Shown here in pieces: positions 1 to 64,000 of a stretch of DNA of 64,000 bases. Position numbers and translations under genes: made by a program. The first letter of the stretch is position 1, and each line of letters begins with the position of its first letter. The notes beneath the pieces are model-generated. The model searched no databases. It was not told where the DNA came from and was given only the letters and a program-made list of their open reading frames with translations. Source of the DNA: Geodermatophilus aquaeductus (GTDB lineage Bacteria > Actinomycetota > Actinomycetes > Mycobacteriales > Geodermatophilaceae); assembly GCF_900182545.1 (NCBI RefSeq), contig NZ_FXTJ01000007.1, positions 62,001 through 126,000 of the forward strand, in the 5' to 3' direction.

Positions 1-101
1 GCCAGCACCCGCTCGTCGGGGTCCGGCGAGGCCTGTACCGCGGCGCGCACCGGCTCGGGCGCGCGGGTGAACCGGCGGCGCAGCGCCGAGGCGACGCTCA
101 C
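1..101 (-). CDS. Hypothetical protein, N-terminal fragment
   Basis: A GTG at 101-99 overlaps the TGA stop of dnaG (GTGA), and the frame stays open for 33 codons to the window edge. The visible protein begins [19 protein letters not shown] and continues with an Asp/Pro-rich stretch. The 4-base overlap suggests translational coupling to the primase gene. I do not recognise the family from this short fragment. The coding call rests on the overlap and frame only. Confidence 0.55.
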   Translation of the reverse strand, partial: MSVASALRRRFTRAPEPVRAAVQASPDPDERVL

Positions 102-2602
102 GTGAGCCCGCCGATCGCCCGCTGCCGCAGCGAGATCGCCTCCTGCTCCAGCGCCATGAGGCGGGAGAAGGCGCGCATGTACTCGTCGCCCTGCTCGACG
201 GGGTTCATCCGCTGCAGCCTGCCCTTGAGTGCGGTGACCTGCCGGACGGTGGCCATCTCCTGCAGCCGCGCCAGCACCGCCGACACGTAGCCCGCGTCGG
301 CCTCCCCCACCGAGCGCAGCGGCTCGACGGCGAGCGCGGTGAGCTGGGCGCGCGCGGTCTCGCGGTCGCAGTGCGCGGCCACCTCGTCCAGCCACGCCGG
401 CCCGGTGACCTGCGCGGCCGCCGCTCCCCCGGCCTGCGCCACGGCCGCGGCGACGGCGGCGTAGTCGGGGTCGGTGTAGGCCTCCGGCGCGATCGCGTCG
501 AACGACGGCCCGGCGATCTCGGGCACCTGCAGCGCCGCCTTCACCGCCTCCCGCTCGACGGCGAGCGCGGCGTCGTCGGGGGTCCGCTGCGGCGCGCGGG
601 GGCGCCGGGGCGGCGCGGTGTCCCCGCCGGTGATGCGGCGGACCCGCTCGAGCACCTCGCCCTCGTCGGTGTCACCGATCAGCCCGGCCAGCCGGCGGGC
701 GTAGGCCGGGCGCAGGGCGTGGTCCTTGACCTGGGCGAGCAGCGGCGCCGTCTTGTCCAGCGCGGCGACCCGGCCCTCGACGGTGTCGAGGTCGTACTCG
801 GCCAGCGTCGTCCGCAGCACGAACTCGATCAGCGGGGTGCGCCGGGCGACCAGGTCGCGGACGGCGGCGTCGCCGTGGGCCTGGCGCAGCTCGCAGGGGT
901 CGCGCCCGTCGGGCTCGACGGCGACGTAGGTCTGCGCGACGAAGCGCTGGTCCTCCTTGAACGTCTTCATCGCGGCGGCCTGCCCCGCGGCGTCGCCGTC
1001 GAAGGTGTAGACGACCTCCCCGCGGAACTCGTCCTGGTCCATGAGCAGCCGCCGCAGCACGCTGATGTGCTCGGGGCCGAACGCGGTGCCGCAGGAGGCC
1101 ACCGCCGTCGTCACCCCGGCCAGGTGGCAGGCCATGACGTCGGTGTAGCCCTCGACGACGACGGCCTGGTGCTTCTTCGCGATGTCGCGCTTGGCTCGCT
1201 CGATGCCGTAGAGGACGGTGCTCTTCTTGTACAGCGGCGTCTCGGGGGTGTTGAGGTACTTCGGGCCGGGGTCGTCGTCCATGAGCTTGCGGGCGCCGAA
1301 GCCGATGACGTCGCCGGTGATGTCGCGGATGGGCCACACCAGCCGGCGGTGGAAGCGGTCGATGAGCGTGCCGCGCGAGGACTCCTTGGCCAGCCCCGCC
1401 GTCACCAGCTCCTGCTGGCTGTACCCCTTGCCGCGCAGGTGGCGGGTGAGGGCGTCCCAGCCGGCCGGGGCGAACCCGCAGCCGAAGTCGAGCGCGACCT
1501 GCCGGTCGAACCCGCGGTCGGCGAGGAACTGCCGCGCCGGCGCGGCCTCGGGGCTGCGCAGCTGCTCCGCGTAGAACTCGAACGCCGCGGTGTTGGCCGC
1601 GACCAGCCGCGCCCGCTGCCCGGCCTGCGCGCGGTCGGGCGCGCCGGTGGGCCGGCCGCCGTCGTCCTCGTACTTGAGGTCGATGTTCGCCCGCGCCGCC
1701 AGCCGCTCGACGGCCTCGGTGAAGCTCAGGTGGTCGATCTGCTGGACGAAGCTGATGACGTCCCCGCCGGCTCCGCAGCCGAAGCAGTTGCCGGTCAGGA
1801 TGTCGTCTTCCAGCGTGAAGGCGTGCGTGCCGGGCACCTCGGCGCAGTAGACCTCCTCCACGCGGTCGCTCCACTCGACCGACCGGACGACCCAGCTCCT
1901 CTTCAGGCGCCGGGCCTCGGAGTGCTGCCAGGCCGTCCGCAGATGGGCCCTCTCCACGTCCCGCGCGGGGCCCGACCGCAGGTCGGCGCGAGAGTCCGGC
2001 ACCCAGCGCGCCACCTCGGCAGCCTTGCGGCCGAGCAGCGTGGCCACCGCCCGCCGCGTCGACACGGGACCGCCGGATGACGCGAGCGCCGCGGGCGGCG
2101 GGACGGACCGGGCTCCACCGGACGGCGACGCCAGCCGGTCGCCCGGCAGCAGGTCCCGGGTGACGGTCTCGCGCCGGTCCTGACGCCGCGGGCCCGAGCG
2201 GACGAACCAGCGGTGCTCGTCGGTCGCGTGGAGGACCTTCGTCCGACCGTCCCGGGTGAGCGTCAGCCTCATCAGCCGCTGCACCCCGTAGGACCGGAAG
2301 GGCGCCTCGACCCAGCGTCCAGCGCCGTCGAGCACCCGGACCGTCCGCCCCGCGAGCTCCGCGATCGGCACGACGCCGTCCTCGGTGAGGACCCCCGTCT
2401 CGCCCGCCAGGCAGTGGAAGAGGTTGCGCGCGGGGGTGACGTGGAAGGACGGCGACTTCTCGTCGTGGAACGGGCACAGGCCCTTGAGGCTGCCGCCACC
2501 CGCGCGCTTGAGCTGCAGGTGCTCGCCGACGACCTCGTCGATCCGGCTGCGCTCGCGCACCAGCGCGATGTCCGCGGCTCGGATACGTCCCCGGCCGGCC
2601 AT
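98..2602 (-). CDS. dnaG: DNA primase DnaG, interrupted by an intein
   Basis: Makes RNA primers for chromosome replication together with the replicative helicase. The host protein has an N-terminal CHC2 zinc domain (CPFH at residues 43-46, then FH|CFGC), a TOPRIM core with EGYTD near 484 and DGD near 535, and a C-terminal helicase-binding region. A 209-residue intein (residues 64-272) splits the zinc motif between FH and CFGC. The start chosen is ATG 2602 ([11 protein letters not shown]), with GGAGGG six bases upstream; an in-frame start at 2659 lacks a comparable site. Without the intein the protein is about 625 residues, normal for DnaG. The gene lies downstream of ppdK and ydcF-like genes and overlaps the next gene by GTGA. 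Confidence 0.96.
1787..2413 (-). other. Intein in DnaG (mini-intein, no endonuclease motif)
   Basis: This in-frame insertion of 209 codons begins with Cys ([13 protein letters not shown], block A) and ends DDILTGN before Cys +1 (block G). Block B is seen as HATDEHRWF, with the T-x-x-H pattern, and block F as [18 protein letters not shown]. The penultimate residue is Gly rather than the usual His. No LAGLIDADG or HNH motif is visible in the roughly 75-residue middle, so it is a mini-intein or one with a decayed endonuclease. Excision rejoins FH with CFGCGAGGD, the standard CHC2 motif. The +1 Cys, at codon 1784-1786, is the third zinc ligand of the primase. Confidence 0.93.
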
Positions 2603-2695
2603 GGGCCCCCTCCGTCGTGCTGCTGCCGGGACGCCGGTGCGCGTCCCGGCACCGATCATCCCCTCCCGGGTCGAGGGCGCGGGAACCGTGTGGAC

Positions 2696-3211
2696 TCAGC
2701 TGCTCCCGGCGGTCGCCGCGCCGATCGACACCGCGATCGCTGCGCCGTAGGTGCGCCGCTGCAGCACCAGGACCAGCCACAGCAGGAACACCTGCGCGTC
2801 GAGGGTCAGGTCCTCGCCGGCGGTGAGCGTCGGGCGGGGCGACCACCCGCCGGTCGAGCCGCTCTCGGCGACCGTGCGCTCCCCCACCGCGAACCGGTAG
2901 GTGCCCTTCCAGTACGAGGCGGGGACGACGTCGACGACGGTGCCCTCGAGGTCGGCCCGCCAGGTGCCCTTCCACACCGACACCTGCTCGGCACGCAGCC
3001 GCGCGGCGTCCTCGGGGTCCACCGTCCAGCGGCCGGCCAGCGCGCCGCCCTTCCGCCGCTCGAGGACCCACTCGCGGTCCCCCACGACCGCGACCGAGCC
3101 CTCCTTCCAGAAGTCCGTCGACCGGAGCCGGGCGACCAGCTCACCCCCGCGCAGGACGGGCACCTCTCCCTTGCCCGCGCCGGACTCCCCGGCCTTCCCC
3201 AGCTCCAGCAC
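2696..3211 (-). CDS. Hypothetical protein, 171 aa, basic Trp-containing repeats
   Basis: Starts at GTG 3211 with GGGAGG five bases upstream and follows the ydcF-like stop by 17 bases, so it is probably co-transcribed with it. The protein has recurring short segments with W-K-E-G, W-K-G-T and W-K-G-T spacing and ends with a hydrophobic stretch ([11 protein letters not shown]) near residues 142-153. The pattern recalls tubby/LURP-one-like beta-rich proteins, but this is only an impression. No catalytic motif is seen. Function unknown. Confidence 0.8.
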
Positions 3212-3228
3212 CCGTGCCTCCCGTGGAC

Positions 3229-3855
3229 TCAGCCGATGCCCGGCGCGCCCGCGACGCTCTCCCCGGTCACGCGGTAGAGCAGGTAGGCGGCGGTCTCCCT
3301 CAGGATGTACCGGAACTGCGTGTTGCGCGTCTGGACGGCGGGACCCTGCCGCGTGGGCGAGCTCTCCGCCGCGATGCCGGCGTCCTCGGCCATCCGCTCG
3401 GCGCGCATGGCGTGCCAGGGGTCGGTGACCAGGACCGCGTCGGACCAGCCGCGCTCGGCGAACGCGGCGCCGACCGCGCGCATGCTCTCCAGCGTGTCCA
3501 CGCCCTCCTGCACGGGGAGCAGCGACTCCGCGGGGATCCCGGCCTCGAGCAGGTAGTCGCGCCCGGCCTCGGCCTCGGTGAACTGGTCCCCGGCCGCCTT
3601 GCCGCCCACGGTGACGACGACCGGCGCGACGCCGTCCTCCCACAGCGCCAGGGCGTGCTCGAGCCGGGCCTCGAAGATCGACGACGGCACGCCGTTGTAC
3701 TGCGCCGAGCCCAGCACGACGATCGCGTCGGACTGGGGCCGGGAGTCCTGCCGCGCGGTCCACCAGATGGCGGCCGCGGTCGAGGCGACGAGCAGCAGCG
3801 CGGCGAGCACGAGGGCGCCGAACACCCGCGATACCAGCGCCCCGACCCGCGTCAC
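3229..3855 (-). CDS. YdcF/SanA-type DUF218 protein
   Basis: A 208-residue protein with one N-terminal membrane segment (residues about 10-32), followed by a DUF218 domain beginning DAIVVLGSAQYNG and continuing with the VTVGG and LVTDPWHAMRAE segments typical of the family. Members are membrane-anchored and linked to envelope functions such as vancomycin resistance in SanA; their substrate is mostly unknown. The start is GTG 3855. A TATCCA-like box six bases before it could give a leaderless transcript. It lies 77 bases downstream of ppdK on the same strand. Confidence 0.88.
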   Translation of the reverse strand: MTRVGALVSRVFGALVLAALLLVASTAAAIWWTARQDSRPQSDAIVVLGSAQYNGVPSSIFEARLEHALALWEDGVAPVVVTVGGKAAGDQFTEAEAGRDYLLEAGIPAESLLPVQEGVDTLESMRAVGAAFAERGWSDAVLVTDPWHAMRAERMAEDAGIAAESSPTRQGPAVQTRNTQFRYILRETAAYLLYRVTGESVAGAPGIG

Positions 3856-3932
3856 CGGTCATGGATAACACGGTGCCCGCGACTGCCGTGGCAGCTGTGA
3901 CGGGCGTGGCGCGCGACGGTCGCGCCCCGCCG

Positions 3933-6644
<2,712 letters not shown>

Positions 6645-6771
6645 CGCGTACCTCCGCGTCCGGCCGGGTAGACGTCTAGTACGTCCGCTCGGCGCCAGGA
6701 CGCGATCGTCGCCCACCGGGCGGGGACACGCCAGAGCGTCGCCCGCTGGAGGGTCGGAGGGTGAGCGGCCT

Positions 6772-6812
6772 CACGGGACGGGCCCGGTCGCTGCCGACCG
6801 GGCCCGCCCGTG
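6772..6812 (-). terminator. Hairpin terminator after the 6840-7229 gene
   Basis: An inverted repeat with arms 6772-6790 and 6795-6812, loop CTGC and one bulged A; the stem is almost entirely GC. It lies just downstream of the minus-strand gene ending at 6840. No U-tract follows, which is normal in this clade. Confidence 0.7.
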
Positions 6813-6839
6813 GGAACGGCTCGTGGCCGCCGGGGGCCG

Positions 6840-7229
6840 TCAGGCGACGAGGACGAACCCGACGACGGCGAACAGCAGCGTCAGCACGCAGACGAGGATG
6901 CCGACGTAGAGACCGGTGCGGTTCACCGGCGAGGGCGGCGGCGGGACGTAGCGCGGGAACCCGCTGGCCAGCGACCCGCGCTGCACCTGGGCGGCCTGCT
7001 GCGGCGTGGGCGCGAACTGCGGCTGCGGCGGCAGCTGCACCTGGCCGGGGAAGGCGACCTGCGTGGCGGCGGCCGGCTGGGGCGCCGGGGCGGCGACGGG
7101 CGCACCGGCGGGCGCGATCCCCGCGGCGGCGTACGGCGCGGCCGGGGCGTACGGCCCGGGCTGGGCGTACGGCCCGGGCTGCGCATAGGGCCCCGCAGGG
7201 GCGACGGGCGGGTGGGGCGGCTGCGACAA
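6840..7229 (-). CDS. Pro/Ala/Gln-rich protein with a C-terminal membrane anchor
   Basis: About 129 residues, starting at TTG 7229 and giving SQPPHPPVAP. This start is preferred because AGAGGA lies upstream and because two other genes in the window (ending 12914 and 14354) also begin MSQPP. The body holds repeats of PYAQPG and long Ala/Pro/Gln stretches, and ends with one transmembrane helix (GLYVGILVCVLTLLFAVV) at the very C-terminus. It has no folded domain that I recognise. A tail-anchored cytoplasmic protein is the likely topology. An in-frame alternative start at 7280 would add 17 residues. Confidence 0.7.
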   Translation of the reverse strand: MSQPPHPPVAPAGPYAQPGPYAQPGPYAPAAPYAAAGIAPAGAPVAAPAPQPAAATQVAFPGQVQLPPQPQFAPTPQQAAQVQRGSLASGFPRYVPPPPSPVNRTGLYVGILVCVLTLLFAVVGFVLVA

Positions 7230-7322
7230 CGCGGTTCCTCTCGAGCAGGCCCGGTGGACCTCCAGCCGGGCGGCGCACATGGTGACAGCCCGCCGCCGGG
7301 GTGAGAAGGGATCCGCTCGCGG

Positions 7323-7763
7323 TCAGTCGGAGGTGCCGCAGATCCTCGGGCCGTCCTCGAGGACCACGGTCAACGTGGCCTCCGCGCCGTCGTCCCAGCG
7401 GACCCGGACCTCCCGGGACTCCTGGTCGGCCAGCCGTCCCTCCTCGACGCCGACGACCTCGCCGGTGCCGGGGTGCTCGTAGGCGGGCAGGACGTCGGCG
7501 ACGTCGCCGGCATCGCGCTCGGCCTGGCACAGCAGGTCGCCGGCGGTCTCGGTGTCGCCGGCCGCGAGGGCGGCGAGGAAGACGCCGGTCACCTCGCGGG
7601 CCTGCTCGTCACCGCCGCCCTTGACCAGGGGCAGGGCGAACACCATGGCGACGGCGAGGACCGCGGTGCCCCCGAAGACCCCCAGGATCAGGCGGTTGCC
7701 GTTCTTCGGGGTGCCGGTGTGCAGCGGCTCCGGCCCCTCGTCGTACAGGTGGGGGCCGCTCAT
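7323..7763 (-). CDS. Membrane-anchored hypothetical protein with C-terminal Cys-Gly domain
   Basis: 146 residues. The start ATG 7763 overlaps the stop of the dihydrouridine synthase gene (ATGA), so the two are translationally coupled. A short cytoplasmic head is followed by a transmembrane helix at about residues 24-46 (RLILGVFGGTAVLAVAMVFA) and an exported domain with two cysteines, one after AGDLLC and one in the terminal ICGTSD. The domain resembles the exported parts of the genes ending at 12914 and 14354, which finish VCGYTSP and VCNFG. This is inferred paralogy. It resembles DUF4878-like domains; role unknown. Confidence 0.82.
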   Translation of the reverse strand: MSGPHLYDEGPEPLHTGTPKNGNRLILGVFGGTAVLAVAMVFALPLVKGGGDEQAREVTGVFLAALAAGDTETAGDLLCQAERDAGDVADVLPAYEHPGTGEVVGVEEGRLADQESREVRVRWDDGAEATLTVVLEDGPRICGTSD

Positions 7764-8914
7764 CCGCCGCTCGTCTCCAGCTCCGCGCCGGCCGGCGGGC
7801 GGGGGTCGTCGCGGTCGTCGAGCCAGCCCTCGGGCAGCGCCACCGGCCGGGGGCTGCTCGTCCGACCGCGCGGGCCGCCGAGGACCGCCGTCGGGTAGGG
7901 CTGATCGGGGATGCGCTCGAGCAGGCCGGCCAGCTCGTCGAGCGAGCTCACCATCGCCAGGGCGCGGCGGACGTCGGAGCCCACCGAGAAGCCCTTGAGG
8001 TACCAGGCGACGTGCTTGCGGAAGTCGGTGCAGCCGTGCAGCTCGCCCTGCTCGGCCGACAGCAGCTGCGCGTGCCGGTACATGACCGCGGCGACCTCGC
8101 GCAGCGTCGGCAGTGCGCGGCGCGACTCCCCCGCGAAGGCGGCGGCGAGGTCGCCGAACAGCCAGGGCCGGCCCAGGCAGCCGCGCCCGATGACGACGCC
8201 GGCGCACCCGGTCTCGCTCATCAGGCGCAGCGCGTCGTCGGACTCCCAGACGTCGCCGTTGCCGAGCACCGGGATGTCGACGGCCTCGACCAGCCGGGCG
8301 ATCGGCGCCCAGTCGGCGGTGCCGCTGTAGAGCTGGTCGGCGGTGCGGCCGTGCAGGGTGATCGCGGCGGCGCCCTCGTCCTGGGCGATCCGGCCGGCGT
8401 CGAGGTAGGTGACGTGGTCGGCGTCGATGCCGATGCGGGTCTTCACGGTCACCGGCACGTCGCCGGCGGCGCGGACGGCCGCGCGCACGATGTCGCGGAA
8501 CAGCACCCGCCGCCACGGCAGCGCCGACCCGCCGCCCTTGCGCGTCACCTTGGGCACCGGGCAGCCGAAGTTGAGGTCGACGTGCGCCGGGCGGGTGCCG
8601 GCGACCTCCTCGTCGACGAGCATCTCCACCGCACGCCCGACCGTGGCCGGGTCGACGCCGTAGAGCTGCACGGAGAAGCCGGCCGCGGCCTCCTCCGGCG
8701 TCGCCCGGATCATCCGCAGCGTCTTCTCGTTGCGCTCGACCAGCGCCCGCGTGGTGATCATCTCGCACACGTAGAGGCCGGCGCCGAACTCGCGGCACAG
8801 CGTGCGGAACGCGGGGTTGGTGATCCCGGCCATCGGCGCGAGCACCACCGCCGGGTCCACGGTGAGCGGCCCGAGCCGCAGCGGGGCGACCGCCGGCGCC
8901 AGGGTGCTCGTCAC
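7760..8914 (-). CDS. dusB: tRNA dihydrouridine synthase, DusB-type
   Basis: A flavoenzyme reducing uridines in the tRNA D-loop with NADPH. The 384-residue protein has the FMN-binding start VLAPMAGITNPAFRTLC, the catalytic cysteine in LNFGCPVPKV, the FMN/substrate segment LHGRTADQLYSGTADW, and GNGDVWESDD in a TIM barrel with a C-terminal helical domain. GTG 8914 (VTSTLAPAVAPLRLG) starts the protein about 20 residues before the barrel, as in relatives. Longer in-frame extensions upstream are antisense to the divergent alcohol dehydrogenase and are rejected. Confidence 0.94.
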   Translation of the reverse strand: MTSTLAPAVAPLRLGPLTVDPAVVLAPMAGITNPAFRTLCREFGAGLYVCEMITTRALVERNEKTLRMIRATPEEAAAGFSVQLYGVDPATVGRAVEMLVDEEVAGTRPAHVDLNFGCPVPKVTRKGGGSALPWRRVLFRDIVRAAVRAAGDVPVTVKTRIGIDADHVTYLDAGRIAQDEGAAAITLHGRTADQLYSGTADWAPIARLVEAVDIPVLGNGDVWESDDALRLMSETGCAGVVIGRGCLGRPWLFGDLAAAFAGESRRALPTLREVAAVMYRHAQLLSAEQGELHGCTDFRKHVAWYLKGFSVGSDVRRALAMVSSLDELAGLLERIPDQPYPTAVLGGPRGRTSSPRPVALPEGWLDDRDDPRPPAGAELETSGG

Positions 8915-9088
8915 GCCGTCCAGGGTAGGTGGCCGCCCTCGGTGGCCGGGGTCACCCGCGGGGACGCCGCCGTCCCGGCGCGTGCGGGCCGCAGTGCTGG
9001 GCACTCCCGCTGTGCACCCCGCCCGCCGCCGGGCCCGCGCTGCCGGCGGCACCGACCGCGGCCGTCCCGAGCGCGGGCAGGAGGACCC

Positions 9089-10192
9089 ATGAGGATCACC
9101 GCAGCCGTCGTCGAGGAGCTGCACGGCCCCTTCGTCGTCCGGGAGGTCGAGATCGACGAGCCCGGACCCGGGGACGTGCTCGTCGAGGTGGCCGGCACCG
9201 GCTTCTGCCACACCGACGGCATCGCCCGCGACGGCGACCTGCCCTTCCCGCTGCCCGGCGTGCTCGGCCACGAGGGCGCCGGCACCGTCGTCGCGGTCGG
9301 CGACGGGGTGACCGGCGTGCAGGTGGGACAGGCCGTCGTGCTCGGCTGGCCCTCCTGCGGCGCGTGCCGCAACTGCGTCGCCGGGCAGCCGCGGTACTGC
9401 CTGCGGATGGGCGAGCTCGTCGGCGGCGGGCACCGGCTCGACGGCGGCTCCGCGCTGCGCACCACGGACGGCGGCCCGCTCGCCAGCCACTTCTTCGGCC
9501 AGTCGTCGTTCGCGACGCACGCGATGACCACCGCGTCCTCGCTGGTCCCCGTCCCCGCGGGCCTCCCGGTCGAGCTCCTGGGCCCGCTGGCCTGCGGGCT
9601 GGCCACCGGCGCGGGCGCGGTCTTCAACACCGTCCGGCCCGAGCCGGGCACCTCGATCATCGTCTACGGCACCGGGACCGTCGGGCTGGCCGCGGTCATG
9701 GCCGCCCGCAACTCGGCCGCCACGACGATCATCGCCGTCGACCGGCACGCCTCCCGGCTGCGCCTGGCGAGCGATCTGGGGGCCACGCACACGGTCGACG
9801 CCACCGACACCGACCCGGTGCAGGCGGTCACCGACATCTGCGGCGGCCCGGCCGACGCGGCGCTGGAGTGCACCGGCGTCCTCCCGGTGATCCGGCAGGC
9901 GGTCGACTCGGTCGGCATGCTCGGCACCGCCGTCCTCATCGGCGGCGCCCCGGCCGGCGCGGAGTTCACCGTCGACCACCTCACGACGCTGTGGGGCAAG
10001 ACGATCCGGGGGACCCTCGGCGGCAGCGGCCACGGCCAGGCGCTGATCGCCGCGCTGATGGACCTGCACCTGCAGGGCCGCTTCCCGTTCGACCGGCTCG
10101 TCCAGTTCTTCCCGCTCGAGCGCATCGAGGACGCCGTCGAGGCCTCCTACAGCGGAGCGGTGGTCAAGCCGGTCGTCCGCATGGCCGGGTGA
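9089..10192 (+). CDS. Zinc-dependent NAD(P) alcohol dehydrogenase (aryl-alcohol type)
   Basis: A medium-chain dehydrogenase of 367 residues, starting at ATG 9089 with AGGAGGA close upstream. The catalytic zinc site is visible (GTGFCHTDG and PGVLGHEGAGTV). The structural zinc lobe reads CGACRNCVAGQPRYC, with four cysteines. The Rossmann motif is GTGTVGLAAV, about residue 195. The pattern fits aryl- or benzyl-alcohol dehydrogenases oxidising alcohols with NAD; the actual substrate is unknown. It is transcribed divergently from dusB and is followed by a glycosyltransferase gene on the same strand after 60 bases. Confidence 0.92.
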   Translation: MRITAAVVEELHGPFVVREVEIDEPGPGDVLVEVAGTGFCHTDGIARDGDLPFPLPGVLGHEGAGTVVAVGDGVTGVQVGQAVVLGWPSCGACRNCVAGQPRYCLRMGELVGGGHRLDGGSALRTTDGGPLASHFFGQSSFATHAMTTASSLVPVPAGLPVELLGPLACGLATGAGAVFNTVRPEPGTSIIVYGTGTVGLAAVMAARNSAATTIIAVDRHASRLRLASDLGATHTVDATDTDPVQAVTDICGGPADAALECTGVLPVIRQAVDSVGMLGTAVLIGGAPAGAEFTVDHLTTLWGKTIRGTLGGSGHGQALIAALMDLHLQGRFPFDRLVQFFPLERIEDAVEASYSGAVVKPVVRMAG

Positions 10193-11361
10193 GGTTCAGA
10201 GAACGTCCGGTCCGGGCAGGGGGTGCTCCCGCCCCCGAGCCCAGGAGCACGCGTGCCGAGGTCCGCCCCGCTGTCGCCCGCGGGCGCGCTCGTCCCCGGC
10301 GTCGAGCGGATCGCCGTGCTGCGGGCCAACTTCCTCGGCGACCTGGTGCTCACGCTCCCCGCGCTGGCCGCGCTGCGGGCGGCCTACCCCGACGCCGAGA
10401 TCACGCTGCTGGGCGCGCCGCTGCACGCCGCGCTGCTCGACGGCCGCCCGGGGCCGTGGGACCGCGTGGTCGTCGTCCCGCCGTGGCCCGGCGTGCGGGA
10501 CGCCCCGGGTGCCTCCCGCGACGGCAACGAGGCGCGCGCGTTCCTCGCCGGGCAGCGCGCCGAGGGCTACGACCTCGCGCTGCAGCTGCACGGCGGGGGC
10601 GGCAACTCCAACCCGCTCGTGGCCGCCCTCGGCGCGCGGGTGACCGCCGGCGCCCGCGACGCCGGCGCCCCGCCGCTGGACCGCTGGCTGCCCTACTGCT
10701 CCGACCAGCACGAGCTGCTGCGCTGCCTGGAGGTCGCCGGCCTGCTCGGTGCGGTGCCGGTGACGCTCGAGCCGCGCCTGGCGGTCACCCCCGAGGACGC
10801 CTCGGCCGCCGACGGCGTCCTGCCGCCCGGGCCCGAGCCGCTGGTCGCGCTGCACCCCGGCGCCCAGGACCCGCGGCGCCGGTGGCCGGCCGAGTGCTTC
10901 GCCGCGCTCGCGGAGACCCTGGCCGGCGAGGGCGCACGGGTGGCGCTGGTCGGCACGGGCGAGGACGACCGGCGGGCGGCCGACGCCATCCGCGCGGCGA
11001 CGACGGCGCCGCTGGTCGAGCTGGTCGGCCGGCTGTCGCTGTCCGCGCTGGCCGGCGTGCTGGCCCGCTGCCGGCTCGTCGTCGCCGACGACTCCGGCCC
11101 GCGGCACCTCGCCGAGGCGGTCGGGACGGCGACCGTCGGCGTCTTCCTCGAGCGCAACCTGCTCAACGCCGGCCCGCTCACCCGCCGGCAGCACCGCGTG
11201 GCCGTCTCGACCCGGACGGCGTGCCCGGCGTGCGGCGTCGACCAGGCCCGCGCGCGCTGCGGGCACCACGCGTCCCTGGTCGCCGGCGTCTCCCTGGCGA
11301 CCGTGCGGGACGCCGCGCTCGACCTGCTGGCGCACGCCGGCCCCGCGGTGCACGCCGCGGT

Positions 11362-11402
11362 GCAGTTCCGCGGAGGTGCCCGGGGCACCTCCGCGGAACT
11401 GC
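11362..11402. terminator. Perfect 19-bp inverted repeat between convergent GT9 and glyS genes
   Basis: Arms 11362-11380 and 11384-11402 are perfectly complementary, with loop CGG. It sits where the plus-strand glycosyltransferase and minus-strand glyS converge, so it can work as a bidirectional terminator. It is nevertheless inside the coding frame of the glycosyltransferase. The 13-base arm core GCAGTTCCGCGGA recurs at 15302-15314. Confidence 0.7.
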
Positions 11403-11406
11403 CCGG

Positions 11407-12825
<1,419 letters not shown>

Positions 12826-12913
12826 GGGCTGGGTGCTCCATCCGGCTGGCGGTCGGCGGTTGACCCGCCCACGGTAGACGCCCCGCCCGGGCGGCCCCGC
12901 CCGCCGTGCTCCC

Positions 12914-13900
12914 TCAGGGGGAGGTGTAGCCGCACACGGCCGGACCGCCCTCGTCGACCACGGTGACCACGAACGTCGCCTGCTCGCCGCTGTCGAGGGT
13001 GACCTCGAAGGTGACCTCGTCGACGTCGCCGGCGGCGGTCGCGTCGGTGGCCGACCCCTCGGTGATCTGACCGCCGAGGAAGGTGTCGAAGTCGGCCAGC
13101 AGCGCCTGCCCGTCGGGGAACTGGCTCTGCCCGTCGGCGCACAGGTCGGCGTAGGCGGTGTCGCCGTCCCGGTCGACCAGCGACTGCACCCACGAGGCGG
13201 CGAACTCCGGGCTGCCCGGGATGACGGGCTCCCCCGCCCCGCCGGTGCCGCCCCCGCCGGTGCCGCCGGTCGGCGTCGACGCCCCGCCGCCGAACCCGCC
13301 CTCACCGGAGGGCGAGGACGACGACGAGGAGGACGACGGCGCCGAGGACGACGTGCCCGCCGACGTGGGCGTGGCCGTGGTCGTGCCGCCGTCGTCGCCG
13401 CGGGTGAGCAGCACAGCGGCGAGCACGCCGCCGCCGACGAGCAGGACGGCGAGGGTCACCAGCAGCGCGACGAGGGGGCCGCGACTCTTGCGCGGAGCCC
13501 CCGGCCCGCCGTAGGGGGGCTGGCCGTAGCCCGGCTGCGCATACCCGGGTTGCCCGTACGGGGCCTGGCCGTACGGGGGCTGCCCGTAGGGAGGCTGGCC
13601 GTACTGGGGCTGCCCATAGGGCGGCTGCTGGTGGGGAGGCTGTCCCGGCTGGCCGTACGGCGGCTGGCCCTGGCCCGGCTGCCCGTAGGGGGGCTGGCCG
13701 TAGGGAGGCTGCTGCGGTGCCGGCCCGCCGGGCTGCTGCACCGGGCCGCCCAGGCGCAGCGTCGGGTCCCGTTGCTCGGACGCGCCGGGCAGCCGGTCGG
13801 TGGGCGGATCGGGCAGCGGGCGCGGCGGCACCGGGGGCAGGCGCACCTCGCGGGTGCGGTCGGGGGGCGGCGTCCCGTCGTCGTGCGGCGGCTGGCTCAT
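12914..13900 (-). CDS. Proline-rich membrane protein with exported DUF4878-like domain
   Basis: 328 residues from ATG 13900 (MSQPPHDDG); an ATG 48 bases upstream is less likely because the MSQPP start is shared with two other genes here. The cytoplasmic half is a run of about ten QPPYGQ/QPGYGQ repeats (residues about 70-135). It is followed by a transmembrane helix (about 143-165), a Ser/Gly/Thr-rich linker, and an exported domain of about 100 residues starting [12 protein letters not shown], with two cysteines (ADLC and the terminal VCGYTSP). The domain is paralogous to that of the gene ending at 14354. Function unknown. Confidence 0.82.
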
Positions 13901-13990
13901 CGCGCCTCTCCCGATCCGGCGTGGTGCTGTCCCGCGAAGGCTACGCATCCGGCGGCGCCGTGGCCGGGCGATCGCCGGGCACGCGCCGGG

Positions 13991-14269
13991 TCAGCCCACC
14001 GGGAGGTAGGCGCCGGGCTCGTCGAGGGCGTGCACCCACACCGGCGCGCCCGCCACCTTCACCTCCGCGGCCGACAGCGCGCGGCGGTAGGCGCCGACGC
14101 CGTCCCAGCGGGTGACCAGCGCCCACAGCGTCGGGTCGTCGGCGCAGCGCCCGGACTCCCCGCCGAGGCAGCCGGGCCGGGCGGCCAGCGCCGCCAGCAG
14201 TCCGTCGACGGCGGTCGCGACCTCGGCCGCCTCGCTCTCGGGCACGCGCAACCGGGTCACCGCGAACAC
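13991..14269 (-). CDS. Antibiotic-biosynthesis-monooxygenase-like small protein
   Basis: 92 residues, starting GTG 14269 (VFAVTRLRVPESEA). The ferredoxin-like alpha/beta pattern, with LLAALAARPGCLGGESG and WALVTRWDGVGAYRRAL, fits the ABM/dimeric alpha-beta barrel family, which includes small monooxygenases, heme oxygenase-like proteins and many proteins of unknown role. No cofactor ligand can be assigned. It lies alone between two MSQPP genes on the same strand. Confidence 0.8.
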   Translation of the reverse strand: MFAVTRLRVPESEAAEVATAVDGLLAALAARPGCLGGESGRCADDPTLWALVTRWDGVGAYRRALSAAEVKVAGAPVWVHALDEPGAYLPVG

Positions 14270-14305
14270 CGGCCCATCGTGCCGCAGTCACGGGGCGGAG
14301 ACGCC

Positions 14306-14341
14306 GACGGCCGGCCCCCGCGGGTGCGGGGACCGGCCGTC
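14306..14341 (-). terminator. Hairpin terminator after the 14354-15208 gene
   Basis: Arms 14306-14321 and 14326-14341, 16 bp with one mismatch and loop GGGT. It starts 13 bases beyond the minus-strand stop at 14354. Confidence 0.7.
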
Positions 14342-14353
14342 GGAGGGGGTGCG

Positions 14354-15208
14354 TCAGCCGAAGTTGCAGACCGTCAGGTCCTGGCCGACCCACACCTCCA
14401 CGCTCTGGGTGGTGCCGTCCTCGAGGGTCAGCTCGAAGGTGGCGACGTCGACGGAGTTCGCCGCGTCGTACTCGACGCTGACCAGGCCGCCCTCGGCGAT
14501 CGTCTGGCCGCCCAGGATCTGGCTGTAGAAGTACAGCGTCAGGTACTCCTCGGGGCCGTACTCCGTGTTGGCCGAACCCTGCTGCGCCGCGGACTGCAGC
14601 TCGGCGCAGGACAGGCCGTAGGCGGTCGCGAAGTCGAAGTCGTACACCGCCTGGACCCACGCGAGCGCGAGGTCGGAGGAGCCGGGGATCTGGCCGGTGT
14701 CGGCACCGCCGGTGTCGTCGCCCATCGGCGTCCCGCCGCCGGTGCTGCCACCGCCGGTGCTGCCGCCGCCGGTGCTCCCGCCGCCGGTGCCGGGCGTGCC
14801 CGCGCCGCCGGGGACCGAGACCGGGCCACCCATGTCCATCCCCATGCCGGAGCCGGACCCCGTGTCCGAACCGGTGTCCGACCCGGTGTCGGAGCTGTCC
14901 GCCGAGGTGGACGTGGAGGTGGAGGTCTGCTGCGCCGCGGGGGTCGGGTCGTCGTCCCCGCGCAGGAGGAAGAACAGCAGCACGCCGACGCCGGCCGCCA
15001 CCACGACGATCGCGGTGATGACCCACGGCAGGACGCTCTTCTTCCGGGGCGGCTGGCCGTAGCCGCCGGGACCGAAGCCGGGGCCACCGCCCGGGCCGAA
15101 GCCGGGCGCGCCGTAGCCGCCGGGGGCTCCGTACTGGCCGGGCGCACCGTACTGACCGGGCTGCGCGTACTGACCGGGCGCGCCGTACTGGCCGGGGGGC
15201 TGACTCAT
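14354..15208 (-). CDS. Gly/Pro/Tyr-rich membrane protein with exported domain
   Basis: 284 residues from ATG 15208 (MSQPPGQYGAPG), with GGAAGAAG upstream. The head has QYGAPG/QYAQPG repeats (residues 6-50). A transmembrane helix follows (VLPWVITAIVVVAAGVGVLL), then a Thr/Ser/Asp-rich linker, a (GGGST) repeat linker and an exported domain from IPGSSDLALAWVQAV to the terminal VCNFG, with a second cysteine after GLSC. It is paralogous to the product ending at 12914. It is divergent from the receptor kinase at 15480; a possible role beside it at the envelope is inference only. Confidence 0.82.
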   Translation of the reverse strand: MSQPPGQYGAPGQYAQPGQYGAPGQYGAPGGYGAPGFGPGGGPGFGPGGYGQPPRKKSVLPWVITAIVVVAAGVGVLLFFLLRGDDDPTPAAQQTSTSTSTSADSSDTGSDTGSDTGSGSGMGMDMGGPVSVPGGAGTPGTGGGSTGGGSTGGGSTGGGTPMGDDTGGADTGQIPGSSDLALAWVQAVYDFDFATAYGLSCAELQSAAQQGSANTEYGPEEYLTLYFYSQILGGQTIAEGGLVSVEYDAANSVDVATFELTLEDGTTQSVEVWVGQDLTVCNFG

Positions 15209-15404
15209 CTGCTTCTTCCGTTCGTGTGGACGGGCGCTGGGGGCCCGCGAGCGAGAGCAAGATAGGGAGCACCCGCCGTCTCGCCTACCGGTTCGTGCGC
15301 GGCAGTTCCGCGGACCGGTCACAGGTCGGTCACGGCCCGGCACCCGGTGCCGCGCCCGCGGACGAGCCGCGGCCGGGACGCTGGTCGGGACGCACACCCG
15401 TCCC

Positions 15405-15410
15405 TACACT
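15405..15410 (+). promoter_or_regulatory. Probable -10 box (TACACT) of the 15480 kinase gene
   Basis: The sequence CTACACTCCGCC before the kinase start closely matches CTACACTTCCGCC before the paralogous kinase at 24668. Conservation upstream of two paralogues suggests a shared promoter. No clear -35 box is seen. In the 271-base divergent gap, TATCTT on the minus strand near 15257 may serve the 14354-15208 gene. Confidence 0.5.
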
Positions 15411-15479
15411 CCGCCGACGACCCGCACCCGGCGCCGGCTCCGACGAGCGCCCGCGCTGCGGCACACGGAGGAACCACCG

Positions 15480-17318
15480 GTGGAGTTGCAACAGTTCGGC
15501 CCCTACCGCATCGAGGCCCTGCTCGGCCGCGGCGGGATGGGTGAGGTGTACCGCGCCTTCGACACCGAGCACGACCGCACGGTCGCGCTCAAGGTGCTGT
15601 CCGAGCACCTGGCCGCGGACAAGGGGTACCGCGAGCGCTTCCGGCGGGAGGCGCACCTGGCGGCCCGGCTCAACGAGCCGCACATCGTCCCGATCCACCG
15701 CTACGGCGAGATCGACGGCCGGCTCTTCCTCGACATGCGCCTGGTGCCCGGTCGCGACATCGCCGCGGTCCTCGCCGAGGAGGGGCCGATGAGCCCCCAG
15801 CGCGCGGTGTCGGTCGTCAGCCAGACCGCCCGCGCGCTCGACGCCGCGCACGCCGACGGCCTCGTGCACCGCGACGTGAAGCCCTCGAACGTGCTGCTGA
15901 CCGGCACCGGCGACGACGAGTTCGTCTACCTCGTGGACTTCGGCATCGCCCGGTCGACCTCGGACGCCCAGGGCCCGGCGCTGACCCAGACCGGCGCCGC
16001 GCTCGGGTCCTTCGACTACATGGCCCCCGAGCGGTTCCTCGAGAAGTCGATCGACAAGCGGGTCGACGTCTACGCGCTGGCCTGCGTGCTCTTCGAGTGC
16101 CTCACCGGCCGCCGTCCGTTCACCGGCGACGGCCTGGCCACGCTGATGTACGCGCACCTCAACAACACCCCGCAGGCGCCGTCGGCGCTGCGGCCGGGGC
16201 TGCCGCGCGCGCTGGACGACGTCGTCGCCAAGGGCCTGGCGAAGGAGCCCGAGGAGCGCTACGCGACCTGCGGCGAGCTCGCCGCGGCCGCGCGGGCGGC
16301 GCTGACCTCGGCCGGGGTCGCGGTCCGCACGGAGGCCGCGCCGCCGACCTCGGTCACCCCGCTGCCGCCGCGCCCGCAGACCGTGGGCTTCTCCAATCCC
16401 GGCCCGGCCGGCACCTACGGCGCGCCGTCGTACGCGGGCGCCCCGGCCGCGCTCTACGGTTCGCCGTCGAACCCCGGCTACCCGACCGGCGGCTACGGGC
16501 CGCCGTCCAACCCGGGGCCGCCCACCGGCTACGGCCCGCCGTCCAACCCCGGCCCGCCCACCTACGGCCCGCCGTCCGACCCCGGGCCGCCCACCGGCTA
16601 CCGGCCGCCGACCGGTCCGGCGTTCCCGCCGCCGCCCGGCGGGTCCTCGGCCAGCGGCCAGGGCGGCGGCTCGAGCAAGCTGCCGTTCGTCATCGTCGGC
16701 ACCGCCGTGGCGCTCATCGCGGTCGTGGTCGTGGTCATCGCCCTGGCCGGCGGCTTCAGCGGCAGCGAGGACGTCCGCGCCGACGACACCGACGTCTCCA
16801 CGGGCGGCTCGAGCGGCGGCAGCTCCGGCGGCTCCTCGGGGGGCACCGACACCCCCGCCAACCCGGAGCAGACGCTGCTCGGCATCGTCCCCGGCGACTT
16901 CGACCCCGGCACCTGCACGACCGGGGACCCGGCCGGCGACGGCGACCTCGCGACCGTGGACTGCGGCGCTGCCGCCACGCAGCCGGGTCCGCAGGCGTCG
17001 TCGTTCTACCTCTACGAGGACGCCGGGGCCGTCAGCGAGGTCTTCCTCGCCGACATGGAGCGCGAGGGGGTCAGCCCCTTCTCCGGCCAGCCGGACTGCA
17101 CCACCGGGCAGGGGTACGACGAGTACCGGATCAACGGCGTGACCGCCGGCCGGCTCGGCTGCTTCGTCGACGAGGACAACAACTCCTTCCTCTACTGGAC
17201 GCAGGACGAGTTCGCCGCCGAGGGCATCGTCGCCATCCAGAACGGCGGCCAGGAGGGCCTGGCGACCCTCTACGAGTGGTGGACCGACAGCGCGCGCAGC
17301 GACTTCGTGGAGCGCTGA
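15480..17318 (+). CDS. Transmembrane serine/threonine protein kinase
   Basis: 612 residues from GTG 15480. The kinase domain (about 1-275) has a Gly-rich loop (GRGGMGEVY at 16), Lys38, HRDVKPSN (HRD at 130), DFG at 153 and APER at the P+1 region, so it should be active. A Pro/Gly/Tyr-rich juxtamembrane segment with NPGPPTGYGPPS repeats follows (about 305-390), then one transmembrane helix (about 401-423) and an exported domain of about 165 residues with four cysteines. There are no PASTA repeats, so it is not the PknB type. The kinase at 24668 shares both the kinase and the exported domain, indicating duplication. Confidence 0.94.
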   Translation: MELQQFGPYRIEALLGRGGMGEVYRAFDTEHDRTVALKVLSEHLAADKGYRERFRREAHLAARLNEPHIVPIHRYGEIDGRLFLDMRLVPGRDIAAVLAEEGPMSPQRAVSVVSQTARALDAAHADGLVHRDVKPSNVLLTGTGDDEFVYLVDFGIARSTSDAQGPALTQTGAALGSFDYMAPERFLEKSIDKRVDVYALACVLFECLTGRRPFTGDGLATLMYAHLNNTPQAPSALRPGLPRALDDVVAKGLAKEPEERYATCGELAAAARAALTSAGVAVRTEAAPPTSVTPLPPRPQTVGFSNPGPAGTYGAPSYAGAPAALYGSPSNPGYPTGGYGPPSNPGPPTGYGPPSNPGPPTYGPPSDPGPPTGYRPPTGPAFPPPPGGSSASGQGGGSSKLPFVIVGTAVALIAVVVVVIALAGGFSGSEDVRADDTDVSTGGSSGGSSGGSSGGTDTPANPEQTLLGIVPGDFDPGTCTTGDPAGDGDLATVDCGAAATQPGPQASSFYLYEDAGAVSEVFLADMEREGVSPFSGQPDCTTGQGYDEYRINGVTAGRLGCFVDEDNNSFLYWTQDEFAAEGIVAIQNGGQEGLATLYEWWTDSARSDFVER

Positions 17319-17343
17319 GGTCCCGGCACCGCGGTCCCCCGAC

Positions 17344-17393
17344 ACGACGAGGGCCCCGTCCCCACCGGCCGGTGGGGACGGGGCCCTCGTCGT
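17344..17393. terminator. Perfect 50-nt palindrome between convergent kinase genes
   Basis: Arms 17344-17368 and 17369-17393 are exact reverse complements with no spacer, placed between the stops at 17318 (+) and 17409 (-). It very probably terminates both transcripts. Confidence 0.8.
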
Positions 17394-17408
17394 ACGGGCG
17401 CCGTCGGG

Positions 17409-18254
17409 TCAGGCGCGGGCGGCGCCCAGCGCGGCGTCGGCCAGCCGGTCGAGCCGCTCGGCGACCTGCAGGGCGGTGACCGGGCGCTGGCCGATCGGCG
17501 CGAGGCACTCGGAGACCAGCGCGGCCTCCTCGTCGGTCAGACCCGGGGCGATCGCCGGCTCGGCGCTCATCACCCGGCGGATGGCCAGCAGCGGCTCGCC
17601 GTCGGGCAGCTCGCCGTAGAGGCCGGTACCGGTGAGCGCCCGGTTGAGGGTGGCGCCCAGCGCGAAGACCTCGGTGGCGCGGGACGGCCGCTCGCCGCGC
17701 AGCAGGGCCGGGTCGAGGTACTCGACCGACGCCGCGCTGGCCATGCCGGTGAGCGTCACGCCCGGGGCCAGGTAGCGGGCCAGCCCGAGGTCGGAGAGCT
17801 TGCCGCCGTCCTCGGTGAGCAGGATGTTGGCCGGCTTGATGTCACCGTGGGTCAGCCCGGCCTCGTGCAGCGCGTGCGCGGCGTGCGCGGCGTGGGCCAC
17901 CGCGCGCAGCACCTCGCCGCGGTTGAGCGGCCGCGCCGGGGCGGCCAGCGAACCGAGCGGGCAGTACTCCATCGCGTACAGGAAGCTGTCCTGCAGCACG
18001 GCGTCGTAGACCCTCACCAGGTACGGCGAGGCCACCTGCGCGAACGCGCGCAGCTCGCGCACGCCCCGCTCGTAGGCCTGCTCGCTGTGCGTGCCGGTGA
18101 AGACCTTGACCGCGACGTACTCGTCGGGCAGGCCCAGCCGCGCCGGCGGGCGGGCGAGGTAGAAGCGGCCGTTGTTGCCCTCGCCGAGCACACGGACCAC
18201 CTGGTAGTCCGCGATGGTGGCAGGCGCCGCGCCCACCAGGCCGACGGCATCCAT
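17409..18254 (-). CDS. Atypical protein kinase with HGD and DLG motifs
   Basis: 281 residues from ATG 18254, with AGGAGGA upstream. It has a kinase fold with a Gly-rich loop (GEGNNGRFY at 24) and a probable ATP lysine in YVAVKVF (Lys50). The catalytic loop is THGDIKPANIL (HGD at 136) in place of HRD, and the metal loop is SDLGLAR in place of DFG. The catalytic Asp, the Asn and the DLG Asp are present, so activity is possible, but the activation arginine is lost. It has no membrane helix. It is convergent with the 15480 receptor kinase and divergent from the antiporter gene. Confidence 0.88.
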   Translation of the reverse strand: MDAVGLVGAAPATIADYQVVRVLGEGNNGRFYLARPPARLGLPDEYVAVKVFTGTHSEQAYERGVRELRAFAQVASPYLVRVYDAVLQDSFLYAMEYCPLGSLAAPARPLNRGEVLRAVAHAAHAAHALHEAGLTHGDIKPANILLTEDGGKLSDLGLARYLAPGVTLTGMASAASVEYLDPALLRGERPSRATEVFALGATLNRALTGTGLYGELPDGEPLLAIRRVMSAEPAIAPGLTDEEAALVSECLAPIGQRPVTALQVAERLDRLADAALGAARA

Positions 18255-18406
18255 GCATGTCCTCCTGAGCTGTTCTCCCCCGGCCGTGCCGGGGACGCCG
18301 CCGGTGCGGCAGCGGCACAGTGTGCCGGGAGCCCTGCCGTCCGGGAAGCCGTTCGCGCCTGCCAAGTCCCGCGCTCGGAGGACCCCCGAGGTCGGCGGAC
18401 CGCAGC

Positions 18407-18412
18407 TAGCAT
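18407..18412 (+). promoter_or_regulatory. Possible -10 box (TAGCAT) of the antiporter gene
   Basis: TAGCAT lies about 95 bases before the GTG at 18508 in the divergent region. It matches the TANNNT pattern used elsewhere in the window. The call rests on sequence pattern only. Confidence 0.35.
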
Positions 18413-18507
18413 CCGCGCCCGGCGTTCCCCGGGTGCCCGGGTCCCGCCCGTCCCACCCACCTCCCGCGCGCTCCCACCTGGCGCGGACAGCAACGCCCGG
18501 AGACCCA

Positions 18508-20619
18508 GTGGAAGCGCGTCCCGTCGCAGAGATCATCGCCTACGTGTTCGTCGATCTCGCGGTGATCATGATCATCGCGAGGTTGATGGGCCGGCTGGCC
18601 GTCAAGGTCGGCCAGCCCGCCGTCGTCGGCGAGATCGTCGCCGGCATCCTGCTCGGCCCGACGCTGCTCGGCGCGCTGCCGGGAGACCTCGACCTGCTGC
18701 TGTTCCCCACCGACATCCGGCCGTTCCTCAACGTGCTGGCGCAGCTCGGCCTGGTCCTGTTCATGTTCCTGGTGGGCCTCGAGGTCGACATGTCCTTCAT
18801 GCGCGGGCGGGAGAAGGTCGCCGTCTCGGTCTCGTTGGCCTCGATCCTGCTGCCGTTCTCGCTCGGCGTCCTGCTGGCGACCTACCTGCACACGCAGCAC
18901 GACGTCTTCACCGAGGCCGACGGCAGCACCTCGACGATCCCCTTCCTCGGGTTCGCGCTGTTCCTCGGCGTGGCGATGTCCATCACCGCGTTCCCGGTCC
19001 TGGCGCGCATCCTGGCAGAGCGGCAGATGCACCGGATCCCCACCGGTGTGCTCGCCCTGGCCTGCGCCGCCGTCGACGACGTCCTCGCCTGGTGCCTGCT
19101 CGCCGTCGTCGTCGCGATCGTGGCCGCCTCCTCGTTCAGCGGCGTCGTGCTGATCCTGAGCCTGTCGGTGGCCTTCGCCCTGGTGATGTTCCTGGTCGTC
19201 AAGCCGCTGCTGCGCGTGCTCGTGACCCGCTACGAGCGGCTGGGGCAGCTCACCCCGGAGATGCTCGCCGGCGTCCTCATCGGCATCCTGATCAGCGCCT
19301 GGGTGGCCGAGGAGATCGGCATCCACTTCATCTTCGGCGCCTTCCTCTTCGGCGTCGTGATGCCGCGCAAGGGCGCCGCCCGGCTCAACCACGAGATCGT
19401 CGACCGGCTCGAGCAGGTCAGCGTGCTCCTGCTGCTGCCGGTCTTCTTCGTCATCACCGGGCTCAACGTCGACGTCGGCGCGATCGACCTCGCCGGCCTC
19501 GGTGAGCTCGGCCTGATCCTGCTGGTGGCCATCTCCGGCAAGTTCATCGGCGCCTACGCCGCCGCCCGGGCGATGCGGGTGCCCAAGCGGCAGTCCACCG
19601 CCCTCGCCACGCTGATGAACACCCGCGGCCTCACCGAGCTGGTCATCCTCAACATCGGCGTCCAGCAGGGCGTGCTCGACGGCGAGATGTTCACGCTCAT
19701 GGTGATCATGGCGCTGGTCACGACCGGCATGGCGACGCCGCTGCTCAACGTCATCTACCCCAAGCGCATCCTGCAGCGCGACATCGCGGCGGCCGAGCGC
19801 GCGGAGCTGGGCCTCACCGACGCCTACACCGTCGTCGTCGTGGTGGACGACCTCGACCGCGACGCCGCCCTGGTCGACCTGGCCTGCGACCTCGTGGGCC
19901 GCGAGACGCCCGCCCAGGTCGTCGTCACGCGGGTCGTCCACCGCTCGCGGCCCAAGCCCGAGTGGGCCAGCGGCCTGGGCGCGGACCTGGAGCTGATGGC
20001 CACCGTGGCCGACGAGCTGCGGACGCTGGCCCGGCAGGTCGAGGCGCGGGGGCTCAAGGCCTCGGTCGCCTCCCGCTTCAGCGACGACCCGTGGGCCGAG
20101 GTCGCGGACCTAGCCGGCAGCAGCCAGGCCGACGTCGTCCTGGTCCGGAGCGGCTGGGGCATCGTCGAGGGCGCGCTGGCCGCTGACGGCTCCGGCACCC
20201 CGTGGCCGCCGTCGCTGCACGGGTCGGTCGTGACCGTCTCCGGCGAGCTCGGCGAGGCCGGCCTGCAGCCCGGCGGCCCGGTGGCCGTGGTGCAGGACGG
20301 CGACGCCGACGGGCGGGCGGCGCTGCGGCTGGCCGCGCACGCCGCCGTGGGCCGGCGGGTGCCGCTGCAGCTGCGGGCCGCCGAGGGGCGGCGGGGCGTC
20401 AAGCGCGGCGTCGCCGACTCGCTGCGCAAGGCGGGGGTGCAGATCGCCGCGGAGGCGGAGTCCCTGCCGGCCCTGCTGGTCGCCCCGGCCGGCGTGGGCA
20501 CCGTCCCGGGCGCCGACGACCTGACGCCGATCCTGCTGGTGCACGCCGGCACGGCCGACACCGACCGCGACATGGACGAGACCCTCGCCGGCATCGCGGC
20601 CCGTCCCGGGGTGAGCTGA
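18508..20619 (+). CDS. Cation:proton antiporter (CPA2/KefB-type) with USP-like tail
   Basis: 703 residues from GTG 18508 with GGAG upstream. The first 430 residues form about 12 membrane helices of a Na+/H+ exchanger, with the typical VGQPAVVGEIVAGILLGP, FLVGLEVD and AVDDVLAW segments and NTRGLTELVIL near the end of the membrane part. The C-terminal 270 residues are soluble and contain alternating beta/alpha units that look like tandem universal-stress-protein domains. The family exchanges K+ or Na+ for protons. The start was set by the ribosome site; upstream in-frame codons are not conserved-looking. Confidence 0.92.
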   Translation: MEARPVAEIIAYVFVDLAVIMIIARLMGRLAVKVGQPAVVGEIVAGILLGPTLLGALPGDLDLLLFPTDIRPFLNVLAQLGLVLFMFLVGLEVDMSFMRGREKVAVSVSLASILLPFSLGVLLATYLHTQHDVFTEADGSTSTIPFLGFALFLGVAMSITAFPVLARILAERQMHRIPTGVLALACAAVDDVLAWCLLAVVVAIVAASSFSGVVLILSLSVAFALVMFLVVKPLLRVLVTRYERLGQLTPEMLAGVLIGILISAWVAEEIGIHFIFGAFLFGVVMPRKGAARLNHEIVDRLEQVSVLLLLPVFFVITGLNVDVGAIDLAGLGELGLILLVAISGKFIGAYAAARAMRVPKRQSTALATLMNTRGLTELVILNIGVQQGVLDGEMFTLMVIMALVTTGMATPLLNVIYPKRILQRDIAAAERAELGLTDAYTVVVVVDDLDRDAALVDLACDLVGRETPAQVVVTRVVHRSRPKPEWASGLGADLELMATVADELRTLARQVEARGLKASVASRFSDDPWAEVADLAGSSQADVVLVRSGWGIVEGALAADGSGTPWPPSLHGSVVTVSGELGEAGLQPGGPVAVVQDGDADGRAALRLAAHAAVGRRVPLQLRAAEGRRGVKRGVADSLRKAGVQIAAEAESLPALLVAPAGVGTVPGADDLTPILLVHAGTADTDRDMDETLAGIAARPGVS

Positions 20620-20639
20620 CCTCTCCTCCCTGCAGGCCT

Positions 20640-20674
20640 GGAGCCCGCGTCCCGTTCGAGGGGACGCGGGCTCC
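20640..20674. terminator. Hairpin terminator after the antiporter gene
   Basis: Arms 20640-20653 and 20661-20674, a perfect 14-bp stem with loop GTTCGAG, 20 bases after the stop at 20619. It opens the 359-base convergent gap (20620-20978), which holds no gene, only this hairpin and three repeat hairpins. Confidence 0.8.
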
Positions 20675-20737
20675 GTCGTTCCCGGGCCCTGGTCCGCGCG
20701 CGAGGCTGCCGCCGGTGCTCTTCCTCCCCCGGGTCGC

Positions 20738-20889
20738 TCGTGCTCTGCCCCGCCTCCGTGGGCAGAGCGCGACCGTCCGAGACACCACCACCGGTCCGCT
20801 CTTCGTGCTCTGCCCCGCCTGCAGGGGCAGAGCACGACCGTCTGCCGGTGAGCTCGTGCTCTGCGCCCAACTGTGGGCAGAGCACGAGC
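20738..20889. repeat. Three stacked GTGCTCTGC/GCAGAGCAC hairpins
   Basis: The hairpins are 20738-20772 (13-bp stem, one G-T wobble), 20803-20837 (perfect 14-bp stem, loop GCCTGCA) and 20852-20889 (13-bp stem GCTCGTGCTCTGC). All share the arm core CGTGCTCTGC; the loops differ. They lie between the convergent antiporter and FHA genes. The same element is present three times at 44671-44824. The stems are compensatory around a fixed core, which suggests an RNA- or protein-recognised structure rather than chance. Confidence 0.85.
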
Positions 20890-20978
20890 GTCCGCGGGAG
20901 GTCCTCCCCGCCCCGGACACGCGACGGCGCCCGCCTCCCCAGATGGGGAGACGGGCGCCGCGGTGGTGCGGGGTGCGG

Positions 20979-22478
20979 TCAGAAACCGCCGTGCGGCGAC
21001 TCGAAGGCGAACTGCCGGCCACCCATGCGGACGGCCATGCCCGGGGTCAACCGGACCGGCTGGTTCGGCACCAGCGACGACCAGCCCGGGGCCCCGCGCG
21101 GGGCGACGAGCGTGCCGTTGGCCGAGCCGGTGTCGACCAGGAGCACGTCCCAGCCCTCGAGCCGGATCTCGGCGTGGTGCCGGCTGACCCCGCCGGTCTG
21201 GTCGAGGACCAGCAGCGGCCGCAGCTGGCCGGAGGCGACCCGCTCGTCGGTCTCCGGCTCACGTCCGAGCAGGTAGTCCATGTCGAGGCTGACCGTCGCG
21301 CCGTCGTCGAAGACGAGCAGTCCGAGCGGCGGGCGCACGCCCTCGATCAGCACCGCCGTCTGCTGCGTGGTGCGGATGCCGCACAGCGCGCAGAAGCCGG
21401 CCCGCGGGTCGTTGAGGTGGCCGTTCTTGCAGAGGATGCCCTTGACCTTGGGACGGTCGTCCTCGGGCTCTGCCGCGGCGGGCGCCGAGGACGGCTCCGC
21501 GCCGGGGGTCGGCAGCGGCTCCCGGGCCGGCTCGGCCTCCGCCGGGCCGCCGAACAGCAGCGCCGACCTCTTCGGCGCCGGCAGCTCGACCGGCGCGGGC
21601 GCGGGTGCCGGCGGCTGGGCCGCGACCGGCGCGGGGGCCGGGTGCTCGTGACCGGCGTGGTCGTGCCCCGCGTGGTCGTGCCCCGCGTGGTCGTGACCGG
21701 CGGGCGCCGGGACGACCGGCGCTGGGGCCGCGGGCGCCGGGGGCTTGACCGTGGACAGCGGCACCCGGGCGTGCGGCGCCGGCAGCCGGACCTGCATCGT
21801 CGCCGCCGGCGTCGGGCCGGGCGCCGACGGCGCGGGAGCCGGGGAGAGCACCGCCGCGGCACCGGGGACCGCGCCGGCCTCGAGGTCGGCGAGCGGGTGC
21901 GGCGCGGTGTCGGCGGGCGAGCCGGCCGACAGGTGCAGCGCGGCCGGCGGCCAGGTGACGAAGCGGTCGAGCACGAGCGTGCCGTTGTCCAGCTTCTCCC
22001 CCTGCGCCGGCGTCAGCCGCAGGCCCAGGTCGGGCACCTCGGCGGTGCCGCCGCCGACGAGCACCAGCGTGAGCCCGTCCTCGGTCGCGGCGGTGACCGC
22101 GAACGACGGCGGGTCGGTGACGGTGCCGAGCCAGCTGCGCAGCTCCTCGTGCAGCCGGCGGCCCGGGGCGCGGGAGCCGGCCGCCGAGACGCGGCGGCAG
22201 AGCGCGACGAGCTCGCCGACGTGCGCGTCGCCGGCGGGCGCGGCCACCGGCGCGGCCGGGACCGGAGCGCTGCCCCAGCCGACCAGCGCCGGCTTGGCGG
22301 CGGGCGCAGCCGGACCGGTGGGCCGGTTGGTGACCCCGACGACGAGCAGCACGCCGGGCAGCCGGACGACGAGGTCGGGACCGGGGGCGACCCGGACGGC
22401 GACCTGGTCGAACGGCGGCACGGTGGCCGGGGCCCCGGTGGTGCCGGTCAGCGGCGCCGGAGGGGTGGCGGAGGACAT
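20979..22478 (-). CDS. FHA-domain protein with zinc ribbon and His-rich linker
   Basis: 499 residues from ATG 22478, overlapping the stop of the upstream membrane gene by one base (TGATG), with GGGAGG upstream. The N-terminal 190 residues are an alpha/beta region I cannot name. An Ala/Pro-rich linker follows, with a GHDHAGHDHAGHDHAGHEH stretch (about 259-280). A zinc-ribbon-like CKNGH...CALCG lies near 349-366. The C-terminal FHA domain shows LLGREPE, VSRHHAEI and DTGSANGTLV, the residues that hold phosphothreonine. It is probably a reader of the kinases encoded nearby; this is inference from position and domain. Confidence 0.88.
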   Translation of the reverse strand: MSSATPPAPLTGTTGAPATVPPFDQVAVRVAPGPDLVVRLPGVLLVVGVTNRPTGPAAPAAKPALVGWGSAPVPAAPVAAPAGDAHVGELVALCRRVSAAGSRAPGRRLHEELRSWLGTVTDPPSFAVTAATEDGLTLVLVGGGTAEVPDLGLRLTPAQGEKLDNGTLVLDRFVTWPPAALHLSAGSPADTAPHPLADLEAGAVPGAAAVLSPAPAPSAPGPTPAATMQVRLPAPHARVPLSTVKPPAPAAPAPVVPAPAGHDHAGHDHAGHDHAGHEHPAPAPVAAQPPAPAPAPVELPAPKRSALLFGGPAEAEPAREPLPTPGAEPSSAPAAAEPEDDRPKVKGILCKNGHLNDPRAGFCALCGIRTTQQTAVLIEGVRPPLGLLVFDDGATVSLDMDYLLGREPETDERVASGQLRPLLVLDQTGGVSRHHAEIRLEGWDVLLVDTGSANGTLVAPRGAPGWSSLVPNQPVRLTPGMAVRMGGRQFAFESPHGGF

Positions 22479-22912
22479 CAGATGAGCCTCCCACCGTTGA
22501 TCCGCCAGTGGATGAAGGGCACGCGCATCGGGCCGTTGGCCACCAGCCACACGATCAGCCAGGTGCTGACGAAGTGGATGGCGAAGGCCGGGCCGGGCAG
22601 CGAGTCGATCCACGGGATGGCGCCGCCGGCGAAGAGGAACCACACGAGCAGGCCCTCGGGGATGCCGGTGAGCAGGCCGAACAGCGTCGGCCAGTCCTTC
22701 TCCCACCGGAACTGCTGGATGCCGTGGTACAGGAACTCCCACAGCACGCCGAGCACCAGCACGACGAGCAGCACGGAGAAGGTGGCGCCGTAGGAGGCGG
22801 CCAGGGAGGCCCCGGTGGGCAGCACCGGGGTGATGATCAGGGTCCAGATCGAACCGACCACGGCCAGCAGGAAGATCCTGGTCTGGATGCGGCCGCTCAG
22901 GGTGGGCAGCAC
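22478..22912 (-). CDS. Small integral membrane protein, 144 aa
   Basis: Starts ATG 22912 (MLPTLSGRIQTRIFLLAVVG). About four transmembrane helices are visible (around 13-32, 40-60, 80-100 and 108-128), with an amphipathic EFLYHGIQQFRWEKDWP segment between the second and third. The gene is coupled to the FHA gene downstream and follows the oxidoreductase-like gene by 55 bases. I do not recognise the family. Its place suggests it anchors the FHA protein or the oxidoreductase at the membrane. Confidence 0.85.
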   Translation of the reverse strand: MLPTLSGRIQTRIFLLAVVGSIWTLIITPVLPTGASLAASYGATFSVLLVVLVLGVLWEFLYHGIQQFRWEKDWPTLFGLLTGIPEGLLVWFLFAGGAIPWIDSLPGPAFAIHFVSTWLIVWLVANGPMRVPFIHWRINGGRLI

Positions 22913-22967
22913 GGTGTCGTCTCTCTCGGTCGTCGCGGACGTCGGTGGTGGCTGGAGGGCGGGTCGG

Positions 22968-24515
22968 TCAGATCTGCTTGTTGCGGACCCACTTCCACCA
23001 CTGGCTGGTCGACCGGCCCGGGCCGAGCTTCTGCGCGAAGCCCTGCGCGATCAGGTCGTCGGCGATCTCCTGGGCGGCGATCTGGAGGCCGAAGAAGGTG
23101 TCGACGCCGGGGAACGGGCCACCCAGCGTGGCGCTGCCGGAGGCGTAGATCTTGCCGCCGTTCTGCGCGCCGGTGACCTCGAAGTTGCGCTGCACGTCCA
23201 GCCGGCCGACGGGGTTGCGCTGGGCGTTGGAGTGGTCGAGCAGGTCGGCCAGCACGCGGTGCTCGCGGATGTCGGCCTCGAGGCCGGTGCAGTCGATGAC
23301 GGCGTCGAAGGTGCCCGTGTGCGGACCCTGGTCGGGGGTGTTCACGGTGACCTCGACCAGGTCGCCGACCGGCTTCATCTCCTCGATGGAGCCGATCATC
23401 ACGCGGTACCAGCCCTCGCGGCGGCCGCGCTGCAGCTGCTCCTTCCAGTCCCGCCGGACCGGGGTGTTGGTGCCGCCCATCTCCTTGTACAGGCGGGCCC
23501 GCTCCTCGCCCTCGCTCTTGCGGACCTGCTGCTTGAGCTGCCCGCCCCACACCGACTTCGGGTAGTTGAAGCCCTGGTAGGCCCAGCCGTCGGCGCCCTT
23601 GCGGCGCTTGAGGATGCCGGTGCCGTGCGGGCGGTCCACGTAGGTGCGGAACAGGTGCACGATCTGGGTCTGCAGGCCGCGCTGGTCGCGGTCGTCGATG
23701 AGCCGCTGCAGGACGCGGGAGGCCACGATGCCGCCGCCGCGGATGAGCACGGTCCCGGGGCGCTGGTGCAGCCGCTCGTAGACGTGCTCGTGCCGCTCGT
23801 AGGCGTTCACGACCTTGCTGTAGTCGTTGTGTTCGTTGCGGTACCGCTGCAGGTCGGGGAGGAACTTCAGGCCCGGGTAGCCGACGGCCACGTGCACCCA
23901 CTGGCTGCGGTAGGCGATGCGCCGGGTCGGGGTGGCGCCCTCGGGCGGGGTCAGGATGGTGAAGTACCCGCCGCCCACGCGGCGCCGGACCATGCGGACC
24001 TGGCCGTTGACGACCATCTCCGGGTACCGGATCCGGTACATCTCCTTCTCCATCGACTCGAACGCGTGCCCGGCCCTGGGCGTGTAGTAGTTCGCGAAGA
24101 TGGGCTCGACGAGGACGTTCCACGCCTGCTTGAGGTCGCCCTGCAGGGCCTCGCGGATGGCGTAGCTCGGGAAGCCCCAGATGTTGTCGGGGCACGACGA
24201 GGAGTCCGACCGCAGCCGCTCGCCGCGCGGGATCTGCGAGACCGTCGTCAGGTACTCGTAGCTCTCCCACGGCGTCTTCAGCGGGGTGAGCACCCGCATG
24301 GCGCTGGTCGGGACACCGCAGATGCGCAGGTAGTCCACGGTGACGAACGAGCCGATGCCGCCACCGAAGGTGACGAACGGGACGTCGACGACCGGGATGC
24401 CGGCCTCGGCGAGCATCTGGTCGGTCCAGAAGTCGCTGGCGATCAACTGGTCGTTGAGGTCGCCCGGCTGCGGCGGTGTCTGGGCGTGCTGGGGCGCGAT
24501 GGTGCTCTCGCTCAC
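22968..24515 (-). CDS. Putative FAD/NAD(P)-binding oxidoreductase-like protein
   Basis: 515 residues from GTG 24515 (VSESTIAPQHAQ). Near residue 50, FVTFGGGIGSFVTVDYLR looks like a dinucleotide-binding Rossmann turn. Further on are VLIRGGGIVASRVLQRL (about 255), VIDCTGL (about 410) and, near the end, a stretch KIYASGSATLGGPFPGVDTF like the C-terminal FAD segment of flavin oxidoreductases. The overall architecture resembles FAD-dependent monooxygenase or reductase folds, but I cannot assign a substrate. It heads a three-gene operon with the membrane and FHA proteins and is divergent from the kinase at 24668. Several codons further upstream are open, so the start is uncertain. Confidence 0.8.
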   Translation of the reverse strand: MSESTIAPQHAQTPPQPGDLNDQLIASDFWTDQMLAEAGIPVVDVPFVTFGGGIGSFVTVDYLRICGVPTSAMRVLTPLKTPWESYEYLTTVSQIPRGERLRSDSSSCPDNIWGFPSYAIREALQGDLKQAWNVLVEPIFANYYTPRAGHAFESMEKEMYRIRYPEMVVNGQVRMVRRRVGGGYFTILTPPEGATPTRRIAYRSQWVHVAVGYPGLKFLPDLQRYRNEHNDYSKVVNAYERHEHVYERLHQRPGTVLIRGGGIVASRVLQRLIDDRDQRGLQTQIVHLFRTYVDRPHGTGILKRRKGADGWAYQGFNYPKSVWGGQLKQQVRKSEGEERARLYKEMGGTNTPVRRDWKEQLQRGRREGWYRVMIGSIEEMKPVGDLVEVTVNTPDQGPHTGTFDAVIDCTGLEADIREHRVLADLLDHSNAQRNPVGRLDVQRNFEVTGAQNGGKIYASGSATLGGPFPGVDTFFGLQIAAQEIADDLIAQGFAQKLGPGRSTSQWWKWVRNKQI

Positions 24516-24571
24516 GGGAGTGGATCCGTCCTCTGTCGGGGAGCCGTCACTGTCAGGTGGGCACGAGGGAC

Positions 24572-24577
24572 TGTCAA
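24572..24577 (-). promoter_or_regulatory. Possible -35 box (TTGACA) of the oxidoreductase-membrane-FHA operon
   Basis: A consensus TTGACA, rare in this GC-rich window, lies about 57 bases before GTG 24515. The string TGACAGT occurs twice in this region, 22-24 bases apart, and could be an operator. The matching -10 box is not clear. Confidence 0.4.
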
Positions 24578-24635
24578 CGGATTCCGGCGCGGCTGCGCGA
24601 ACCGTTGCCCGGGCTCCGGACGCCGTCCACCTGCC

Positions 24636-24641
24636 TACACT
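24636..24641 (+). promoter_or_regulatory. Probable -10 box (TACACT) of the 24668 kinase gene
   Basis: CTACACTTCCGCC, 26 bases before the GTG, repeats the sequence found ahead of the paralogous kinase at 15480. Confidence 0.5.
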
Positions 24642-24667
24642 TCCGCCACTGCTGCGGGAGGCCACGG

Positions 24668-26263
24668 GTGGAGTTGCGACAGTTCGGTCCCTACCGGATC
24701 GAGGAGCTCATCGGCCGCGGCGGGATGGGCGAGGTCCACCGCGCGTTCGACACCGAGCACCAACGCACCGTGGCGCTCAAGGTCCTCGCCGAGGACCTCG
24801 CCGCCGACCGTGGCTACCGCGAGCGCTTCCGCCGCGAGGCGCACGCCGCCGCCCGGCTGTCGGACCCGCACGTCGTGCCGATCCACCGCTACGGCGAGAT
24901 CGACGGCCGGCTGTTCCTCGACATGCGGCTGGTCAGCGGCCGCGACCTGGCCACCGTGCTCACCGAGGAGGGTCCCCTGTCCCCGGCCCGCGCGGTGTCG
25001 GTCGTCGGGCAGGTCGCCCGCGCCCTCGACGCCGCGCACGCCGAGGGGCTGGTGCACCGCGACGTCAAGCCGAGCAACGTGCTGGTCTGCTCGACGGCGG
25101 GTGACCCCGTCGACGACGACGAGTTCGTCTACCTGGTCGACTTCGGCATCGCCCGCTCGGTGATGGACGACGGCGGCACGACCGCGCTCACGCAGGCCGG
25201 CTCGGCGGTCGGGTCGTTCGACTACATGGCACCCGAGCGGTTCCTCGAGCAGCCGGCCGACGCGCGCACCGACGTCTACTCCCTGGCCTGCGTGCTCTTC
25301 GAGTGCCTGACCGGCCGGCGCCCGTTCGGGGCGCGGGACCTCGCGCCGCTGATGTGGGCGCACGTCAACGACACACCGCCGGCGGTGTCCTCGCTGCGCA
25401 CCGGCGTGCCCTCCGCCCTCGACGAGGTGGTGGCGCGCGGGCTGGCCAAGGACCCGGCCGACCGCTTCGCCTCGGCCGGCGCGCTGGCGGCGGCCGCCCG
25501 CCGGGCACTCAGCTCCTCCGGGACGCCGCCCCGCCCCGTCCCGGCCGCTCCGTCGTCCGATCCGCGGCCGCTGCCGGGACCGGCCGGGGCCACCCGCCTC
25601 CCGCTCGCACCGCCGCCGCCACCCCCGCCCGCCGGCACCGGCCCGGGCGCCGTCGCGCCGCCGGCCGGCAGCCGCCGCTCGCGGCTGCCTGCCGTCCTGC
25701 TGACGACGGCGGCGCTGCTGGCCGCCGCCCTCGTCGCGGTCGTGCTGCTCGCGGGCGGCGGCGGGGAGGCGGCCGCGGACCCGCCGGCCCGGCCCACGGA
25801 GACCGCGCGGCACGACGACCTGCTGGCGCTCGTCCCGGCCGACTTCGACGCCGCCGGCTGCCGCCCCGCGCCCACGGCCGGCGACGGCGACGTCGCCGCC
25901 GCGGACTGCGGGCGGTCGGCCACCGAGGACGGGCCGCGGACGGCGCGGTTCTTCCTCTATCCCGACGGGAGGACCGCCGAGGCCGCGTTCACCGCCGACG
26001 TCGAGCGGCTGGCCCTGCCGCAGCTGGCCAACGGCGCCCGCTGCCCCGCGTCGCAGGGCTACCAGGACTGGACGCTGGAGAACGAGGTCAAGGGGCAGAT
26101 CGCCTGCTACGTCGACGAGGAGAACACCGCCGTCCTCGTCTGGACCGAGACCGAGGACGCCGTCGAGGCCGTCGTCACGATCCGCAACGGCGGCACCGCC
26201 GGACTGGCCGCGCTGCGCGAGTGGTGGGACGACCCCGCCCTCTCCACGTTCGGCGAGGCCTGA
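24668..26263 (+). CDS. Transmembrane serine/threonine protein kinase (paralogue of 15480)
   Basis: 531 residues from GTG 24668, with the start context GTGGAGTTGCGACAGTTCGG almost identical to the kinase at 15480. The Gly-rich loop, Lys38, HRDVKPSN and DFG are intact. A Pro-rich linker is shorter than in the paralogue and lacks the GYGPPS repeats. One transmembrane helix (about 340-362) follows, and an exported domain with four cysteines and the NGG-x-GLA-LREWWDD ending. It is convergent with uppS. Divergence from the FHA operon suggests it phosphorylates a partner of that FHA protein (inference). Confidence 0.93.
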   Translation: MELRQFGPYRIEELIGRGGMGEVHRAFDTEHQRTVALKVLAEDLAADRGYRERFRREAHAAARLSDPHVVPIHRYGEIDGRLFLDMRLVSGRDLATVLTEEGPLSPARAVSVVGQVARALDAAHAEGLVHRDVKPSNVLVCSTAGDPVDDDEFVYLVDFGIARSVMDDGGTTALTQAGSAVGSFDYMAPERFLEQPADARTDVYSLACVLFECLTGRRPFGARDLAPLMWAHVNDTPPAVSSLRTGVPSALDEVVARGLAKDPADRFASAGALAAAARRALSSSGTPPRPVPAAPSSDPRPLPGPAGATRLPLAPPPPPPPAGTGPGAVAPPAGSRRSRLPAVLLTTAALLAAALVAVVLLAGGGGEAAADPPARPTETARHDDLLALVPADFDAAGCRPAPTAGDGDVAAADCGRSATEDGPRTARFFLYPDGRTAEAAFTADVERLALPQLANGARCPASQGYQDWTLENEVKGQIACYVDEENTAVLVWTETEDAVEAVVTIRNGGTAGLAALREWWDDPALSTFGEA

Positions 26264-26282
26264 GGCCCCGGCGCTCAGGCCT
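26256..26282. terminator. Hairpin between convergent kinase and uppS genes
   Basis: Arms AGGCCTGAG (26256-26264) and CTCAGGCCT (26274-26282), loop of 9, overlapping the ends of both genes. A short stem and a modest terminator. Confidence 0.5.
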
Positions 26283-27039
26283 TGCCGAAGCGGCGCTGGC
26301 GCGAGGCGTACTCCTCGCACGCGGCCCACAGGTGCCGGCGGTCGAAGTCGGGCCAGAGGGTGTCGAGGAAGACGAACTCGGCGTAGGCCGACTGCCACAG
26401 CAGGAAGTTGCTCGTCCGGTGCTCCCCGGAGCTGCGCACGAACAGGTCGACGTCGGCCATGTCGGGCTCGTCCAGGAACCGGGCGACGGTGGACTCGTCG
26501 ACCTTGGCGGGGTCGAGCCGGCCGGCGGCAGCCTCCCAGGCGATCGCGGCGGCGGCGTCGGCGATCTCGGCGCGACCGCCGTAGTTCACGCACATGGTGA
26601 GCGTGAGGACGTCGTTGTCGCGCGTGAGCTCCTCGGCGACCTCGAGCTCCTTGATGACGCTGCGCCACAGCCGCGGACGGCGGCCGGCCCAGCGCACCCG
26701 GACGCCGAGCTCGTGCATCTCGTCGCGGCGGCGGCGGATGACGTCGCGGTTGAAGCCCATGAGGAAGCGGACCTCCTCGGGGCTGCGCCGCCAGTTCTCC
26801 GTGGAGAACGCGTAGGCGCTGATGGCCTTCACGCCGAGCTCGATGGCGCCCTCGACGCAGTCGAACAGCGAGGACTCCCCCGCCTCGTGACCCGCCGTCC
26901 GGGGCAGGCCGCGCTCCTTGGCCCAGCGGCCGTTGCCGTCCATGACGATCGCGACGTGCCCGGGCACCCTGTCGGCGGGGATCGACGGCGGCCGGGCGCC
27001 CGACGGGTGCGGGTTGGGCGACTTGACCTCACGCCTCAC
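26275..27039 (-). CDS. uppS: Isoprenyl (polyprenyl) diphosphate synthase, UppS family
   Basis: Builds the cis-polyprenyl diphosphate carrier lipid for cell wall synthesis. 254 residues, start GTG 27039 inside the recO 3' end (11-base overlap). The family signature is clear: [13 protein letters not shown] with the catalytic Asp, [14 protein letters not shown], and [17 protein letters not shown] near the C-terminus, followed by an [12 protein letters not shown] segment. Chain length cannot be told from sequence; actinobacteria may carry two such enzymes. It is the last gene of era-recO-uppS. Confidence 0.94.
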
Positions 27040-27817
27040 TCAGCAGGCCCGCTTCCCGCCTCGGGGCGACGTCGGAGCGGTCGACCAGCGGCAGCGAGCG
27101 CAGGCCGCGCTCGAGGTGCCACTGCAGCAGCGCGGCCACCAGACCGCTGCCCTCGCGGCGCTGCGGGTTCTCGCTGGCCTCGGCGGTGTCCCAGTCCCCG
27201 GACAGCAGCGCCTCCAGGTGCTCGATGGTGACCGGGTTGGGCATGGCCGAGCCGGTCGGGCGGCAGCCGGGGCAGACGGTTCCGCCGGCCGGGACGGAGA
27301 AGTGCCGGTGCGGGCCGGTGACGCCGCAGCGGGCGCAGTCGCCGAGCGCCGGCTCCCAGCCGGCCACCGACATCGCGCGCAGCAGGAAGGCGTCGAGGAC
27401 GAGCCCGGACGGGTGCGTGCGCTCGGCCAGGGCCCGCAGCGCGCCGATGACGAGGAGGAACAGCCGCAGCGAGGGCTCCTTCTCCTCCGCCGTCAGCCGG
27501 TCGGCGGTCTCCAGCACCGCGGTGCCGGCGGTGTAGGCCGGGTAGTCGGCGGCGATGACCGAGCCGTAGGAGCGGATCGACTCCGCCTGGCTGACGATGT
27601 CGAGGGTGCGGCCGGTGTAGAGCTGCAGGTCGACGTGGCTGAACGGCTCGAGCCGCGCGCCGAACTTGCTCTTGGTGCGGCGCACGCCCTTGGCCACCGC
27701 CCGCACCTTGCCGTGCCGGCGGGTGAGGACCGTGACGATCCGGTCGGCCTCCCCCAGCTTGTGGGTGCGCAGGACGATCCCCTCGTCGCGGTACAGCGAC
27801 TTCGGTGTCGTGCTCAC
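27029..27817 (-). CDS. recO: DNA repair protein RecO
   Basis: 262 residues, GTG 27817 directly abutting the era stop (TGAGTG). An N-terminal OB-fold ([20 protein letters not shown]) is followed by a helical domain with a zinc site formed by CARCG and CPGC around residues 160-185. RecO loads RecA on SSB-coated gaps together with RecR. Order era-recO-uppS is conserved in actinobacteria. Confidence 0.95.
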
Positions 27818-28732
27818 TCAGTACCCCAGCCGGTTGAGCTTCTTGGGGTCGTCCTGCCACTCGCCCAGGACGGTGACGTGCAGGTCGAGGTGCACCCGCG
27901 CGCCGAGCAGGTCCTCCAGCCCGGCGCGGGCCTCCGTGCCGATCGCCTTGATGACCGACCCGCCCTTGCCGAGCAGCATCGGCTTCTGGCTCGGGCGCTC
28001 GCAGTGCAGCAGCGCGTGCACCTCGACCAGCTCCGCGCCCTCCCGCTTGGGGTCGGGGCGGCGGTTCAGCTCCTCGACGGTGACGGCGAGGGAGTGCGGC
28101 ACCTCCTGGAACACCTTCTCCAGCGCCGCCTCGCGGATCAGCTCGGAGATCTGCCGGTCGGTGTCCTCGTCGGTGGTCTGCTCGTCGGGGTACATCGGCG
28201 GGCCCTCGGGCAGCAGGCCGACGAGCAGGTCCTCCAGCAGCTCGACCTGGTCGCCCCGCACCGCGCTCACCGGCACGACCTCGGCGGCCTCGACCAGCGC
28301 GCTGGCGGCCACCAGGTGCTCGGCCACCTGCTTCTTGCTCGCGGCGTCGGTCTTGGTGACGACGACGACCACCGGCGCCGTGACGTCCTTGAGCTGCCGG
28401 GCGATGAACCGGTCACCGGTGCCCACCGGCTGGTCGGCGGGGATGCAGAAGACCACGACGTCGACCTCGGAGAGCGTGTCGCGGACGACGTCGTTGAGGC
28501 GGCGGCCGAGCAGGCTCTTGGGCTTGTGCAGGCCGGGGGTGTCGACGAGGACGAGCTGCCCGCCGGGCCGGTGCACGACGCCGCGGATGGCGTGCCGCGT
28601 GGTCTGCGGCCGGTTGCTGACGATGCCGACCTTCTCGCCGACCAGCGCGTTGGTCAGCGTGGTCTTGCCCGCGTTGGGACGGCCCACCAGACAGGCGAAG
28701 CCGCTGCGGTACGGCTGGTCCGGTGTGCTCAC
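27818..28732 (-). CDS. era: GTPase Era
   Basis: A ribosome-maturation GTPase of 304 residues binding the 16S rRNA 3' end. G1 GRPNAGKTT, G2 region SNRPQTTRH, G3 VDTPGLHKP, G4 VTKTD and G5 VSAV are present. A C-terminal KH domain with MLLGKGGSVIKAIGTEAR follows. GTG 28732 has GGGAGA about nine bases upstream. It is the first gene of the era-recO-uppS operon, divergent from the serine hydrolase gene. Confidence 0.96.
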   Translation of the reverse strand: MSTPDQPYRSGFACLVGRPNAGKTTLTNALVGEKVGIVSNRPQTTRHAIRGVVHRPGGQLVLVDTPGLHKPKSLLGRRLNDVVRDTLSEVDVVVFCIPADQPVGTGDRFIARQLKDVTAPVVVVVTKTDAASKKQVAEHLVAASALVEAAEVVPVSAVRGDQVELLEDLLVGLLPEGPPMYPDEQTTDEDTDRQISELIREAALEKVFQEVPHSLAVTVEELNRRPDPKREGAELVEVHALLHCERPSQKPMLLGKGGSVIKAIGTEARAGLEDLLGARVHLDLHVTVLGEWQDDPKKLNRLGY

Positions 28733-28906
28733 CCGACCAGTCTCCCACTGCTCACCGACACGCCCGCTCCCCCCGCACCGGCACCGCGGGGGTGATGCAC
28801 CCACCACCGGGATGTGTCGTGCGCCACACTCTGCCCGCTCAGTCCATCGGGAGGCGGGCGTCACGGTGTCCGGTCCCGGCACGTTCCGGCGACCCCAGGA
28901 GGACCC

Positions 28907-30130
28907 ATGACGATCAGCCCCGCCCAGACGCTCCGCGAGGCCGGGGACGCCGTCCTCGATGCTGTCGTACGGGCCGACGCGCCCGTCGCCGGCGTCGTGG
29001 CCATGGTCACCGACCGGGAGGGCACCGTGTACGAGGGCGCGGCCGGCGCCCGCCGCCTGGGCGGTGGCGACCCGATGACCCCCGACACCGTCTTCGCCCT
29101 GTTCTCGACCACCAAGGCGGTCACGGCGACGGCCGCCCTGCAGCTCGTCGAGGAGGGGCGCCTCGACCTCGACGCCCCCGCCCGCCTCCACCTGCCCGAG
29201 ATCGGCGAGCTGCGGGTGCTCGACGGCTTCGACGACGACGGGTCGCCGCGCACGCGCCCACCGAAGCGGGACATCACGACGCGGCACCTGCTGACCCACA
29301 CCGCCGGGTTCGGCTACGACTTCTTCAACGAGCACTACAACCGGCTGGCGACGGAGCACGGGCAGCCCAGCGTCATCACCGCCAGCCGCGCCTGCCTGCG
29401 GACACCGCTGCTGTTCGACCCCGGCGAGCGCTGGGAGTACGGCAGCAACGTCGACTGGGCCGGCCAGGTGGTGGAGGCGGTCACCGGCGAGCGCCTGGGC
29501 GACGTCTTCGCCGCGCGGGTCTTCGAGCCCCTCGGCATGCGGGACACGACCTTCCACCTCGACGACCGGCTGCGCGCGCGGGCGGCGACCATGCACGCCC
29601 GCGGCGCGGACGGTTCGCTCTCGCCGATGGACGGCTGGGAGCTCACCCCCGACCCCGAGGTCCACATGGGTGGACACGGCCTCTACGGCACCGTCGGGGA
29701 CTACCTGCGCTTCATCCGCATGTGGCTGGCCGACGGCCGCGGCGAGCACGGCGTGGTGCTGCGGCCCGAGACGGTGGAGATGGCCGTGCAGAACCACCTC
29801 GGGGACCTCAAGGTGACGGCGCTGCCCGGCGTGATCCCGGCGCTGTCCAACGACGCGGAGTTCTTCCCGGGGGTGTCGAAGTCCTGGTCGCTGCCGTTCA
29901 TGGTCAACGACGAGCCCGCCCCGACCGGCCGGCCGGCCGGCGCGCTGGGGTGGGCCGGCCTGGGGAACCTCTACTACTGGATCGACCGCACCAACGGCGT
30001 CGGCGGCTTCTGGGCGACGCAGGTCCTGCCGTTCGGCGACGCGACCTCCTTCGGCGGTTACCTGGAGTTCGAGACGGCGGCCTACCGCGCGCTGACCGCG
30101 GATCCCGACCCGCCGGGCACCCGGTCGTGA
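28907..30130 (+). CDS. Serine hydrolase of the beta-lactamase/esterase (class C) family
   Basis: 407 residues from ATG 28907 with AGGAGGA upstream. It has the active-site S-x-x-K as [10 protein letters not shown] (about residue 64) and a Y-type second motif in [11 protein letters not shown], and ends with a segment like the H/K-x-G region ([14 protein letters not shown]). There is no signal peptide, so it is likely cytoplasmic, like EstB-type esterases rather than a secreted beta-lactamase. It sits between era and the cytidine-deaminase-like gene, which are usually adjacent in actinobacteria, so it is an insertion in a conserved order. Confidence 0.9.
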
Positions 30131-30157
30131 GGGCGGCGGTCAGGCCCGCGTGATCGC

Positions 30158-30189
30158 GCCCGGGGCGTCCGGTCCGCGGCGCCCCGGGC
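30158..30189. terminator. Hairpin between convergent genes
   Basis: Arms GCCCGGGGCG (30158-30167) and CGCCCCGGGC (30180-30189), loop of 12, between stops at 30130 (+) and 30198 (-). Confidence 0.7.
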
Positions 30190-30197
30190 GGTCCCGC

Positions 30198-30530
30198 TCA
30201 GGCGGTCGCGCGGACGACCCCGTCGGGGCCGGCGAGGAACACCGGTGCGGAGGCCGTCAGGTCGTGGACCGCGGCCAGGCCCTCCTGCTCGATCGCGTCG
30301 GCGTCGGACACGACGGCCGCCGCCTCCAGGCCCTCGACGCCGCTGGAGACCGCCGCGGCCACCGCCGCCTGCAGCGCCGACAGCCGCAGCGAGGGCAGCG
30401 CGACGCTGGCGGCGACGTAGGTTCGCCCGTCGGTGTCGCGGACCGCGGCGCCCTCCGGGGCACCGGTGCGGCCGCGGGCGGAGCGGGCGAGGGTGACGAG
30501 CTTGGCGTCCTCGGGCTGCAGGTCGGGCAC
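30198..30530 (-). CDS. Cytidine-deaminase-like protein lacking catalytic residues
   Basis: 110 residues, GTG 30530, seven bases after the CBS/CorC gene. The layout recalls cytidine deaminase (TGAPEGAAVRDTDGRTYVAAS followed by ALQAAVAAAVSSG). However, the zinc motifs H/C-A-E and P-C-x-x-C are absent, and there is no cysteine at all. Such shortened proteins stand between the CorC-like gene and era in many actinobacteria, so the loss is ancestral rather than a recent mutation. It is probably non-enzymatic. Confidence 0.8.
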   Translation of the reverse strand: MPDLQPEDAKLVTLARSARGRTGAPEGAAVRDTDGRTYVAASVALPSLRLSALQAAVAAAVSSGVEGLEAAAVVSDADAIEQEGLAAVHDLTASAPVFLAGPDGVVRATA

Positions 30531-30536
30531 GAGCGC

Positions 30537-31868
30537 CTAGCTTTCCACCGTGGCCGGCACCTCGACGCGGGTGGCCCCGGACTGGTGCTCCGGGTCGGTG
30601 TCGGGTGCCCGGGACACGAGGATCGTGTCGATGCGGTTGCGCCGCCCGCCGGCGTTCTCGGCGACCAGCCGCAGGCCCGCGACCTCCGCCGCGGACCCCT
30701 CGATCGGCACCAGCCCGAGCTCGCGCGCCAGCAGGCCGCCCACGGTCTCGACGTCGTCGTCCTCGGGCAGCTCGACGTCGAAGAGCTCGGCGAGGTCCTC
30801 GACCGGCAGCCGGGCGGTGATCCGCACCGACCCGTCGTCGAGGTGCTCGACCGGCGGCCGCTGGACCGCGTCGTGCTCGTCGGCGATCTCGCCGACGATC
30901 TCCTCGAGGATGTCCTCGATCGTCACCAGCCCCGCGAAGCCGCCGTACTCGTCGACGACGACGGCGATGTGCGTGCGGCGGGCCTGCATGTCGCGCAGCA
31001 GCTCGTCGACCGGCTTGGACTCCGGCACGAACGCCGGCGGGCGCATGAGCTCCTCGACCCGCGGGCCGCGGCCCTCGCCGAGGTTCTGCGACCGGCGCAC
31101 GAGGTCCTTGAGGTAGACGATCCCGACGACGTCGTCGACGTTCTCGCCGATCACCGGGATGCGGCTGAACCCGCTGCGCAGCGCGAGGGCCAGTGCCTGC
31201 CGGAGGGTCTTGGTGCGCTCGATCCACACGACGTCGGTGCGCGGCACCATGACCTCGCGGGCGATGGTGTCGCCCAGCTCGAACACCGAGTGGATCATGT
31301 TGCGCTCGCCGGACTCGACGACGCCGCGCTCCTCGGCGAGGTCGACGAGCTCGCGCAGCTCGACCTCGGTGGAGAACGGGCCGTCGCGGTAGCCGCGGCC
31401 GGGCGTGATCGCGTTGCCCACGAGGATCAGCAGCCGGGTGACCGGGCCGAACACGCGGCCGAGCAGCCGCACCAGCCCGGCGGTGGCCAGCGCGATCGGG
31501 TAGGCGTGCTGGCGGCCGAGGGTCCGCGGCCCGACGCCGATGAGCACGTAGCTGACCACCGTCATCACGCCGGCGGCGGCCAGCACCGCCTGCCAGGTGC
31601 TCTCCAGCAGCCCGTAGACGACGACGCCGACGAGCACCGCGGCGACCATCTCGCAGACGATGCGCAGCAGCAGGAGCAGCGCCACCAGGCGGGCGCGCTC
31701 GTCGAGGACGCGCTTGAGGCTCGCCGCGCGGCGGACACCGTCGCGGCGCAACTCGTCGACGCGGGCCTTGGACACCCGCTGCAGCGCGGCGTCCATGGCA
31801 CCGAAGGCGCCGGCGAGCGGGACCAGGCAGATCGCGACCACCAGCAGCGTGACCGCACCGGCGCTCAT
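30537..31868 (-). CDS. CNNM/CorC-type membrane protein with CBS domains
   Basis: 443 residues. A DUF21 membrane domain occupies about residues 1-150 with three or four helices. Two CBS domains follow (MVPRTDVVWIERTKTLRQAL and MRPPAFVPESKPVDELL), then a CorC_HlyC domain at the C-terminus (VRITARLPVEDLAELFDVEL). Often called hemolysin-like; relatives act in Mg2+/Co2+ export. The start ATG 31868 is four bases after the ybeY stop. The stop is TAG (30537-30539), one of only three TAG stops noticed in the window. Confidence 0.92.
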   Translation of the reverse strand: MSAGAVTLLVVAICLVPLAGAFGAMDAALQRVSKARVDELRRDGVRRAASLKRVLDERARLVALLLLLRIVCEMVAAVLVGVVVYGLLESTWQAVLAAAGVMTVVSYVLIGVGPRTLGRQHAYPIALATAGLVRLLGRVFGPVTRLLILVGNAITPGRGYRDGPFSTEVELRELVDLAEERGVVESGERNMIHSVFELGDTIAREVMVPRTDVVWIERTKTLRQALALALRSGFSRIPVIGENVDDVVGIVYLKDLVRRSQNLGEGRGPRVEELMRPPAFVPESKPVDELLRDMQARRTHIAVVVDEYGGFAGLVTIEDILEEIVGEIADEHDAVQRPPVEHLDDGSVRITARLPVEDLAELFDVELPEDDDVETVGGLLARELGLVPIEGSAAEVAGLRLVAENAGGRRNRIDTILVSRAPDTDPEHQSGATRVEVPATVES

Positions 31869-31872
31869 CGGG

Positions 31873-32376
31873 TCACCGGGTCCCGGGACCCCGTTCGGCC
31901 GGCTCGCCGGTGACCGGCTGCCGCGGAGCCGAGCGCCAGCCCTCGAGCAGGCGGGTCTGCAGCCCGAACATCTCCCGCTCCTCCTCCGGCTCCATGTGGT
32001 CGTAGCCGAGCAGGTGCAGCACGCCGTGGGTGGCCAGCAGCAGCAGCTCGTCGTCCATGGAGTGGCCGGCGGCGCGGGCCTGGCGGACGGCGACCGACGG
32101 GCACAGCACGACGTCGCCGAGCAGGGCGGGGCCGGGCTCGGGGTCGTCGGGGCGGGCGGTGTCGAGCTCGTCCATGGGGAAGGCCAGGACGTCGGTCGGG
32201 CCCTTCTCCCCCATCCAGCGCTCGTGCAGCACGGACATGTAGTCCGGGTCGACGCACAGCACCGACAGCTCGGCCATCGGGTTGACGCCCATCTCGCCGA
32301 GGACGTACCGGCAGATGCCGGTCAGCTCCGCCTCGTCGACGGCGATCTCGGACTCGTTGGCGACCTCGACGGGCAC
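31873..32376 (-). CDS. ybeY: Endoribonuclease YbeY (16S rRNA maturation)
   Basis: 167 residues, GTG 32376, five bases after phoH. The zinc-binding signature [11 protein letters not shown] is intact near residue 115. YbeY processes the 16S rRNA 3' end and works with Era. The C-terminal 20 residues are a variable Pro/Arg-rich tail. Confidence 0.95.
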
Positions 32377-32381
32377 GCCGC

Positions 32382-33512
32382 TCAGCTCCCCTGCCGGCGC
32401 GGCCGCGCCGTGCGGGCCGGGGCCGAGGAACCCGGCGCGCTCTGCTGGCGGGCGGTGTCCCAGCGCTCGTAGGCGTCGACGATGTCGCCGACCAGCCGGT
32501 GGCGCACGACGTCGGAGCTGGTCAGGTTGGCGAAGTGGACGTCCTCGATGCCGTCGAGGATCTCGCGGACGATCCGCAGGCCGCTCTGCGCGCCACCGGG
32601 CAGGTCGACCTGCGTCACGTCACCGGTGACGACGATCTTCGAGCCGAAGCCGAGCCGGGTGAGGAACATCTTCATCTGCTCGGCGGTGGTGTTCTGCGCC
32701 TCGTCGAGGATGACGAACGCGTCGTTGAGCGTGCGTCCGCGCATGTAGGCCAGCGGGGCGACCTCGATCGTGCCCGACTGCATGAGCCGCGGGATCGACT
32801 CGGGGTCGACCATGTCGTGCAGCGCGTCGTAGAGCGGGCGCAGGTAGGGGTCGATCTTCTCGCTGAGCGTGCCGGGCAGGTAGCCCAGCCGCTCGCCGGC
32901 CTCGACCGCGGGGCGGGTGAGGATGATCCGGTTGACCTGCTTGGTCTGCAGCGCCTGCACGGCCTTGGCCATCGCCAGGTAGGTCTTGCCGGTACCGGCC
33001 GGGCCGATGCCGAAGACGATGGTGTGCGCGTCGATCGCGTCGACGTAGCGCTTCTGGTTCAGCGTCTTGGGCCGGATCGTGCGCCCGCGGCGGCTGAGGA
33101 TGTCCAGGCTGAGGACGTCGGCCGGCCGCTCGGAGCCGCCGCTGCGCAGCATGCCGATGACCCGGCGGACCGAGTCCGGCCGGAGCGCCTGGCCGGTGCC
33201 GAGCAGCGCGATGAGCTCGTCGAAGACGCGGACGGCGAAGGCGTTGTCGGCCGGCAGGCCGGTCACGGCGATCTCGTTGCCGCGCACGTGCACGTCGGCC
33301 TCGAGCTCGGCCTCGACCAGTCGCAGCAGCTCGTCACCGGAGCCGAGGAGGGCGACCATCGACACGGAGTCGGGGACGGTGATCGTGGTGCGGACGGCGG
33401 CGGGCGCGGCGCTCGCGAGGGTGCTGGCGTCGTCGACCGCGGCGGCCTGCAGCGAGGCCTCGCGGGACGTGGGAGCGCCCGCCACGGGGACGTTCGGGGA
33501 GGTGTCGGGCAA
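32382..33512 (-). CDS. phoH: PhoH-like ATPase
   Basis: 376 residues with an apparent TTG start at 33512 (GAGGG just upstream). A KH-like N-terminal region ([14 protein letters not shown]) precedes the P-loop [17 protein letters not shown], Walker B VILDEAQN and the sensor VVTGDVTQ. Family members are RNA-linked ATPases, and gene order phoH-ybeY-CorC-era suggests a role in rRNA handling. The C-terminus is a Ser/Pro/Arg tail. A downstream in-frame start cannot be excluded. Confidence 0.93.
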
Positions 33513-33558
33513 GAACCCTCGACCCTGCCTTTCCTGGCACGGGGTTGTGACCCCGTCG

Positions 33559-33564
33559 ATGCTA
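33559..33564 (-). promoter_or_regulatory. Possible -10 box (TAGCAT) of the phoH operon
   Basis: TAGCAT on the minus strand, 46 bases before the phoH start. A small hairpin with arms ACGGGG/CCCCGT lies between it and the gene (about 33539-33556), which could also end the enoyl-CoA hydratase transcript. Confidence 0.4.
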
Positions 33565-33591
33565 CCCGCGCGCGTCGAGGAGGAAGCGCGC

Positions 33592-34419
33592 TCAGCGACC
33601 CCGGTAGGTGGCCTGCCCGGGGCCCTCGTCGAGGAAGGAGGCCACCGCGCCGCGCAGGTCGGCGGTGCCGAACAGCGGCCCGGACACCTGCGGCGTGATC
33701 TCGTCGGCGGCCCGCACGCCGTGGCGGACCGCGGTGGTGACCAGGCGCTTGGTGGCCGCGTGGGCCAGCGTCGGGCCGGCAGCGACGCGGTGGGCGTACG
33801 CGCGGGCGGCCTCGGCGAAGCCCTCGTCGGGCAGCACGCGGTTGACGACGTCCCACCGCTCGAGGACCGCGGCCGGGTAGCGCTCGCCGGTGAAGACGAG
33901 CTCCTTGGCCCGTGCCGGCCCGGCCCGCTCGGCCAGCCGCTGCGGCCCGCCCATCGAGGGGGTCAGGCCGACGACGATCTCGACCAGCCCGAACGAGGCC
34001 CGCTCGGCGGCGAGCAGCACGTCGCAGGCCAGGGCGAACTCGAACGCGGCGGTGAGGGTGAGCCCGTGCGCGGCGAAGACGGTGGGGACCGGCAGGTCCT
34101 CCAGCGTCTGGGACACGCGCAGCAGCCGCGCCCACAGCGCCGTACCGCGCTGTTCCGGGTCGGGGCCCTCGGCGATCGCGCGGAAGGCGGTGACGTCGAC
34201 GCCGCCGGAGACGACCTTGCCGCGCGCCTCGAGGAGCACCGCCCGCGCGCGGTCGGGCCGGCCGGGCTCGGTGAGGGCGACCAGCTCGGCGACCGCGGCC
34301 TCGAAGCCGGCGAACACCGACTCGTCGAAGAGATTGAGCGGGGGCTTGTCCAGCACGACGACGGCGACGTCGCCGTCCCGCTCGATCCGGACGGGGGCGG
34401 CGCTGCCGGCGTCGGTCAT
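33592..34419 (-). CDS. Enoyl-CoA hydratase/isomerase family protein
   Basis: 275 residues from ATG 34419 (MTDAGSAAPV); an in-frame codon at 34464 is rejected because it would start inside the hairpin downstream of the HIT gene. It shows the crotonase fold: LDKPPLNLFDES at the start, a first oxyanion-hole region at KVVSGGVDVTAF, and AAHGLTLTAAFEFALACDVLL for the second. The catalytic Glu positions of true hydratases are not clear, so the reaction cannot be fixed. Confidence 0.88.
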   Translation of the reverse strand: MTDAGSAAPVRIERDGDVAVVVLDKPPLNLFDESVFAGFEAAVAELVALTEPGRPDRARAVLLEARGKVVSGGVDVTAFRAIAEGPDPEQRGTALWARLLRVSQTLEDLPVPTVFAAHGLTLTAAFEFALACDVLLAAERASFGLVEIVVGLTPSMGGPQRLAERAGPARAKELVFTGERYPAAVLERWDVVNRVLPDEGFAEAARAYAHRVAAGPTLAHAATKRLVTTAVRHGVRAADEITPQVSGPLFGTADLRGAVASFLDEGPGQATYRGR

Positions 34420-34442
34420 GCCCGCCACCCTGCCACCCCCGT

Positions 34443-34480
34443 CCCCGGCGGCAGGAATGGCCATTTCTGCCGCCCCGGGG
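34443..34480 (-). terminator. Near-perfect inverted repeat after the HIT gene
   Basis: The centre AATGGCCATT has arms GGCGGCAGGAATGG and CCATTTCTGCCGCC (one mismatch) and extra C/G runs outside. It begins directly after the HIT stop (34481) and stands before the enoyl-CoA hydratase start. Confidence 0.65.
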
Positions 34481-34840
34481 TCAGCCGGGAGGCCAGGTGA
34501 GCGGGCGGCCGCCCAGGACGTGCAGGTGCAGGTGGTGGACGGTCTGCCCTGCGGCCGGGCCGGTGTTGGCCACCAGCCGGTAGCCGGGCTCGGCGCCGTC
34601 GTCGGTGACCAGGCCCTCCTGGACGGCGACCGCGTGCGCGGAGGCCACCACGTCGGCCAGCAGCTGGGGATCGGCGCCGACCAGCAGCCCGGCGGTCGCG
34701 TGGTGCTCCTTGGGGACCACCAGCACGTGCGTCGGCGCCTGCGGGTTGACGTCGCGGAAGGCCAGCGTGCGGTCGGTCTCGTGCACGACGTCGGCAGGGA
34801 TCTCCCGGGCGACGATCCGGCAGAACAGGCAGTCGTTCAC
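34481..34840 (-). CDS. HIT family protein (HINT-like nucleotide hydrolase)
   Basis: 119 residues from GTG 34840 (VNDCLFCRIV), the usual start of the family. N-terminal CLFCRIVAREIPADVV, then VLVVPKEHHA, and the catalytic HIT motif VHHLHLHVLGG near the C-terminus. It hydrolyses AMP-linked substrates such as phosphoramidates. The upstream in-frame start at 34891 would place coding in the repeat cluster. A TAGGGT box (34848-34853) seven bases before the GTG supports a leaderless transcript from here. Confidence 0.93.
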   Translation of the reverse strand: MNDCLFCRIVAREIPADVVHETDRTLAFRDVNPQAPTHVLVVPKEHHATAGLLVGADPQLLADVVASAHAVAVQEGLVTDDGAEPGYRLVANTGPAAGQTVHHLHLHVLGGRPLTWPPG

Positions 34841-34847
34841 CCGGCCG

Positions 34848-34853
34848 ACCCTA
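34848..34853 (-). promoter_or_regulatory. Leaderless-type -10 box (TAGGGT) before the HIT gene
   Basis: TAGGGT followed by seven bases and GTG, the same geometry as at selD and comEA. Confidence 0.55.
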
Positions 34854-34877
34854 GGGGGCGCCGACCCGTGCGGCGCG

Positions 34878-34962
34878 GCGTCCTGGCTCACCGTGACGCG
34901 TCCTGGCTCACCGTCGACGCTGAGTCAGGACGCAGCACGATCAGGTCACCTGATCGTGCTGC
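34878..34962. repeat. Direct and inverted repeat cluster upstream of the HIT gene
   Basis: A 17-base direct repeat GCGTCCTGGCTCACCGT lies at 34878-34894 and 34898-34914. The second copy pairs with TGAGTCAGGACGC at 34921-34933. It is followed by a 15-bp perfect inverted repeat with a one-base centre (34932-34946 and 34948-34962). The cluster fills the 129-base gap between rsmE and the HIT gene and may end the dnaJ-rsmE transcript. Confidence 0.8.
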
Positions 34963-34969
34963 GGCGGCG

Positions 34970-35752
34970 TCAGGACCAGCGGGAGCGGGCGGAGAGCGCG
35001 GCCAGCGCGGCGGCGCCGGCGGTGGAGGTCCGCAGCACCTCGGGGCCGAGCCGCACCGCCTGGGCGCCGGCCGCGCGCAGGGCCACGACCTCGCCGTCGG
35101 TGAGCCCGCCCTCGGGGCCGACGACGACCGCCACGGTGCCCGACGCCGGCAGCTCGACCCCGGCCAGCGGGCGGCGGGCCTGCTCGTGCAGGACGAGCGC
35201 GAGGTCGACGTCGGCCAGCTCGCCACACACCTGGCGGGTGGTCATCAGGCCGGCGACCTCGGGCACCCGCGGCCGGCGCGACTGCTTCGCCGCCGCCCGC
35301 GCGGCGGCCCGCCACTTGGCCAGCCCCTTGTCGACGCGGTCCTCCCGCCAGCGGGTCACGCAGCGGGCCGCGGCCCACGGGATGACCCGGTCGACGCCGA
35401 GCTCGGTGGCGAGTTCGACCGCCAGCGGCCCGCGGTCGCCCTTGGGCAGCGCCTGGACCAACAGGAACTCCGGCTCGGGCGCGGGCACCTCGTGGCGGGC
35501 GGTCACCCGCACGCGCAGCCCGGCCGGGCCGGCGTCGACGACGACCCCCTCGATCAGCGCGCCGCGGCCGTCGCCGACCCGCACCGGCTCGCCCGGGGCC
35601 AGCCGCACGACGTCGACGGCGTGCCGCCCCTCCGCGCCGTCGACGAGGACCTCGTCGCGGTCGAGCAGCGCCGCGGCCGGCAGCTCGTCCAGCAGGAACA
35701 GCGGCGCGCCGTCGAGGGCGGGCCGGGCGTCGTCAGGGGCGGGAGCGCTCAC
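34970..35752 (-). CDS. rsmE: 16S rRNA (uracil1498-N3)-methyltransferase RsmE
   Basis: 260 residues, GTG 35752 overlapping the dnaJ stop (GTGA). The N-terminal PUA-like region ([21 protein letters not shown]) precedes the SPOUT domain with [15 protein letters not shown] and [17 protein letters not shown], forming the knot that binds S-adenosylmethionine. It modifies U1498 in the 16S decoding region. The place after hrcA-dnaJ is the conserved one. Confidence 0.95.
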
Positions 35753-36885
35753 TTGAACGGGTTCCGGACGCGGGAGAACAGCCCGCCGTGCGCCTCCGCG
35801 GAGGGTCCGGGGCGGTCCTCGCCGCGCAGCACGGCCAGCTCGCGCAGCAGCTTCTCCTGCTCGGCGTCCAGGCGGGTCGGCGTCTGCACGTCGACGTGCA
35901 CCAGCAGGTTGCCCCGGCCGGTGGCACGCAGCCGCGGCGCGCCCTGGCCGCGCAGCGTCAGCACGGTGCCGGCCTGCGTGCCCGGGCGGACGTCGACGTC
36001 GGTCTCCTCGCCGTCGAGCAGCGTGAGCGGCAGCGTGGTGCCGAGCGCGGCCGCGGTCATCGGCAGCGCCACGTGGCAGTGGAGGTCCTCGCCGTCGCGG
36101 GTGAAGACCTCGTGCGGCCGCTCGCGGATCTCCACGTAGAGGTCGCCCGCGGGGCCACCGCCGGGGCCGACCTCGCCGCGGCCGGTGAGCCGGATCCGCA
36201 TGCCGTCCTCGACGCCGGCGGGCACCTTGACCGGGATGGTCCGGCGGGCGCGGACGCGGCCCTCGCTGCCGCACTCGGGGCAGGGGTCGGGGATGACCTG
36301 GCCGGTGCCGGCGCAGGTCGGGCACGGCCGGCTGGACACGACCTGGCCGAGGAAGGAGCGCTGCACGCTCTGCACCTCGCCGCGCCCGGAGCAGGTGGTG
36401 CAGGTGGTCGGGTGGGTGCCCGGGGCGGTGCCGGCGCCGCTGCAGGTGCCGCACAGGACGGCGGTGTCGACGGTGATGTCCTCGGTGGTGCCGAAGACCG
36501 TCTGCTCGAGGTCGAGCTCGAGGCCGATCAGCGCGTCGTCGCCGGCGCGGACGCGGCTGCGCGGACCCCGACCACCCACCCCGCCGCCGAAGAAGGCGTC
36601 CATGATGTCGCCGAGCCCGCCGAAGCCGGCCCCGCCGAACGGCGAGCCGGCGGCCGCGCCGGCCCCGCTGTCGAAGGGGTCGCCGCCGAGGTCGACGATG
36701 CGCCGCTTGTCCGGGTCGGTCAGCGCCTGGTACGCGCGGCTGACCTCCTGGAAGCGCTCCTTGGCCCCGGGGTCGGGGTTGACGTCGGGGTGCAGGTCGC
36801 GCGCCAGCCGGCGGTAGGCCTTCTTGATGTCGGAGTCGGAGGCGCCCCGGGCGAGTCCGAGGACGCCGTAGTAGTCGGTTGCCAT
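35749..36885 (-). CDS. dnaJ: Chaperone protein DnaJ (second copy type, HrcA-linked)
   Basis: 378 residues from ATG 36885, 14 bases after hrcA. J-domain with the HPD motif in [15 protein letters not shown], a Gly/Phe linker, a zinc domain with four C-x-x-C-x-G-x-G repeats ([32 protein letters not shown]), and a C-terminal substrate domain. It stimulates DnaK ATPase. Being downstream of hrcA, it should be under HrcA/CIRCE control. Confidence 0.96.
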
Positions 36886-36899
36886 CAGCTGTCGAGACC

Positions 36900-37919
36900 T
36901 CAGCTCCCGGCCAGCAACTGGCCGACGTAGCGGGCCACGGCTCGCACCGCGGCCATGTTGCCTGGGTAGTCCATGCGGGTCGGGCCGACGATGCCCAGCC
37001 CGCCGAGTGCCCGGTCGCCCGAGCCGTACCCCACCGACACGACCGACGCACCGGCCAGCGCCTCGTAGGCGTTCTCCTCGCCGATGCGCACGAGCACGGC
37101 ACCGCCGCTGTCGACCTCGCTGATCAGCTTGAGGACGACGACCTGCTCCTCCAGCGCCTCCAGCAGCGGCCGCAGGCTGCCCGGGTCGACGGCGACGCGG
37201 GCCAGGTTCGCCGTCCCGCCGACGAGGAGGCGGTCCTCCCCCGGCTCGACCAGCGTCTCCACCAGCGCGGCGCTGACGGCCGCGACCAGCGCCCGCAGGT
37301 GCGGCGGCGCGGTGTCGACGACGTCGGGCACCTTGCTCCCGGCGTCGGCGAGCTTCGCGCCGGTGAACGCCGCGTTGAGCATCGCGCGCAGGTCGGCGAC
37401 GTCGTCGCGGGTGACGTCGACCGGGCAGTCGACGATCCGCTGCTCGACGCGGCCGGTGTCGGTGATGAGGACCACCAGCAGCCGCGAGCCGGTGAGCTGC
37501 ACGACCTCGAGGTGGCGGACGGCGCTGCGCGACAGCGTCGGGTACTGGACGACGGCGACCTGGCTGGTCAGCTGGGCCAGCAGCCGCACGGTGCGGCCCA
37601 GCACGTCGTGCAGGTCGACGGCGCCGTCGAGGAACCGCTCGATCGCCTTGCGCTCGGCGGCCGAGAGCGGCTTGACCGCCGAGAGCCGGTCGACGAAGAG
37701 CCGGTAGCCCTTGTCGGTGGGCACCCGGCCGGCACTGGTGTGCGGCTGGGTGATGTAGCCCTGCTCCTCGAGCACGGCCATGTCGTTGCGGATGGTGGCC
37801 GGCGAGACGCCGAGGTCGTGCCGTTCGGCCAGGGCCTTGCTGCCCACGGGGTCGTTGGTGGAGACGAAGTCCTGGACGATGGCCCGCAGGACCTGCAGGC
37901 GCCGTTCGTCGTGCGCCAC
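36900..37919 (-). CDS. hrcA: Heat-inducible transcription repressor HrcA
   Basis: 339 residues from GTG 37919, with GGGGAGG seven bases upstream. An N-terminal winged helix ([29 protein letters not shown]) binds the CIRCE operator. The C-terminal GAF-like part ends with [21 protein letters not shown]. It represses its own operon (hrcA-dnaJ-rsmE) and chaperonin genes until heat shock. The operator lies 85 bases before the start. Confidence 0.96.
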
Positions 37920-38003
37920 GGTGACACCTCCCCGAACCGGTCGACGTCGCCGTGCGGGGAGCCGCGGGGCCCCGGCCTGTCCGCTCCGGAGGGGCCGGGC
38001 GGG

Positions 38004-38030
38004 CTGGCACTCGCACGGACCGAGTGCCAA
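38004..38030. promoter_or_regulatory. CIRCE operator upstream of hrcA
   Basis: On the minus strand: TTGGCACTC, nine bases, GAGTGCCAG. This differs from the CIRCE consensus (TTAGCACTC-N9-GAGTGCTAA) only at outer positions. TATGCT at 38034-38039 (minus strand) is a likely -10 box, placing the transcription start inside the operator, as expected for repression by HrcA. It lies in the 250-base divergent gap (37920-38169). Confidence 0.92.
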
Positions 38031-38169
38031 TCCAGCATACGTCGAGGGAGCCGTCCCGTCGCGGACGCGAGGGCGTCGGCACCCCGGAGGGGGCGCGGCG
38101 GGGCAGGAGGGCGGCCGATAGGCTGGCCGGGGTCGGAACGGGTGCGCAGGTCGGACGGAGGTCGGGTCC

Positions 38170-38487
38170 CTGATCTTCAAAGCGGTGCGGAGCGGGCGTC
38201 CCTATCCCGAGCACGGCCTGTCCACCAAGGACTGGGCGATGATCCCGCCCCGGCAGATCCGGCTCGACACGCTGGTCACCACCAAGCGCGAACTGGCGCT
38301 CGACACCCTGCTCGCCGACGACTCGACCTTCTACGGCGACCTGTTCCCGCACGCCGTCCAGTGGCACGGCGACCTCTACCTCGAGGACGGCCTGCACCGC
38401 GCGCTGCGTGCGGCCCTGCAGCAGCGCTCGGTGATCCACGTCCGGGTGCTCGACCTCGACGCGCTGATGCCCGCCAACCTGGCGTGA
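38170..38487 (+). CDS. Conserved actinobacterial protein next to hrcA, ParB-like motif
   Basis: 105 residues if started at CTG 38170, giving [23 protein letters not shown] (38157-38161) lies eight bases before this CTG, while GTG 38185 has no ribosome site and would begin at [10 protein letters not shown]. The ending [28 protein letters not shown] resembles the DG-HR segment of ParB/Srx-fold proteins (weak inference). Homologues stand divergent from hrcA in mycobacteria and other actinobacteria, with unknown role. The next gene overlaps by GTGA. Confidence 0.8.
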
Positions 38488-38954
38488 GCGGGCTCGCCCG
38501 GCTCGACGGCGGGGTGCTGCTGCGCGAGGCCACCGCCGACGACGTCCCCGCGGTCGTGGCGCTGCTGACCGACGACCCGCTGGGCGCCGGCCGGGAGTCG
38601 GCCGACCTCGCTCCCTACCGCGCGGCGTTCGCCGCCGTGGACGCCGACCCCGCCCACCTGCTGGTCGTGGCCGAGGACGGCGGCACCGTCGTCGGCACGC
38701 TGCAGCTGTCGTTCCTGCCCGGGCTCTCGCGCGGCGGCGCGCTGCGCGCCCAGGTCGAGGGCGTGCGGGTGGCCGCGGCCCGCCGCGGGACCGGGCTGGG
38801 CGCGGCGATGCTGCGCTGGGTGGCCGAGGAGTCGCGCCGCCGCGGCTGCGCGCTGGTGCAGCTCACCACCGACACCCGCCGGCCCGACGCCCACCGCTTC
38901 TACGAGCGGCTCGGCTACGTCCCCTCCCACATCGGGATGAAGCTGGAGTTATAA
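38484..38954 (+). CDS. GNAT family N-acetyltransferase
   Basis: 156 residues, GTG 38484 overlapping the previous stop. The GNAT core is visible: [40 protein letters not shown] with the R/Q-x-x-G-x-G/A acetyl-CoA loop, and [20 protein letters not shown]. The substrate is unknown. The stop is TAA at 38952-38954, immediately next to the TAA stop of the convergent response regulator; no terminator hairpin is present here. Confidence 0.92.
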
Positions 38955-39566
38955 CCAGCCCTTGTCGGCGGCGACGCGGGCGGCCTCCACCCTCGTGCGG
39001 GCGCCGGTCTTCCCGATCGCCGAGGACAGGTAGTTGCGCACCGTCCCCTCCGACAGGAACAGCCGCCGGGCGATGTCGGCGACGGTGGCGCCGTCGGCGG
39101 CCTCGCGCAGCACGTCGGCCTCGCGCGCCGACAGCGGCGTGGCCCCGATCGCCAGCGCCGCGGCGGCCAGGTCCCGGTCGATGACCCGCTCCCCCGCGAC
39201 GACGGCCCGGATCGCCGTCGCCAGCTCGGCCACCGGCGCGTCCTTCACCAGGAACCCGGCCGCGCCGACCTCCATGGCGCGGCGCAGGAACCCGGGCCGG
39301 CCGAACGTGGTCAGGACGACGGCGCGCACCGCGGGCAGCTCGGCGGCCAGCTCGCGGGCGGCCTCGATGCCGTCGCGCCCGGGCATCTCGATGTCGAGCA
39401 GCGCCACGTCGGGGCCGTGCTCGCGGGCGGCGGCGAGCACCTCGTCGCCGCGGCCGACCTCGGCGACGACGGTGATGTCGGGCTCGAGCTCGAGCAGTGC
39501 CCGCAGCGCGCCGCGCACCATCGACTGGTCCTCGGCCACCAGCACGCGGATGACCCGGTCGCTCAC
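38949..39566 (-). CDS. Two-component response regulator, NarL/DesR type
   Basis: 205 residues, GTG 39566 overlapping the kinase stop (GTGA). The receiver domain has acidic residues in VAEDQS, the phosphoacceptor Asp58 in VALLDIEMPG and Lys in LVKDAP. The C-terminal LuxR-type helix-turn-helix reads LSAREADVLREAADGATVA. It is probably the regulator of the ABC exporter genes upstream in the same operon. Confidence 0.94.
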   Translation of the reverse strand: MSDRVIRVLVAEDQSMVRGALRALLELEPDITVVAEVGRGDEVLAAAREHGPDVALLDIEMPGRDGIEAARELAAELPAVRAVVLTTFGRPGFLRRAMEVGAAGFLVKDAPVAELATAIRAVVAGERVIDRDLAAAALAIGATPLSAREADVLREAADGATVADIARRLFLSEGTVRNYLSSAIGKTGARTRVEAARVAADKGWL

Positions 39567-40693
39567 CGGGCCACCGTCTGCGGCGCCGTCTCCCGGACCG
39601 GGGCCACCAGCGGCAGCACGGCGCGCAGCTCGTAGCCGCCGTCGGGTCCGGCGCCGCCGGTGAGCCGGCCGCCGAGCGCGCCCACCCGCTCGGACAGCCC
39701 CGCCAGGCCGGAGCCGGGCTCGCTGTCGTCGGTGGGGCCCCGGCCGTCGTCGGCCACGGTGAGCACCGCCTCGGCACCGTCGTCGGCCAGGGACACCGTC
39801 ACCGACCGCGCGCCGCTGTGCCGCAGCACGTTCGTCGTCGCCTCGCGGACCACCCAGCCCAGCGCGGCGTCGACCGGCCCGGGCAGCGTGGGCACGCGCG
39901 CCGGCACGCGGACGGCGATGCCCGCGCCCGACAGTGCCGAGCGGGCCTCGGCCAGCGCCTGCGCGCAGCTGACCTGGCGGTAGCCGCTGACGGCGTCGCG
40001 GACCTCGGCCAGCGCGCGGCGGGCGGCGGCCTCGACGTCGGCCATCTCGGCGCGCGCCCGGGCGGGGTCGGCCTCGGCCAGCCGCCCGGCGAGCTCGCTC
40101 TTGAGCGCGATGAGCGACAGGCTGTGGCCGAGCAGGTCGTGCAGGTCGCGGGCGAAGCGCAGCCGCTCCTCGGCGACGGCGTTGCGCGCCAGCTCCTCGC
40201 GCGCCTCGGCGAGCTCGTTGTTGACCTCGACCAGGTGGCGGGTGCCGCGCAGCCCGAAGGCGGTGAGCAGGCACATCACCGGGAGGATGAACAGCTCGCC
40301 GAGCATGCCGTGAGCGGCGACGACGGCAGCACACACCGCCGCGGCCGCGACCACCGCCGGCCACACCCAGCGCGACGGGAGCGCCGCCGCCGAGGCCGCG
40401 GACACGTAGATCATCAGCCCGGCCCACGACGGCCCGAGCCAGACGGCGAGCACGACGGCGAGGACCGCGACGAACGCCAGCCGGGACAGCGCCGGAGGGC
40501 CCCAGCAGCCGCCGCCGAACGCCCGCCGGAACACGTCGAGGTAGACGACGGTGAACGCCACCAGACCGGCGCCGGCCAGCACCAGGGCGGCGAGCGGCCG
40601 GTCGGTGGTGGCGAGGTCGGCGACCGGGAAGAACTGGAACAGCAGCCAGGGCAGCGCCCAGCCGATGCGCTGCCACCGGGTGCGGGGTTCCAC
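39563..40693 (-). CDS. Sensor histidine kinase, DesK/LiaS-like
   Basis: 376 residues from GTG 40693. About five membrane helices in residues 10-150 with almost no extracellular loop, so it likely senses membrane state. The HisKA_3 motif is RFARDLHDLLGHSLSLI with the phosphorylated His185. The ATPase domain has REATTNVLRHSGA and ADDGRGPTD. It sits between the ABC permease and its response regulator. Confidence 0.93.
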   Translation of the reverse strand: MEPRTRWQRIGWALPWLLFQFFPVADLATTDRPLAALVLAGAGLVAFTVVYLDVFRRAFGGGCWGPPALSRLAFVAVLAVVLAVWLGPSWAGLMIYVSAASAAALPSRWVWPAVVAAAAVCAAVVAAHGMLGELFILPVMCLLTAFGLRGTRHLVEVNNELAEAREELARNAVAEERLRFARDLHDLLGHSLSLIALKSELAGRLAEADPARARAEMADVEAAARRALAEVRDAVSGYRQVSCAQALAEARSALSGAGIAVRVPARVPTLPGPVDAALGWVVREATTNVLRHSGARSVTVSLADDGAEAVLTVADDGRGPTDDSEPGSGLAGLSERVGALGGRLTGGAGPDGGYELRAVLPLVAPVRETAPQTVAR

Positions 40694-40713
40694 GGCGATC
40701 GACCGTAGCCCGC

Positions 40714-41454
40714 TCAGCCCGCGACGGCGGCCAGCGGACGCCGCCGCGCCACGGCGACGGCGAGGACCGCGAAGACCACGCCGAACGCGGCGAGCACCGC
40801 CACCGCCGTCATCCCGGGGAGGCCGCCCGCGGCGACGTCCCGGCCGGTCTGCGCGTACCAGTACGACGGCAGCGCGTGCGCCACCGCGCGCAGGCCCGAC
40901 GGGAAGATCTCCACCGGCACCCACAGCCCGCCGAGCGCGGCCAGCACGGTGGCGACCAGGCCGATCGCGCCGCCGGCCGCCTTCTCCTCCAGCGCCCACC
41001 CGAGCAGCAGGCCCAGGGCCACGAACACTGCCGACCCGAGCCACAGCACCCCGACCAGGCCCACCCACGCGCCGGGGTCGAGCCGCACGCCGTTGACGAA
41101 CCGCCCGACCAGCGCGACGACCACCAGCGGCGGCAGCGCGAGCAGCATCCCGACGGCGACGTCGACGGCGACCACCGAGGTCTGCGGCACCGGCGTCACC
41201 CGCAGCTGCCGCAGCCACCCCGACGCCCGGTCGAAGGACAGCCGGATGGTCGCGCCCAGCGCCGCGCCGATGGCGCCGTAGGCCATCATCGCGACCATCG
41301 TGGCCGCGGCCGCCTCCTGGCTGATCCCGCCGGGGGCGCCGGCGAAGACCTGCGTGAAGAAGACGGTGAACGCCGCCGGCAGGACGACGGTGAAGAGCAG
41401 GTACTGCCGGTTGCGGCCGACCCGGCGCAGCTGGAAGGCGAACAGCGGACTCAT
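40714..41454 (-). CDS. ABC-2 type transporter permease
   Basis: 246 residues, ATG 41454 overlapping the ATPase stop (ATGA). Six membrane helices with the ABC-2 layout, including LLGWALEEKAAGGAIGLVATVLAALGGLWVPVEIFP before the last two. Works with the ATPase encoded upstream, probably as an exporter of lipid-like or peptide compounds; the two-component system next to it is typical for drug or membrane-stress exporters. Confidence 0.92.
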   Translation of the reverse strand: MSPLFAFQLRRVGRNRQYLLFTVVLPAAFTVFFTQVFAGAPGGISQEAAAATMVAMMAYGAIGAALGATIRLSFDRASGWLRQLRVTPVPQTSVVAVDVAVGMLLALPPLVVVALVGRFVNGVRLDPGAWVGLVGVLWLGSAVFVALGLLLGWALEEKAAGGAIGLVATVLAALGGLWVPVEIFPSGLRAVAHALPSYWYAQTGRDVAAGGLPGMTAVAVLAAFGVVFAVLAVAVARRRPLAAVAG

Positions 41455-42338
41455 CGGGCGGCTCCCGTCGTGAGGGTGAGGACGGCGTCCTCGAGGCTGG
41501 CGCCGCGGACCTCGAGATCGGTCAGCGGGACGCCGCGGTCGAGCAGGACGCGCAGGGTGGCCTCCGCGTCGGAGGTGGTGAGGACGGCGGTGCCGCCCTG
41601 GCGCGCGGTCGTGGTGACGCCGGGCAGTGCGGTGAGGTCGGCGTCGTCGCCCACCGACAGCCGCACGGTCCGTCCCGAGACCGCCGAGCGGACCCCGGCG
41701 GTGGAGCCGTCGGCGACCACGCGCCCGCCGGCGAGGACCACGACGCGGTCGGCGACGGCGTCGGCCTCCTCGAGGTGGTGGGTGGCGAAGACGACGGTGG
41801 TGCCGCGGGCGGCGAGCTCGCGCATCGTCGTCCAGAAGGCCCGGCGGCCCTCGACGTCCATGGCCGAGGTCGGCTCGTCGAGCAGCAGCAGCGGCGGCTG
41901 GCCGGCCAGCGCGAGGGCCAGCATCACCCGCTGCCGCTGGCCGCCCGAGAGCGCCTCGACCGGGCGGCCGAGCAGCCCGCCGATGCCGGTGGTGGCCACC
42001 AGGTCCTCCAGCGGCCACGGGTCGGGATAGCTGCGCCGCACGAGGTACACGACCTCGCCGACGCGCGCCTCGCTCGGCAGTCCGCCGTGCTGCAGCATGG
42101 CGCCGACGCAGCCGGCGCGGACGGCGTCGGCCGGGGCGCGGTCCAGGACGCGGACGGTGCCGGCCGCGGGGCGCAGCAGGCCGAGGACGGCGGAGACGGT
42201 GGAGGACTTGCCGGCGCCGTTGGGGCCGAGCAGCGCGACGGTCTCCCCCGCCCCGATGCGCAGGTCCAGGCCGTCGACGGCGAGCACGTCGCCGTGGCGG
42301 ACGGTGAGGCCGGAGATCTCCAGGGCGTTCGCGGGCAC
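41451..42338 (-). CDS. ABC transporter ATP-binding protein
   Basis: 295 residues from GTG 42338 (VPANALEISGLTVRHGD); an ATG at 42404 would add 22 residues without a better ribosome site. Walker A GPNGAGKSS, signature LSGGQRQRV, Walker B LLLLDEPTSAMD and the switch His in ATHHLEE are all intact. A C-terminal extension of about 80 residues is typical of drug-export ATPases. First gene of a four-gene operon with permease, kinase and regulator. Confidence 0.93.
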   Translation of the reverse strand: MPANALEISGLTVRHGDVLAVDGLDLRIGAGETVALLGPNGAGKSSTVSAVLGLLRPAAGTVRVLDRAPADAVRAGCVGAMLQHGGLPSEARVGEVVYLVRRSYPDPWPLEDLVATTGIGGLLGRPVEALSGGQRQRVMLALALAGQPPLLLLDEPTSAMDVEGRRAFWTTMRELAARGTTVVFATHHLEEADAVADRVVVLAGGRVVADGSTAGVRSAVSGRTVRLSVGDDADLTALPGVTTTARQGGTAVLTTSDAEATLRVLLDRGVPLTDLEVRGASLEDAVLTLTTGAAR

Positions 42339-42406
42339 GGAACGAGCCTGGCCCCGCGCGAGGTCGCGGCAGTAGTGCGGGACGTCGTCGTCCCGGCCTG
42401 ACATCC

Positions 42407-42441
42407 GTCAGGTTCAGTCCGTCAGGTTCAGTCCGTCAGGT
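42407..42441. repeat. Tandem 14-bp repeat, 2.5 copies
   Basis: GTCAGGTTCAGTCC occurs at 42407-42420 and 42421-42434, with a partial copy at 42435-42441. It spans the hemW stop codon (42428-42430) and the gap before the ABC ATPase gene. Confidence 0.85.
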
Positions 42442-43651
42442 CGCGGACGACGGCGTCGGCGAGCAGCCGGCCGCGGTCGGTGAGCACCGCCCGCCCCGCC
42501 TCGTGCGCGCCGGCCTCCAGCAGTCCGCGGGCGACGGCGTCGGCAGCGCGCAGCCGACCGGCGTCGGACAGGGCGGGAAGCGGCAGCCCGTCGCGCAGCC
42601 GCAGGCCGAGCATCACGGTCTCCAGCGCGCGGTCGGCGTCGTCGAGGACCTCGCGGTCGGCCACCGGGCTCTCCCCCACCGCCAGCCGGCCCGCGTAGGC
42701 CGCCGGGTGCTTGACGTTCCACCACCGCACCCCGCCGACGTGGCTGTGCGCGCCCGGGCCGATCCCCCACCAGTTGGCGTTGGCCCAGTACAGCTCGTTG
42801 TGGCGGCAGCGGGCGGCGTCCCCCCGCGACCAGTTGCTGACCTCGTACCAGTCGAACCCGGCACCGCGCAGGGTCGTGTCGGCCTGCACGTAGCGGTCGG
42901 CGAGGACGTCGTCGTCGGGCATGGGCAGCTCGCCGCGGGTGATGCGGCGGGCCAGCCGGGTGCCGTCCTCGACGATCAGCGCGTAGGCGCTCACGTGGTC
43001 GACCGGCGCGGCGAGGACGGCGTCGAGCGAGGCGGCCCAGTCGGCGTCGGTCTCGCCGGGCGTGCCGTAGATGAGGTCGAGGTTGACGTGCTCGAAGCCG
43101 GCGGCGGCCGCCTCGCGCGCGGCCTGCGCCGCCCGGCCCGGGGTGTGCCGGCGGTCGAGGACGGCCAGCACGTGCTCGGCCGCGGACTGCATGCCCAGGC
43201 TCAGCCGGGTGAAGCCGGCCGCCCGCAGGGTCGCCAGCGAGGCCGGCGTCACCGACTCGGGGTTGGCCTCGGTGGTGACCTCGACGTCGGGGACGACGGG
43301 GAACAGCTCGCGGACGGCGGCCAGCACGGCGGCGAGGTCCTCGGCCGGCAGCAGCGTCGGGGTGCCGCCGCCGACGAACACCGTGGAGACCGTCGGCAGG
43401 TCGGGGCCGAGGACCCGCGCGGCGCGCGTCAGCTCGGCGATCGCGGTCCCGGCGTACTCGGCGCGGTTGGCGCCGGGGCCGAGCTCGTCGGAGGTGTAGG
43501 TGTTGAAGTCGCAGTAGCCGCAGCGCGTGGCGCAGAAGGGCACGTGCACGTACAGGCCGAACGGCGTCGTCGTCAGGTGCTCGCGCGCGCCGGCCGGGAG
43601 GTCGTCGTCCGCCGGCGGGCGCCCCGGCAGAAGGGGCAGGGTGGTGGTCAT
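42428..43651 (-). CDS. hemW: Radical SAM protein HemW (coproporphyrinogen III oxidase-like)
   Basis: 407 residues from ATG 43651 with GGGAG upstream. The radical SAM site is VPFCATRCGYCDFNTYTS (C-x3-C-x2-C). Then VFVGGGTPTLL, TTEANPES and a C-terminal HemN-type domain with WWGIGPGAHSH. The four-Cys HemN variant (an extra Cys after CDF) is not seen, which favours HemW, the heme chaperone for respiratory enzymes, over a true HemN oxidase. Confidence 0.94.
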   Translation of the reverse strand: MTTTLPLLPGRPPADDDLPAGAREHLTTTPFGLYVHVPFCATRCGYCDFNTYTSDELGPGANRAEYAGTAIAELTRAARVLGPDLPTVSTVFVGGGTPTLLPAEDLAAVLAAVRELFPVVPDVEVTTEANPESVTPASLATLRAAGFTRLSLGMQSAAEHVLAVLDRRHTPGRAAQAAREAAAAGFEHVNLDLIYGTPGETDADWAASLDAVLAAPVDHVSAYALIVEDGTRLARRITRGELPMPDDDVLADRYVQADTTLRGAGFDWYEVSNWSRGDAARCRHNELYWANANWWGIGPGAHSHVGGVRWWNVKHPAAYAGRLAVGESPVADREVLDDADRALETVMLGLRLRDGLPLPALSDAGRLRAADAVARGLLEAGAHEAGRAVLTDRGRLLADAVVRDLTD

Positions 43652-43699
43652 CTGCTCCCAGTGTGCCGCGCCGTGGCTCCCCCGGGCAGGATGCCCCGG

Positions 43700-44467
43700 G
43701 TGACCTCGGACCGGCTGCTGCAGGTGACCGTCGCGGGAGGCGTGGCCCGCCTGGTCCTGGACTCCCCCGCCAACCGCAACGCGCTGTCCCGCGCGCTGCG
43801 CGGCCAGCTGCGCGAGGCGCTCGACGCCGCGCTCGCCGACGACGCCGTCCGCGTGGTCGTGCTCGACCACACCGGCCGGGTCTTCTGCTCGGGCATGGAC
43901 CTGTCCGAGGCCGCGGGCGCCGGCGCGGGCGACCAGGGCGTGCGCGAGCTGCCCGAGCTGCTGGAGATCCTCTGGACGGCGCCCAAGCCGGTGGTGGCCG
44001 CGGTCCGCGGCCCGGCGCGCGCCGGCGGGGTGGGGCTGGCCGCGGCCTGCGACGTCGTCGTGGCCGCCGCCTCGGCGACGTTCGGGATGTCGGAGGTGCG
44101 GCTCGGGCTGGTGCCCGCGGTGATCTCCGCCGTCGTGCTGCCCCGCATGCAGCCGCCCGTGGCGCACCGGCTGATGCTCACCGGCGAGGTGTTCGACGCC
44201 GTCACCGCCGCGGCCGGCGGGCTGGTAGACCTCGTGGCGCCCGACGACGAGGTGGACGCCACCGTCGACGGGCAGGTCATGGCGCTGGCCGCCGGGTCGC
44301 CGTGGGCGCTGGCCGAGACCAAGCGGCTGCTGCGCGCCGGCGGGCTGCGCGGCTCGTTCGACGACCTGCTCGAGCTCTCGGCGCGGGCCTTCGCCGGCGA
44401 CGACGGCCAGGAGGGCATCGCCGCGTTCCGCGAGAAGCGCCCGGCCCGCTGGGTCCCCACGCTCTAG
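43700..44467 (+). CDS. Enoyl-CoA hydratase/isomerase family protein
   Basis: 255 residues from GTG 43700 (VTSDRLLQVTV), where AGGA lies eight bases upstream; ATG 43691 is an alternative adding three residues. Crotonase fold with LDSPANRNALS, the oxyanion segments GRVFCSGMDLSE and [20 protein letters not shown], and EVRLGLVPAVIS, where one catalytic Glu may be kept. Ends with TAG (44465-44467). A small gene follows after 32 bases. Confidence 0.9.
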   Translation: MTSDRLLQVTVAGGVARLVLDSPANRNALSRALRGQLREALDAALADDAVRVVVLDHTGRVFCSGMDLSEAAGAGAGDQGVRELPELLEILWTAPKPVVAAVRGPARAGGVGLAAACDVVVAAASATFGMSEVRLGLVPAVISAVVLPRMQPPVAHRLMLTGEVFDAVTAAAGGLVDLVAPDDEVDATVDGQVMALAAGSPWALAETKRLLRAGGLRGSFDDLLELSARAFAGDDGQEGIAAFREKRPARWVPTL

Positions 44468-44499
44468 CGCCGGCCGGCGGGCCGCGGGACCCTGCGGGC

Positions 44500-44655
44500 G
44501 TGACCGCAGCCGAGGACCCCCGCGCGCGCTTCCGCACCCTGCCCGAGCCGGTCCGCCCCGACGACGCCGTGGAGACGGTGGACGCGGAGCCCGCGCGGCC
44601 GGTCGACACCGAGAGCGACGAGCGCGACCGCTTCCTGCGTGAGGCGGGCGGCTGA
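44500..44655 (+). CDS. Small acidic hypothetical protein, 51 aa
   Basis: GTG 44500 to TGA 44655, giving VTAAEDPRARFRTLPEPVRP and ending ERDRFLREAGG. Highly charged, with no hydrophobic stretch and no cysteine. It follows the enoyl-CoA hydratase on the same strand and lies before the hairpin cluster at 44671. Codon use (GC third positions) fits a real gene, but the short length limits certainty. Confidence 0.6.
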   Translation: MTAAEDPRARFRTLPEPVRPDDAVETVDAEPARPVDTESDERDRFLREAGG

Positions 44656-44670
44656 GCCCCTCCCGCGCAC

Positions 44671-44824
44671 GCTCGTGCTCTGCCCCGCCCGGCGGGGCAG
44701 AGCACGAGCCCCCGCCGGACACCTCCGGCCCGCTCGCTCGTGCTCTGGTCCGCATCGGGGGCAGAGCACGAGCGTCCGTCAGGGCAGTCGTGCTCTGCAC
44801 ACACCTGTGTGCAGAGCACGACTG
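44671..44824. repeat. Three stacked GTGCTCTGC/GCAGAGCAC hairpins (second locus)
   Basis: 44671-44709 (17-bp perfect stem, loop CCCGG), 44736-44773 (12-bp stem, 14-base loop) and 44785-44824 (19-bp perfect stem, loop CC). All arms contain CGTGCTCTG, as at 20738-20889. The cluster fills the gap between the convergent genes ending at 44655 (+) and 44828 (-). Confidence 0.88.
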
Positions 44825-44827
44825 CGC

Positions 44828-45202
44828 TCAGAGCACGTAGGTGGCGATCATCTGGCCGAGCTGGCGGATGTCGGAGTTGCCCTTGAACTCCAGCCGGACC
44901 TTGCCGAGCCCGCTGAACCACAGGTCGAGTTCGGCGTCGAGGTCGAAGGTGCCCGCGGTCTCCACCGAGAAGGCCTGGATCTTGCTGTACGGCAGCGAGG
45001 TGAAGTCCTTCTTGCGGCCGGTCATGCCCTGGACGTTCACCGCGATCAACCGCTTGTCGGTGAAGACGACGAAGTCCCGCACCGTCTTGAACGCGAAGTA
45101 CAGCTGCTCGCCCGGGATGAGCAGCGGGGCGACGTCACCGGCGACGTCCTGGGGGTTGCACTGGCTCAGCTTGAACACCGAGCCGTTCGAGAAGTCGATC
45201 AC
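44828..45202 (-). CDS. Bacterial PH-domain protein
   Basis: 124 residues from GTG 45202. The whole protein is one pleckstrin-homology-like domain: LIPGEQLYFAFKTVRDFVVFTDKRLIAVN, then RKKDFTSLPYSKIQAFSVETAG and a C-terminal helix. Members of this family (bPH_1) are common in actinobacteria and Firmicutes and of unknown role. It has more Lys, Phe and Ile than its neighbours, suggesting strong constraint on the fold. Confidence 0.9.
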   Translation of the reverse strand: MIDFSNGSVFKLSQCNPQDVAGDVAPLLIPGEQLYFAFKTVRDFVVFTDKRLIAVNVQGMTGRKKDFTSLPYSKIQAFSVETAGTFDLDAELDLWFSGLGKVRLEFKGNSDIRQLGQMIATYVL

Positions 45203-45254
45203 CCGGACACTTTAGGTGACGGCCAGGTGACGCAGGGTCTCCCGCGCCAGGGGG

Positions 45255-47000
45255 TCAGCGCAGCCGGCGGCTCGCGTCGGGCAGGCGCTGGGTGACGCCG
45301 CGGGCGTCGAGCCACTCCATCAGCGGCACCGCCACGCGGCGCGAGGTCCCCCACGCCGAGCGGGCCTGGCTGAGCGTGAACGGCTGCGGCAGCCCGGCCA
45401 GCCGCTCGCGCGCGACCTGCTCCACCCCCGGCGCCAGGTAGACGCCGTCGGCGATGCGGACCAGCTGCCCGTCGCGCACCGCCGCCGCCAGCTCGCGCGG
45501 GCCCAGCCGGGCGGCGCGCAGCTCCTCGGCGTCCGGCGCGGCGAACGGATCGGCGGCCAGCCGGCTCCGGATCGCGTCGACGGCGCGCTGCACGGCGGGC
45601 GGCAGGCCTGCGGCGGCCACCACCACGCGGCCCTCGCGCAGCGCCAGCGGCGGGCGGACGACGAGCGCCACCAGGTCGTCGGCGGGCAGGTCCAGCTCCC
45701 GGCGGACGACGGCGACCGGCGGCCCCGGCTCCAGCGGGTGCGCCTGCCGGTGCGCGGCCACCAGCCCGGGCACCCGCCGGGCGAGCGACCCCACCAGCCC
45801 GGGAGCGAGCAGCCACGGGCCGGCGCGGACGGCGTCGTCGGGCACCGGCCAGCCCATCGCGGTGAAGTCGTCGGCGCGCACCACCCGCCGGCGCGCGAGG
45901 TCGGCCGCGGCCCCGGCCGGCCCGGCGTCCTGGGCGTCGAGCTCGGCGGCCCGCTGCCGGGCGGCACCGCGACGGCGCAGCTCGGGCGGGGCGACGTCGC
46001 GGACGTCGGCGCCGAGCACCCGGCGGGCACCCGGGTCGCGCAGCAGCACCCGGTCGCCCACCCGCAGCGGGAGCGCCGAGGCCAGCCGCAGCCGCAGCGC
46101 CGTCCCCTCCAGCGGGCGCAAGCGCACCGGCACCGCCGCCGACCCCACGTGCAGCACCGCCTCGGCCGGCAGCCGGTCCGCCGGCTCCCGCGCCAGGACG
46201 ACGTCGACCTCGTCGGTCTCCCGGAAGGCGCCGGGCGTGAGCAGCGCGTCGCCGCGGGACAGGTCCTCCACGGCGACGCCGCGCAGGTTCAGCGCCACCC
46301 GCGCGGTCGCCGTCGCCCGCTCCACCGGCCGGCCCAGCGACTGCACGCCACGCACCGTGACCTCCCGGCCGCCGAGCCGCAGCCGGTCGCCCGGCGCCAC
46401 GGACCCGGCCGCCAGCGTGCCGGTGACCACGGTCCCGGCGCCGCGGATGGGGAACGCGCGGTCGATCCACAGCCGCACCGGCGCACCGGCGTCCGGCGCG
46501 GGGAGCCCGGCCAGCAGCGTCTCCAGCGCGGCCGCCAGGTCGTCGACGCCCCGCCCCGCCGGGGCGCTCACCGCCACGCCCGGCACCACGCCCATCGACG
46601 TGGCCGTCAGCCGCTCGGTCGCGTCGGCCAGCACCGGCGCGGGGTCGGCCAGGTCGGCCTTGGTGACGGCGAGCAGCGCGTGCCGCACGCCGAGCGCGTC
46701 GAGGACGGCGACGTGCTCGGCGGTCTGCGCCGACCAGCCGTCGTCGGCGGCCACCACCACGAGCGCGGCCGGCACCGACCCGACGCCGGCGAGCATGTTG
46801 CCGACGAACCGCTCGTGCCCGGGCACGTCGACGACGGCGACCACCCGGCCCGAGGGCAGCGTCGTCCAGGCGAACCCGAGGTCGATGGTGAGGCCGCGGC
46901 GGCGCTCCTCCTCCCACCGGTCGGGCTCCATGCCGGTGAGCGCTCGGACCAGCGTGGACTTGCCGTGGTCGACGTGCCCCGCGGTCGCGATCACCTGCAC
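45255..47000 (-). CDS. selB: Selenocysteine-specific elongation factor SelB
   Basis: 581 residues, GTG 47000 inside the selA 3' end (10-base overlap). The GTPase core has GHVDHGKST (8-16), DVPGHERF (about 58) and TKADL (about 113). EF-Tu-like barrels follow, with AFPIRGAGTVVTGTL. The C-terminal winged-helix region ends with PLMEWLDARGVTQRL and binds the SECIS RNA hairpin. It delivers Sec-tRNA to the ribosome at the recoded codon; the codon is read by the tRNA, here probably UAG. Confidence 0.95.
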   Translation of the reverse strand: MQVIATAGHVDHGKSTLVRALTGMEPDRWEEERRRGLTIDLGFAWTTLPSGRVVAVVDVPGHERFVGNMLAGVGSVPAALVVVAADDGWSAQTAEHVAVLDALGVRHALLAVTKADLADPAPVLADATERLTATSMGVVPGVAVSAPAGRGVDDLAAALETLLAGLPAPDAGAPVRLWIDRAFPIRGAGTVVTGTLAAGSVAPGDRLRLGGREVTVRGVQSLGRPVERATATARVALNLRGVAVEDLSRGDALLTPGAFRETDEVDVVLAREPADRLPAEAVLHVGSAAVPVRLRPLEGTALRLRLASALPLRVGDRVLLRDPGARRVLGADVRDVAPPELRRRGAARQRAAELDAQDAGPAGAAADLARRRVVRADDFTAMGWPVPDDAVRAGPWLLAPGLVGSLARRVPGLVAAHRQAHPLEPGPPVAVVRRELDLPADDLVALVVRPPLALREGRVVVAAAGLPPAVQRAVDAIRSRLAADPFAAPDAEELRAARLGPRELAAAVRDGQLVRIADGVYLAPGVEQVARERLAGLPQPFTLSQARSAWGTSRRVAVPLMEWLDARGVTQRLPDASRRLR

Positions 47001-48301
47001 CGGCGTGCCACCTCCAGCACCGCGGCGGCCAGGTCGTCGTCGGCCGACGGCGGCACGCTGCGCAGGTCCAGCAGCGTCCGGTCGTCGGCGAGGTACCCGA
47101 CCACCGGCCGCGCGCCCAGCCGCAGCGGCTCGGCGAGGCCCGCGGGCAGCGAGACCGCGGCGCTGGGCAGCGGGTGCTCGGGCGCCCCGCCCCCGCCGAC
47201 GCGGGCGGCCGAGTCCACGGCCCGGGCGTCGAGGCCGGCGGCGGCCAGCCGGGCGGCGAGCGCACCGGCCCGCGCGCGCAGGTCCGCGACGTCGGCGGCG
47301 AGCATCTCCTGCACCGGCGGCAGCGGTCCGCGCAGCGTCGCCTCGAGCGCGGCCAGCGTCGTCTTGTCCACCCGCAGCGCGCGGTAGAGCGGGTGCCGGC
47401 GCAGCCGCTGCACCAGCTCCGCGCGGCCGAGCACCAGCCCGGCCTGCGGGCCGCCGAGCAGCTTGTCGCCGCTGGCCAGGACGAGGTCGGCGCCGTCGGC
47501 CAGCGTGGTCTGCAGGTCCGGCTCCTCGGGCAGCGCGGGGTGCGGGCGCAGCAGGCCCGAGCCGACGTCGGCGACCAGCGGGACGCCGGTCCCGGCGAGG
47601 CCGGTCGCGAGCGTGGCCACCGGCACCGCCCGCGTGAACCCGCGGACGACGAAGTTCGACGGGTGCACCTTGAGCACCGCGCCGGTGCCCGGGCCGAGCG
47701 CACGGGTGTAGTCCTCCAGCGCGACCCGGTTGGTGGTGCCGACCTCGCGCAGCCGCGCCCCGGTGGACTCCAGCAGCTCGGGGATGCGGAACCCGTCGCC
47801 GATCTCGACCAGCTCCCCGCGGGCGATGACCAGCTCGCCGCCGAGCGCCGTCGCCACCAGGGCCAGGGCGGCCGCACAGTTGTTGACCACGATCGCCGCC
47901 TCGGCCGCCGGCACCGCGGCCAGCAGCGCGGACAGCGCCGCCTCGCCCCGCGGGCCGCGGCGGCCGGTGCGCAGGTCGAGCTCGACGTCGGTGGTCCCGC
48001 TCGCCGCGACCACGGCGTCGACGGCGGCCGGCGACAGCGGCGCCCGCCCGAGGTTGGTGTGCACCAGCACGCCGGTGGCGTTGAGCACCGGCCGCAGGCT
48101 GGCCGCCGTCGTCGGCAGGTCGGCCAGGACCGCGGCGACGGCGTCCTCCGGGTCCAGCTCCCCCGCGCGGACGCGGGCCTGCACCGCGCGGACGACGTCC
48201 TTGACCAGGTCGCGGCCGAGCCGGGACGCCGCGGCGGCCAGCGCCGGGTCGCCCAGCAGCGTGTCGGTGCGGGGCACTGCCCGCCGCGGGTCGGCGCTCA
48301 T
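46991..48301 (-). CDS. selA: L-seryl-tRNA(Sec) selenium transferase SelA
   Basis: 436 residues from ATG 48301, 40 bases after the selC tRNA. A PLP enzyme converting Ser-tRNA(Sec) to Sec-tRNA(Sec). N-terminal NATGVLVHTNLGRAPLS, central VNNCAAA, ADVGSGLL, and the PLP lysine in LASGDKLLGGPQAG (Lys280) are all present. Order selC-selA-selB suggests one unit for the machinery. Confidence 0.96.
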   Translation of the reverse strand: MSADPRRAVPRTDTLLGDPALAAAASRLGRDLVKDVVRAVQARVRAGELDPEDAVAAVLADLPTTAASLRPVLNATGVLVHTNLGRAPLSPAAVDAVVAASGTTDVELDLRTGRRGPRGEAALSALLAAVPAAEAAIVVNNCAAALALVATALGGELVIARGELVEIGDGFRIPELLESTGARLREVGTTNRVALEDYTRALGPGTGAVLKVHPSNFVVRGFTRAVPVATLATGLAGTGVPLVADVGSGLLRPHPALPEEPDLQTTLADGADLVLASGDKLLGGPQAGLVLGRAELVQRLRRHPLYRALRVDKTTLAALEATLRGPLPPVQEMLAADVADLRARAGALAARLAAAGLDARAVDSAARVGGGGAPEHPLPSAAVSLPAGLAEPLRLGARPVVGYLADDRTLLDLRSVPPSADDDLAAAVLEVARRCR

Positions 48302-48341
48302 CGCCTCGGGAGCGTAGGCGCCGGCCCGCGACGGGGTCGGC

Positions 48342-48437
48342 TGGCGGAGGCGGACGGGAATCGAACCCGCCTGACCGAGCTGCTCGGCCACGTCGGCTTT
48401 AGAGGCCGCGGGGGCCACCAGACACCCTGACGCCTCC
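48342..48437 (-). tRNA. selC: tRNA-Sec with CUA anticodon (reads UAG)
   Basis: A 96-nt gene with encoded CCA. The acceptor arms GGAGGCG (48431-48437) and CGCCTCC pair fully, followed by discriminator G and CCA. The T-arm GCGGG-TTCGATT-CCCGT is standard. A long variable arm GGCCGAG-CAG-CTCGGTC is typical of tRNA-Sec. The anticodon loop is CTCTAAA, closed by CGGC/GCCG, so the anticodon is CTA (48400-48402), complementary to UAG rather than the usual UCA for UGA. Directly upstream of selA. A class II tRNA for Leu or Ser is unlikely given this context and loop. Confidence 0.93.
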
Positions 48438-48444
48438 GCGCAGC

Positions 48445-48450
48445 AGCCTA
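48445..48450 (-). promoter_or_regulatory. Possible -10 box (TAGGCT) of selC
   Basis: TAGGCT ends seven bases before the first base of the mature tRNA, so transcription may start at or near tRNA position 1. The same spacing is found before leaderless genes here. Confidence 0.45.
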
Positions 48451-48458
48451 CGGCGCGC

Positions 48459-49055
48459 TCACTCCTCGGCGCAGATGTCGGCCATCTCCGCGAGGTAGGC
48501 CGCCAGCGGGTCGAGGTCGGCCTCGGCGCGCAGGCGCTCCACGGCCGCCGGGTCGGCGAGCGGCACCGCCGGCTGCGGTCCGTCGGGCGTGCACGACACC
48601 TGCGTGCCGTAGGTCTGCGGCCGCCCGGTGTTGGCCGCGACCCGGTCGGTCAGGTACGCGAGCTCGCCCGGCGAGGCCTGCCCGGCCGCCACCGCCTGCC
48701 GCAGCAGCTCCAGCGCCCGCTGCTGGAACGCCGGGTCGAGGTCGGAGTGCTGCGCGATCGCCCACGCCGCCTCGGCGCCGTCCTCCCCGACCAGCTCCCG
48801 GGTCGGCCAGCCGTGCGCGTCGAGGATCTCGGCCAGCCGCGCCGTCCGCGCGGCGTCGCCCTCGGGGTCCGGGCCGCCGGTGCGTCCGCTCTGGTCCCGC
48901 TCGAGCATGGCGACCAGCTCGTCGTGCAGGGCGGCGTCGTAGGCCGCGGACCGCGACGGCGTCGGTGCCACCGCCGACGACGCCGCGCCGGTCGTGGGCT
49001 CCCCCGCCGCGCACCCGGCCAGCAGCAACAGGACGGCGAGCAGCAGACGGGACAC
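48459..49055 (-). CDS. Lipoprotein with DUF6624-like domain
   Basis: 198 residues from GTG 49055 with GGGGAGG upstream. Signal peptide with lipobox LLAGC (Cys15). The body contains AHGWPTRELVGEDGAEAAW, SDLDPAFQQRALELL and GELAYLTDRVAANTGRPQTYG, a pattern I associate with DUF6624. Function unknown. It lies between selC and the divergent selD; no selenium link can be shown. Confidence 0.85.
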   Translation of the reverse strand: MSRLLLAVLLLLAGCAAGEPTTGAASSAVAPTPSRSAAYDAALHDELVAMLERDQSGRTGGPDPEGDAARTARLAEILDAHGWPTRELVGEDGAEAAWAIAQHSDLDPAFQQRALELLRQAVAAGQASPGELAYLTDRVAANTGRPQTYGTQVSCTPDGPQPAVPLADPAAVERLRAEADLDPLAAYLAEMADICAEE

Positions 49056-49125
49056 GGCGGGGCCTCCCCGGGACGCGGCGATCGTCCCGCGCCCGGCTCC
49101 GGCGGTCCACCGTCCGCGGTCGGAC

Positions 49126-49131
49126 TAGCGT
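49126..49131 (+). promoter_or_regulatory. Leaderless-type -10 box (TAGCGT) of selD
   Basis: TAGCGT, seven bases, then GTG 49139. There is little room for a ribosome site, so the mRNA probably starts at or next to the start codon. Confidence 0.6.
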
Positions 49132-49138
49132 CGGCGAG

Positions 49139-50144
<1,006 letters not shown>

Positions 50145-50146
<2 letters not shown>

Positions 50147-50172
50147 CGGCGCGTCCCGGCCGACGCGCCGTC
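50145..50172 (+). terminator. Hairpin terminator of selD
   Basis: Arms GACGGCGCGTC (50145-50155) and GACGCGCCGTC (50162-50172), loop CCGGCC; the first arm overlaps the selD stop codon. Confidence 0.65.
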
Positions 50173-50276
50173 GCCCCGCACCGTCGCGAACGGAGCCGTT
50201 CCGCCTCACGCCCTCCGCTGCCACCCTGCCGCCGCGCCCGACCGGAGGGGCCGGCCGTGGCGCGGAGGAGGACGAC

Positions 50277-50846
50277 ATGCGGACGAGGACGGCCGGCGCA
50301 CTGACGCTGCTGCTGGCTGCCGGCGCCCTGGGCACGCTGACCGGCACCGCGACGGCGGCGCCCCCGGCCGGCTCCGGGACGGAGAACACGACGACCGGGT
50401 CGGCCAGCGCCTTCCCCCTCGTCGGCGGCGCGGGCGTCTTCCTGAGCGCCTACGACCCGGACGGGGAGGCACCGTTCACGGTGCCGGAGGTCCTCGCCGG
50501 CGCCTACGAGTGCTTCGCCGACGAGCGCCTGCCGGCGGACTTCCGCGGGCTCGGATCGGTCCGCACGGCCGGGACGACCGGCGTCACGTGCTCCGCCGAC
50601 GGGCTCCCCGACGTCACCGGCACCCTCGGCCTGGACGTGGAGTGGCGCGGGCGGGGGCCGGCCACCGAACAGCCGGAGCCGCCCGTCCCGACCGGCTGCG
50701 ACCTGCGCGTGCTCATCCGCCAGGCCGACCTGACCGGCTCGATCACCCTCGAGGTCCCGGCGCTGGGGATCGACGCCACGGCGGACCTGGCCGGGGTCCG
50801 GGGCGACATCCGGACGGCCCTGTCGAACTGCGCGGCCCCGCACTGA
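50277..50846 (+). CDS. Secreted hypothetical protein, 189 aa
   Basis: ATG 50277 with GGAGGAGGA upstream. A Sec signal peptide (RTAGALTLLLAAGALGTL, cleavage near ATA-APP, about residue 27) is followed by a mature domain with four cysteines (YECFADE, VTCSADG, TGCDLRV, SNCAAPH) that could form two disulfides. No membrane anchor or lipobox. I do not recognise the family. Confidence 0.82.
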   Translation: MRTRTAGALTLLLAAGALGTLTGTATAAPPAGSGTENTTTGSASAFPLVGGAGVFLSAYDPDGEAPFTVPEVLAGAYECFADERLPADFRGLGSVRTAGTTGVTCSADGLPDVTGTLGLDVEWRGRGPATEQPEPPVPTGCDLRVLIRQADLTGSITLEVPALGIDATADLAGVRGDIRTALSNCAAPH

Positions 50847-50855
50847 CCGGCGCCG

Positions 50856-50880
50856 GTCGCGGCTCCGGGTGGGCCGCGAC
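50856..50880 (+). terminator. Hairpin after the secreted-protein gene
   Basis: Arms GTCGCGGC (50856-50863) and GCCGCGAC (50873-50880), loop of 9, ten bases after the stop. Confidence 0.5.
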
Positions 50881-50908
50881 CCCCGTCGCCGGGCGACCGG
50901 GCACCGGC

Positions 50909-50914
50909 TAGCGT
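50909..50914 (+). promoter_or_regulatory. Leaderless-type -10 box (TAGCGT)
   Basis: TAGCGT, six bases, then ATG 50921; no ribosome site fits between. Same arrangement as selD. Confidence 0.6.
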
Positions 50915-50920
50915 CCGGAC

Positions 50921-51886
50921 ATGCGCGCCGTCTTCGTCTCCACGCCCTCGCCCGACGACCCGCTCTCCGTGCTGGAGGTCGGCGACCGTCCCGAGCCGGA
51001 GGTGCCCGACGGCTGGACGACGGTGCAGGTCAAGGCGGTCTCGCTCAACCACCACGACCTGTTCAGCCTGCGCGGCGTGGGCCTGCCGCAGGAGCGGATG
51101 CCGATGATCCTGGGCACCGACGCGGCCGGTCTGGACGAGGACGGCAACGAGGTCGTCGTCCACGGCGTCGTCGCCACCCCCGGGTGGACCGGCGACGAGA
51201 CCCTCGACCCCAAGCGCACGCTCTTCTCCGAGCTGCACCAGGGCACGATGGCCGAGCGGGTCGCCGTCCCCCGGCGCAACGTGCTGCCCAAGCCGGCCGA
51301 GCTGTCCTTCGCCGAGGCCGCGTGCCTGCCCACCGCCTGGCTGACCGCCTACCGGATGCTGTTCGTGAGGTCCGGGCTGCGCCCCGGGCACACCGTGCTC
51401 GTGCAGGGCGCCAGCGGCGGCGTGGCCACCGCGCTGGTCGTGCTCGGGCGGGCCGCCGGGTTCCGCGTGTGGGTGACCGGCCGCAGCGAGGAGAAGCGGC
51501 AGGCCGCGCTCGAGCTGGGCGCCGAGCAGGCGTTCGAGACCGGCGCCCGGCTGCCCGAGCGGGTCGACGGCGTCATGGAGACCGTCGGCAAGGCGACGTG
51601 GAGCCACAGCGTCAAGTCGCTGCGGCCCGGCGGCGTCATCGTCACCTCCGGCGCCACCACCGGCTTCGACCCGAGCGCCGAGCTCAACCGGGTGTTCTTC
51701 ACCCAGCTGTCGGTCATCGGCTCCACGATGGGCACCCGCGACGAGCTGGAGGCGCTCATGCGCATGTGCGCGGCCACCGGAGTCCGCCCGGTCATCGACG
51801 TCGAGCTGCCGCTGGACCGGGCCCGTGACGGCTTCGCCCGGATGCTCGAGGGCCGCACCGCCGGGAAGATCGTGTTCACCCTCTGA
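50921..51886 (+). CDS. Zinc-type medium-chain dehydrogenase / quinone oxidoreductase-like
   Basis: 321 residues from ATG 50921. MDR fold with VKAVSLNHHDLFSLRG, ILGTDAAG, and the NADPH-binding turn VQGASGGVATALVVLGRAAG (about residue 157). The catalytic-zinc cysteine is replaced (NHHD), so it is probably a zinc-free quinone-reductase-type enzyme using NADPH. Substrate unknown. Followed by a small monooxygenase-like gene after 16 bases. Confidence 0.92.
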   Translation: MRAVFVSTPSPDDPLSVLEVGDRPEPEVPDGWTTVQVKAVSLNHHDLFSLRGVGLPQERMPMILGTDAAGLDEDGNEVVVHGVVATPGWTGDETLDPKRTLFSELHQGTMAERVAVPRRNVLPKPAELSFAEAACLPTAWLTAYRMLFVRSGLRPGHTVLVQGASGGVATALVVLGRAAGFRVWVTGRSEEKRQAALELGAEQAFETGARLPERVDGVMETVGKATWSHSVKSLRPGGVIVTSGATTGFDPSAELNRVFFTQLSVIGSTMGTRDELEALMRMCAATGVRPVIDVELPLDRARDGFARMLEGRTAGKIVFTL

Positions 51887-51902
51887 CCCGAGGAGGCCGG
51901 CC

Positions 51903-52232
51903 ATGCCCAGGACAGCAGGGGCCAGGACAGCACGGGTGTGGCGGGGCTGGGTCCGCACCGAGGACACCGCCGCCTACGCCGCCTACGTCGAGGAGACCGG
52001 CGTCGGCGAGTACCGGCGCACGCCGGGCAACGAGGGCGCCTGGGTGCTCACCCGCGACCTCGGCGACGGCCGCACCGAGATCGTGGCGCTGAGCATCTGG
52101 GAGTCGCTGGAGGCCGTCCGCGGGTTCGCCGGCGACGACCTCGAGGCCGCCGTCTACTACCCCGAGGACGACCGCTACCTGGTGCAGCGGGAGGACACCG
52201 TCACGCACTACGAGGTGCGCGAGCCCGGCTGA
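51903..52232 (+). CDS. ABM-domain (monooxygenase-like) protein
   Basis: 109 residues from ATG 51903 with GAGGAGG upstream. VWRGWVRTEDTAAYAAYVEETG, then GNEGAWVLTRDLGDGRTEIVALSIWESLEAVRGFAG, matches antibiotic-biosynthesis-monooxygenase-like folds. Probably co-transcribed with the oxidoreductase before it. Its last 32 bases overlap the convergent MFS gene. Confidence 0.87.
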   Translation: MPRTAGARTARVWRGWVRTEDTAAYAAYVEETGVGEYRRTPGNEGAWVLTRDLGDGRTEIVALSIWESLEAVRGFAGDDLEAAVYYPEDDRYLVQREDTVTHYEVREPG

Positions 52233-53946
52233 CCTCCCGCAGCAGCACGAGCGCCGCGACCGCCGCCAGTCCGGCGGCGATCGCGGCGCCGGCGAAGACG
52301 GTGTGCAGCTGGGTGAGGACGGCGGCGTTCGTGGCGTCGTCGTACGCCGGGCAGTCCGCGGGCGAGGCCGGGCACAGCGTCAGCGGCGAGCCGATGGCCT
52401 CGACCTCCGCGGTGAACCGGCGCAGCGCCACCGCGGTCAGCAGCGAGAGCCCGACCAGCATGCCGACGGTCCGGGCGACGACGGCCAGCGCGCCGGCGCT
52501 GCCGTGCACCTCGGGGGCGGTGACGGCGAGCAGCACCGCGTTGACCGGCGCGATCGCCAGGCCGAACCCGAGGCCCGCGGCGAGCAGCACGACGGTCGAC
52601 GTCCAGGAGTCCAGCGAGGTCTCGCCCCAGCCGGTCATCGCCCACAGCGCCAGCGCGGCCAGCGCCATGCCTCCGGCCGCCACGGCCCGCGGGGGCAGCA
52701 CGCGGCACAACCACCCGCCGGCCACCGCGCCCACCGGGACGGCTGCCAGCAGCCGCACCAGCACCAGCGCGGCGCCGAGCTGGTCACCGGGCGTCGTCGT
52801 CGCGCGGGCGAACAGCGGGACGTCGACCAGCGCGGCCACCAGCGCCACCCCCACGAGCAGGTTGACCACCAGCGCGCCCCAGGCGCCGGCCGACCGCAGC
52901 GCGCCCAGCGGCAGCACCGGGTCGGGCGTGCGCCGCTCGTGCAGCCAGAACGCGACGGCGGCCGCTGCCGCCACCGGCAGCAGCACCGGACCGTGGGCCA
53001 CGACCTCGGTGGCCGGGTCGGCCGCGGCGAAGGCCCACACCAGCGCGCCCAGCGCGACGACGGCGAGCAGCGAGCCGAGCACGTCGACCTCGCGCAGCAG
53101 CCGCGGGACCCCGCGCAGCGGCAGGACCGCGCCGGCGGGGTGGGTGAGGCTGCGCGCGACCAGCGCCAGGCCGGCGACCACGGCCACCAGCACCAGCGGC
53201 GTCGCGGCCGGGACGCCGTCGGCCACCGGCACCCAGCCGAGGCCGAGCGTGACGTCCTCGGCCAGCGCGGCGGGCTCGGCCAGCTGGAGTCCGGCCGCGG
53301 CGCCGGTGACCGCGAGCAGCGCGAGCCCCAGCGGGTCGGGCCGCCGTCCCCCGGTGGTCACCACCCCGGCGGCCAGCGCGAGCCCGAGCAGCAGGTTGAG
53401 CCAGAACACCGCCCGCCAGTCGCTGACGGCGAGCACCGCGGCGCCGGCCAGCGGGCCGAGCACCGCGCCGGCCTCCTGCACGGCGCCGACGACGCCCAGC
53501 GGGACCGCGCGGCGCTCCGGCGGCCACCGGTCGGCGACCAGCGCGAGCGTGGCCGGGACCAGCCCGCCGGCGCCCACGCCCTGCAGCCCGCGGCCGGCGA
53601 CGGCGAGGCCGAGGTCGGTCGCCGTCGCGGTGAGCAGCGAGCCGACGGCGAACAGCAGCAGGCAGCCGGCGAGCACCGGCACGCGGCCGCGCAGGTCGGC
53701 GAGGCGCCCCAGCAGCGGCAGCGTGGCGGTGTAGCCGAGCAGGAACCCGCCGATGATCGGCGTCGCCCGCTGCAGCTCGTCGATGCCGACGCCGACCCCG
53801 GTGAGGATGTCGGGCAGCGCCAGGACGACGACGTAGGTGTCGGCCGCGGTCACCAGGACCGCGAGCGTGGCCAGGACGACCAGCGGCAGCCCCGGGACCG
53901 CGGGCGCCTGCGGCTCAGCCGACAGGCGGTGCGGTGATCTCGACAT
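52201..53946 (-). CDS. MFS transporter, probable P55-type lipid exporter
   Basis: 581 residues with about 14 membrane helices. Motif A-like LGRLADLRGRVPVLAG lies between helices 2 and 3, and the antiporter motif C region is GAVQEAGAVLGPLAGAAVLA. It starts ATG 53946 inside the upstream lipoprotein gene (32-base overlap). The LprG-like lipoprotein followed by a 14-helix MFS protein mirrors the mycobacterial lprG-Rv1410c operon, which moves triacylglycerol-type lipids and affects drug tolerance. The assignment is from order and fold. Confidence 0.88.
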   Translation of the reverse strand: MSRSPHRLSAEPQAPAVPGLPLVVLATLAVLVTAADTYVVVLALPDILTGVGVGIDELQRATPIIGGFLLGYTATLPLLGRLADLRGRVPVLAGCLLLFAVGSLLTATATDLGLAVAGRGLQGVGAGGLVPATLALVADRWPPERRAVPLGVVGAVQEAGAVLGPLAGAAVLAVSDWRAVFWLNLLLGLALAAGVVTTGGRRPDPLGLALLAVTGAAAGLQLAEPAALAEDVTLGLGWVPVADGVPAATPLVLVAVVAGLALVARSLTHPAGAVLPLRGVPRLLREVDVLGSLLAVVALGALVWAFAAADPATEVVAHGPVLLPVAAAAAVAFWLHERRTPDPVLPLGALRSAGAWGALVVNLLVGVALVAALVDVPLFARATTTPGDQLGAALVLVRLLAAVPVGAVAGGWLCRVLPPRAVAAGGMALAALALWAMTGWGETSLDSWTSTVVLLAAGLGFGLAIAPVNAVLLAVTAPEVHGSAGALAVVARTVGMLVGLSLLTAVALRRFTAEVEAIGSPLTLCPASPADCPAYDDATNAAVLTQLHTVFAGAAIAAGLAAVAALVLLREVSRARAPRSA

Positions 53947-54616
53947 CGTCGCCGGCCTCGGAGAGCTCGATGGTGAAGGTGGCGTCCTGGCCGGCGGCGT
54001 AGAAGGGGCCGGTCAGCTCGGCGCGGCGCAGCTCGCCCGACTCGGGGGCCACGGAGTAGCGGGCCTGCACCGGCCGGCTCGGGTCCGCGCTGGTCAGCAC
54101 CTCCTCCACCAGGTCACCGGGCAGCTCGGCGGTCACCTCGCGCACCACCTCGCCGTCGACCCGCCGCTCCTCCCCCAGCTCGGCGGAGTCGGCCTGGGCC
54201 AGCAGCTGGGAGATGCCGGTGTCGGGGTCGAGCAGCGCGCCCGGGTCGCCGAAGCCGAACTGCGCGGGGTCGACGACGCTGTAGCCGCTGGTGAAGGGCA
54301 GCTGGGCGTAGACAGTGCCGTCGACGGAGACGACGGCGAGGTCGAGCGCCGAGCCCAGCGCCAGCACCTGCAGCGTGCCCTGGAAGGAGGCCGGCCGGAC
54401 GACGTCGCCCTCGCCGCCGACCAGCGCGGTGCCGGTGGTCGGCGCGCCCTCGCTGGTGAGGACGAAGTGCAGGCGGTCGGTGTCGTCGAGCGTCGTCTTC
54501 GCGCGGGCCAGCAGGTCACCGGCCGACTCCTCCGGCTCCTCGGACCCGCAGCCGGTCAGCGCCGACCCCGCGAGCACCAGCCCGGCCACCAGCCCGGCGG
54601 CACGGCGCAGCAGCAT
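53915..54616 (-). CDS. lprG: LppX/LprAFG-family lipoprotein (LprG-like)
   Basis: 233 residues from ATG 54616 with GGGGAGG upstream. Signal peptide with lipobox ALTGC. The mature part has AGDLLARAKTTLDDTDRLHFVLTSE, a lipid-cavity beta-sheet pattern and VREVTAELPGDLVEEVL, as in LprG and LppX. Proteins of this family carry lipids across the periplasm. It is translationally coupled to the MFS exporter gene. Confidence 0.88.
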   Translation of the reverse strand: MLLRRAAGLVAGLVLAGSALTGCGSEEPEESAGDLLARAKTTLDDTDRLHFVLTSEGAPTTGTALVGGEGDVVRPASFQGTLQVLALGSALDLAVVSVDGTVYAQLPFTSGYSVVDPAQFGFGDPGALLDPDTGISQLLAQADSAELGEERRVDGEVVREVTAELPGDLVEEVLTSADPSRPVQARYSVAPESGELRRAELTGPFYAAGQDATFTIELSEAGDDVEITAPPVG

Positions 54617-54674
54617 GACGACCTCCCCGTCGCGCCGGTCCACCCGGCGCGGGCACGGTAACCGACCCCGCCGC

Positions 54675-55346
54675 TCAGCCGAGGGCGGCGGCCTCCGACC
54701 GGCCCGTGGCGCGGGCGATCCGCTCGGCGAGCTTGGGCTGGTCCTTGACCGGCATCGCCGCCAGCGCGGGCGCGAGCTGGGCGATGCGGTAGCGCTGGGT
54801 GGTCAGCGCCCGGAAGGCCAGGCCGGTGGTGACGCCGTGCGCGGGCTGCTCGACCACGGTGACCTCGTCGCCGGCGCCGACGTCGCCGGTCTCCAGCACC
54901 CGCAGGTACGCGCCGGTGGCGCCGTGCGCGGTGAAGCGCTTGACCAGGTCGGGCACGCCCCAGAACCGGGCGAAGTTGGCGCACGGGATCCGCGGCGCGG
55001 TCACCTCGACCAGCGCCGTCCCCACCCGCCAGCGCTCGCCGATCACCGCGCCGGTCAGGTCGAGGCCCGCCGTCCGCAGGTTCTCCCCGAAGCGGCCTGG
55101 CGGGAGGTCGCGGCCGAGCTCGGCCGCCCAGTGGTCGGCGTCCTCCTGGGCGTAGGCGTAGACCGCCTGGCCCTCCCCGCCGTGGTACTTCCGGTTGACC
55201 TGGATGTCCCCGTCCAGGCCCAGCTCGGCGACGGCGACCCGGCCGTCCACCGGCCGCTTGTCGATGCCGCTGCGGTCGGGACGGCGCCCGGGCAGGGGCA
55301 GCAGGTCGGAGCCGGAGACGCAGACGGCCACCAGCCGCGCGGTCAC
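54675..55346 (-). CDS. MOSC-domain protein (YiiM-like)
   Basis: 223 residues, GTG 55346 overlapping the lepA stop (GTGA). [34 protein letters not shown] and the conserved cysteine in [11 protein letters not shown] are typical for MOSC domains, which handle sulfur on molybdenum cofactor; the C-terminal three-helix extension of YiiM is also present. It may reduce N-hydroxylated compounds, as YiiM does. Confidence 0.9.
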
Positions 55347-57187
55347 TTCTTGGAGGCGGTGGACTCGTTGGTGGAGAGCGCGGCGACGAACGCCTCCTGG
55401 GGGACCTCGACGCGGCCGACCATCTTCATCCGCTTCTTGCCCTCCTTCTGCTTCTCCAGCAGCTTGCGCTTGCGGGTGATGTCACCGCCGTAGCACTTGG
55501 CCAGGACGTCCTTGCGGATGGCGCGCACCGTCTCGCGGGCGATGACCCGGGAGCCGACGGCGGCCTGGATCGGCACCTCGAACTGCTGGCGCGGGATGAG
55601 CTCGCGCAGCTTGCCGGCCATCATCACGCCGTAGCTGTAGGCCTTGTCCTTGTGCACGATCGCGCTGAACGCGTCGACGGCCTCGCCCTGCAGCAGGATG
55701 TCCACCTTGACCAGCGAGGACTCCTGCTCGCCGGCCTCGGAGTAGTCGAGGCTGGCGTAGCCGCGGGTGCGCGACTTCAGGGCGTCGAAGAAGTCGAAGA
55801 TGATCTCGCCGAGGGGCAGCGTGTACCGCAGCTCGACGCGGGACTCGCTCAGGTAGTCCATGCCGCCGAGCTGACCGCGCCGGCTCTGGCACAGCTCCAT
55901 GATCGCGCCGGTGTAGTCGCTGGGCGCGATGATCGTGGCGTTGACGATCGGCTCGTAGACGCGGTCGATCTTGCCCTCGGGCCAGTCGCTGGGGTTGGTG
56001 ACGGTGTGCTCGGTGCCGTCCTCCATCACCACCCGGTAGACGACGTTCGGCGCGGTGGAGATCAGGCTGATGCCGGCCTCGCGCTCGAGCCGCTCGCGGA
56101 CGATCTCCAGGTGCAGCAGGCCGAGGAAGCCGACGCGGAAGCCGAACCCCAGCGCCGCCGAGGTCTCCGGCTCGTAGGTGAGCGCCGCGTCGTTGAGCAG
56201 CAGCTTGTCCAGCGCCTCGCGCAGCAGCGGGTACTCGCTGCCGTCGATCGGGTAGAGGCCGGAGTAGACCATCGGCTTGGGGTCGCTGTAGCCGCCGATC
56301 GGCTCGGCGGCCGGCTTGTGCTGCAGCGTGACGGTGTCGCCGACCCGGGACTGGCGGACGTCCTTCACACCGGTGATGAAGTAGCCGACCTCGCCGACGC
56401 CGAGGCCGTCGACCGGCTTGGGCTCCGGTGAGATGACGCCGATCTCGAGCAGCTCGTGGACCGCGCCGGTGGACATCATCTTGATCCGCTCGCGGCTGGA
56501 GATCCGCCCGTCGACGACGCGGACGTAGGTGATGACGCCGCGGTAGATGTCGTAGACCGAGTCGAAGATCATCGCGCGGGCCGGGGCGGTGGCGTCGCCG
56601 ACCGGGGCGGGGATCTGGGCGACGATCGCGTCGAGCAGCTCCGGGACGCCCTCACCGGTCTTGCCGCTGACGCGCAGCACGTCCTCGGGCTCGCAGCCGA
56701 TGATGTGCGCGATCTCCGCGGCGTACCGCTCCGGCTGCGCGGCCGGCAGGTCGATCTTGTTGAGGACCGGGATGATCGTGAGGTCGTTCTCCAGGGCCAG
56801 GTAGAGGTTGGCCAGCGTCTGCGCCTCGATGCCCTGGGCGGCGTCGACGAGCAGCACCGCGCCCTCGCAGGCGGCCAGCGACCGGGACACCTCGTAGGTG
56901 AAGTCGACGTGGCCCGGGGTGTCGATCATGTCGAGGACGTACTCGTCGCCGGCGGCCTCGCCCGTGCGCGGCGTCCACGGCAGGCGGACGTTCTGCGCCT
57001 TGATGGTGATGCCGCGCTCGCGCTCGATGTCCATGCGGTCGAGGTACTGCGCGCGCATCTGCCGCGCCTCGATGATCCCGGTGACCTCGAGCATCCGGTC
57101 GGCCAGCGTCGACTTGCCGTGGTCGATGTGGGCGATGATGCAGAAGTTCCGGATCCGGGCGGGATCGGTGGCAGCAGGCGTCGTCAC
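55343..57187 (-). CDS. lepA: Elongation factor 4 (LepA)
   Basis: 614 residues from GTG 57187, a ribosome-associated GTPase acting in initiation and back-translocation. G1 [13 protein letters not shown]2/switch [13 protein letters not shown]3 [13 protein letters not shown]4 NKIDLP. The C-terminal LepA-specific domain ends [20 protein letters not shown] followed by a short variable tail. Divergent from rpsT. Confidence 0.97.
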
Positions 57188-57283
57188 AGTGCCGCCATCG
57201 TCCCACGACCGGCCGCCCGGGCGGAGCACCGTGCCGAGAGGGGCCTCTCCCCGGCCGGGGTGGGACGCCGCGCCGCACGCTGG

Positions 57284-57289
57284 TAACCT
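57284..57289 (+). promoter_or_regulatory. -10 box (TAACCT) of rpsT
   Basis: TAACCT lies 79 bases before the rpsT GTG in the 181-base divergent gap. A leader of about 70 bases is expected. Confidence 0.5.
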
Positions 57290-57368
57290 GGCAGGCCGGT
57301 CCGCTGACGCACGCCGTCCGGACGCACCGACAGACCCTTTCCCTCCTGCGAGACACCGAGGCTCACGC

Positions 57369-57629
57369 GTGGCGAACATCAAGTCCCAGATCAAGCGGAA
57401 CAAGACGAACGAGAAGGCGCGTCAGCGCAACGTCGCCGTCAAGTCCGCCCTGAAGACGGCCGTCCGCCGCTTCCGCGAGGCCGCCGCTGCCGGCGACACC
57501 GAGGCCGCGACCACGGCGCTGCAGAAGGCCGGCAAGGCCCTCGACAAGGCCGCCAGCAAGGGCATCATCCACAAGAACCAGGCGGCCAACCGCAAGTCGG
57601 GCATGGCCAAGCAGCTGACCAGCCTCTGA
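57369..57629 (+). CDS. rpsT: Ribosomal protein bS20
   Basis: 86 residues from GTG 57369 ([21 protein letters not shown]). Helical and Lys/Arg-rich, with [20 protein letters not shown] at the C-terminus, binding 16S rRNA in the small subunit. Convergent with holA, with a terminator between them. Confidence 0.97.
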
Positions 57630-60600
57630 GCTGCGTCCCCGCTCGTCGCGAGCCCCGTCCCCGCGAGGGACGGGGCTCGCTGCGTTCCGGGGCCGCCTGG
57701 AGCGTCCCGGGGCCCGGACCTCAGTAGCGGCCGCGCGCCCGCGGGTCGCGGCCGGTGGCGCTGCGGATGTCCACGATGCGGCGGATGGCCCGCTCGAGCG
57801 CGTAGTCGGCGCTGGCGGCCACGCCCTTGACGTCGGCATTGAGCTCGGCGGCCACCCCGATCGCCTGCTGCAGCCCCTCGATGCTCCAGCCGCGGGCCTG
57901 GCTCTGCGCCTTCTTGACCTTCCACGGCGGCAGCTTCAGCGCCCGGGCGAGCTCGCCGGGGTTGGCGGTGTTCAGCGAGGTGACCCGGGCGGCGGTCCGG
58001 ACGCCGTCGGCGATCGCGTCGGCGATGAGCACGTGCGCGACGCCGCGCTCGAGCGCCCAGCGCAGCGACTCGATCGACCCTTGGCGGTCCCCCACCAGCA
58101 CCTTCTCGGCGACGGTGAAGCCGGTGACCTCGGCCTGCCCGCGGTGGAACCGCGCGACGGCGTCGGCGTCGATGGTGCCGCCGAAGTCGGCGACCAGCTG
58201 GGTGGCCGCCGACGCCAGCGCCCGCAGGTCCCCGCCGATCGCCTCGACCAGCGCGGTCACCGCGTCCGGGGTGATCCGGCCGCCGGCCGAGCGCACCTCG
58301 TTGCGCACGAAGGCCGCCCGGTCGCCGGCCGAGGAGATCTTGGGGCACTCGTCGACCGCGGCACCGGCCGCGGTCATCGCCTTGAGCAGGGCCTCGTTGC
58401 GCTTGCCGCCGTGGTGGACGACGACCAGCGTGAGCTCGGGGTCGGGGTCCTTGCAGTAGCTGGTCAGCGCGTCGACCAGGGCGCCGGCGGCCTCGTGCAC
58501 GCCCGCCACGACGACCAGTCGGTGCTCGCCGAACAGCGACGGCGCCAGGACGTCGGCGAGCTGGCCGGCCGGCAGGCCGAGCGCGGGCAGCTCGTGCAGC
58601 TCCGCCTGCGGGTGGCGCTCGAGGACGGCGGCGCGCACGGCGGCGACGGCGCGGGAGCGGAGCAGCTCCTCCTCGCCGACGACGACCCGCAGCCGGGAGG
58701 TCGGTGCCGGGGGTGCCGCTGCCACGCCCCGATGGTGTCACGGCCCGCCGACGGTCCCGCCGCGCCACGGGGCCCGGGGGCAGGCCGTCGGGGAGATCCG
58801 CGGTGACCGGTGCCGGACGGGCGGCCGACGCACCCGGCGATCCCCGCGCCGCGACGCCCCACTCCCCCGCCGACCCGACGACGGCCAGGTCGCCCTCCCG
58901 GTCGGTGCGGTGCACCTGCACGCCGTCGCGGGCCAGCAGCGACAGCAGCCGCGGCGCCGGGTGCCCGTAGGTGTTGTCCGCGCCGACGCTCACCAGCGCC
59001 ACCCGGGCGCCGGTCGCGGCGAGGAAGGCCGGGTCGGCGTCGGCGCTGCCGTGGTGCGGCACCTTGAGCACGTCGGCGCGCAGGTCCACCCCGCGGTCGA
59101 GCACACGCGCCTCGGCGGTGGCACCCAGGTCGCCGGTGAGCAGCACCCGGACGCCGCGCGCGGTGACCCGCACGACCAGCGAGAGGTCGTTGGGCTCGGC
59201 GGCCGCCGTCGCGATCTCCGGGGGCGGGGCGAGGACCTCCAGGCGCACGTCGCCCACCTCCCGTCGGTCTCCGGGGACCAGCACCTCGCGGGCGGCGCGG
59301 GCCCGGACGACCGCGGCGTCGAGGGCCCCGGCCCGCTCGTCGGCCGGGGACAGCGTCCCGGTGGCGACGGTTCCCACCTCCCGTCCCTCCAGGGCGCCGG
59401 CCAGTCCGCCGACGTGGTCGGCGTCGAGGTGGGACAGCAGCACCAGCGGCAGCCGGTCGATCCCGAGCCGGTCGAGGCAGCGGTCGACCGGGCCGACCTC
59501 CGGGCCGGCGTCGACGAGCACCCCCTCGCCGGGACCGGTCGGCACCACCAGGGCGTCGCCCTGCCCGACGTCGCAGGCGACCAGGACCGCTCCGGCGGGC
59601 GGCCAGCCGTCGGCCGCCTGGCGCAGCGGCCAGCCGAGCAGCACCAGGCCGACCAACGCCGCCAGCGCGAGCGGGCGCAGCCGACGGTGGCGCCACAGCG
59701 CCAGACCGGCGAGCAGCAGCAGGACGGTGAGCAGCAGGGCCCCGCCCGTGCCGGCCGGCCAGCCGGTGGCGCCGTCGGGCAGGCCGGCCGCGGTCCGGGC
59801 CACGAGGACCAGCCACCGCGCCGGCCAGCCCGCCAGCCACACGAGGACGTTCCCGCCGACCGGCAGGACCGGCCCGGCGAGAGCCGCGAGCAGGCCCAGC
59901 ACCGTCGCCGGCGCCACCGCGGGCGCGGCGATCAGGTTGGCCGGCAGCGACACCGGGCTGACCAGGCCGGACAGCCCCGCCACCAGCGGCGCGGTGGCCA
60001 GCCCGGCGGCCGCGGCGACGGCCACGGCGTCGGCCGGGGTCCGCGGCCAGCCCCGCCGCTGCAGGCGTCGCGACCAGCCGGGCGCGAGCAGCACGATGGC
60101 CGCCGTCGCCGCGACCGACAGGGCGAAGCCGGCGTCGCGGGCCAGTCGCGGATCCAGGAGCAGCAGCACGACCACCGAGGCCGACAGCGCCGGCACGGCC
60201 GTCCGCGCGCGCCCGGTGGCGAGGGCGAGGAGCGTGACCGCACCCATGGCCGCCGCGCGCACCACGCTGGCGTCGGGCCGGACGAGCACCACGAAGCCGG
60301 CCAGGGCGACCAGCGCCACCCCCGCCTGGACCCGCCGGCTCACCGCCCTGCGACGCAGCGGCGCGAGGACGCCGGTGAGGACGATCGCGACGTTCGCTCC
60401 CGACACCGCGGTCAGGTGGGACAGCCCGGCGCGCCGGAAGTCCTCCTCCAGCACCGGGTCGAGGCCCCGGGTGTCCCCCACGACCAGCCCGGGCAGCAAC
60501 CCGTCGGCCGGTGTGTCCAGCACCCGCCGCGCCGAGGCGGCCAGCCCGTCGCGCACCGCGCCGGCGGCCCGCTGCAGCCGCGACGGCTCCTCCACCGGCT

Positions 60601-61156
60601 CGGGCGGCCCCCGCGCCGACAGCCGGGCGACGACGCCCTCGGTGGCCGGCACGGTCGCGACCGACACCCGCGTCCGGACGACCTCGCCGGGCAGCACCCC
60701 GGCCCAGTCCTCCGCCGGGGCGAACAGCACCGCCCCGGCGCTCAGCCCGACCGTGCCCGCGTCGTCGGCGACGGCGGTGACCGTGACGTCGAGGACCAGC
60801 CGCGGCGGACCGACGCCCCGGATGCGCCGCGGGTCGCCGTCCACCTCCAGGACCACGCCGACCGTCCGGCCGCCGGCCGCCTCGGCCAGCGGGGACGCGG
60901 CACGGGCGGCACCGCGGACGGCGGCGACCGTGGCGGTGGTGGCCACGGCGGCGAGGACGGCCAGCAGGACGAGGGCGCGGGCCGATCGCCGGCGGGGAGC
61001 GAGCAGGACGGCGGCGAGAGTGGCGGCACCTGCCAGGACGAGCAGCGCGGCGGGCGGGAGCAGCGCCGCGAGGAGGGTGACCGCCCAGACCGCGGCGGCG
61101 ACCGGGACCAGGCGCAGGTCCAGCCACGACCAGCGGCGGTCGCGGCCGGTGCTCAC
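57422..61156 (-). CDS. comEC: ComEC/Rec2 DNA uptake channel; no stop codon at the expected end
   Basis: GTG 61156 overlaps the comEA stop (GTGA). The first ~800 residues are a full ComEC: an OB-like N-terminal part, the competence membrane domain ([21 protein letters not shown] and [15 protein letters not shown]), and a metallo-beta-lactamase-like domain ([28 protein letters not shown]). It forms the inner-membrane channel for single-stranded DNA. Homology stops near 58800, but the frame has no stop until 57422, so the formal product is 1244 residues. The last ~435 are Arg/Ala/Gly-rich and overlap holA in another frame. A lost stop or a frameshift near 58740-58850 is likely; the functional end is probably about 58730. 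Confidence 0.8.
57648..57680. terminator. Hairpin between rpsT and holA
   Basis: Arms GCGAGCCCCGTCCC (57648-57661) and its complement (57667-57680), loop CGCGA; perfect 14-bp stem between convergent stops. Confidence 0.8.
57721..58725 (-). CDS. holA: DNA polymerase III subunit delta
   Basis: 334 residues from GTG 58725. Clamp-loader delta: [19 protein letters not shown] at the N-terminus, [16 protein letters not shown], and a C-terminal helical domain with [17 protein letters not shown]. It opens the sliding clamp. The conserved position between rpsT and comEC supports it. Its whole length is overlapped, in another frame, by the formal extension of comEC; this frame is the one with family similarity. 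Confidence 0.94.
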   Translation of the reverse strand: MAAAPPAPTSRLRVVVGEEELLRSRAVAAVRAAVLERHPQAELHELPALGLPAGQLADVLAPSLFGEHRLVVVAGVHEAAGALVDALTSYCKDPDPELTLVVVHHGGKRNEALLKAMTAAGAAVDECPKISSAGDRAAFVRNEVRSAGGRITPDAVTALVEAIGGDLRALASAATQLVADFGGTIDADAVARFHRGQAEVTGFTVAEKVLVGDRQGSIESLRWALERGVAHVLIADAIADGVRTAARVTSLNTANPGELARALKLPPWKVKKAQSQARGWSIEGLQQAIGVAAELNADVKGVAASADYALERAIRRIVDIRSATGRDPRARGRY

Positions 61157-62007
61157 ACCCGCACCAGGTCGGCCAGCTCGCCGTAGACCGCCGGCCCGAT
61201 GCCCGGCACGTCGTCGAGCTGCTCGACCCTGGCGAACCGGCCGTGCTGCTCGCGGTGGTCGACGATCCGCTGGGCGAGGACCGGCCCGATGCCGGGCAGC
61301 GCGTCGAGGTCGGCGACCGTGGCCGTGTTCAGGTCGAGCGGGCCGGCCGGCGCCGCGCCACCGGCCGCGCCGGCCGCCGGGCCCGGCACGCCCACGGCGA
61401 CCTGCTGGCCGTCGCTGACGACCGCGGCCAGGTTGACCGAGGCGGGGTCGGCCTCGGGCAGGAGGCCGCCGGCCGCCGCCACCGCGTCGGCCACCCGGGC
61501 ACCCTCAGGCAGCGTCACCAGGCCCGGGGAGACGACCAGCCCGACGACCGAGACGACCACGGTGGTCCGGGCCTCGACGGCCTCCCCGACCGCCGTCCCC
61601 TCTTCTGTCCCCGGTGCGTCCGCCTCGGCCGCGGGGGCCACCTCGGGCGATGGCGCCGGCTCGACCTCCGGCCGCTGAAGCCAGGTCCAGCCGACCAGCA
61701 GCAGGGCGGCGAGCAGGCCGGTGAGCCACAGGGCGGCACTGCCGCGGCGGCCCGGGTCGACGCGCACGGCGCGGCCCGGTGCCCGGTGGCGGCCCAGACC
61801 GTCGGGCAGCCGTTCCCCGGGGTCGTCGTCTGGAAGCGGGTCGGGGTCGTCCCCGGGAGGACGGAGGAGGGCGACGCCCGTGCGGGGCGCGTCCTCGAGC
61901 GGGTCGTCCTCGGGCAGCCAGCCGGAGCGCCGCCCCTCGTCGAGCAGCACGCGCAGGCGGGCACGGATGACGTCGGCTGCGGGATCGCGACGGGAGGTCA
62001 GGCGCAC
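61153..62007 (-). CDS. comEA: Competence protein ComEA
   Basis: 284 residues from GTG 62007. One membrane helix near residues 92-110 (ALWLTGLLAALLLVGWTW), then an SLBB-like domain (VVVSVVGLVVSPGLVTLPEGARV), and a C-terminal double helix-hairpin-helix DNA-binding domain (LNTATVADLDALPGIGPVLA). It binds double-stranded DNA outside the membrane and passes it to ComEC. The cytoplasmic N-terminus of 90 residues is longer than in Bacillus. Confidence 0.94.
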   Translation of the reverse strand: MRLTSRRDPAADVIRARLRVLLDEGRRSGWLPEDDPLEDAPRTGVALLRPPGDDPDPLPDDDPGERLPDGLGRHRAPGRAVRVDPGRRGSAALWLTGLLAALLLVGWTWLQRPEVEPAPSPEVAPAAEADAPGTEEGTAVGEAVEARTTVVVSVVGLVVSPGLVTLPEGARVADAVAAAGGLLPEADPASVNLAAVVSDGQQVAVGVPGPAAGAAGGAAPAGPLDLNTATVADLDALPGIGPVLAQRIVDHREQHGRFARVEQLDDVPGIGPAVYGELADLVRV

Positions 62008-62014
62008 GCGGCGG

Positions 62015-62020
62015 ACGCTA
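62015..62020 (-). promoter_or_regulatory. Leaderless-type -10 box (TAGCGT) of comEA-comEC
   Basis: TAGCGT, seven bases, then GTG 62007 on the minus strand, identical in geometry to selD. Confidence 0.6.
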
Positions 62021-62145
62021 GGCAGCCCGCCCCGCCGGGGAGCCGTCCGCCGGCCGGCTGTGGACGGCGGTGCCGGCTGTGGACGCGCGGGACCCGGAGG
62101 ACCGGGGTCCGGTGCAGGCTGCGCCCCGTGTCCGCCGTTCCGCTC

Positions 62146-63021
62146 TCAGTCCCGGTCGCGGTCCCCGTCGCGGTCGTCGGCCGGGCTCACCACCACGCCC
62201 ACCGCGCCGGGCCCGACGTGCGCGCCGATCGCTGCCCCCAGCTCGCTGACGTACAGCTCGCGCGCGTCGGGCACCGCGCGCTGCAGCTCCGCGGCGAGCT
62301 TCGCGGCGCGCTCGGGAGCCGCGAGGTGGTGCACGGCGAAGGAGGCGCCGGGACCGCCGGCGGCCTCCACGGCGCGCTGCACGAGCCGGGCCAGCGCGCG
62401 GGCCGACGTGCGCACCCGCTCCAGCGGGACGACCTGCCCGTCGGCGACGTGCAGCACCGGCTTGACCGCCAGCGCCGTCCCCAGCAGCGAGGCCGCCGAG
62501 CCGATCCGGCCACCGCGGCGGAGGTGCTCGAGCGTGTCGACGACGAAGAACGTCCGCGTGCGGGCGGCCGTGCGCTGCGCGACGGCGGCGACCTGCGCTG
62601 CGTCGCCCCCCTCGGCGGCGCAGCGCGCGGCGGCGAGGACGGCGAAGCCGGTGCCCATGGCCGCCGACCGCGAGTCGATCACCGTGACGACGTGCTCACC
62701 GACCTGGGCGGCGGCCAGCCGCGCGGCGTCCCAGGTGCTCGACAGCTCCGCGGACAGGTGGACCGAGACCACCCGGTCGGCGCCCTCGGCGAGCCGGCGG
62801 CGGTAGGCGGCGACGAAGTCGCCGGGCGTCGGCCGCGACGTGGACACCTGCTGGCCGCGGGTCGCCACGGCCCGGGCGACCTCGTCGGGGGTGATCTCCT
62901 CGCCCTCGCGCCCCGAGCGGCCGGCGAGAGCCACGTAGAGCGGCACCACCTCGATGCCGTAGCGCGCCACGACCTCGGGAGGCAGGTAGGCCGTGGAGTC
63001 GGTGACCACGGCGACGGGCAT
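62146..63021 (-). CDS. DegV-family fatty-acid-binding protein
   Basis: 291 residues from ATG 63021. MPVAVVTDSTAYLPPE at the start, SRPTPGDFVAAYRRRLAEGADRVV, HLSAELSSTWDAARLA and DTLEHLRRGGRIG are the fatty-acid-binding landmarks of DegV (FakB-like). A partner FakA kinase is not in the window. A TAGCCT box six bases before the ATG suggests a leaderless mRNA. The C-terminus is a short Asp/Arg repeat. Confidence 0.93.
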   Translation of the reverse strand: MPVAVVTDSTAYLPPEVVARYGIEVVPLYVALAGRSGREGEEITPDEVARAVATRGQQVSTSRPTPGDFVAAYRRRLAEGADRVVSVHLSAELSSTWDAARLAAAQVGEHVVTVIDSRSAAMGTGFAVLAAARCAAEGGDAAQVAAVAQRTAARTRTFFVVDTLEHLRRGGRIGSAASLLGTALAVKPVLHVADGQVVPLERVRTSARALARLVQRAVEAAGGPGASFAVHHLAAPERAAKLAAELQRAVPDARELYVSELGAAIGAHVGPGAVGVVVSPADDRDGDRDRD

Positions 63022-63027
63022 CACGAG

Positions 63028-63033
63028 AGGCTA
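63028..63033 (-). promoter_or_regulatory. Leaderless-type -10 box (TAGCCT) of the degV gene
   Basis: TAGCCT, six bases, then ATG 63021. Confidence 0.5.
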
Positions 63034-63076
63034 GCCCGCGCCCCGCGGGCGGTCGGCCGGTGTCCCGAGGGCTGCG

Positions 63077-63826
63077 TCAGAGGACCGCGTCGGCGTCCTG
63101 CGCGGGCGGCGCGGCGCCCTCGGGGGTGGCCTCGGCATCCGCCGGGGCGGTGGCCGGCCGGCCGGTGGCCGGCCCCTCGAGCCGACCCGGGAGCGCGGCC
63201 ACGACGGTGTTGTGCCGCATCAGGCGCCAGCGCTCCCCTTGGCGGGCCAGTTCGCTCCAGCCGCAGTTGGCCAGCGGTCCGAACACCCGGCGGTGCTGCG
63301 GGCCGAGCTCGAGCAGGGCCTCGATGAGCCGCCCGGCGGTCCCGCCGTGGGTGACGACGACGGCGACCTCGGCCGGCGGCAGGTCCCGCAGGGCGGCCAG
63401 CGCGCGGCGGGCGACGTCGGCGGCCTGCTCGCCGCCGCGGTCGGGCACCGGGCGGCCGGCGAGCCACTCGGCGTACTGCTCGGGATGGCGCTCGGCGACC
63501 TCGTCGCGGGTGAGCCCCTCCCAGGAGCCCAGGCCGTGCTCGCGCAGCCGCTCGTCGAGGAGCAGCGGCACGCCGAGCACGCCGGTGAGGGCGGTCGCGG
63601 TGTCGGCGGCCCGCACGAGGTCGCTGGCGACGACGACCGTGGTCTCCGCGGAGAGCCCGGTCGCCACCAGGTGCGGCGCCGTGCGGGCGGCCTGCGCGCG
63701 GCCCTCGGCGTCCAGGGGCGGGTCCATCTGCCCCTGGAAGCGCCCGGTGGCGTTCCACTCCGTGCGGCCGTGCCGCCAGACGACGAGCCGGGGCACCGGC
63801 AGGTCGAGCGCGGCGGGGGCCGTCAC
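63077..63826 (-). CDS. Histidine phosphatase family protein (phosphoglycerate mutase-like)
   Basis: 249 residues, GTG 63826 overlapping the previous stop (GTGA). The RHG motif is VVWRHGRTEWNATGRFQGQMD with catalytic His19; the second His is in VVVTHGGTAGRLIEAL. In mycobacteria the gene in this position is a glucosyl-3-phosphoglycerate phosphatase; here that is inference from order. The C-terminal 40 residues are a disordered Ala/Pro tail. Confidence 0.92.
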   Translation of the reverse strand: MTAPAALDLPVPRLVVWRHGRTEWNATGRFQGQMDPPLDAEGRAQAARTAPHLVATGLSAETTVVVASDLVRAADTATALTGVLGVPLLLDERLREHGLGSWEGLTRDEVAERHPEQYAEWLAGRPVPDRGGEQAADVARRALAALRDLPPAEVAVVVTHGGTAGRLIEALLELGPQHRRVFGPLANCGWSELARQGERWRLMRHNTVVAALPGRLEGPATGRPATAPADAEATPEGAAPPAQDADAVL

Positions 63827-64000
63827 CGGCCGGTCGTCCCCGCGTCCCCGTCCCCGGTCGCGGAGCCCGGGCCATGGACGTCCGAGCCGTCCGAGCCGTC
63901 CGAGCCGGCCGTGCCGTCGTCCAGGTGGCCGTCCTGCATCGGGTCGCCCTCGAGGGCGTCCTCGTCGGCGAGGTCGTCCTCGGTGAGGTCCTCGGTGGGG
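63823..64000 (-). CDS. C-terminal fragment of an acidic-tailed protein (possibly RsfS)
   Basis: Open from the window edge to TGA 63825-63823. The visible 58 residues are Asp/Glu/Gly-rich (TEDLTEDDLADEDALEGD, then GSDGSDGSD repeats, ending DAGTTGR). Gene order degV-phosphatase in actinobacteria is usually preceded by rsfS, the ribosomal silencing factor, so this may be an unusual acidic tail of RsfS. No RsfS core is in the window, so the identity is unproven. Confidence 0.5.
   Translation of the reverse strand, partial: PTEDLTEDDLADEDALEGDPMQDGHLDDGTAGSDGSDGSDVHGPGSATGDGDAGTTGR

Follow-up and report, generated by a model that had tools for sequence, protein, structure and literature searches.

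A selenocysteine tRNA with a CUA anticodon beside selA and selB in Geodermatophilus aquaeductus, and the probable reading of UAG as selenocysteine

The window, by which we mean the whole 64,000-nucleotide stretch of Geodermatophilus aquaeductus DNA that was analysed, carries a tRNA gene together with three genes for the synthesis and delivery of selenocysteine (Sec):

48342..48437, minus strand: selC, tRNA-Sec with a CUA anticodon (loop CUCUAAA), 96 nt including the encoded GCCA, found by ARAGORN and Rfam
46991..48301, minus strand: selA, L-seryl-tRNA(Sec) selenium transferase, 436 aa, TIGR00474 with 414 bits (cut-off 267.9)
45255..47000, minus strand: selB, Sec-specific elongation factor, 581 aa, TIGR00475 with 279.3 bits (cut-off 242.25)
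49139..50146, plus strand: selD, selenophosphate synthetase, 335 aa, TIGR00476 with 389.8 bits (cut-off 125)

The genes selA and selB lie downstream of selC on the same strand; selD is on the opposite strand. SelD has a Cys, not a Sec, in its GGGCACK motif.

ARAGORN finds a single tRNA in the window (48342-48437, minus strand), reads its anticodon as CTA and labels it tRNA-Pyl. The Rfam covariance models (cmscan) assign positions 48437-48346 to tRNA-Sec (RF01852), over the full model (1-91), with 65.4 bits and an E-value of 4.6e-11; the gathering score is 47 bits. In this alignment the loop CUCUAAA faces CUUCAAA of the model, the variable arm is long, and positions 8 and 9 on the acceptor side, which belong to the 8+5 acceptor/T-stem feature, are marked as non-standard pairs. 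The cloverleaf comes from the covariance model only; the free single-strand fold of the gene is a different one.

The usual anticodon of a tRNA-Sec is UCA, and the window gene has CUA instead. According to the part of PMC5330540 available to us, CUA forms are counted as tRNA-Sec, so UCA is usual but not required. The window selC is thus a tRNA-Sec with a CUA anticodon. This confirms the initial annotation, which had described a 96-nt class II tRNA with a long variable arm directly upstream of selA-selB, had read CUA from the loop CTCTAAA, and had proposed ARAGORN and a covariance model as a check.

The genome to which the window belongs (28 contigs, 5.43 Mb, 99.97% complete) holds no second RF01852 match over the cut-off on any of its contigs, and the UCA tRNA-Sec pattern is absent from it. 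A canonical selC beside the CUA gene was therefore not found. Six other matches to RF01852 stay below the cut-off and are called by ARAGORN as tRNAs for Ser (three), Leu, Thr and Met.

Formate dehydrogenase and the UGSC family are the selenoprotein families that we examined, both in this genome and across the Geodermatophilaceae. A search of the genome with Pfam PF00384 leads to contig 13, where the gene of a molybdopterin oxidoreductase contains a single in-frame TAG:

L015:5718-9008, minus strand: fdhA, formate dehydrogenase, 1096 residues, with a single in-frame TAG at codon 187

Read as Sec, this TAG places U at residue 187 (NQARI-U-HSATVPGLG), which is the Sec site of formate dehydrogenase. 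With Cys at residue 187, the protein scores 1916.2 bits against the formate dehydrogenase model NF041513. A UGSC-family gene on contig 2 has its TAG at the U of the U-GSC motif. Hence, as anticipated, in-frame TAG codons do occur in formate dehydrogenase and in another selenoprotein gene of the same genome; neither of the two is a selenoprotein gene that uses UGA.

A SECIS hairpin was expected to follow these codons, and here the outcome is mixed. The bases 3' of the fdhA TAG are predicted to fold into a hairpin with the apical loop GGUCU, which we take to match the fdhF loop of E. coli. The folding energies are weak compared with shuffled sequences: for fdhA, z is -1.89 over 56 nt and 0.08 over 77 nt, and for the UGSC gene it is -0.41.

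Codon conservation is more informative than these energies. GGT CTG is kept in all 36 FdhA loci with TAG. Among 30 FdhA genes with 86 invariant Gly columns, the only column that uses GGT in 30/30 genes lies seven codons past the TAG, within the apical GGUCU; mean GGT use at invariant Gly columns outside codons +1 to +20 is 7.4%. However, GGT use reaches 97% at the Gly column +34, which lies outside the hairpin, and codons that are fully invariant are only slightly more frequent at +1 to +15 (6/12) than before the TAG (25/67). In the UGSC family, 21 of 22 TAG loci share one pattern; in all 21 the predicted hairpin has AGT as its Ser codon.

To place the window in its family, 112 Geodermatophilaceae genomes were searched with CUA and UCA tRNA-Sec patterns. 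The CUA pattern occurs in 101 of them. The UCA pattern occurs in eight: seven fragmented assemblies from three other genera (g5, g6 and g7), and Geodermatophilus sp. LHW52908 (G058), which alone among the 112 has both anticodons. Neither pattern was matched in G067, G071, G097 and G098. The last two, at 72 and 80% completeness, have TAG in FdhA without a CUA match.

The Sec codon follows the same distribution. At an E-value of 1e-80, FdhA matches are present in 100/112 genomes (131 rows). Leaving out 13 rows that do not span residue 187, TAG is present in 118/118 (98 genomes). Four of these rows (G061, G024, G009 and G029) also contain a TGA; in every case it is the stop at the C-terminus (codons 1092, 1089, 1096 and 1093). 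A direct reading of 43 FdhA loci, 38 of them with the motif, gives 36 TAG, one TGA and one TGC. The 36 comprise 35 loci from the family search or G058, and one (L202) from a MAG titled Frankiales that groups with the family. The TGA, at the same Sec site, belongs to a MAG titled Jatrophihabitans (L201) and the TGC to a Coriobacteriia MAG (L195). The UGSC family shows 72 rows with TAG (48 genomes), 23 without a stop and none with TGA, 95 in all. TAG sits at the motif in all 22 TAG loci that were fetched; of eight fetched loci without a stop, seven have TGC at the motif and the eighth was not printed. Across the 112 genomes, the Sec codon goes with the anticodon.

In a tree of SelA+SelB with 57 rows, the 55 CUA rows split from the two UCA rows with a branch support of 100. 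Geodermatophilus amargosae, with 94% identity, is the row closest to the window. In the loci read first, a change in the D-stem appeared to go with the CUA anticodon, but L079, L146, L177 and L191 do not follow this rule.

Two side observations concern single members of the family. On one contig of Blastococcus endophyticus there are two CUA selC genes (L177 and L191) that differ from each other; both are accompanied by sel genes, and tens of kilobases lie between them. G079 (compare Modestobacter sp. Leaf380; L084, L085) has two FdhA copies, and in each the segment around the Sec codon is missing and the reading frame shifts at that point.

How should UAG in this genome be described? ORFs were called by a simple GC3 rule, which is rough and was applied without one-by-one checking. 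By this count 37 of 40 window ORFs end in TGA, in line with the earlier statement that most do, and three end in TAG; at least one of these three (33890-36139) seems on visual inspection to be in the wrong frame. Applied to four further stretches of the genome, the rule gives 19 TGA and four TAG. One of the four is the Sec codon of fdhA, so that TAG stops number 3/22.

The initial annotation had called the case a natural codon reassignment rather than a sequencing slip. That it is no slip stands, with CUA in 101/112 genomes; the word reassignment does not fit as well. Because TAG still ends 3/40 and 3/22 ORFs, the case looks like context-dependent recoding: UAG seems to act as a stop, though rarely, and to take on Sec as a second meaning in certain contexts. 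It is plausible that the motive for the switch was, as had been suggested, that Sec left the busy UGA.

We are highly confident that the locus is the selC-selA-selB and selD set of a Geodermatophilus species and that selC serves the insertion of Sec at UAG. The product of selC would be charged with serine, and SelA would convert the Ser-tRNA to Sec-tRNA with selenophosphate from SelD. SelB would then deliver the Sec-tRNA to those UAG codons that have a SECIS hairpin 3' in the mRNA. In this genome such targets would include codon 187 of fdhA and the UGSC-family gene; elsewhere UAG would act as a rare stop. For the history, we infer as the simplest course a single switch from UGA to UAG in the ancestor of the core Geodermatophilaceae. 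In it, UCA would have become CUA in the anticodon and C-G would have replaced U-A at the 31-39 pair, with the Sec codons changing afterwards.

Three other accounts of the locus were weighed. On the first, the gene would be a tRNA-Pyl, or else an amber suppressor of general action, placing another amino acid at all UAG codons. The ARAGORN label speaks for the former, but it was given because of the CUA anticodon, and the Rfam assignment together with the sel genes leads us to reject it: RF01852 matches over the whole model, and the long variable arm of the window gene is unlike that of tRNA-Pyl, which measures three nucleotides (PMC7609411, in the part available to us). For either a tRNA-Pyl or a suppressor, the gene would also be oddly placed beside selA-selB, and TAG would not be expected at the known Sec sites of selenoprotein families. 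We consider this account highly improbable. A cell that decodes both UAG and UGA as Sec, through a second tRNA that escaped detection, is conceivable given that the congener Geodermatophilus sp. LHW52908 has a second, UCA tRNA-Sec. In the genome studied here, the searches for a second tRNA-Sec over the cut-off and for the UCA pattern both came back empty, and we regard such double decoding as very unlikely, if somewhat less so than the tRNA-Pyl.

Even less credible, to the point of being negligible, is a sequencing slip or a dead gene, in which the true anticodon would be UCA or the Sec system would be decaying. The departure from the usual UCA might suggest it. Yet CUA recurs in 101/112 genomes, which makes a corrected sequence with UCA very unlikely, and TAG stands in 118/118 of the FdhA rows that span the site. 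Furthermore, selA, selB and selD are open and score over their cut-offs, and the GGT seven codons past the TAG is kept in 30/30 genes. We therefore retain the reading in which the window selC serves Sec insertion at UAG.

UAG-decoding tRNA-Sec had been said to be reported for Geodermatophilus and Blastococcus, and the literature bears this out. PMC5330540, in the part available to us, describes a CUA tRNA-Sec in three Geodermatophilaceae genomes with formate dehydrogenase and UGSC selenoproteins and a TAG-encoded AhpC in Blastococcus saxobsidens; it cites Mukai et al. 2016 (doi 10.1002/anie.201511657) for UAG-decoding tRNA-Sec. Excerpts of two further papers state that UAG specifies Sec in Blastococcus (PMC5133445) and that UAG, UAA and ten sense codons are used for Sec in some species (PMC10778597). 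Since UAG-encoded Sec has already been published for the Geodermatophilaceae, the phenomenon in the window is known. The window provides another example of this published exception; what appears to be new lies in two cases outside the window. For the cases in Geodermatophilus and Blastococcus, the 2016 study by Mukai and colleagues reportedly gave confirmation through 75Se labelling or mass spectrometry.

The window case resembles the published Geodermatophilus and Blastococcus cases in its bacterial family, its CUA anticodon, and its formate dehydrogenase and UGSC selenoproteins, as far as the excerpts describe them. The sampling differs: three CUA genomes in the excerpt of PMC5330540, compared with 101/112 here, along with UCA in three other genera, both anticodons in G058 and a case in the Coriobacteriia. 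With canonical bacterial selC (UCA anticodon, UGA codon) the window shares the tRNA-Sec covariance model, SelA, SelB and SelD, and a predicted hairpin with GGUCU after the codon. Unlike canonical selC, it has CUA, the Sec codon UAG, and a C-G instead of a U-A pair beside the anticodon loop. With the tRNA-Pyl system it shares the CUA anticodon and the UAG codon, but not the three-nucleotide variable arm (PMC7609411, in part), and the window gene has sel genes adjoining.

The first of the two cases outside the window comes from a scan for the CUA pattern in one genome per species (84,980 species). Of the 91 stretches that matched, 86 carry titles of Geodermatophilaceae genera or of the family. 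Among the five exceptions, L146 (a Frankiales MAG) falls within the CUA rows of the SelA+SelB tree. L111, titled Bacillus, equals in length a contig of the Geodermatophilaceae genome G030. L167 is an ordinary tRNA (RF00005, 37 bits). L120, a 4.8-kb CUA contig in the Jatrophihabitans-titled MAG G114, is probably a bin contamination; the FdhA of this MAG uses TGA. In-frame TGA occurs in two PF00384 proteins of that MAG and was read at the Sec site in one of them.

The fifth exception (L182, also L252; G112:C6) belongs to the Coriobacteriia MAG S32M_St_metabat_43. Its tRNA-Sec scores 64.2 bits, has a CUA anticodon and directly follows selA-selB (614.7 bits to TIGR00474 and 379.5 bits to TIGR00475). 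GrdA of this MAG has TAG at the Sec site (CFV-U-TSAGAMDLE; PF04723, NF040748). GrdB matches TIGR01918 over 431/431 positions and contains one TAG, at STUGTCTRCG. Among 395 genomes of the MAG's order, 17 carry GrdA; apart from the MAG itself, all of them (16) use TGA at this position. A row with both TGA and TAG (G315) has its TAG 113 codons past the Sec site, at the C-terminus. The sole PF00384 protein of the MAG has Cys at the site.

On the 66-kb contig of this MAG, TAG ends 15 of 61 ORFs; two of the 15 are accounted for by the GrdB Sec codon and, judged by position, maybe other recoded ends. The fold after the grdA TAG is unconvincing compared with shuffles (z 1.22). Taken from this one MAG, the sequences point to a switch to UAG for Sec in the Coriobacteriia that is apparently new and independent of the Geodermatophilaceae. 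A limited literature search, which did not include Mukai et al. 2016, found no published account of it.

Viral contigs were looked at as well. Three match the CUA pattern (L192, L193 and L194), and none of them reaches the tRNA-Sec cut-off. By Rfam, L192 and L194 are ordinary tRNAs of about 90 nt with CUA, and L193 gives no tRNA. Another 47 viral contigs (L268-L314) match the UCA tRNA-Sec pattern; perhaps these are prophage ends at selC.

The second case is Geodermatophilus sp. LHW52908. It has a CUA tRNA-Sec on contig 11, selA, selB and selD, and TAG in its FdhA and UGSC genes. On contig 17 (L078) it has a second tRNA-Sec, with UCA, which scores 81.8 bits and lies beside an AhpD-like ORF:

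L078:1169-2157 (G058:C17): UCA tRNA-Sec and AhpD-like ORF; the ORF starts 316 bp from the tRNA and has one in-frame TGA

Read through this TGA, the ORF (P0003) has 192 residues. It matches the CMD family PF02627 with 28.1 bits (cut-off 23) and TIGR01926 over the cut-off; its match to NF041238, a model of alkylhydroperoxidase-related selenoproteins, is far below the cut-off. The TGA replaces the second Cys of a CxxC motif: NRCFYU, compared with NRCEPC and NGCEYC in two homologues. A seven-pair hairpin 3' of the TGA folds no better than shuffles.

The surroundings of the pair suggest that it was acquired. The first 6 kb of contig 17 have 62-66% GC and most of the rest has 70-79%. Around the pair there are, by eye, transposase-like ORFs. 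In a comparison of tetranucleotides with seven references, the part of the contig from 18 kb on comes closest to other contigs of G058. P0003 has no relative among the viral contigs and none at an E-value of 1e-25 in a set of 396 further genomes from the order; plasmids yield 329 matching records, all with less than 60% identity. The same contig holds an ALIL pseudoknot (RF01497, a frameshift signal of IS elements) at L078:9125-9253, with 65.8 bits.

On the simplest reading, a mobile stretch would have brought a UGA selenoprotein together with its tRNA, and the host would supply SelA, SelB and SelD. It is less likely that a chance nonsense change hit the Cys codon beside a stray tRNA-Sec, or that the assembly was joined wrongly. 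If the mobile stretch is the explanation, this cell would use two Sec codons, UAG and UGA, which apparently is new: a similarly limited search, again without Mukai et al. 2016, gave no published account of a genome with two Sec codons.

The standard code cuts the fdhA and UGSC genes at TAG, and ARAGORN misnames selC as a pyrrolysine tRNA.

For the family, the window is one more well-supported instance of a published departure from the genetic code, and the three genera with UCA may lie on the other side of the switch. The two cases outside the window make a question testable: how can the Sec codon change if the tRNA and all Sec codons have to do so at once? A cell with two tRNAs resembles an intermediate stage of such a change; in LHW52908 this state seems to have come later, via gene transfer. 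The switch seen in another class suggests that such a change can happen more than once. Taken together, we think it likely that the Sec codon has moved between stops more than once, with an independent switch in the Coriobacteriia, and that it has doubled in LHW52908, where UAG would serve FdhA and the UGSC protein, and UGA would serve an AhpD-like CxxU protein from an acquired stretch that has its own UCA tRNA and depends on SelA, SelB and SelD of the host.
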